From a virus: a stretch of 21,826 nucleotides of DNA. How positions within the stretch are numbered: position 1 is the first letter of the stretch; the number at the start of each line of letters is the position of its first letter. Positions 1 to 21,826 of the stretch are shown here, in pieces. The translations under genes were made by a program, and so were the position numbers. Under the pieces are notes generated by a model. It saw nothing but the letters and a program-made list of their open reading frames with translations. It was not told the origin of the DNA and made no database searches. The stretch lies in IMG/VR virus record IMGVR_UViG_3300032334_001972, positions 1 through 21,826 of that record. One strand, 5' to 3'.

Positions 1-90
1 GTGAATATGATAAACAAATCCAAAATGATCTTCTATATGATCTGATTCAAAAATTTCCCCATTGAATCTCCATGGATTCTCATAACTCAT
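1..90 (-). CDS. Partial N-terminus of a phage protein, possibly SegE-like GIY-YIG endonuclease
   Basis: An open frame reads leftward from an ATG at 90 to the window edge, giving the first 30 residues. It begins MSYENPWRFNGE and reaches DHFGFVYHIH at the edge. From memory, small T4-like marine phage proteins start this way (N-P-W, acidic stretch, F-G-F-V-Y-x-I), and the FGFVY part resembles the start of a GIY-YIG nuclease fold. The catalytic region lies outside the window, so nuclease function is unproven. A late-promoter match (GATAAATA on the minus strand) sits 23 bases upstream of the ATG, which supports a real gene start. No clear Shine-Dalgarno is seen. Confidence 0.6.
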   Translation of the reverse strand, partial: MSYENPWRFNGEIFESDHIEDHFGFVYHIH

Positions 91-112
91 ATTAAGTAAT
101 CTTATGAGCTAT

Positions 113-120
113 TATTTATC
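113..120 (-). promoter_or_regulatory. T4-type late promoter (GATAAATA), leftward
   Basis: The minus strand reads GATAAATA, one base from the T4 late consensus TATAAATA. It lies 23 bases upstream of the ATG at 90, the same spacing as the other late promoters here. It would be read by the gp55/gp33/gp45-modified host polymerase. Confidence 0.6.
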
Positions 121-176
121 TTTAACCGGGACAAACCTAGTCTACACATGTTTTGGAGTTTTGTCAAGGGGGGATT

Positions 177-184
177 GATAAATA
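177..184 (+). promoter_or_regulatory. T4-type late promoter (GATAAATA), rightward
   Basis: The plus strand reads GATAAATA 20 bases before the ATG at 205. It is the same octamer as the leftward site at 113-120, so the 91-204 gap is a divergent late-promoter region. I see nothing else in the gap. Confidence 0.65.
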
Positions 185-204
185 CTCAATAAACGCTTAT
201 AATA

Positions 205-549
205 ATGTCCGTATACGTAAGCAATTTAACCATTGACAAAGGATCAGATTTTAGTCAAAATTTCACTTTGTCGGATACCGGAGGAGATTCTCAAAATCTA
301 GTCGGATATTCTGGAACATCTCACTTGAGAAAAACTCCAACGAGTTCGAAATATAGTCAATTTATATTAACATTTGTTGATAGAACACAAGGAATAGTTA
401 ATCTTTCCATGTCATCAGATATTACATCTTCTCTCAAATCTGGAAGGCATGTTTATGATGTTTTATTGATAAGACCTAATAATACTAGATCAATTGTTTT
501 AGAAGGTATGGTAACAGTTAAACCTGGAATATCAACCAATTGCTTCTAG
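205..549 (+). CDS. Putative virion beta-sandwich protein, copy 1 (114 aa)
   Basis: This small protein is rich in alternating hydrophobic and polar segments, as expected for an all-beta fold. It has no signal peptide or membrane segment. It matches the next gene along its length: V-x-N-(L/I)-x-I-x-x-G-(S/T)-x-F-x-Q at the start, a Y-S-G in the middle, G-x-V-x-(L/I)-S, a VYD near residue 85, and a closing G-x-V-x-V-K. The layout recalls the N-terminal baseplate-attachment domains of phage receptor-binding or BppU-like proteins, so a small baseplate or tail-fibre accessory is the best guess. A late promoter directly upstream fits a structural role. Function is inferred, not recognised with certainty. 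Confidence 0.75.
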   Translation: MSVYVSNLTIDKGSDFSQNFTLSDTGGDSQNLVGYSGTSHLRKTPTSSKYSQFILTFVDRTQGIVNLSMSSDITSSLKSGRHVYDVLLIRPNNTRSIVLEGMVTVKPGISTNCF

Positions 550-550
550 T

Positions 551-558
551 AATAAATA
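551..558 (+). promoter_or_regulatory. Late promoter (AATAAATA) before the second paralog
   Basis: AATAAATA starts two bases after the stop codon of the first gene and ends 24 bases before the next ATG at 583. Its position and spacing match the other late promoters, so each paralog appears to have its own. Confidence 0.5.
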
Positions 559-582
559 TTTTTATCCCACCAAGAGAATATA

Positions 583-927
583 ATGGCAGTAAATGTAAAT
601 AATATTATAATTTACACAGGAACTACTTTTGAACAATCGTTTTTTCTAGAAAATAATGATTCTTTATCTCCATTAGATTTAACTAACTATAGTGGATGCG
701 CTAAAATAAAAAAAAATGAATCTTCATTAACTGAAATATCTTTTAATGTTACTTTTCCAAATAGATTAAATGGGCAAGTAACTATATCATTATCTGCTAC
801 CGAAACAAATAATTTAAATCCTGGAACTTATGTTTATGATTTTATTGTAAAAGATTCAATTAGTCAAAAATTAACAAAAATTAGTCAAGGAAAAGTATTT
901 GTAAAAAAATCGGTTACAAGGGTATAA
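583..927 (+). CDS. Putative virion beta-sandwich protein, copy 2 (114 aa)
   Basis: This is a tandem paralog of the gene at 205-549 and has exactly the same length. The shared landmarks are VNNIIIYTGTTFEQ at the start, a Y-S-G near residue 36, GQVTISLS, GTYVYDF and a final G-K-V-F-V-K. The two copies have diverged widely in the remaining residues, so the duplication is not recent. It is probably a small structural (baseplate or fibre-associated) protein. The stop codon lies against the terminator at 930-951, and the facing minus-strand gene ends at 975. A purine-rich AAGAGAAT precedes the ATG as a weak ribosome site. Confidence 0.75.
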   Translation: MAVNVNNIIIYTGTTFEQSFFLENNDSLSPLDLTNYSGCAKIKKNESSLTEISFNVTFPNRLNGQVTISLSATETNNLNPGTYVYDFIVKDSISQKLTKISQGKVFVKKSVTRV

Positions 928-951
928 AAAAAGCACCCTTGCGGATGCTTT
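924..951 (-). terminator. Rho-independent terminator for the leftward genes
   Basis: On the minus strand a hairpin (AAAGCA paired with TGCTTT, one mismatch, two further GC pairs, 4-base loop at 939-942) is followed by a run of seven T. It sits between two converging genes and may also stop rightward transcription, although the plus-strand side lacks a strong T-run. Confidence 0.8.
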
Positions 952-974
952 ATATCGTAGATATTTTTTAATCT

Positions 975-2309
975 TCAAATTCCACAAATACCACCAATCA
1001 TTTCTGCATCCATCTCAAGCATCAAATAATGTGCTTCATCTAATGTATCTGCATGACCATAATTAATTAAATATTCCAAAACTAAATCATAAGCATCGTA
1101 AGATTCTACAGTAGTTGTTGTAGTTTTTGCCGCATCTTTAGCAGTCTTTTCTGCTTTTTTTCTATCTCTTTCTTGCTGTGCCTTAACATCAGCATCAACA
1201 GATTTGGAATCAATTTTTCCAGGTCCTTCTGATCCACCTTTAATTTCCGAATTGATGACTCCCATATCTATTCTTCTATTGCGAATTTCTGCAGCATCTT
1301 TTTCTATCTGACTTTTTCCAGTACCTTTTTGAGTTCCATCTGGATTTACATTTTTAGTAAGATTTGGATGAAGTTTTGCCCATTGCTCAAGACCATATTT
1401 TTTAGCAGCCTCTGGATCACTTTTTCTTAACTGGTCGTATTTTTTGTTAACTGAGGAATTAGGTGTTTTAGATACATCACCAGAAGGTCTACCACCAGAA
1501 CCACCAGAAGGTCTACCGCCAGAACCACCAGAAGGAGGTGGGAGAATAGGTGCCGGTGGTGGGGTAATTGAACTTGGGGTTGGTTTTGGACCTCCTTCAA
1601 CACCACCTGATCCACCTGGTTTTAAAGCATAAACAGCACCAGCACCAAGGCCTGCAGCAAGAGAAGCACCACCAGCAGTTTTTACTCCTTTAATTGCCTT
1701 TACAGTTCTTGCTTGTTTAATCAAATCGGCAGATTGTTTTGGTGATAAAGATCCTTGAGGAACTGTTATTCCAGATTTAGTTGCTTTATTTTTTGCCACT
1801 TTTTCTAGAGCAGCAGTAGTTCTTGATGGATTTGCACTTTTTGCAAATTGCTTACCAATTCTACTATCGACACCAGCGGTTGCTGCTTTTGTGACTCCAG
1901 TTTTTACTGCAGATTTGGTTGCTTTTGCAGCAGCACCAGCACCTTTAGCAAGTGCTTTAGCACCTCTAGCAAGAAGTCCTAAAAATCCACCAGCTTCAAG
2001 AATTGCTAGTTGCTCTTCTACAAAATCATTATGAATTAATTCTTCAGAAATAAAACTTACGTCAGTTGCCAAATACTTTTCTAAAATAACTGCTTCATCA
2101 GAACTTGCTAAAAATTTAATAAAGGTGTCTGCAGTATATCCTTCTGAAAACATTGACAATGCCAATGAAAGGATAATATCCTCTGCCAATTCTGCTGCTT
2201 CTTCATCATAATATTCAGAGTCTTCATTCAAAAAGTCTTGATCTTGGATATGAATTTGCTCATAAAGAGATCCAATATTGCTAATAAAATCTTGAGTAAT
2301 TTTTGACAT
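975..2309 (-). CDS. Low-complexity virion/internal head-type protein (444 aa) with acidic propeptide-like N-terminus
   Basis: No enzyme domain is seen. The order is: acidic helical region (1-105); an Ala/Lys/Gly-rich stretch (106-230) of short amphipathic helices; a Gly/Pro linker (about 231-280) with the octapeptide GGSGGRPS repeated twice; a charged region; and a C-terminal motif (about 405-440) of form Y-D-x-Y-D-L-V-L-x-Y-L, then H-A-D-T and M-x-x-M-x-x-E. I-L-E|A-G at 103-107 fits the T4 prohead protease rule (I/L-x-E before A/G), so residues 1-105 could be a removed propeptide. The same plan and C-terminal motif occur in the protein at 4008-5408, so the two are diverged paralogs. A late promoter precedes it and a terminator follows. 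The role (capsid-internal or ejected) is inferred. Confidence 0.8.
   Translation of the reverse strand: MSKITQDFISNIGSLYEQIHIQDQDFLNEDSEYYDEEAAELAEDIILSLALSMFSEGYTADTFIKFLASSDEAVILEKYLATDVSFISEELIHNDFVEEQLAILEAGGFLGLLARGAKALAKGAGAAAKATKSAVKTGVTKAATAGVDSRIGKQFAKSANPSRTTAALEKVAKNKATKSGITVPQGSLSPKQSADLIKQARTVKAIKGVKTAGGASLAAGLGAGAVYALKPGGSGGVEGGPKPTPSSITPPPAPILPPPSGGSGGRPSGGSGGRPSGDVSKTPNSSVNKKYDQLRKSDPEAAKKYGLEQWAKLHPNLTKNVNPDGTQKGTGKSQIEKDAAEIRNRRIDMGVINSEIKGGSEGPGKIDSKSVDADVKAQQERDRKKAEKTAKDAAKTTTTTVESYDAYDLVLEYLINYGHADTLDEAHYLMLEMDAEMIGGICGI
1480..1535. repeat. 24-bp coding tandem repeat (two full units plus a partial)
   Basis: Units at 1480-1503 and 1504-1527 differ at a single base and are followed by the first 8 bases of a third. 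They encode the Gly/Ser/Arg/Pro linker (GGSGGRPS) of the 444-aa protein. The period is a multiple of three, so length changes keep the frame. Confidence 0.75.
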
Positions 2310-2337
2310 TGTTATATTTTAATACCTTATATAATGA

Positions 2338-2345
2338 TATTTATA
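2338..2345 (-). promoter_or_regulatory. Late promoter (TATAAATA) for the gene at 975-2309
   Basis: This is a perfect TATAAATA on the minus strand, 28 bases upstream of the ATG at 2309. It lies just after the stop codon of the preceding gene (2349). There is no terminator between them, so read-through plus a fresh late start is likely. Confidence 0.75.
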
Positions 2346-2348
2346 AAA

Positions 2349-3710
2349 TCATTTACCAGGACCAAACTTGACTCCAAGTGCTTTATTGCGAGCAATATCC
2401 GATTGTCTTGCCTTAGCAAGGTTCTTAGCAGCGTTTGCAGCATCAGATTTTTTATAAGCACCAGCAAATAAAGATCTACCAATTCTCTCCAATGGATTAG
2501 AAGAAGTTTTAGCAAGTGATTGAGCACTTGGACCTGCTTTATAAACTGCTTTGCCATCTTTATATGCAAGATGACCCGCAACAGATTGACCACCTCTTTG
2601 AACTACACCAGTTTTGGCAAGAGCAACTGTTTTTCTTTGTGCTCCAGTTCCTGTAGTCATTGTATTTTTCTTGGTGTCAAAACTGGTAGGACCACCAATA
2701 CCTTTAAGCGAACTTCCTGCTTGGCGTTGACGATTTGCAGTTGCCATTGCCTTTCTTTCTTTTGCATTAGCACCAGCAGCAACATCAAATGCCTTTTCTG
2801 CTGCTGCGCCGCCTGCCATAGCACCAGCAGTTCCTGTAGCAGCACTCAATAATCCACCACCACCAATTGCACCAGCAGTACCTCCAAGAAGTCCTCCAGC
2901 AGCAACTGTAGCACCCTTTGCTAGTGATCTTGCCCATCCAGATCCCTTTGCTCTCTCATCTGCAGTAGAAAGTGCCGTATCAACTGCAGTAGCAACAGGT
3001 CCTAACGCCTTTACAAATTTACCAAGTTTTCCAGAAACTTTTGGTACTTCTGGTGCTTTTCCTGCAGATGGTTTTGGAAGACTAGTTTGTCCTGCAGAAG
3101 GAAGTGCTAATTGCTTTTTCGATCCTCCTAATCCTTTGGGGGTAGGTACATTTAAATCAGTTTTAATTTGTTGGATAGGTTTTGTTGATAATCCAGTTGG
3201 AGGTTTGACTGTAAGATTACCACCTTTTGGACTAGGAGGTAATGCTTTTGTGGTTGGAGGATTAGAAGTCTGCCTAATTACCTGTTGACCAGGAGAAGTC
3301 TTAGGTGGTTCTGGGGGTGCTTCTGGGAGGCGTTTTGTTGCTTTTACTGGTTCAGATGATGTAAATGGAACTTGCCCTTTACCTGCCTTTGTAAAATTTT
3401 GTGCTCCTCCAGACTTTGTAAGCAAAGACGGTTGACGCATTTCGCCAGAACTTCTAACACTTGCTCCAGAAACTTTAGTTGTTTTTGGTTCAGGAATTTC
3501 TAATTGTCCTGAAGAAGTTTTAGGTGCTTCTGGTGCTCCTGGAGGTAATCTTCTAGATGCAGGTGTTGGTGTAGGATCTGCCGCAATTCCTCTATTTCCA
3601 ATATTTTTTCTAAAATCATATGCACTATTATTTCTTTTCAGTAATCTAAGTTGTTCTGCTTCTTCCTCATTCAAATATGATTCTTGCAAAAACTGACTAA
3701 AAGACTTCAT
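2349..3710 (-). CDS. Putative internal head/ejection protein with T4-like capsid-targeting N-terminus (453 aa)
   Basis: The N-terminus MKSFSQFLQE|S closely matches the capsid-targeting peptide of T4 internal proteins (MKTYQEFIAE|A), including the L-x-E cleavage rule of the gp21 protease. Residues 45-230 are Pro/Lys-rich and contain two copies of a module of form (R/K)RLP..(A/P)PE(A/P)PKTS.GQ, near residues 53-70 and 126-142. Residues 265-304 form an Ala/Gly-rich hydrophobic stretch with repeated GG and GxxxG spacing, which could insert in a membrane or pack as a glycine zipper. The C-terminus (about 405-453) is basic and helical. No catalytic motif is visible. A terminator and perfect late promoter sit upstream. 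Packaging and ejection are inferred from the leader and composition. Confidence 0.8.
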   Translation of the reverse strand: MKSFSQFLQESYLNEEEAEQLRLLKRNNSAYDFRKNIGNRGIAADPTPTPASRRLPPGAPEAPKTSSGQLEIPEPKTTKVSGASVRSSGEMRQPSLLTKSGGAQNFTKAGKGQVPFTSSEPVKATKRLPEAPPEPPKTSPGQQVIRQTSNPPTTKALPPSPKGGNLTVKPPTGLSTKPIQQIKTDLNVPTPKGLGGSKKQLALPSAGQTSLPKPSAGKAPEVPKVSGKLGKFVKALGPVATAVDTALSTADERAKGSGWARSLAKGATVAAGGLLGGTAGAIGGGGLLSAATGTAGAMAGGAAAEKAFDVAAGANAKERKAMATANRQRQAGSSLKGIGGPTSFDTKKNTMTTGTGAQRKTVALAKTGVVQRGGQSVAGHLAYKDGKAVYKAGPSAQSLAKTSSNPLERIGRSLFAGAYKKSDAANAAKNLAKARQSDIARNKALGVKFGPGK

Positions 3711-3731
3711 CTTTCTTTCTTACTTTTCAAT

Positions 3732-3739
3732 TATTTATA
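3732..3739 (-). promoter_or_regulatory. Late promoter (TATAAATA) fused to a terminator T-run
   Basis: This is a perfect TATAAATA on the minus strand, 21 bases upstream of the ATG at 3710. Its first T belongs to the T-run of the terminator just upstream (3739-3763). Confidence 0.8.
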
Positions 3740-3763
3740 AAAAAAGGAGGGTATTACCCCTCC
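3739..3763 (-). terminator. Rho-independent terminator after the 49-aa gene
   Basis: On the minus strand a GC-rich 6-bp stem (GGAGGG with CCCTCC, plus-strand reading) and a 6-base loop are followed by seven T. It lies 11 bases past the stop codon at 3775. Confidence 0.88.
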
Positions 3764-3774
3764 CCTATTAATAT

Positions 3775-3924
3775 TTAATTGACTTGGACTGTTCGACTAG
3801 GTTGAGGTGCGTTTACTTCAATAATAGTACCACAAACTCCAAGAGCAATTACCGTAGTGAAAGTGCCGATCAAAGCAATTTTTACAGTGCTAGTGGAAAG
3901 CACTTTGGAAACCAATTGAGACAT
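3775..3924 (-). CDS. Small single-span membrane peptide (49 aa)
   Basis: The frame from the ATG at 3924 to a TAA at 3775-3777 encodes 49 residues. It starts MSQLVSKVLSTSTVKIALIG, has a hydrophobic segment at about 15-35, and has a short polar tail ending in PQPSRTVQVN. It is framed on both sides by strong terminators and has its own possible promoter (3949-3954), so it looks like an independent transcription unit. I do not recognise the family. A small membrane protein acting on host or virion membranes is plausible. No good Shine-Dalgarno is seen; a GGAG lies about 17 bases upstream, which is too far. Confidence 0.6.
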   Translation of the reverse strand: MSQLVSKVLSTSTVKIALIGTFTTVIALGVCGTIIEVNAPQPSRTVQVN

Positions 3925-3948
3925 GATTTAATTTTTTAGGACTCCATA

Positions 3949-3957
3949 ATTGTAGCA
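3949..3957 (-). promoter_or_regulatory. Possible host-type extended -10 promoter
   Basis: The minus strand reads TGCTACAAT, an extended -10 (TGn plus TACAAT), about 25 bases before the ATG at 3924 and directly after a terminator T-run. No matching -35 is visible. If real, this gene would be read by unmodified sigma-70 type polymerase, unlike its late-promoter neighbours. Confidence 0.35.
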
Positions 3958-3958
3958 T

Positions 3959-3984
3959 AAAAAAAGAGGGTGGTGAGACCCTCT
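3959..3984 (-). terminator. Rho-independent terminator after the 466-aa gene
   Basis: On the minus strand a perfect 7-bp stem (AGAGGGT with ACCCTCT) and a 6-base loop are followed by seven T. It lies just past the stop codon at 4008. Confidence 0.9.
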
Positions 3985-4007
3985 GGTGGACAGTTTGGAA
4001 AGTGGTC

Positions 4008-5408
4008 TCAACGATGCCAACTAGGTCTTTCACCATGATTGCGTTTTGGTCCAGTTGGTTTCCATCCTTTGGGTTTTTTAGGTCCTTCACCAGTAAAAGA
4101 TTTTTTTGATTCTTCTTCTTTTTTTTCTTCACCTTCAACAATACTCTCTCTCCACTCTTCACTCATATTTGCCATGATTTGGAGTGCTGCCTGTTCAGTA
4201 TCAGCATAACCTTCATCAATCAGGTGTCCTAATACAACATCAAATGGATCAAAACTTTGAGTTAATCCTTGACGTTGGCGTGATGCTGCTTGCATTGCAC
4301 GAAGTTCTGCATTTTGTGATGCCAAACTTGGTCTACCAGTAATTGGAGGTAATGCGGGTGGTCTCAGTGGTGGATTACCAGTTGTTACAGTTGGTGCTGG
4401 AGTTGGTTTTGCCGCAACAGTAGGTGCTGCTGGTCTTGTTGCAGTGGCCGCTGGTGTTGCAGTTGGTGCTGGAGTTGGTTTTGCTGCAACAGTAGGTGCT
4501 GCTGGTCTTGTTGCAGTTGGTGCTGGAGTTTTTACTTGTGACGATGGTGCTCCATATCTACCAAATTGACCTGTGCTTTGTCCAGTTGGTTTATTCAATG
4601 GTTCACCAGCACCAACTTTTCTAGAGATTTCAATTTCTTGACCAATTCTACGACCAGCTGCTCCAGCAGCTCCAGCAACTGCAGATCCTGCTCTTTGAGC
4701 GGCACCAGCAACTGCTTGACCTGCTCTTTGAGTAGCACCAACTGCAGCTTGTCCAGCAGCGGTAGCACCACGAACTGCTCCCTGAGCAGCTCCTTGAACT
4801 GCTCGTCCAGCAGTATTTAAAGCACTTTGACCAGCAGAAACTGCTCTTTGGGCGGTTCCTTTAACTGCTTGAGCAACTGGAGTGACTGCTCTCTGAACTG
4901 CTCCTCCTGCTCTTTGAGCAGCACCTGCAACTGTTTGACCTGCTCTTTGAGCAGCACCAGCAACAGCAGTTCCTGCTCTTTTAACAGCGCCAACTGCAGT
5001 CTGACCCGCTCTTACAGCACCTCCTACAGCACGATCTGCGCCACTAGCAACACTTCTTACACCACCAGCAACAGCAGATCCTGCTCTTTTAACTCCACCG
5101 ATTGCAGTGTTAGCAAGATTTTGGAAGAAACCTGCTTCCATCAAATATTGCTCGTCAAGAACGCCAGTTTCGAAAAGAATCGAATCAATATCTTCTACTG
5201 CCATTTCTGACATATAAACTTCAGCAGTATTATATCCTGGAACAAATCCATTATATACAAGATAATCTGCAACAGTTTGATATGCTTCAGAAATAAATTC
5301 TTCTGTTAGATATGATTCCCAGAGATAATCTTCATTAACTTGTGGAGCATAAACTGCATTATATGCTTCCATCAAATCAACTACCTGATGTGATGTAATT
5401 CTTTCCAT
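4008..5408 (-). CDS. Ala-rich virion/internal head-type protein (466 aa), paralog of the 444-aa protein
   Basis: The order is: acidic N-terminal segment (1-91); a long Ala/Gly/Arg stretch (about 100-255) built from repeats like AGAAQRAGQTVAGAAQRAG; a Pro/Thr/Ala linker (about 285-360) with PTVAAKPTPAPT repeats; a conserved C-terminal motif (about 395-430) of F-D-x-F-D-V-V-L, G-Y-A-D-T, M-x-x-M-S-E-E-W; and a basic tail. Candidate gp21-type cleavage sites are L-M-E|A (12-15), I-S-E|A (39-42) and L-M-E|A-G (89-93), so the acidic segment may be removed during head maturation. The basic repeat region could then bind packaged DNA. It shares its plan with the 975-2309 protein. No enzyme signature is seen. 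It lies between a terminator/late-promoter module and another terminator. Confidence 0.8.
   Translation of the reverse strand: MERITSHQVVDLMEAYNAVYAPQVNEDYLWESYLTEEFISEAYQTVADYLVYNGFVPGYNTAEVYMSEMAVEDIDSILFETGVLDEQYLMEAGFFQNLANTAIGGVKRAGSAVAGGVRSVASGADRAVGGAVRAGQTAVGAVKRAGTAVAGAAQRAGQTVAGAAQRAGGAVQRAVTPVAQAVKGTAQRAVSAGQSALNTAGRAVQGAAQGAVRGATAAGQAAVGATQRAGQAVAGAAQRAGSAVAGAAGAAGRRIGQEIEISRKVGAGEPLNKPTGQSTGQFGRYGAPSSQVKTPAPTATRPAAPTVAAKPTPAPTATPAATATRPAAPTVAAKPTPAPTVTTGNPPLRPPALPPITGRPSLASQNAELRAMQAASRQRQGLTQSFDPFDVVLGHLIDEGYADTEQAALQIMANMSEEWRESIVEGEEKKEEESKKSFTGEGPKKPKGWKPTGPKRNHGERPSWHR
4388..4530. repeat. Coding direct repeats in the Pro/Thr/Ala linker
   Basis: Two 58-base copies (4388-4445 and 4460-4517) differ at one visible base and have a 72-base period. 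A third partial copy starts at 4514. They encode the PTVAAKPTPAPT-type linker. The periods (72 and 54) keep the reading frame, which suggests growth by in-frame recombination. Confidence 0.7.
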
Positions 5409-5435
5409 TTTGGCGATTTCTTTTTTATATACTGA

Positions 5436-5443
5436 TATTTATA
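5436..5443 (-). promoter_or_regulatory. Late promoter (TATAAATA) fused to a terminator T-run
   Basis: This is a perfect TATAAATA on the minus strand, 27 bases upstream of the ATG at 5408. It starts inside the T-run of the terminator at 5443-5467. Confidence 0.8.
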
Positions 5444-5467
5444 AAAAAAGAGTCCCAAAGGACTCTT
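5443..5467 (-). terminator. Rho-independent terminator closing the primase-nrdA-nrdB cassette
   Basis: A perfect 8-bp stem (AAGAGTCC with GGACTCTT, 4-base loop) is followed by seven T on the minus strand. It overlaps the stop codon of the 53-aa gene (5466-5468) by two bases. Confidence 0.9.
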
Positions 5468-5627
5468 AATTTACATCATCATTTTTTTTACCTAACCATT
5501 CGTACTCATAATCATAATCACCAAATAAAAACTCATCTGCTTCTGCAGCATTTTTAATGGCGTTCAGGATTTCCTGTTCCACCCATTCATCATAGTTGGA
5601 ATCCTGAGAAAGTATCTTTGGTAACAT
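5466..5627 (-). CDS. Small acidic protein overlapping the end of nrdB (53 aa)
   Basis: An open frame from an ATG at 5627, inside the last codons of nrdB but in another frame, runs to a TAA at 5466-5468. It starts MLPKILSQDSNYDEWVEQ and ends with an acidic, aromatic tail containing FLFGDYDYEYEWLG. The overlap with nrdB is 38 bases. The helical first half and acidic aromatic tail look protein-like, and the terminator begins exactly at the stop codon, which supports a real gene. A GTG at codon 16 is an alternative start. The function is not recognised. Confidence 0.6.
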   Translation of the reverse strand: MLPKILSQDSNYDEWVEQEILNAIKNAAEADEFLFGDYDYEYEWLGKKNDDVN

Positions 5628-6720
5628 CTTGTTTAATTCCGCCTATTATGTAACTTTCGACCTCAGTTTCCTGTGGAGCAACTTGAAGACCTTTAGAAGA
5701 AATCCAATGCTCAGTCCAAGGAAGTGGATTATTTTTTGCCGAAATATCATAAAGAGGGCGAAGACCAATCGCCTTCATTCTACGATTTGCAATCCACTCA
5801 ACATATTGCTGAAGAAGTTTATCATTCAATCCAATCATTGAACCATCTTTGAACAGATATTCTGCCCAAAGTTTTTCTTGATTAACTGCATTCTCAAAGG
5901 TCCTATAGACCCATTGCTCTTCTTCTTTAGCAATTCTTTGCATCTCAGGGTCATCACCCTCCTTCCACTTATTCAAAATATTTTGAGTGATGACTAGATG
6001 TTGATTCTCATCACGAGCAATCAGTCCAATGATTTTTGCACTTCCTTCCATAAGTTTGAGTTCGCCAAATGCAAAACTGCAAGCGAAACTGACATAAAAG
6101 CGAATACCTTCAAGAATATTAACGTTTGCAATTGCTCTGAACAATTTGCGTTTGAGTTCATATCTTTCTGCCTGTGCGTAGGGAACTTGTTCTTGGGCAT
6201 ATTTCCAAAGTTCAGAAGTCCCATAATTTTGAGCACTATTAATAAAATCGTTATATGCTTCGGTTACACTATAGGCACGTTCGAGAATTCTTTCATCTCT
6301 AAGAATTGTATCAAATACATCCGAAGGATCGGAATATACATTTTTTATAATATATGTATAAGAGCGCGAATGAATCATTTCCATAAACTCCCAAACCTTC
6401 ATACACGCTTCTAATTCGGGAAGAGAGCAGTATGGAGCAAATGCCATACCAGGTCCACGACCTTGGACGCTATCAAGCATAACTTGATATTTTAGATTAG
6501 AAGTAAAAATATGCTTTTGTTCGGGACGAAGAGACTGATAATCTCCACGATCTTTCTGTAAGGAGACCTCTTCGGGTCTCCAGAAATATCCTAGTTGTTG
6601 TGTTGTGAGTTTTTCGAAAATTGGGTATTTGTAAGAATCGTATCTCTGAACTCCTAGTGGTTGTCCAAAAAACATAGGTTGCTTTTTGGTGTCTACCTCC
6701 TGAGAGTTAAAAACGGTCAT
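5590..6720 (-). CDS. nrdB: Class Ia ribonucleotide reductase small subunit (NrdB)
   Basis: This is the beta subunit of aerobic ribonucleotide reductase, which houses the diiron-tyrosyl radical and works with NrdA to make dNDPs. With the ATG at 6720 (376 aa) the ligands are visible: D83, E114, H117, E204, E238, H241 and radical Tyr121 in HSRSYTYI, nearly the E. coli numbering. The C-terminal DTFSGFQL fits the R1-binding tail. An in-frame GTG at 6774 overlaps the end of nrdA and would add 18 residues. I prefer the ATG because MTVFNSQEVD...QPMFFG lines up with the T4 NrdB start. All key residues are present, so it should be active. It sits directly downstream of nrdA. Confidence 0.96.
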   Translation of the reverse strand: MTVFNSQEVDTKKQPMFFGQPLGVQRYDSYKYPIFEKLTTQQLGYFWRPEEVSLQKDRGDYQSLRPEQKHIFTSNLKYQVMLDSVQGRGPGMAFAPYCSLPELEACMKVWEFMEMIHSRSYTYIIKNVYSDPSDVFDTILRDERILERAYSVTEAYNDFINSAQNYGTSELWKYAQEQVPYAQAERYELKRKLFRAIANVNILEGIRFYVSFACSFAFGELKLMEGSAKIIGLIARDENQHLVITQNILNKWKEGDDPEMQRIAKEEEQWVYRTFENAVNQEKLWAEYLFKDGSMIGLNDKLLQQYVEWIANRRMKAIGLRPLYDISAKNNPLPWTEHWISSKGLQVAPQETEVESYIIGGIKQDVTKDTFSGFQL

Positions 6721-6754
6721 TTGATTAACCACTTTTTTCTCCGTGCTATTTGTT

Positions 6755-9052
6755 TTAAATCTTACAAGACTCACAATCTTCTTCCTCCGAATTCAAAATG
6801 TCGCTAATTAGGTCATCAACAGATGCTTTAGATTCTTCTACTTCATCTGTCTTAATATCATAAGTATTTTGATAGTAACTGGTTTTCCAACCGTACTTAT
6901 ATGTAGTCAAAAGGTCCTGTGCCATTACGCTAACAGGAACTTCATTATTGGGATAATTTTCCGGATTATAGGACCAGTTTCCAGAAATCGCTTGATCAAA
7001 GAACTTCTGCATAACTGCAACAATATGAATATACCCGCGATTGCTAGGCATATCCCACAGCAGCGTATAATTGTTCTTAAGAGTTTGATACTGAGGAACA
7101 ATTTGCTTGAGAGGTCCTTTCTTAGATTTCTTAACGGACAAGTATCCACGAGGTGGTTCGATTCCATTTGTCGCATTTGACACAACGGAACTGCTCTCCG
7201 ATGGCATCTGTGCGGACAGTGTTGAGTTCCGTACCCCATATTGGAGTACTTGCTGTCTGAGACTTTCCCAATCATACTTAAGTTTGTTAGGTACAATTTC
7301 GTCTACATCTTTCTTATAGGTATCTATGGGAAGAATACCTTGCCCATACTTGGTTCGATGTGAATATTCACACGCACCCTTTTCTTTAGCAAGATTGACA
7401 GTTGCCCGAATGAGATAATACTGGAATGCTTCGGTCAGGTCATGAACTAATTTCCAGGCGCCTGGGTCATCGTAGTGCTCCCCATGTTTGGCAAGATAGT
7501 GGGCAAGACCAATATAACCTACTCCAAGTGAACGACGCGCTCTGGTGGCAATTTCGGCGGACTTGACGGGGTAACCTTGGAAATCAATGAGTTCATCCAA
7601 ACTGCGAACAGCAAGATAACAAAGAACTTCAAGATCCTCATTACTCTTAATTTTGCCAATATTAATAGCAGAAAGTATGCAAAGAGCAATTTCACCATCA
7701 GGGTCATCAATATGTTGAATAGGTTTTGTTGGAAGAGTAATTTCCTGACACAGATTGCTCATCTCAACTTTATCCATAAAGGATGAGTGAGAGTTACAAT
7801 GGTCAATGTTCATAATGTAAATACGACCAGTTTCTGCTCTCTCTTTCAAAAGGTCCAAAAAGAGTTCTTGAGCGCCAATAGTTTTTCTTGGAACAGATTC
7901 ATCTCGTTCATAACCCACATAAAGGTCGTCAAATCTATCAGTGCCAAAAGCATCATACAGACCAGGAACGTCGTGTGGGGAGAAAAGTGTAATTTCTCCG
8001 TTTTGGATGAATCGTTCATAGAAGATTTTGCTGATTTGGATACTATAGTCTAACTTACGAACACGATTATCTTCGGTTCCTTTGTTATTTTTTAATACTA
8101 GGATATCACTTATTTCTTGGTGCCAGATTGGGAAGTGGACTGTCGCGCTTCCTCCTCGTATGCCATTTTGCGTACAGCAACGGACAGTTGCTTCAAACTT
8201 TTTGAGAAACGGTACAACGCCAGTGTGCTGGACTTCACCGCCTCTGATTTTAGCGTTGATGCCACGAATGCGACCAGCATTGATGCCGATGCCTGCCCTT
8301 TGAGCAACATAGCGCCCAATAGCCATATCACTGCTAAAGATGCTATCGAGGGTGTCATCAACATCAACAAGAACACAACTAGCGTATTGTCGAAGAGGCG
8401 TCCTAACTCCTGCCATGATGGGAGTTGGAATGTTGATTTTGTGTTTTGAGATTGCGTCATAATACTTTTTAACGTAGTCTAGACGAGTTTCTTTAGGATA
8501 CTTGGAAAAAATAGTGGCAGCAATCAAAAGATACATGAACTGTGGAGTTTCATAAAGAGCACTACTACTACGATCTTGAACCAAATACTTATCAACTACC
8601 TGACGAAGCCCAGCATAAGTGAACAAATAATCACGACCATGATCAATAAATGACTGAAGTTTATCAAATTCTTCTGCATCATACAAAGAAAGAATTTCTG
8701 CGTCATAAACACCTAATTCAGCACATTTTTGAGTATGCTGAAGAACGGTAGGGCATTCATACATTCCACCAAATAATTGCTTACGAACAGCAAATAGAAG
8801 CAAACGAGCAGCAACAAACTGATAATTAGGATGCTCTAAATCAATCAAATCAGATGCTGAACGAATCAAAATTTCCTGAATCTCTGCAGTCGTAATACCA
8901 TCATAGAATTGAATTCCTGATTGCATCTCAACCTGAGATGCTGATACACCTGCTAAATCTTTACATGCTTCTTCCACCATAACATGGAGTTTATTCAGAT
9001 CTAGATTCTCAGTACTTCCAGATCGCTTTACTACCTTAGTCCCGTTACTCAT
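6755..9052 (-). CDS. nrdA: Class Ia ribonucleotide reductase large subunit (NrdA)
   Basis: This is the catalytic alpha subunit of ribonucleotide reductase (765 aa from the ATG at 9052). The N-terminus (VVKRSGSTENLDLNK) is an ATP-cone, so allosteric activity control appears kept. Active-site residues are C226 (ASCVLVD), N433/C435/E437 (SNLCQE) and C458 (ALCILS). The radical-transfer tyrosine pair lies in GWKTSYYQNT, and the C-terminal pair C760-x-x-C763 would receive electrons from thioredoxin or glutaredoxin. Identity to the E. coli enzyme looks high along the whole length. The ATG overlaps the primase stop codon as ATGA; an upstream GTG at 9064 is a weaker alternative. It supplies deoxynucleotides for phage replication together with NrdB. 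Confidence 0.97.
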   Translation of the reverse strand: MSNGTKVVKRSGSTENLDLNKLHVMVEEACKDLAGVSASQVEMQSGIQFYDGITTAEIQEILIRSASDLIDLEHPNYQFVAARLLLFAVRKQLFGGMYECPTVLQHTQKCAELGVYDAEILSLYDAEEFDKLQSFIDHGRDYLFTYAGLRQVVDKYLVQDRSSSALYETPQFMYLLIAATIFSKYPKETRLDYVKKYYDAISKHKINIPTPIMAGVRTPLRQYASCVLVDVDDTLDSIFSSDMAIGRYVAQRAGIGINAGRIRGINAKIRGGEVQHTGVVPFLKKFEATVRCCTQNGIRGGSATVHFPIWHQEISDILVLKNNKGTEDNRVRKLDYSIQISKIFYERFIQNGEITLFSPHDVPGLYDAFGTDRFDDLYVGYERDESVPRKTIGAQELFLDLLKERAETGRIYIMNIDHCNSHSSFMDKVEMSNLCQEITLPTKPIQHIDDPDGEIALCILSAINIGKIKSNEDLEVLCYLAVRSLDELIDFQGYPVKSAEIATRARRSLGVGYIGLAHYLAKHGEHYDDPGAWKLVHDLTEAFQYYLIRATVNLAKEKGACEYSHRTKYGQGILPIDTYKKDVDEIVPNKLKYDWESLRQQVLQYGVRNSTLSAQMPSESSSVVSNATNGIEPPRGYLSVKKSKKGPLKQIVPQYQTLKNNYTLLWDMPSNRGYIHIVAVMQKFFDQAISGNWSYNPENYPNNEVPVSVMAQDLLTTYKYGWKTSYYQNTYDIKTDEVEESKASVDDLISDILNSEEEDCESCKI

Positions 9053-10023
9053 ACTTTCTTCCACTCGTTGAATTTGATTTTTGCTTCTAGTGCCTTGTAT
9101 GTATTTGATTTTAACACATCCATAACTGAAAGTCCAGCAAGCACCATATCATTAATATCCTTTTCAGTAATTGACCTTGGCCAAATTACTACTTTCTCAC
9201 CTCTATTGATAAGTTTTGATATCCTGTTACAGATTTCTTTATTCCTAGGTTCATTATCAAGAACGTACACAATATCGTCACCCAAATTAAGACTATCGAG
9301 TAAAATATCCGATCCGCACATTGCGATGGCATTTTTGACAAACGTTGAATCAAATGGACCTTCTGTAACATAGATTGTTTCATCAGTACTTATTTCATCT
9401 AGTCCATAAACTTTGGGAATACTATCATTCAAAATCACCGTAATGTATTTAACATTGCTAGGTCCTAGAGATCTTCCTTGAAATCCAAACAATTCTCCTT
9501 CTCTAGTGTACAATGGTATGACTATGCGACTTTCATCTTTCACAATCCTACTAAATGTGGGTTTTTGAGTGTTAGTCCATTTTTGGAATTTGTCAGCGAA
9601 ATAAAACTTTTCTGGATTTAAAAGTCTCTTCTCAAGATACAATTTAGCAATAGAGTTTTCTGATGCTTTTGGCAAATCTAATTTTTTCTTAAAGATAGGT
9701 TTTGTAAATTCAAACTTAGGTTCTTCAACCACAAAATTTTTACCAGTATGCCCCTCTTTAAACTTTTCAAGTGTGTATTGCTTATGAAGAGTTGGGTCTA
9801 TCTCTTTTAGAAAATTATTGAAAGATAAACTAATACCGCAATTGTGGCATTTAAAGTTTGTATTATTCTTTACTGGATAGATATATCCTCTTGTTTTGTT
9901 TTTGTTTTTTTGAGAATCGCCACAGATAGGGCAGCGAAAGTTGTAGAGATCCGCTTTTACTCTTTTGAATTTCTGAAGACGCGAAGATACGAGTCCAATG
10001 TACTTGGAATCAATCAAATCCAT
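9049..10023 (-). CDS. 61: T4 gp61-type DNA primase
   Basis: This is the primase that makes RNA primers for lagging-strand synthesis in complex with the gp41 helicase (324 aa). The zinc-binding domain has Cys31-x-x-Cys34 (CPICGD) and Cys59-x-x-Cys62 (CHNCG). The TOPRIM catalytic core has E221 in VTEGPFDS with D225, and the acidic cluster VLDNEPRN near 254-261. Length and order fit the T4 gp61/DnaG-like family. It follows the coiled-coil membrane protein after 12 bases, and its stop overlaps the nrdA start. Its promoter is not obvious, and the nearest strong one is the late promoter at 11645. Confidence 0.93.
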   Translation of the reverse strand: MDLIDSKYIGLVSSRLQKFKRVKADLYNFRCPICGDSQKNKNKTRGYIYPVKNNTNFKCHNCGISLSFNNFLKEIDPTLHKQYTLEKFKEGHTGKNFVVEEPKFEFTKPIFKKKLDLPKASENSIAKLYLEKRLLNPEKFYFADKFQKWTNTQKPTFSRIVKDESRIVIPLYTREGELFGFQGRSLGPSNVKYITVILNDSIPKVYGLDEISTDETIYVTEGPFDSTFVKNAIAMCGSDILLDSLNLGDDIVYVLDNEPRNKEICNRISKLINRGEKVVIWPRSITEKDINDMVLAGLSVMDVLKSNTYKALEAKIKFNEWKKV

Positions 10024-10035
10024 TATGAAAGTGTT

Positions 10036-10452
10036 TTATTTTCCTTGCTCTATTGTAACAGAGGTTGTCGCCGGAGTCAACATTCCTCTAATTGAAGGAA
10101 AGACGTTAATGACTATCAAAGCAGCTCCAAGAATTGCTACAAATTGCCATCTAAACTTTTTAAGATCTTCTACTACCTTTTCCAGAGTATCAATTCTTTT
10201 AATAACAGTTCTATGATCCTCTTTATTTTCTTCTTTTAAATCCTCAATCATTTTAATAAAAAGTTCATCAGTTTTTATGCTTTGCTCAATTCTTTCATCA
10301 TGTTTTGCAAGAATTGTAGCAATACGAGCATTACCTTCTGATATTTTATCAACTGCAGATTCTAGCTTAGAAAGCATCTCGCGGGATAGGTCCTCATAAA
10401 TACTGAGTTTAGATTCAAGAACCGCTAGTTTTGAGGATTCTCGGTAGAACAT
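10036..10452 (-). CDS. Coiled-coil protein with C-terminal membrane anchor (138 aa)
   Basis: Residues 5-100 are a heptad-rich, charged helix with regular hydrophobic positions. One membrane segment follows at about 103-121 (FVAILGAALIVINVF), and then a short polar tail. This layout recalls XhlA-like phage lysis accessory proteins and other coiled-coil spanins or anchors, but no family-specific residue is recognised. It begins one base after the stop of the 85-aa gene and lies 12 bases before primase. A late-type element at 10489-10496 lies about 37 bases upstream. A lysis or host-membrane role is an inference only. Confidence 0.78.
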   Translation of the reverse strand: MFYRESSKLAVLESKLSIYEDLSREMLSKLESAVDKISEGNARIATILAKHDERIEQSIKTDELFIKMIEDLKEENKEDHRTVIKRIDTLEKVVEDLKKFRWQFVAILGAALIVINVFPSIRGMLTPATTSVTIEQGK

Positions 10453-10453
10453 T

Positions 10454-10711
10454 TTAGGTTTTAGGATTAGCGTTTTTCTTCTTATTTGTATTTATTAGTG
10501 CAGTTTTATATGGTGGAGGAAGTCTTCTAGCAATTTTACTTCTTCCATCAAATAAAGGTTTATCATAACCAGCAGTTGGTCCTGGATCAAATCCCTGGGC
10601 GCTGCCCCCAAACCCTGCTTTACCTGATGTACTTGCCGTACTCATTGTTGGTCCAACACCATCTTCCTTAAGAGTTCTAACTATTGCGATAATTTTATTG
10701 ATATCCATCAT
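10454..10711 (-). CDS. Small Gly/Ser-rich conserved phage protein (85 aa)
   Basis: A short helix (MMDINKIIAIVRTLKEDG) leads into a flexible Gly/Ser/Thr/Pro region with GPTMSTASTSGKAGFGG and GYDKPLF, ending in a basic tail. I recall similar small proteins in T4-like cyanophages but no assigned function. The segment L-K-E before D fits a prohead-protease-like site only loosely. The start overlaps the stop of the 123-aa gene (ATGATG with TGA inside) and has AAGGAA as a ribosome site. It could be a minor virion or head-core component. Confidence 0.72.
   Translation of the reverse strand: MMDINKIIAIVRTLKEDGVGPTMSTASTSGKAGFGGSAQGFDPGPTAGYDKPLFDGRSKIARRLPPPYKTALINTNKKKNANPKT
10489..10496 (-). promoter_or_regulatory. 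Possible internal late promoter (AATAAATA)
   Basis: AATAAATA on the minus strand lies inside the 85-aa gene, 36 bases before the ATG at 10452. It differs by one base from the consensus. Being inside a coding region, it could be chance in AT-rich DNA. Confidence 0.3.
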
Positions 10712-11079
10712 AATTCCTTTAATTTGGATAAACAGTCTATATCTTCACAAATGTCGTCTATTGATGTTTTTGGATATTCTGGAAGGCGATTTAAAAATAA
10801 TAAAAAACTTTTTATTGTTGGCCAAAGATCTCTTTCAAGATTATAAAATAATAAAGGTACTGCGGCATCATCAAAGACATTAAACAATATTGTAAGGTGA
10901 TTGAGAATCAAATGAATTTTCAAGTCACCATCTTTTTTATAACGCTTGAGTAATCTTTTAATATACCGTATACGTTTTAAATCATCCTCAAAATCGTCCT
11001 TGGTGACTGCCTGAGGATTATCATAGAATTTTATAGCAAATAACATATAGTTATCTTCATTCAACTCATCAAATCTCAT
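10708..11079 (-). CDS. Conserved T4-like phage protein of unknown function (123 aa)
   Basis: This is an all-helical, soluble-looking protein beginning MRFDELNEDNYMLFAIKFYD with a basic helix near 33-50 (IRYIKRLLKRYKK). From memory, proteins with this opening and an RYIKRLLKRY-like helix recur in marine T4-like phages, usually next to structural genes, without known function. It sits between the 174-aa structural protein and the 85-aa gene with almost no spacing. No catalytic motif, signal or membrane segment is seen. Confidence 0.78.
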   Translation of the reverse strand: MRFDELNEDNYMLFAIKFYDNPQAVTKDDFEDDLKRIRYIKRLLKRYKKDGDLKIHLILNHLTILFNVFDDAAVPLLFYNLERDLWPTIKSFLLFLNRLPEYPKTSIDDICEDIDCLSKLKEL

Positions 11080-11088
11080 ATTAATCTA

Positions 11089-11613
11089 TTATGCAATAGT
11101 TGGATTTGCATCATAAATTGGAAGACTTCCAGTAGTAATACCAGACATTGCAACAAGAACTTCCGATTTAACTCTCAAAGTTCCATTACTGTCATTGTAT
11201 GTAGTAACACCAACCCAACCCTGATGGGTCAATGCATATGAAGTTCCTTGAGCATTAGCAATTCCAGCATCAGCAACACCATAAATATGTGGTTCGTAAT
11301 TAGTGTTGATTTCACTCCAACGACCATCACGAACAGTGTATTTTGGAAGTTCACTAATATAATATGTTGCCGCAGAAACTGCCCCACCACTAAGTCCCGT
11401 TGTAGAAGCAATAGAAAGTGTCGTCGTGCTTGCAATACCCACAATGACAGCATTTCCAATTTCACCCAATGTGCCAAAACGAATTACATCTCCAGTAGCA
11501 GCAGCTCCAACTTGCCCAAAGCTAGTTCCACTACCAGTTACTACGAGAGTAGTATAATTTAAAGTTACTGTTCCACCTGAAAATTTGTTATCATTATTTC
11601 CCCAGAGTGCCAT
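11089..11613 (-). CDS. Probable virion structural protein (174 aa, beta-rich)
   Basis: The protein starts MALWGNNDNKFSGGTV and is dominated by short Thr/Ser/Gly/Val strands, typical of phage head or tail decoration folds. Segments such as VVTGSGTSFGQ, GDVIRFG and GWVGVTTY match, from memory, a structural protein common in cyanomyoviruses. No enzymatic motif is present. It is the first gene after a terminator/late-promoter module (11645-11681), which fits late expression. The exact place in the virion cannot be told from sequence. Confidence 0.82.
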   Translation of the reverse strand: MALWGNNDNKFSGGTVTLNYTTLVVTGSGTSFGQVGAAATGDVIRFGTLGEIGNAVIVGIASTTTLSIASTTGLSGGAVSAATYYISELPKYTVRDGRWSEINTNYEPHIYGVADAGIANAQGTSYALTHQGWVGVTTYNDSNGTLRVKSEVLVAMSGITTGSLPIYDANPTIA

Positions 11614-11644
11614 GTCTTTTACTCGTAAAGATTATTTCTAAAAG

Positions 11645-11652
11645 TATTTATA
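11645..11652 (-). promoter_or_regulatory. Late promoter (TATAAATA) fused to a terminator T-run
   Basis: This is a perfect TATAAATA on the minus strand, 31 bases upstream of the ATG at 11613, starting in the T-run of the terminator at 11652-11681. Confidence 0.8.
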
Positions 11653-11681
11653 AAAAAAGGAGACCTTAAGTTTTGGTCTCC
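11652..11681 (-). terminator. Rho-independent terminator after the 59-aa gene
   Basis: A perfect 7-bp stem (GGAGACC with GGTCTCC, 9-base loop) is followed by seven T on the minus strand. It ends the long operon that starts beyond the right edge. Confidence 0.9.
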
Positions 11682-11703
11682 ATTATAATTTAAAGTTAAA
11701 AAC

Positions 11704-11883
11704 TCAAGGGGTAACGTCTTTAGCACCCTTTGCTTTTAGTTGTCCTTGAACTTGTAAAAGAATGAGTGAAAGAATACCGTTTGATTTGATCTTAGGGTTT
11801 GCTCCAAGTGCTTCCGAAACTGCAAAAAGTACAGTTGCGATAAGTGCCTGGTTAGCGATTGCCCATGCGATTAGTGCCGACAT
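11704..11883 (-). CDS. Small hydrophobic membrane protein (59 aa)
   Basis: The frame from the ATG at 11883 to a TGA at 11704-11706 encodes 59 residues. There are two hydrophobic stretches (about 2-24, MSALIAWAIANQALIATVLF; and 36-47, NGILSLILLQVQ) separated by GANPKIKS, with a polar tail ending KGAKDVTP. GAGG about 6 bases before the ATG is a good ribosome site. Two short helices in a tiny protein could mean a holin-like or membrane-lining peptide, but I do not recognise a family with confidence, although similar short ORFs are known to me from cyanomyoviruses. A strong terminator follows. Confidence 0.7.
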   Translation of the reverse strand: MSALIAWAIANQALIATVLFAVSEALGANPKIKSNGILSLILLQVQGQLKAKGAKDVTP

Positions 11884-11927
11884 AATAACCTCGTGTAAAG
11901 AGTATCCTGTTTTATTTAGGATTTAAT

Positions 11928-13682
11928 TCAATCAGACTCGCCTGCTCTTGGTCTATATGGATCTGGTTGATTTCTTTGTCTTTCTGCTTGTGCTTTTTTT
12001 GTAGCAAGTTTTTTAGCAGGTAAATTTGATGGTGATTCTGGTTCAACACGACTTGTACGATCTTTTTTTACACCTCTTCCTTCCTCATGTTTAGCAACCG
12101 TTTTTCCACTTCTGGTCAGCAGACCTTCTTTATTTTTAGATCTTATATCCATCATAACTTTATGTGTGATACTTTTTGTATCAGGTCTAGATTTACCTCT
12201 ATCTTCTCTCCTTCTCTCATCAATCATTTCACCCTCAAATTCAACTTCTTCAGGTCTATACTTATCTCTTCTTGCTTTTTGTGCTTCAGGAGACATATTT
12301 GCTGGTTGAAGTACAGAACGAACTGCTCCCTTCACTGCTTTACCAACTGGATCTGCAACATTCTTTTGGAAATTTTTTGCTCCTTGTTCAGCAGAAGTTC
12401 TTGGATTCGAAAGAGCACCTCCAACAAGTTTAGAAATTCCAACACTTAATCCAGCACCCTCCTTAACATCTTCTTCGTCTGAAATCATTACAATAGGATT
12501 TTTAATACCCAGTCCAGATCTTAATTTATTTTTAATTACCTCTTTCTTAGCATAATCTCCCCTAGTATCTCTTTTTGGTTCAGAAGAATCACAAGCAGTT
12601 TCTTCTTTATGAACAGGAAGTCCTTCATGTTTTGTTTTAGCAAAATCACGAATTTTTTTCTCTGACATATTATCAACGATTTTTAAAACTTCAGCACTTG
12701 CTTCAGAACGCGGAGTTTCTCCTCTTTTAACAGAAAGAGCAAGTCCAAAAAGTTTTTGTTGTTGTTCACTTTCTGCTTTCTCATTTAAATTGCGAACTTT
12801 ATTGAGAAACTTAGAATAACTATCTTCCGAAATACCCATTTTAGGGGAAAGATTTATAATCCTTTTATTTGTCCCCTTCATTACGTTTATGGGCGTATCC
12901 TTAGAATTTTTTTTTTCTTTTACTACTTCACCAATAAATTCTTCTTTAACGCTTGAAGTGTCCTTACCATCAGGAGTTCCACCTTTTTTGCGTTGAATAG
13001 CATTATGGACTGCTCCACGATATTCTTTTGCACCACTTTCTACTTTTCCATCTCCATCATAATCTTTACCAGATTTTGCTGCTGCTGTTCTTTCACCTTT
13101 TGCCCTTTCACCTTCATATGGAGTTCCATATTCAGTCATTTCAACCGATTCAATATTTGGATTTGAACGAAGTTCTGAAATTTTTTGGCGATTTGCATAT
13201 CTAACGTAAGATACGCCGTTTTTATCAGTAACTCTAACTTTATATTTCTTATCTTCAGAATTATTATACTTATTTAAATGTGCTTTCAGTTCTTCAATAT
13301 ATTCTTCAGAATCTTCAGAATAATGCTTAGAATTTCCTTCTACAAAAACTTTAAATAACGCATTTGCAACACTAGTTGATGCCAATTGTTCAATATTAAA
13401 ATCCTCTGCTTTCATTCCACCTTCGGAAAAAAGTGCCTTTCTTACTTCTAATTTTTCCGATTCAGACATAGAACTATTTTGCATGTATTGCGAATATGCT
13501 TGACGAAGAGGAATACCTTCTCTTCTTGCACGATATCTAATATCATACTTTGCCTGCCTAACTCTAGCTTCTGGGGTTTTTTCTTCGCGGTCACTTTCAC
13601 CGTCATTAGACTTTGATTGTACTGATAGTGAACTTTGAGGATGCTTTCTTGCAGGAAGTTCCTCAGAAATATGATTTTTCAT
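11928..13682 (-). CDS. Modular virion-type protein with DxDxDG loop and DUF3008-like domain (584 aa)
   Basis: This is a large, charged, mostly disordered protein with recognisable islands. Residues 39-85 are a basic helical module with ARVRQAKYDIRYRARREGIP. Residues 145-192 are a beta/alpha module containing VSYVRYANRQKISELR. Residues 207-216 (DYDGDGKVES) form a calcium-binding-like DxDxDG loop followed by GAKEYRGAVHNAIQRKKGG. Residues about 304-358 (QQQKLFG ... DFAKTKHEGLPVH) resemble the bacterial DUF3008 family. The C-terminal part (about 400-584) is basic and helical. Such modules recur in cyanophage proteins annotated as structural. The N-terminus has I-S-E|E, only a weak processing-site match. 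Late promoter CATAAATA lies upstream. It is probably a virion or internal protein; enzyme activity is not evident. Confidence 0.78.
   Translation of the reverse strand: MKNHISEELPARKHPQSSLSVQSKSNDGESDREEKTPEARVRQAKYDIRYRARREGIPLRQAYSQYMQNSSMSESEKLEVRKALFSEGGMKAEDFNIEQLASTSVANALFKVFVEGNSKHYSEDSEEYIEELKAHLNKYNNSEDKKYKVRVTDKNGVSYVRYANRQKISELRSNPNIESVEMTEYGTPYEGERAKGERTAAAKSGKDYDGDGKVESGAKEYRGAVHNAIQRKKGGTPDGKDTSSVKEEFIGEVVKEKKNSKDTPINVMKGTNKRIINLSPKMGISEDSYSKFLNKVRNLNEKAESEQQQKLFGLALSVKRGETPRSEASAEVLKIVDNMSEKKIRDFAKTKHEGLPVHKEETACDSSEPKRDTRGDYAKKEVIKNKLRSGLGIKNPIVMISDEEDVKEGAGLSVGISKLVGGALSNPRTSAEQGAKNFQKNVADPVGKAVKGAVRSVLQPANMSPEAQKARRDKYRPEEVEFEGEMIDERRREDRGKSRPDTKSITHKVMMDIRSKNKEGLLTRSGKTVAKHEEGRGVKKDRTSRVEPESPSNLPAKKLATKKAQAERQRNQPDPYRPRAGESD
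12907..12916 (-). other. Ten-base homopolymer inside a coding region
   Basis: Ten consecutive T on the plus strand (ten A in the mRNA) encode Glu-Lys-Lys-Asn near residue 258 of the 584-aa protein. Such a run is prone to polymerase slippage or sequencing error, either of which would shift the frame. The frame as given is intact. Confidence 0.6.
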
Positions 13683-13698
13683 GTGAAAATTTAATTTA

Positions 13699-15033
13699 CT
13701 ACTTTTTTTTCCTATTCTTATTTATGAAATTCTTTATATGAGATATTCCCATCACTTTCATAACATTTTTTCTATACCCATCTGTACCAACTAACGTATT
13801 TGGTTTATTCGGTAGTCTCATAATTCTGGACATACTTTTTTCATTATAAGATTCTGAAACGTCCTTTATCCAAGATTTAAACATCATTCCATTTTCAGTC
13901 ACACAAATTAAATAGTTTGTTCCCCTACGAATAATTTTACCAACCATTCCAGTATTAATATTTTCAACTATTTCTCCAATATTAAATATATTTTTTTTGA
14001 TATAGTTTTCTCTCAAAGATTGAACATCAAACTTTGGGGCAATCTCCCAAATATTGTACCCTTCCTGTTGTATATCCAAAATTTCCATTCCTTGACGTAC
14101 CATATCAAATAATTGAATTACTTCTTTATTTGACATTTCTGTAGGAAGTCCTTGACGGAAAGTAATAAGATCACCTTCTGCTGCTGCCAATCTTAGTCTT
14201 GATGCAGATATTGCTTCAAGACCATCTCCATCAGGATCTCTTTCTCCAGCAGAAATAACTTGAATATTATCAAATTGGTATAATTGTCCATTATAGTTAT
14301 TGGAAATTTTTTCAAATTCCTTAACTCTATCTGAACCAGAAACAATTATAATATCTGCATATCCATCATTGTATGCCTTTTTCAATACATCAAAAATAGT
14401 AATAAAATTTGGATCATTTACTATTCTTTCACTATGATCTGGAAAAATTTTTCTCATTATTGAGATTTTTGTGTCAGGATCTAATGGATTTTTCTTTTTA
14501 TCTTGACTACGCGAAGGAACAATTATGTAATCTCCACCACTTTCCATTGCGGTATCATATGCAACATCCATCAACTGTTGATGCCCAATAGTAGGAGGAT
14601 TAAAACGCCCAAAAACAACCACCAAAGTTCCTTTGGTTTTTTCAACTGGTTGAGGAACAAATTCTGGAGTTTGAATCTGATTTTCTACATTTGGATCAAC
14701 TACTGTCTGATCTAGTGGCACTTGATCAATTGCTACCTGGTCCATAGGTACTTGATCTGTAGGAGGTGCGATGGGTTGTTGTGCAGGTACTAGTTGTGGA
14801 TCCACATAACCTTTAGAAGCAATTTCCTTTTCTCTTGGAGTTTGTTTTGGATCCTTCCCAGGAATTCGCTGCCTCTTATTATAAAATTGTAGTTTTCCGT
14901 TCACGGTTTTTGCTTCAAATTCGCCGGTAGCCCTATTATACCATCCCCCATGCCCATCTGGGGCAAGTGCCAAGCGTTTTGCTTGATCGGATGCGGCAGT
15001 TGCTTCCTTTAGAAATGTAAAATAATTTTTCAT
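13699..15033 (-). CDS. Cytidylyltransferase-fold (NMNAT-like) protein with capsid-targeting-like N-terminus (444 aa)
   Basis: Residues 1-11 (MKNYFTFLKE|A) match the T4 internal-protein targeting peptide and L-x-E cleavage rule. Residues 22-60 are a small module (GGWYNRATGEFEAKT) that I associate with cyanophage virion proteins. Residues 93-112 contain a DQVPx-type pentapeptide repeat in a Pro-rich linker. Residues 136-295 are a nucleotidyltransferase domain with GRFNPPTIGH (142-151, the T/HxGH motif) and ISASRLR (275-281, the ISxSxxR-like motif). A C-terminal part near 345-390 looks SH3/KOW-like, and the tail is basic. The family joins nucleotides to phosphorylated substrates (NMN, phosphopantetheine, choline phosphate); the substrate here is unknown. 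The start codon overlaps the upstream stop (TAATG). The likely-active domain behind a head-targeting leader is unusual. Confidence 0.85.
   Translation of the reverse strand: MKNYFTFLKEATAASDQAKRLALAPDGHGGWYNRATGEFEAKTVNGKLQFYNKRQRIPGKDPKQTPREKEIASKGYVDPQLVPAQQPIAPPTDQVPMDQVAIDQVPLDQTVVDPNVENQIQTPEFVPQPVEKTKGTLVVVFGRFNPPTIGHQQLMDVAYDTAMESGGDYIIVPSRSQDKKKNPLDPDTKISIMRKIFPDHSERIVNDPNFITIFDVLKKAYNDGYADIIIVSGSDRVKEFEKISNNYNGQLYQFDNIQVISAGERDPDGDGLEAISASRLRLAAAEGDLITFRQGLPTEMSNKEVIQLFDMVRQGMEILDIQQEGYNIWEIAPKFDVQSLRENYIKKNIFNIGEIVENINTGMVGKIIRRGTNYLICVTENGMMFKSWIKDVSESYNEKSMSRIMRLPNKPNTLVGTDGYRKNVMKVMGISHIKNFINKNRKKK
13719..13726 (-). promoter_or_regulatory. Late promoter (CATAAATA) for the 584-aa gene
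   Basis: CATAAATA on the minus strand is one base from consensus. It lies 36 bases before the ATG at 13682, inside the last codons of the 444-aa gene. Confidence 0.55.
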
Positions 15034-15308
15034 TATCTATTTGATATTTTACTTAAAATATTTAAAGTTATCATTTTTTTATTTTTGATAATATATTCTA
15101 ATATATTTGCTCTGATCATTATATATTTATTCTTTACTACAGTTGATCCAATATTTTTTAATTTACCATCAAAAATAAAATAAAAATATGCCAAAAAATC
15201 TTCAAATATTTTTTCCTTAGACTGAAATTTAGTATTATAAAATTTTAAAAATTCTCCTAAAAGATTATTAATTACATCTTTTTCAGAATTATTCCCAAGT
15301 ATATTCAT
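15033..15308 (-). CDS. AT-rich protein of unknown function (91 aa)
   Basis: The frame from the ATG at 15308 encodes 91 residues, starting MNILGNNSEKDVINNLLGEF and ending ILSKISNR. It is rich in Ile, Asn, Lys and Phe and predicted helical, with no signal peptide or clear membrane span. The frame is open further upstream, but those codons lie in the tRNA-Leu gene, so the ATG after the tRNA is the better start. The stop overlaps the start of the nucleotidyltransferase gene (TAATG). Its composition is visibly more AT-rich than the replication genes, which suggests recent acquisition. The family is not recognised. Confidence 0.7.
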   Translation of the reverse strand: MNILGNNSEKDVINNLLGEFLKFYNTKFQSKEKIFEDFLAYFYFIFDGKLKNIGSTVVKNKYIMIRANILEYIIKNKKMITLNILSKISNR

Positions 15309-15325
15309 GTTTTTAAAATATTTAG

Positions 15326-15405
15326 TGCCCAAAAGAGGACTCGAACCTCCACGCCGAAGCACATGATCCTAAGTCATGCGTGTATACCAGTTTCACCATT
15401 TGGGC
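15326..15405 (-). tRNA. tRNA-Leu (anticodon UAG)
   Basis: On the minus strand an 80-base cloverleaf has a 7-bp acceptor (GCCCAAA with TTTGGGC), A discriminator, anticodon stem CATGA/TCATG and loop CTTAGGA giving anticodon UAG. The extended variable arm expected for a class II leucine tRNA is present, and the T-loop is TTCGAGT. No CCA is encoded, so it must be added by the host. It reads CUA (and possibly other CUN) codons. Confidence 0.95.
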
Positions 15406-15409
15406 AAAG

Positions 15410-15482
15410 TGGAGAATAGGAGACTCGAACTCCTGACATCAGCCTTGCAAAGACCGCGCTCTACCAACTGAGCTAATTCCCC
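15410..15482 (-). tRNA. tRNA-Ala (anticodon UGC)
   Basis: On the minus strand a 73-base cloverleaf has acceptor GGGGAAT with ATTCTCC including the G3-U70 wobble pair that marks alanine tRNAs, A discriminator, D-arm GCTCAGTTGGTAGAGC and loop TTTGCAA giving anticodon UGC. No CCA is encoded. Only 4 bases separate it from tRNA-Leu, so they are probably processed from one transcript. It reads GCA (and other GCN) codons. Confidence 0.95.
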
Positions 15483-15487
15483 AAGAA

Positions 15488-15503
15488 GACCCCCTAAAGG
15501 GTC
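15488..15503 (-). other. Small hairpin upstream of the tRNA pair
   Basis: A 5-bp stem (GACCC with GGGTC, plus-strand reading) lies between the 60-aa gene and tRNA-Ala. It lacks a following T-run, so it is a weak terminator candidate. It might help tRNA 5' processing or stabilise the upstream mRNA end. Confidence 0.35.
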
Positions 15504-15506
15504 ATT

Positions 15507-15514
15507 TATTTATT
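15507..15514 (-). promoter_or_regulatory. Possible late promoter (AATAAATA) before the tRNAs
   Basis: AATAAATA overlaps the stop codon of the 60-aa gene and lies 24 bases upstream of tRNA-Ala. It could give late transcription of the tRNAs and the genes below. A chance match in AT-rich DNA is possible. Confidence 0.35.
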
Positions 15515-15692
15515 CTAGAGCAGCACCAATCTTTTCATCAAGATCCACGATCACATTACGAATATCAGTAATACGAGGAGGAACAGAATCCCCATTATAA
15601 GTATAACCCTTTTGTGCATCAAACAGAATTTGACGAACTGCAGCGGCAGAACGAACATCCATCTTAATATTTACTTGCTTTTCTTTAGTCAT
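15510..15692 (-). CDS. Small conserved phage protein after mazG (60 aa)
   Basis: This is a 60-residue soluble protein starting MTKEKQVNIKMDVRSAAAVR and ending VIVDLDEKIGAALE, mixed helix and strand. The start overlaps the mazG stop codon (ATGA), so translation is probably coupled. I recall similar short ORFs next to cyanophage replication genes without assigned function. No motif allows a firmer call. Confidence 0.72.
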   Translation of the reverse strand: MTKEKQVNIKMDVRSAAAVRQILFDAQKGYTYNGDSVPPRITDIRNVIVDLDEKIGAALE

Positions 15693-16096
15693 AGGTCTCC
15701 CTCCACACGATTTTCAGAACGATAAACATCAAATGTACCTTCAGGATATCTAGCACTCAATTTTTCATAGTTCATTTGAAGAATCTCATCAAAATTGGTA
15801 TTCAAAGACATACATGCTTGTGCAAGGTACCAGCACAGATCTCCAAGTTCACGCTTCATATGAAAAACATTCTCTTCAGTATAAGGTTTTCCTTGAAGGA
15901 AAATCTTTTTGACTACTTCGGTAAATTCACCTGCTTCGGCACTCATACCAAATGCGGCAGTCATCAGACGAGAAACATCGGCACCTTGTCCTTCCAGTTC
16001 ATTCAAACGCTCAACAAGTTTTGAATATTCACTACTTGCTGGACTAGTAGTTTGACGAACAAACTCAATATATTTGTTAGAATCTATAGTTGTCAT
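15689..16096 (-). CDS. mazG: MazG-like nucleoside triphosphate pyrophosphohydrolase
   Basis: This is a phage MazG (135 aa), an all-alpha NTP pyrophosphohydrolase that converts (d)NTP to (d)NMP and pyrophosphate using Mg2+. The metal-binding set is visible: E54-A-G-E57 (SAEAGEF) and E83-L-G-D86 (KRELGDLCWYLAQ). The tail NYEKLSARYP is typical of the family. MazG is widespread in cyanomyoviruses. It was first linked to ppGpp control, but later biochemistry on a cyanophage enzyme favoured nucleotides such as dGTP/dCTP over ppGpp (recalled, not shown here). It lies two bases after gp41 and overlaps the 60-aa gene, within the replication operon. Confidence 0.93.
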   Translation of the reverse strand: MTTIDSNKYIEFVRQTTSPASSEYSKLVERLNELEGQGADVSRLMTAAFGMSAEAGEFTEVVKKIFLQGKPYTEENVFHMKRELGDLCWYLAQACMSLNTNFDEILQMNYEKLSARYPEGTFDVYRSENRVEGDL

Positions 16097-16098
16097 AT

Positions 16099-17475
16099 TT
16101 AAAATTTAAATCCTTCGAACGATTTTTTAGGTTTGTTTTCTTCATAAGTATACTCTTCTTCTTGTCCACTGTCAAGTATGTCTTTTTGTGCGGATTGCTC
16201 CACATCATAAAGTCTCATCTTGGCACGATCAATACCAACAACAAAACGCTTAAAGATTGTTGGGTCATTATAACGGTTCTTCAGTTGTTTTACAAGAATT
16301 TGTCCCAACCCCTCCAACTCTTCAGTACTAATAAGGGCAAACATAAGATCAGCAGTAGCAGGGAGACCAAAGGACTCACTAGTATCAGTAAGTTCAACAT
16401 CAGAGTTCCCATAACCACTGCGGGTAGTCTGGGTAGCAGAGACAATGGGAACATTGAATTCCACTGCCAGACCGCGAAGTTCCTCTGCAATTGACTTAAT
16501 ATACGAATAAGAATTGACAGAACTATTTGCTTTATGCCTAGAGGAAGCACAAATATTAAGGTAATCGATGAAAATAATATCAGGTCTAAATGACTTCTTA
16601 AGAGCAAGTTCATTGAGAAGCGCCTTAAAATGACCGGAGTGTGCCGAAGCAGTTGGATACTCTTTAATTATAAGAGTTCCTTGGGTTTTTTTTGATAAAC
16701 TTGTTACCTTTGTCTCAAATGTTGAACGTGGAAGATCAACCAGTTGCTGAATCGGGACATTGAGAAGGTTTGCATCAATTCTTTCTGCAATTCGCTCTTC
16801 CGCCATTTCAAGAGTGATGTAGAGAACGTTCCTACCCTGTAACAACGCGGAACTAGCAACATGGCACATGAACAACGATTTCCCAACACCCGTTCCAGCG
16901 AGAGCAATATTGAGAGTCTTGTTAGGTAAACCACCTTTCGTGATTTTGTTGAAATATTCCAAGTCAAACTCAATTTTATCTTCTTTACGGTGGTAAAATT
17001 CATAACGCTCCTCATAATTCTGAAGATAATCGTGTCCAATATTATTATCAAATGATACTGCTAGAGCATCAGAAAGAATACTCGGAATTGCATCACGATT
17101 TTTCTTCCCATCATTACCATCGGCAATATGAATAGATTCCATAAGTGCTAGGTAAATAGCACGATCACGACACCACTTTTCTGTGGTATCTAATAACCAT
17201 TGCTTCTCCACTACAGAATTATTCAGGCTTTCACACACCTCACGAATATCTTTAACATCCGTTTCAGTTAAATCAGTCCGATTCTCAATCTCAATACCAA
17301 GTGCTTCTTTGGTGATTGCAGAATTATACTTTACAATAAACTGAACGATTTCCTCAAAGACTACTTTTTCAGATCTTTGCTCAAAATATTCTGGTTGTAT
17401 GAAGGGTATAACTTTTCTAGAATAATCTTCATTATATACAAGATTTCGGAGAATCGTAAGTTCAAGTCGTTCCAT
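16099..17475 (-). CDS. 41: T4 gp41-type replicative DNA helicase
   Basis: This is a DnaB-family hexameric 5'-3' helicase of the phage replisome (458 aa), partner of the gp61 primase. The N-terminal helical domain spans about 1-150. The RecA-like core has Walker A GTGVGKS (194-200), the TLEMAEERIAERIDA helix (221-235) and Walker B IIFIDYL (300-306). ATQTTR (about 345) and the loop DTSESFGLPATADL are also visible. The C-terminus is acidic then basic (KPKKSFEGFKF), possibly a docking tail. Its start overlaps the glycosyltransferase stop (TAATG). Length and motifs are normal for the family. Confidence 0.95.
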   Translation of the reverse strand: MERLELTILRNLVYNEDYSRKVIPFIQPEYFEQRSEKVVFEEIVQFIVKYNSAITKEALGIEIENRTDLTETDVKDIREVCESLNNSVVEKQWLLDTTEKWCRDRAIYLALMESIHIADGNDGKKNRDAIPSILSDALAVSFDNNIGHDYLQNYEERYEFYHRKEDKIEFDLEYFNKITKGGLPNKTLNIALAGTGVGKSLFMCHVASSALLQGRNVLYITLEMAEERIAERIDANLLNVPIQQLVDLPRSTFETKVTSLSKKTQGTLIIKEYPTASAHSGHFKALLNELALKKSFRPDIIFIDYLNICASSRHKANSSVNSYSYIKSIAEELRGLAVEFNVPIVSATQTTRSGYGNSDVELTDTSESFGLPATADLMFALISTEELEGLGQILVKQLKNRYNDPTIFKRFVVGIDRAKMRLYDVEQSAQKDILDSGQEEEYTYEENKPKKSFEGFKF

Positions 17476-18347
17476 TAAGGTAAAAGAAATTGTTTTACTC
17501 TGGGCAATTCAAAAATTATTTGGGGAAGATTTTCAATTGGATATTTTCTCAATACATAATTTTCATTACTGAAATATATTGATTCTGGACTAATTGCACC
17601 TTCTTTCGGTTCATAATATTTCATAGATTCTACCAAATTATTCGAATAATGGCAAAAAGATTTTGCTTTTATTATTCTATTAACTGTATCACCCATCCAA
17701 GTAAAATGCCATCCAAGATCCGTAAGAACTTGATTGTTTTGTGTGGCATAAGTAACTCCAAATGGAAGATTATATTCTGCTCTAATTTGAGTGGGAAAAC
17801 ACTTTTGTAAATGATGCTTTAAGCACATATACATTGATTTGTTCCAAGGTTTTTCAACAGAACTGTTGGAATAATATGTCCTTAAATCCGCTCTTCCTTC
17901 CAAAAGAATCAACGGAACTTTTATAACAGAATTATACTGATATTTTAAAATATCACTTAAAAATTCTATATTAATTGGATTTATTATTTCATCACAATCC
18001 GATACAATGAATACATCATTATCATCAAAATTATCTAAAACTGATAAAATTCCATCTCTTTGTAAACGTTCTCTGCTCCCCAATATGGCATCACTATTCC
18101 ATAATTTATCATATTCATCAGAGATTGGCAAGTTTTCGTCAGATAAATCAAGTTCAATAACTTCAATTTTGTCTGATACTAATCCAAGATCTGAAATAGT
18201 TTGTTTGCATGTAAAAGGTTTTTGAATACCACTATGAGTATAATTTGCATCAAAAATTAAAAATTTATCGACATAATCATTTAAAATATTAATTCTTAAT
18301 TCCAAAATTTCCTTTTCATTAAAATATGGAAAACAATCAATTACCAT
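17475..18347 (-). CDS. Family 17-like glycosyltransferase
   Basis: Start at the ATG 18347 (290 aa), chosen over an upstream TTG at 18368 because AGAGG precedes it and it begins directly with the family motif. Residues 1-20 ([17 protein letters not shown]), about 34-43 ([11 protein letters not shown]), D117-C-D-E120 (the metal/sugar-nucleotide acidic cluster) and GWHFTWMG (212-219) match the GT17 layout, whose known members add beta-1,4-GlcNAc. The acceptor here is unknown; host surface glycan, phage protein or DNA are all possible. It sits between uvsX and gp41, overlapping uvsX by 11 bases and gp41 by one. It looks more AT-rich than both neighbours, suggesting an acquired cargo gene. Confidence 0.85.
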
Positions 18348-19341
18348 AACTAAATTGACCTCTAGCAATCACATCAAGTTTTTGCATTACTTCTTCGGTG
18401 AAGTATTCTTCAGGATTTGCTAAAATCTGTTTCGCATAAATCTTTTTACCATCCATCTCATAACGTCCTGCGACGTTTTTCCACATTCCACCAAGTTCAC
18501 CCAATTCAAGCAAACCATAATACCTATCAAGACCACGCTCATCATAATAAAGACGAACTTCAACATCTTGATTCTCTTTACTTAAACGCGACTTAGCAGT
18601 CTTTGCCTTGATAATGTTTCCGATGACTTCTGTTCCATCCTTTTCCTTTTTCTTCGATAGATGAATAATGGTAGAAGCAGCGTACTTAAGACCACTACCA
18701 CCTCCCATCTCTTTAGTAGGAACATAAGCACCAATAACATCGTAGGTATGATTTGTTACAATCATTGGAATGTTTGCTTGACCCAGTTTCAAAGTGAGCA
18801 TACGGAATGCACCTTTAATGAGTTGAGATTTGGTCATATCTCTAGTTTCTTTATCATTCAAGGCATCATTAATCTCTTTACTTGTAGAAAGCATTCCCAA
18901 AGAGTCTAGCACAAACATACAAGGACTGCGTTCTCCTTCTGGTTTCTTCAGATAAAGATCAACTGCTTTCAGTGCCTTACCACGAAATTCTTCAACTGTA
19001 ACAACATTAACAACAACAAGACGTGATGTGTCAATTCCACGAGATTCTAAAAGTGATTTAGTGATAGCAGCCTCAGTGTCAAAATAGAGACAGTAACCAT
19101 TGGGATTAGTATCAAGAAAGTTCTTAACCACGGCGAGAGAGAAAAAAGTCTTTCCAGTAGAAGACTCTCCAGCAATAGCAGTAATCTTATTACCAGATAC
19201 ACCACCAAATATACTACCTGAAACCAATGCATTAAAGATGTATGAACCCGTATCAACATAAGTTTCAGTCTCATCAATATCTGAGGCAAGTTGTGTATAC
19301 TCACCACCAATTTCTTTTACAATATCTTTAAGAAAGTCCAT
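18337..19341 (-). CDS. uvsX: UvsX recombinase (RecA/Rad51-like)
   Basis: This is the phage strand-exchange protein that coats ssDNA and drives recombination-dependent replication and repair (334 aa). The start is the ATG at 19341 ([15 protein letters not shown]), one base after the stop of the upstream gene; an in-frame TTG at 19356 is less likely. Walker A GESSTGKT is at 58-65 and Walker B MFVLDSLG at about 142-149. [21 protein letters not shown] is the DNA-binding loop region. The length is slightly below T4 UvsX (about 390 aa), as is usual for cyanophages. The last codons overlap the glycosyltransferase start. Confidence 0.95.
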
Positions 19342-19342
19342 A

Positions 19343-19882
19343 TCAACCAATGTCAATTTTCCAGTTTTTTACATCCGTATCACCTTGTCTGGTAATATTG
19401 AGAGAAGTTCCATCATCAAAGGCATCTAAAACTCCAACTCCAGTATTCTCATCAAGTGATTTTTCAAAATAATACCAACTATCATCGCTCCTCTGAATAG
19501 AGAACCAAGGGCATCCTACAGTAGGATTGGTAAAGCAAAAAAGAAGTGCCTTTCCCACATTGTCCCCCTTACTGGTAACTCTCTGAATACGGACATAAAC
19601 GTCCATATCATTTACCCAATTGCTAATGCCATCGACAATATCAGCAACAATATCCGTACTAATTCCACCAACAGTAGTGGAACCAGAAACCTCTGGATAT
19701 GGACTCATAATATTGGTGTTTTTATCAATATAAACAGTTGTCTTTGCTTCGGGCGAAGGTGTTGCCATCTTAATTTGATAAAAGATATCATCTCCCCACC
19801 CATCACTATTCCTGACCATTACGTCAGTATCTTTTCTCATCCAAGCAGTTAATCTATTAAAAATAGATGATAAAAATTTCAT
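19343..19882 (-). CDS. Protein of unknown function between gp43 and uvsX (179 aa)
   Basis: The first 20 residues ([20 protein letters not shown]) form an amphipathic basic helix. The rest is a soluble alpha/beta protein with many aromatic and acidic residues ([46 protein letters not shown]). No membrane span or catalytic motif is recognised. AAGGAG lies 7 bases before the ATG, the clearest ribosome site in this operon. The start overlaps the previous stop (ATGA) and uvsX begins one base after its stop, so it is co-translated with replication genes. A role linked to replication is inferred from position only. Confidence 0.75.
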
Positions 19883-20010
19883 TTGTTTTTCTCCTTATTA
19901 AGAATGTTCATTTTGTATGACCAAAGCTTAGCATGTAGAGCAGGATGAGGTCCTTTTAAAGTTGTAATAATTATTTCCAACTCCTTTTTATTAATTGGAA
20001 TTTTCATCAT
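19879..20010 (-). CDS. Tiny protein (43 aa), paralog of the 54-aa gene upstream
   Basis: A short frame from the ATG at 20010 (ATGATG, second start at 20007) encodes MMKIPINKKELEIIITTLKG followed by PHPALHAKLW and a basic tail. It aligns with the 54-aa protein just upstream over x-P-I-x-x-K-E-L-(D/E)-x-I-(V/I) and A-L-x-x-K-L, so the pair looks like a tandem duplication. Both ends are coupled by ATGA overlaps, to the 54-aa gene and the 179-aa gene. A ribosome-like AAGGAG inside its 3' end serves the next gene. The function is unknown. Confidence 0.65.
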   Translation of the reverse strand: MMKIPINKKELEIIITTLKGPHPALHAKLWSYKMNILNKEKNK

Positions 20011-20171
20011 GCTACTATTCCATATTCTTCACGAAGTATTTTTTTATAGGGAAGACCTTGTTCTCGGAGTTCTTTAACCAATTTAAGTTTATGGTAAAGA
20101 GCACCATCACCACCAAATCCAAGTGCTTTCACAATTGTATCTAGTTCTTTATCACTAATAGGTAAATCCAT
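20007..20171 (-). CDS. Tiny protein after DNA polymerase (54 aa)
   Basis: The frame from the ATG at 20171 to a TGA at 20007-20009 encodes MDLPISDKELDTIVKALGFG followed by GDGALYHKLKLVKELREQGLP and YKKILREEYGIVA. It is a helical, charged mini-protein. The start overlaps the polymerase stop (TAATG) and the stop overlaps the next ORF (ATGA). This seamless coupling and the similarity to the following 43-aa protein argue that both are translated. By position the role could be replisome-related; no family is recognised. Confidence 0.68.
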   Translation of the reverse strand: MDLPISDKELDTIVKALGFGGDGALYHKLKLVKELREQGLPYKKILREEYGIVA

Positions 20172-21826
20172 TAAGAGAAAAATAATTCAAGGTTTACAGT
20201 TTTTTCCACATTCCACCCAATTGCATCTAAGATTGATTTAAGTGGGTCTACAAAACTCTTTTCAAATTGTAAGTCATAGTCTATGTATTTGTCAAGACCA
20301 AGTTCCTTGGGGAAATCTTGAATAAAAGAAATTACATTCTCCTGAATAATATTTGGTTTTTTCAAGAAAATAAATTTGACTTTCTCCCCGTTACCAATAA
20401 GGGAATACTTATTGGTAAGATTTTTATTCTTAATATAATGATTGAAAAGAAGTGCTCCACGAATATGAATAGGAGTTTTGGGAGCATAAATGTTTGAAGA
20501 AGAATAATACTTACGAACATCAGATGCTGTGCGAGGAAATGCAATTTGCTCTGGTGGAAGTTTTTTGAAGTCAGAACGACACTTATCAATAAACTCAATC
20601 ACCTCTTCTTCAGTTCCACTCATCATCAATTTAAGACCATCCTTAATCATTTTGCGACAAGGTGCAGGAGTAGAAGATTTAACTGCCTCAATACCCATCA
20701 TTTTGAGTTTAGGTTGTTCATATCGAACACCCTCACTATCCCAGACATTAAGAATATAGCGTTTCTTGGCAGTCCAGATGCCACGGTCAGCAATGTTCTC
20801 CCGTTTCATCTGCATCTTCTGATCATAGGCATTCACATAGTCCGCCAATTCTTGGTAGCAACTTTCAATATGTTTTTCAAGTTCCACCTTAGCGACCTTA
20901 TCAAGGAACGAAACAACGCTTTCAGTAGTTTTCTCTCTTCCCTTGTATACAGTTTCAACCAAAGGACCCATATTAAGATAAATGGAATCGGTATCAGAAG
21001 CAATAACATAATCAACATCCTGCGTCTTAAGAACTTTATTCAGATACTTATTAATTTTATCTTCAATCCAACGAATAGAAACTTGCCCAGAAAGAGTAAT
21101 TGCCTCAGCATTCGCTAGTTTAAAATAACGGAAGTACTGATTACCAATAGCACCATAAGCACTATTAAGTTGAATCTTCCTTGCCATTTGGATGTTATTA
21201 CACCTTGCAATCTCCTTTTCCAGTTCTTTGGTTTTCTTTTTTTCATATTCCTGTTTGGCCGCAATCATTTTCTTCTTGTAAATGGTGCGATCTTTATAGA
21301 TTTTCTCCATTAGTTCAGGAAGAAATCCACGAACATCTTTACGATACATTGCACCATTTGCACAAACAGCATACTCTTTATAAGGTTCAAAATCAATCTC
21401 TTGATTCAGAATCTTGTCCACAGTTACTGAAGGATGTCTTTGTTCCACCAAAGTTTCTGGTGAAATATTATATTGCATAATCAGGTGAGGATATAGACTG
21501 TTAAGGTCAAAGTTCACAACCCAATCATAAACACCAGGAACTGGTTCCTTCACATAAGCACCAGCATACTTAGAATCTTTATCAGACCTCACATTCGGAG
21601 GAATCACAATATTCCTTTTTTTCAAATAGTTGTAGATAATTGTATCCCACATTCGAACCTGAGAAAACACATCAGCATAGTTTGCTTTAGCATCATATGC
21701 CATTGTTAAGGCAAGTTCAATCAGTTTCATCTTGTCTTCCAAACGGTCAACAAGTTCTACGTCAATGATGTTATATTCTACAAACTTCTTCCATCCTTTG
21801 GTATAGAAATCTTTGAATGTATCAAA
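20171..21826 (-). CDS. 43: DNA polymerase, family B (T4 gp43-like), 3' part only
   Basis: The last 551 residues of the phage replicative polymerase are present, and the frame stays open to the right edge, so about the first 300 residues are missing. Visible in order: exonuclease motif III (Tyr18 to Asp22 of the visible part, YNIIDVELV); motif A VVNFDLNSLYPHL (catalytic Asp107); motif B KIQLNSAYGAIGN; motif C ASDTDSIY; and the C-terminus NLELFFS, which resembles the sliding-clamp binding tail of T4 gp43. Spacing from exo III to motif A is close to T4. All visible catalytic residues are intact. The apparent ATG at 21742 is internal, not the start. Confidence 0.96.
   Translation of the reverse strand, partial: FDTFKDFYTKGWKKFVEYNIIDVELVDRLEDKMKLIELALTMAYDAKANYADVFSQVRMWDTIIYNYLKKRNIVIPPNVRSDKDSKYAGAYVKEPVPGVYDWVVNFDLNSLYPHLIMQYNISPETLVEQRHPSVTVDKILNQEIDFEPYKEYAVCANGAMYRKDVRGFLPELMEKIYKDRTIYKKKMIAAKQEYEKKKTKELEKEIARCNNIQMARKIQLNSAYGAIGNQYFRYFKLANAEAITLSGQVSIRWIEDKINKYLNKVLKTQDVDYVIASDTDSIYLNMGPLVETVYKGREKTTESVVSFLDKVAKVELEKHIESCYQELADYVNAYDQKMQMKRENIADRGIWTAKKRYILNVWDSEGVRYEQPKLKMMGIEAVKSSTPAPCRKMIKDGLKLMMSGTEEEVIEFIDKCRSDFKKLPPEQIAFPRTASDVRKYYSSSNIYAPKTPIHIRGALLFNHYIKNKNLTNKYSLIGNGEKVKFIFLKKPNIIQENVISFIQDFPKELGLDKYIDYDLQFEKSFVDPLKSILDAIGWNVEKTVNLELFFS

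Follow-up and report, generated by a model that had tools for sequence, protein, structure and literature searches.

A putative T4-like capsid-targeting leader on P1, a candidate internal head protein of a freshwater cyanophage

P1, a 453-residue protein encoded in a 21,826-nucleotide stretch of viral DNA (IMG/VR record IMGVR_UViG_3300032334_001972; hereafter the window), is likely to be an internal head protein of the T4 type from a freshwater T4-like cyanophage (Kyanoviridae), made late, docked through a capsid-targeting sequence (CTS), cleaved by a gp21-type protease and released with the DNA. We infer its packaging, cleavage, virion location and delivery as follows. P1 would be expressed late, under a late promoter of its own; its ten N-terminal residues would dock it in the prohead core via F4 and F7; a gp21-type prohead protease would remove the leader after L-x-E10, and perhaps cleave after E15 too; and the basic body would stay in the head beside the DNA and exit with it at infection. 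Judged from its sequence, P1 probably travels in the virus head and is freed into the cell at infection. The mechanism is of a known kind, that of the CTS-directed internal proteins of T4.

Papers on cyanophages list metabolic and regulatory enzymes in virions and cannot separate cargo from contamination. Because the leader of P1 fits the T4 rules for targeting and cleavage and also marks virion enzymes, it provides a sequence-based prediction that such enzymes are head cargo and are probably injected. It further singles out uncharacterized proteins, the P1 family among them, as possible effectors that act early for viruses abundant in aquatic habitats. Modular head loading by means of this leader is well supported by sequence and by the published proteomes of relatives. 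The link between CTSs and cyanophages seems unreported, as the papers using the term ‘capsid targeting sequence’ within our incomplete coverage of the literature present no cyanophage cases, and the P1 family, its cassette and this explanation for enzymes in cyanophage virions appear to be new in the literature searched.

The leader of P1

The P1 open reading frame is real and lies on the minus strand, which the sequence-only reading had not stated (Table 1). Ten N-terminal residues are enough to package T4 IPIII; within this CTS, targeting depends on residues 4 and 7 and processing on residues 8 and 10, and gp21 cleaves after L/I-x-E (PMC9026906). In our motif scan, the leaders of T4 IPII and IPIII read MKTYQEFIAE/A (the slash marks the cleavage position throughout). 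The P1 leader, MKSFSQFLQE/S, keeps all four T4-critical positions, with aromatic residues at positions 4 and 7 (F4 and F7) and with L8 and E10 forming the L/I-x-E site of gp21. We compared the leaders of 34 P1-family members, encoded by 28 distinct DNA sequences with varying synonymous codons: M1, K2 and E10 are invariant, F4 is present in 31/34 (two others have Y), F7 in 33/34 and L8 in 31/34 (I or V in the remaining three), and position 9 is unconstrained, with eight different residues. Across the family, the linker that follows the leader defies alignment; in the most distant members it is 8–16% identical, compared with 40–80% for the leader. The C-terminal domain is conserved, being among the most conserved parts. 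The leader of a distant homologue in DSL-LC02, MKTYREFVAE/A, is almost the T4 sequence. The best reading of the P1 leader would be a CTS of the T4 type.

P1 shares with T4 IPI, IPII and IPIII a ten-residue N-terminal leader with F/Y4, F7, L/I8 and E10, an L/I-x-E cleavage site and a basic body and, together with the other carriers described below, the presence of diverse bodies behind one leader in phages that have a gp21 protease. It differs from them in its unrelated body sequence, its length (453 aa, against 95–193 aa), its disordered linker of Pro-rich repeats, its glycine zipper, its late-promoter cassette behind nrdB and its cyanobacterial host. The size of P1, larger than the approximately 8–20 kDa of the T4 proteins, counts against the internal-head-protein reading, as does the fact that the leader motif is not perfectly predictive of virion presence; T4 61.1 (54 aa), which also carries it, is an exception to the prediction.

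Table 1. Features of P1, its neighbours and the second leader carrier, with positions in the window
Feature	Position	Strand	Basis or remark
P1, 453-aa CTS-bearing protein, candidate internal head protein	2349..3710	-	Open reading frame and homologues
P1 leader MKSFSQFLQE, capsid-targeting-like; predicted cleavage after E10	3681..3710	-	T4 rules (PMC9026906)
Second L-x-E site in P1, YLNE/E (E15)	ends at codon 3666-3668	-	Sequence
Pro-rich linker, repeat copy 1 (P1 residues 20-79)	3474..3653	-	
Pro-rich linker, repeat copy 2 (P1 residues 93-155)	3246..3434	-	
Gly/Ala glycine-zipper segment, 39 uncharged residues (P1 residues 266-304)	2799..2915	-	Predicted helical hairpin
P1 conserved C-terminal domain (residues 316-453), small beta domain and basic helix	2352..2765	-	Matches no known fold
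Late promoter of P1, TATAAATA, T4 type	3732..3739	-	Late-promoter sequence per PMC3037559
P2, acidic N-terminal ~105 aa, ILE/A site, Gly/Ala-rich basic body	975..2309	-	Candidate co-packaged protein
P2's own late promoter	2338-2345	-	Octamer match
P3, acidic N-terminal ~95 aa, LME/A site, then Ala/Gly-rich 11-mer-like basic repeats	4008..5408	-	Candidate co-packaged protein
P3's own late promoter	5436-5443	-	Octamer match
Cytidyltransferase/NMNAT-like protein, 444 aa, leader MKNYFTFLKE/A (codons 15004-15033)	13699..15033	-	Orthologues MS-detected in virions

The leader in other genomes and in virions

A strict codon-level form of the motif gave 27 matches in the 2.11 Mb of 11 complete T4-like genomes and none when reversed; in 487 kb of P-SSP7, phiKZ and Ma-LMM01 it gave none. 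A homologue of gp21 (Peptidase_S77) is present in all 11 T4-like genomes scanned, namely S-SRM01, which is the closest complete relative, and ten others (the 21.8 kb window has no head module), and no gp21-type protease was recognised in P-SSP7, phiKZ or Ma-LMM01. At the start codons of six genomes we found 17 strict matches, compared with about 0.5 expected from permuted motifs (2–4 per genome against 0.04–0.14). The carriers are IPII and IPIII in T4 and, in the cyanophages, NMNAT/cytidyltransferase, SAM hydrolase, kinases, P1 and small proteins. Within the window itself, P1 and the 444-aa cytidyltransferase are unrelated outside the leader (BLASTP E 0.28), in agreement with the earlier claim that two unrelated bodies stand behind one leader.

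MS-detected virion proteins of S-CREM2 include the SAM hydrolase, APH kinase, cytidylyltransferase, ORF13 and ORF136 (PMC10665884). All three strict carriers of this phage (cytidylyltransferase, APH/ChoK-like kinase and SAM hydrolase) are virion proteins (P 0.013) and account for three of six proteins classed in the original paper as non-structural yet virion-associated (PMC10665884); ORF13 and ORF136, also MS-detected, have close variants of the leader. NMNAT has been detected in virions of S-SCSM1 (PMC9602691) and cytidyltransferase in those of S-SM1 (PMC3037559) and S-SZBM1 (PMC9146016), the leader in S-SZBM1 being one residue shorter (MRFRQFIIE/A); a kinase in S-CRM01 virions is mentioned as a citation in PMC10665884. 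When the strict carriers are pooled, 5/8 are in virion proteomes compared with 1.5 expected (P ~0.007, with an approximate gene total for S-SM1), a modest enrichment in which the carriers counted include orthologues of one gene. It should also be noted that the MS authors caution that abundant soluble proteins may contaminate CsCl-purified virions. The sequence-only reading had proposed a modular system for loading different cargos into the head, to be checked by enrichment of the motif among virion proteins; this enrichment is observed, and the modular reading is supported by it and by the presence of the CTS-like leader on several unrelated bodies.

The cyanomyovirus virion enzymes (NMNAT/cytidyltransferase T4-GC190, SAM hydrolase and APH/ChoK-like kinase) have the CTS-like leader in common with P1 but, unlike P1, they are recognisable enzymes that are MS-detected in the purified virions of relatives, and several of them contain a DGHGGWY module that P1 lacks. 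This module (QAKxLxLxxDGHGGWYDxxTGEFxAKTxxGxLxFY) lies directly behind the leader of the window cytidyltransferase (residues ~17–55). It is common to the S-CREM2 APH kinase (E 2e-19) and Cas9-like protein (1e-9) (L097:7704-12846), occurs in the S-CRM01 PKN8 kinase (4e-6) as well, and is a putative second shared cargo module. In the Cas9-like virion protein of S-CREM2 (L097:7704-10313), a CTS core, FASFMAE/A, is displaced by an 18-residue N-terminal extension.

A leader carrier of about 105 aa (MKSFNQFLSESV-like) is located between gp16 and gp17 and is conserved across five loci (L094:10312-10629, L095:6216-6536, L064:16583-16891, L065:38340-38660 and L067:45024-45344). Neither the S-SCSM1 nor the S-SZBM1 virion proteome shows it, and it is possibly a degraded prohead core protein. 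The acetyltransferase-like g185 of S-CRM01 (L093:44046-44441), with the strict leader MKTFDEFLTE/G and a late promoter, is predicted to be head cargo.

The body of P1 and its possible roles

Pro-rich repeats, a hydrophobic Gly/Ala stretch and a basic tail had been described from the sequence, and repeat alignment, shuffles and charge bear out all three. The Pro-rich repeats form two copies, each of about 60–65 aa, that are 38% identical to each other (58% in the S-SRM01 homologue). The 39-residue uncharged run is matched by 20/5000 shuffles, and its glycines G272, G276, G280 and G284, with a spacing of four, are conserved in 29–31 of 31 members. The net charge of the whole protein is +41 and peaks at the C-terminus, giving P1 the basic body of T4-type CTS proteins. 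No family was found for P1 in Pfam or PHROGs, nor any relative among PDB sequences. The AlphaFold model of full-length P1 is mostly of low confidence (mean pLDDT 54) and that of the C-terminal 218 residues is better (pLDDT 70); both contain a helical hairpin with a glycine zipper, a small beta domain and a basic helix at the C-terminus, and the full-length model also shows a helical leader (residues 4–26) and a long disordered linker. A structure search with both models gave no significant match outside S-SRM01.

Our best guess for the task of P1 after delivery is that it binds the DNA as it enters and/or takes part in an entry step at the inner membrane; a DNA-associated role is as compatible with the charge of P1 as membrane action is. 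A narrower form of the favoured explanation, in which P1 acts as an ejection protein, its glycine-zipper hairpin inserting into the inner membrane of the cyanobacterium and aiding DNA passage, seems to us unlikely. The conserved GxxxGxxxGxxxG spacing and the helical hairpin of the model speak for it, and so, weakly, does the resemblance of this hairpin to the membrane-embedded glycine-zipper hairpin of SlyB. SlyB scored best among several weak PDB matches, with Z 5.4, rmsd 5.5 and 21% identity over 66 residues, but this is below the level called meaningful. Moreover, no transmembrane segment is predicted in P1: the best 19-residue Kyte–Doolittle mean, 1.21, is under the transmembrane threshold and the octanol-scale energy is positive (+4.9 kcal/mol). 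Also in favour of it, one distant member of the family matches tape-measure and tail-lysin profiles through its Gly/Ala segment, but this is a low-complexity region that may yield spurious profile matches. The suggestion in the sequence-only reading that this stretch would suit membrane passage is thus unsupported by hydropathy and octanol energy, the SlyB match being weak, and the membrane reading is speculative. Where individual distant members hit tape-measure or tail-lysin profiles in PHROGs, the alignment passes through the Gly/Ala segment, and we did not read these matches as a sign of homology.

P1 could also be a component of the prohead core or of its assembly, targeted by its leader but mostly degraded by the protease and lost rather than delivered to the host, which we regard as improbable. 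The T4 core proteins gp22, gp67 and gp68 are indeed gp21 substrates, the small CTS carriers of the gp16–gp17 module are missing from two virion proteomes, and P1 contains four L/I-x-E sites. However, all four are located within its first 130 residues, and the conserved basic body (131–453) has none, unlike P2 and P3. Furthermore, the high conservation of the C-terminal domain suggests a function after maturation. Finally, we regard it as very improbable that the leader only looks like a CTS and instead serves, as a short amphipathic helix at the N-terminus, in membrane binding, in protein interaction or as the context of translation start. Its predicted helicity and the limited information of a ten-residue motif speak for this, but the phages in which we found the motif all have a gp21-type protease, position 9 is free with E fixed at position 10 as a cleavage site requires, and the motif labels enzymes found in virions.

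Genomic setting and late promoter

The window, a piece of the genome of a freshwater T4-like cyanomyovirus, has the gene order of Synechococcus phage S-SRM01: DNA polymerase, uvsX, gp41, mazG, cytidyltransferase, primase, nrdA, nrdB and three unknown genes. We gathered 44 P1-related loci from IMG/VR and three phage genomes. Homologues were found only in S-SRM01 (QPX48235, 70% identical), DSL-LC02, DSL-LC03 and metagenomic contigs; the distant homologues of DSL-LC03 and DSL-LC02 are at another genome location and retain only the C-terminal domain and the leader. The same-strand order nrdB–P3–P1–P2 is present in about 20 loci with sufficient flank.

The sequence TATAAAT has been used as the T4 late promoter sequence for cyanophages (PMC3037559). 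Upstream of P1, TATAAATA begins 29 bp from the ATG and merges with the T-run of the terminator-like hairpin before it (~3746–3763). The exact octamer is kept in 30/34 P1-family members, 25–33 bp from the start codon; since its four occurrences in the window compared with 1.9 expected are no significant enrichment, its weight comes only from this fixed position in the homologues. We rejected the idea that a late promoter generally marks CTS genes, as most of those outside the P1 family have no exact octamer close to their start. The window has only one other exact TATAAATA (11645–11652), just upstream of a 174-aa open reading frame (11089–11613); by a purely positional argument, this frame corresponds to S-SZBM1_136, which occupies the equivalent position in its genome and has been detected by MS as a structural protein of the virion.

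The neighbouring proteins P2 and P3

The acidic-to-basic junctions of P2 and P3 are marked in the window by L/M-x-E/A sites. For the long propeptides of the giant-phage ejection proteins gp50, gp53 and gp54 of SPN3US, a role in directing cargo to the prohead has been proposed, and P2 and P3 resemble these proteins in the 95–105-residue, strongly acidic N-terminal regions that end at these sites, whereas the proteases and motifs of giant phages differ and P1 itself has a short T4-like leader. By this parallel P2 and P3 may be further head proteins with long propeptides, a weaker inference because the junction site is not strictly conserved. At the same location in P-SSM2, a protein with the leader MKSLSQFIIE/T is followed by a P2 relative, and in DSL-LC03 a relative of P2/P3 adjoins a CTS carrier (MKTYTEFISE/C).

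A broader view, possible but rather doubtful, is that T4-like cyanophages run a general head-loading programme, in which one CTS leader would bring a varying cargo into the cyanobacterium along with the DNA. This cargo would include SAM hydrolase, kinases, an NAD-synthesis-like enzyme, a Cas9-like nuclease and P3–P1–P2. P1, P2 and P3 would then be a dedicated ejection apparatus undescribed in T4, made of basic proteins that are bound to DNA and whose glycine-zipper or amphipathic segments act on membranes. The 11-residue Ala/Gly/Gln/Arg repeats of P3 (AVAGAAQRAGQ-like) are such as are seen in amphipathic lipid- or DNA-binding proteins.

Follow-up and report, generated by a model that had tools for sequence, protein, structure and literature searches.

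The minus strand of the window, as we call the whole stretch of viral DNA that was analysed (21.8 kb), carries a frame that opens with an ATG at position 15033 and encodes a nucleotidyltransferase (Table 1); single-frame reading of the plus strand over the same interval is closed by stops. Five parts can be distinguished in the 444-residue protein, namely a leader, a small N-terminal module, a linker, the nucleotidyltransferase domain and a C-terminal beta domain. The linker (residues 56-130) is variable, with a mean column conservation of 0.30 as compared to 0.69-0.79 in the three domains. The N-terminal module is also present on a kinase-like protein and on a PHROG 3561 protein of S-CREM2, and a search using the alignment of this module yielded no sufficiently conserved stretch. 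The frames for mazG, primase and nrdA in the window were named by eye, and the order mazG, enzyme, gp61/primase, nrdA is the same in S-SM1 and S-SCSM1, in which the neighborhood of the gene is alike, as well as in Syn9, P-SSM2 and S-SRM01. Judged by eye, the gene order of the window resembles that of P-SSM2 and S-SRM01. The product of the downstream neighbor is probably a virion protein, as suggested by its profile match. Two tRNAs were the sole Rfam matches in the window at gathering scores, and PADLOC returned nothing for the nucleotidyltransferase.

Table 1. Features of the window discussed in the text.
Feature	Position	Strand	Remarks
Nucleotidyltransferase gene	13699..15033	minus	444 aa; PHROG 395, PF01467; T4-GC190 orthologue
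Capsid-targeting-like leader MKNYFTFLKE, residues 1-10	15004..15033	minus	predicted prohead-protease cut Glu10/Ala11
Small N-terminal module, residues ~13-55	14869..14997	minus	predicted helix and strands
Nucleotidyltransferase domain, residues 134-319	14077..14634	minus	profile and fold
TxGH motif GRFNPPTIGH, residues 142-151	14581..14610	minus
ISxSxxR motif ISASRLR, residues 275-281	14191..14211	minus
Conserved C-terminal small beta domain, residues 355-394	13852..13971	minus
Candidate late promoter AATAAATA	15124..15131	minus	ends 90 nt before the ATG of the nucleotidyltransferase gene
Downstream neighbor, PHROG 3326 match	11928..13682	minus	S-SCSM1 virion protein 92 also matches PHROG 3326
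Second leader protein MKSFSQFLQE/S, 453 aa	2349..3710	minus	S-SRM01 homologue 73% identical
TATAAATA	3732..3739	minus	21 nt before the start of the second leader gene

The Pfam profile CTP_transf_like (PF01467) spans residues 140-242 of the protein with an E-value of 1.5e-6 and a score of 28.9 bits, the cut-off being 21, and the PHROG 395 "cytidyltransferase" profile was matched with an E-value of 2.5e-94. By these profile matches, the protein is a member of the T4-like cyanophage core "cytidyltransferase" (PHROG 395, T4-GC190), the number T4-GC190 being carried by the gene record of S-SM1. The family had 532 matches in 50,697 phage records, 462 of which were named Synechococcus, Prochlorococcus or cyanophage, and the host of the virus is probably a cyanobacterium. 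Among the matches listed, S-SRM01 is the nearest named relative (66% over residues 1-422). The orthologues in S-SM1, S-SCSM1 (ORF91) and S-CREM2 (ORF154), which are of the same family and have the leader and the domain in common with the window protein, are 39-50% identical to it; their presence in virions has been published, whereas that of the window protein is a prediction.

The preliminary description of this DNA had quoted the leader MKNYFTFLKEA and the motifs GRFNPPTIGH and ISASRLR, all of which were found as quoted. It had also likened the leader to that of T4 internal proteins with their L/I-x-E rule, and this likeness holds, with Leu8-Lys9-Glu10 followed by Ala11 and with Tyr4 and Phe7 in place. 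Both IPII and IPIII start with MKTYQEFIAE/A in the T4 record, to which the leader in the window is identical at positions 1, 2, 4, 7, 10 and 11 and conservative at position 8. According to the accessible text of a review on T4 (PMC9026906), residues 4 and 7 of the T4 leader serve mainly in targeting and residues 8 and 10 in processing, the cut being made after L/I-x-E. The T4 proteins and the window protein can both be written as MKxYxxF(I/L)xE followed by Ala, with 4, 7, 8 and 10 as the critical positions. The cargo differs, however, in that IPII and IPIII are small basic proteins and the window protein is a large enzyme of recognized fold, and cleavage by gp21 is a feature of IPII and IPIII that for the window protein is predicted from the sequence.

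We defined the leader pattern as M-x-x-[FYWLIM]-x-x-F-[LIVMF]-x-E, which was fixed on the four T4 positions given in the T4 review, with the letters at positions 4 and 8 widened after the N-termini of S-CREM2 were known. It occurs in 80 of 80 close family loci from a first IMG/VR search and in 73 of 78 more distant loci from a second, wider one, figures that lean toward leader bearers, with leaderless members maybe under-represented, because the best full-length matches were retained in either search and one of the six patterns used in the first was the leader itself. The wider search gave 80 rows, of which one was already in the first set and one was dropped as the contig ends inside the gene; the resulting family set comprises 158 loci, with a few contigs present in both sets. 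Two of the exceptions (L210 and L211) are one residue shorter with F-I-K-E/A retained, another (L163) has I-Q-E at residues 11-13, and two (L173 and L218) are without an L/I-x-E site. Among 99 distinct strings of the first 14 residues, counting that of the window, F occupies position 4 in 94 (F, Y or L in 98) and position 7 in 98, E occupies position 10 in 95, and position 11 has A in 80 strings and S in 9. Across the 158 loci, residues 3, 5, 6 and 9 vary freely, and residues 4, 7, 8 and 10 are kept. The leaders of named cyanophages read MKKFSAFLNE/A in S-SM1, MKKFSAFLSE/A in Syn9, MKSFSQFLTE/T in P-SSM2, MKNFHQFITE/A in S-SRM01, MKNFSSFLTE/A in S-CREM2 and MKSFLQFLKE/A in S-SCSM1.

The arrangement of the parts in relatives indicates that the leader is separable from the enzyme domain. 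It almost directly precedes the nucleotidyltransferase domain at three loci (L228, L229 and L231), and it is absent from P-HM2 gp163 and from four stand-alone relatives in phages of Escherichia, Klebsiella, Pseudomonas and Xanthomonas, all of which are bare domains. Furthermore, in two cyanophages, shuffling of the N-termini gave on average 0.07 and 0.04 matches to the ten-residue pattern per proteome (0.04 in S-CREM2), by which measure the leader match is beyond chance.

Two cyanophages provided virion labels, S-SCSM1 with 282 CDS, 48 of them labelled virion protein in the record (the paper counts 45; PMC9602691), and S-CREM2 with 219 CDS and 52 virion proteins in Table 3 of the paper (PMC10665884). 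Finding this leader on proteins that are clearly absent from the head had been named as an argument against a role in packaging, and in these two proteomes six of the seven pattern matches are virion proteins, as compared to 100 of 501 CDS (hypergeometric p 3.3e-4; p 1.8e-3 when only proteins of at least 75 aa are counted), with one not detected. All five matches in S-CREM2 are in the virion list (p 6.5e-4), a value that is not blind because the letters were widened after the S-CREM2 N-termini were known; they are gp6 (S-AdoMet lyase family, PF23780), gp13, the kinase-like gp14, gp136 and the nucleotidyltransferase gp154, three enzymes being among them. In S-SCSM1, the NMNAT is labelled as a virion protein and SSCSM1_30 is not, which is no enrichment when this phage is taken alone (1/2, p 0.31). 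The first, narrower pattern, with K or R at residue 2 and F or Y at residue 4, gave 3/3 in S-CREM2 (p 0.013) and 1/2 in S-SCSM1 (p 0.31). A looser pattern, [LIVM]-x-E[AGS] within the first ~16 residues, was set aside, with 3/12 and 1/4 matches in virion proteins; the leader claim rests on the spaced pattern because looser patterns show no enrichment. When the pattern was allowed to slide, 1/2 and 7/8 matches were virion proteins and the shuffled means were higher (1.72 and 1.25). S-CREM2 gp12, labelled Cas9/Csn1 in the record and without a match in Pfam up to an E-value of 0.1, was not counted as a leader protein; it has a leader-like stretch at about residues 18-25, with Met rather than Leu or Ile at the cleavage position.

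T4, the five-genome scans and the IMG/VR leader scan were unseen when the pattern was fixed. In T4, scanned in six frames with a minimum frame length of 60 aa, the pattern had two matches only, IPII and IPIII, both of which are packaged internal proteins; it missed the likewise packaged IPI, which has a longer leader, and Alt. The pattern is specific in T4 but incomplete. The nucleotidyltransferase was the one match in S-SM1 and was recovered in each of the other cyanophages scanned, along with a start deep inside another frame in Syn9 (two matches), with the starts of two other frames and a start deep within a frame in P-SSM2 (four matches), and as one of four matches in S-SRM01.

We also scanned IMG/VR at the DNA level with a degenerate pattern encoding MK-x-F-x-x-F-(hydrophobic)-x-E-A, which was found in at least 120 stretches. 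A match was taken as a gene start if it opens a frame of at least 60 aa, or one that runs off the contig, no more than 30 codons from the upstream stop or the contig end. By this rule, 119 of the 120 distinct matches listed are gene starts, whereas a control with permuted spacing, scanned to completion, gave 79 stretches, 53 of them distinct and 14 of these 53 at gene starts. Among the 120 matches listed, the nucleotidyltransferase motif is present in 40 and the N-terminal module alone in eight; of the remainder, 67 are other proteins and five are too short. The 67 other proteins include matches to GNAT, glucosaminidase and lytic-transglycosylase-like DPBB families, to DUF6267, DUF5661 and DUF192, as well as three further members of PHROG 395, and a DUF6267 stretch and a nucleotidyltransferase domain are united in a single family, PHROG 455. 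We predict from their N-termini that the leader proteins other than nucleotidyltransferases are likewise packaged.

The window is a genome fragment, and the cutting machinery was compared in six related cyanophages. The stretches GELxHP and GVSSRG, which we take to hold the catalytic His and Ser of gp21, are kept in all six. Likewise, the six gp23 proteins have an L-x-E site aligned with FLTE/A of T4, which is presumably where T4 gp23 is cut; the next residue is Ala in four of them and Thr in S-SM1 and Syn9.

The late promoter of cyanophages has been published as NATAAATA, according to the accessible text of the report (PMC2984593). This motif is located 10-110 nt upstream of the enzyme gene in 73 of 99 loci, with A mostly in the place of N, as compared to 6 of 99 loci at 210-310 nt and to a mean of 10.2 in 100 simulated runs, the highest of which reached 19; these 99 were picked out of the 158 loci, in most cases a single locus for each contig that had sufficient DNA upstream. 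The distance to the enzyme gene is 20-27 nt in S-SCSM1, S-CREM2 and S-CREM1, 43-47 nt in S-SRM01, 78 nt in P-SSM2 and 224 nt in Syn9, and no such motif occurs within 250 nt upstream of the gene in S-SM1. Another motif, TATAAATA, was considered as the late promoter of the enzyme gene and rejected in favor of NATAAATA, as a perfect copy was present in only 1 of 78 close relatives. All four copies of TATAAATA in the window are 21-31 nt before genes, which start at 2309, 3710, 5408 and 11613; it was found within 60 nt of only 8 of 119 ORFs from the leader scan, and the count of WATAAATA in the window is not above chance (8 versus 5.2).

Part of this picture is already known. The T4-GC190 putative citidylyltransferase belongs to the cyanophage core and was detected in virions of S-SM1, and S-PM2 virions did not yield the protein, as far as the accessible text goes (Sullivan et al., 2010, PMC3037559). 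For ORF91 of S-SCSM1, called NMNAT by its authors, presence in virions was reported together with the proposal that the enzyme is injected so as to alter NAD; the accessible text of the same paper also cites S-CBWM1 and another estuarine phage (PMC9602691). For ORF154 in S-CREM2 virions, three unique peptides and a coverage of 11.2% are reported in the text available (PMC10665884), and both sets of authors allow for the carry-over of abundant enzymes (PMC9602691, PMC10665884). The accessible text on the 14 virion proteins of S-CREM1 does not name the enzyme (PMC9964418). For T4-like phages, it has been suggested that the capsid-targeting sequence may allow various proteins to be packed (PMC9026906), and the internal proteins of T-even phages are described as diverse, with little in common but this sequence (PMC3012670), in the text that could be consulted. 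A T4-type leader on cyanophage proteins was not found in the open-access literature searched, and in a search on cyanophage capsid targeting the word cyanophage turned up in the T4 review solely in its reference list. Thus, as the texts available describe it, the presence of the enzyme in virions of S-SM1, S-SCSM1 and S-CREM2 and the idea of an injection acting on NAD are known already. The link of the leader to the enzyme and the wide use of the leader on other cargo were not found in the open-access literature searched.

We favor the hypothesis that the window encodes a late-made, head-packed and leader-trimmed nucleotidyltransferase that is delivered with the DNA, and give it a probability of roughly 0.7. 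The T4-type leader, made up of the first ten residues, would bring the enzyme into the core of the prohead, where a gp21-type protease would cut after Glu10 and remove the leader, such that Ala11 would become the first residue of the mature protein in the DNA-filled head. The enzyme would leave the head with the DNA on infection, and in the first minutes AMP from ATP would most likely be transferred to a small phosphorylated acceptor. We infer the targeting by the leader, the cleavage, the ejection, the activity and the substrate, and hold them with different degrees of confidence. We have little doubt that the enzyme is in the virion; this part of the preliminary description is well supported by the orthologues in virions of S-SM1, S-SCSM1 and S-CREM2, within the accessible text of those papers. 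That it is there owing to the leader is, on the strength of the N-terminal comparisons, a well-founded expectation: the proposed role in capsid targeting gains from the conservation, the enrichment among virion proteins, the exclusiveness to IPII and IPIII in T4 and the gp21/gp23 rule, and in each relevant sequence test the leader resembles a T4-type capsid-targeting sequence. A cut after Glu10 is probable by the same comparisons, catalytic activity is likewise probable, and delivery into the host is rather likely. The acceptor is a more tentative matter, and NMN or NaMN is weakly favored over phosphopantetheine.

The best-surviving alternative, although a somewhat doubtful one, differs from this hypothesis in the substrate only: the enzyme would be packed and trimmed, but its acceptor would be phosphopantetheine or another non-NAD substrate, with a role in CoA, lipid-head or nucleic-acid-linked chemistry. 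In the AlphaFold2 model, the ten-residue mean pLDDT is 84-96 over the domain, except for 70-76 at residues 261-280. Among the top 1000 Foldseek rows, which were aligned with VIA-align, PPAT came first with a Z-score of 13.9 (2.8 A over 150 residues), followed by NadD (13.0) and NadM (12.4), but Z-values within about 1 of each other are in practice ties. The fold of the domain is by this comparison that of a PPAT/NMNAT-type adenylyltransferase; residues 134-319 have the fold of PPAT (CoaD), NadD and NadM (Z 12-14) with the (H/T)xGH and ISxSxxR motifs, at an identity of 13-20% in the 50 rows listed. An NMNAT-type fold was not singled out. The preliminary description was right about a nucleotidyltransferase domain with its motifs, the catalytic one reading T-I-G-H, the TxGH form of the (H/T)xGH signature, but an NMNAT assignment falls far below the curated cut-offs (18.1 versus 112.45 bits for TIGR00482; 17.4 versus 341.15 bits for TIGR01526). 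A non-NAD acceptor is also favored by the family that joins the DUF6267 stretch to a nucleotidyltransferase domain, and by the finding that none of seven cyanophage genomes searched has a member of the NAPRTase/NAMPT family, so that NMN would not be made by that route and would come from the host. On the other hand, the weak NCBIfam matches of the window protein are all of NMN/NaMN or generic types, with no PPAT profile among them at E up to 1. Sequence searches against solved structures gave weak matches only (best E 0.83 and 0.21).

It is improbable that the protein is instead an internal structural protein of the head, which would be packed by its leader but have a domain that serves in binding or core building and is not delivered as an enzyme. 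The gene in S-SCSM1 does sit among clustered genes for virion proteins whose function is unknown, and the family is strongly conserved outside the domain, at residues 12-55 and 351-394. However, the catalytic-motif residues R143, N145, H151, S278 and R281 are the same in all of 55 sequences, which is what a working enzyme would show, and R143, N145, G150, H151, S276 and R281 are retained in the stand-alone relatives from other phages that lack the leader. A carry-over of an enzyme that acts in the late-infected cell, with the leader as a chance or unrelated feature, is very unlikely: it was raised by the authors of the S-SCSM1 and S-CREM2 papers themselves and would agree with the S-PM2 and S-CREM1 reports, as far as their accessible text goes, and with the lack of enrichment in S-SCSM1 alone, but the leader is conserved at the positions where T4 needs it, is common to other, unrelated virion enzymes of S-CREM2, is confined to IPII and IPIII in T4, and its permuted control is seldom at gene starts.

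Under the hypothesis of a packed and delivered nucleotidyltransferase, the conserved T4-type tag turns the caveat of carry-over into a sharp prediction, namely a new N-terminus at residue 11, and the leader becomes a sequence-based criterion by which further head-packed proteins of aquatic viruses could be found. A leader of this type may be a general cargo tag in T4-like aquatic phages. We see about an even chance that it is a portable tag on a large and mostly undescribed set of enzymes and effectors, of which the nucleotidyltransferase is the commonest in the sample and perhaps rebuilds a dinucleotide cofactor pool before host defenses that consume the cofactor can act. If so, N-termini alone would predict what T4-like aquatic phages pack and deliver. 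T4 provides a known case of a head-packaged enzyme that is ejected into host cells, namely Alt, as stated in the accessible text of the T4 review (PMC9026906), and the proposed role of the window protein is alike, although Alt is an ADP-ribosyltransferase rather than a nucleotidyltransferase and its N-terminus does not match the leader pattern. If the enzyme is active on arrival, infection of cyanobacteria would begin with a delivered cofactor enzyme, in parallel to Alt in T4.

A module of about 40 residues (A..LGL..DGHG.W.D....VAKT..G.L) is common to the nucleotidyltransferase, a kinase-like protein, which carries two copies of it, and a protein of PHROG 3561, and the latter two were both detected in virions of cyanophage S-CREM2. 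Pfam, searched with E values as high as 0.1, returned nothing for the S-CREM2 product labeled 'Cas9/Csn1' (L002:7704-10313), and the label of this product is doubtful, as is that of the 'NAD synthetase' in S-SRM01 (L097:29969-30400), which by eye resembles a GIY-YIG nuclease.

A single profile, PHROG 455, spans a DUF6267-type part and the nucleotidyltransferase domain of the main enzyme. In the relative S-SM1, a separate gene with KWDGAPA overlaps the start of the nucleotidyltransferase gene, and the DUF6267 protein of another phage locus (L240) is itself leader-bearing. In two large phages of non-cyanobacterial hosts, the stand-alone domain overlaps the end of an annotated DNA methyltransferase gene, labeled as N-6-adenine in one of them. 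The glycosyltransferase gene of the window is flanked, by eye, by uvsX-like and gp41-type helicase-like genes.

Location of features in the window and in other phage loci (L)
Feature	Location	Strand	Evidence
~40-residue module of nucleotidyltransferase	window 14869-14997		
Other module-bearing proteins (kinase-like, PHROG 3561)	L002:10579-12846, L002:7704-10313		
PHROG 455/DUF6267 loci	L240:4695-5942, L093:4809-5783		
Stand-alone domain with methyltransferase overlap	L098:3489-4540, L099:781-1850		
Glycosyltransferase family 17 gene	window 17475-18368	-	PF04724, E 1.3e-14
Second leader-bearing protein (MKSFSQFLQE, then S)	window 2349-3710	-	leader sequence, upstream TATAAATA
TATAAATA, late-promoter motif of second leader gene	window 3732-3739		
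Large protein after nrdB	window 975-2309	-	TATAAATA 28 nt upstream
Large protein after nrdB	window 4008-5408	-	TATAAATA 27 nt upstream

Frames starting with MK(S/D)FSQFL were found in 7 of the 159 IMG/VR loci, few of which extend as far as the second leader gene. Two leader-bearing proteins elsewhere (L253:3736-4149 and L289:1211-1858) have starts that look ADP-ribosyltransferase-like by eye; neither was matched by Pfam at E up to 0.01. The second leader-bearing protein of the window is probably a further internal head protein. Finally, the N-terminal region of one large protein (window 4008-5408) contains VDLMEAYNAVY and that of S-SCSM1 virion protein 89 contains NSLSEAYAAVY, and these starts may represent a second type of leader with an L-x-E site followed by alanine.
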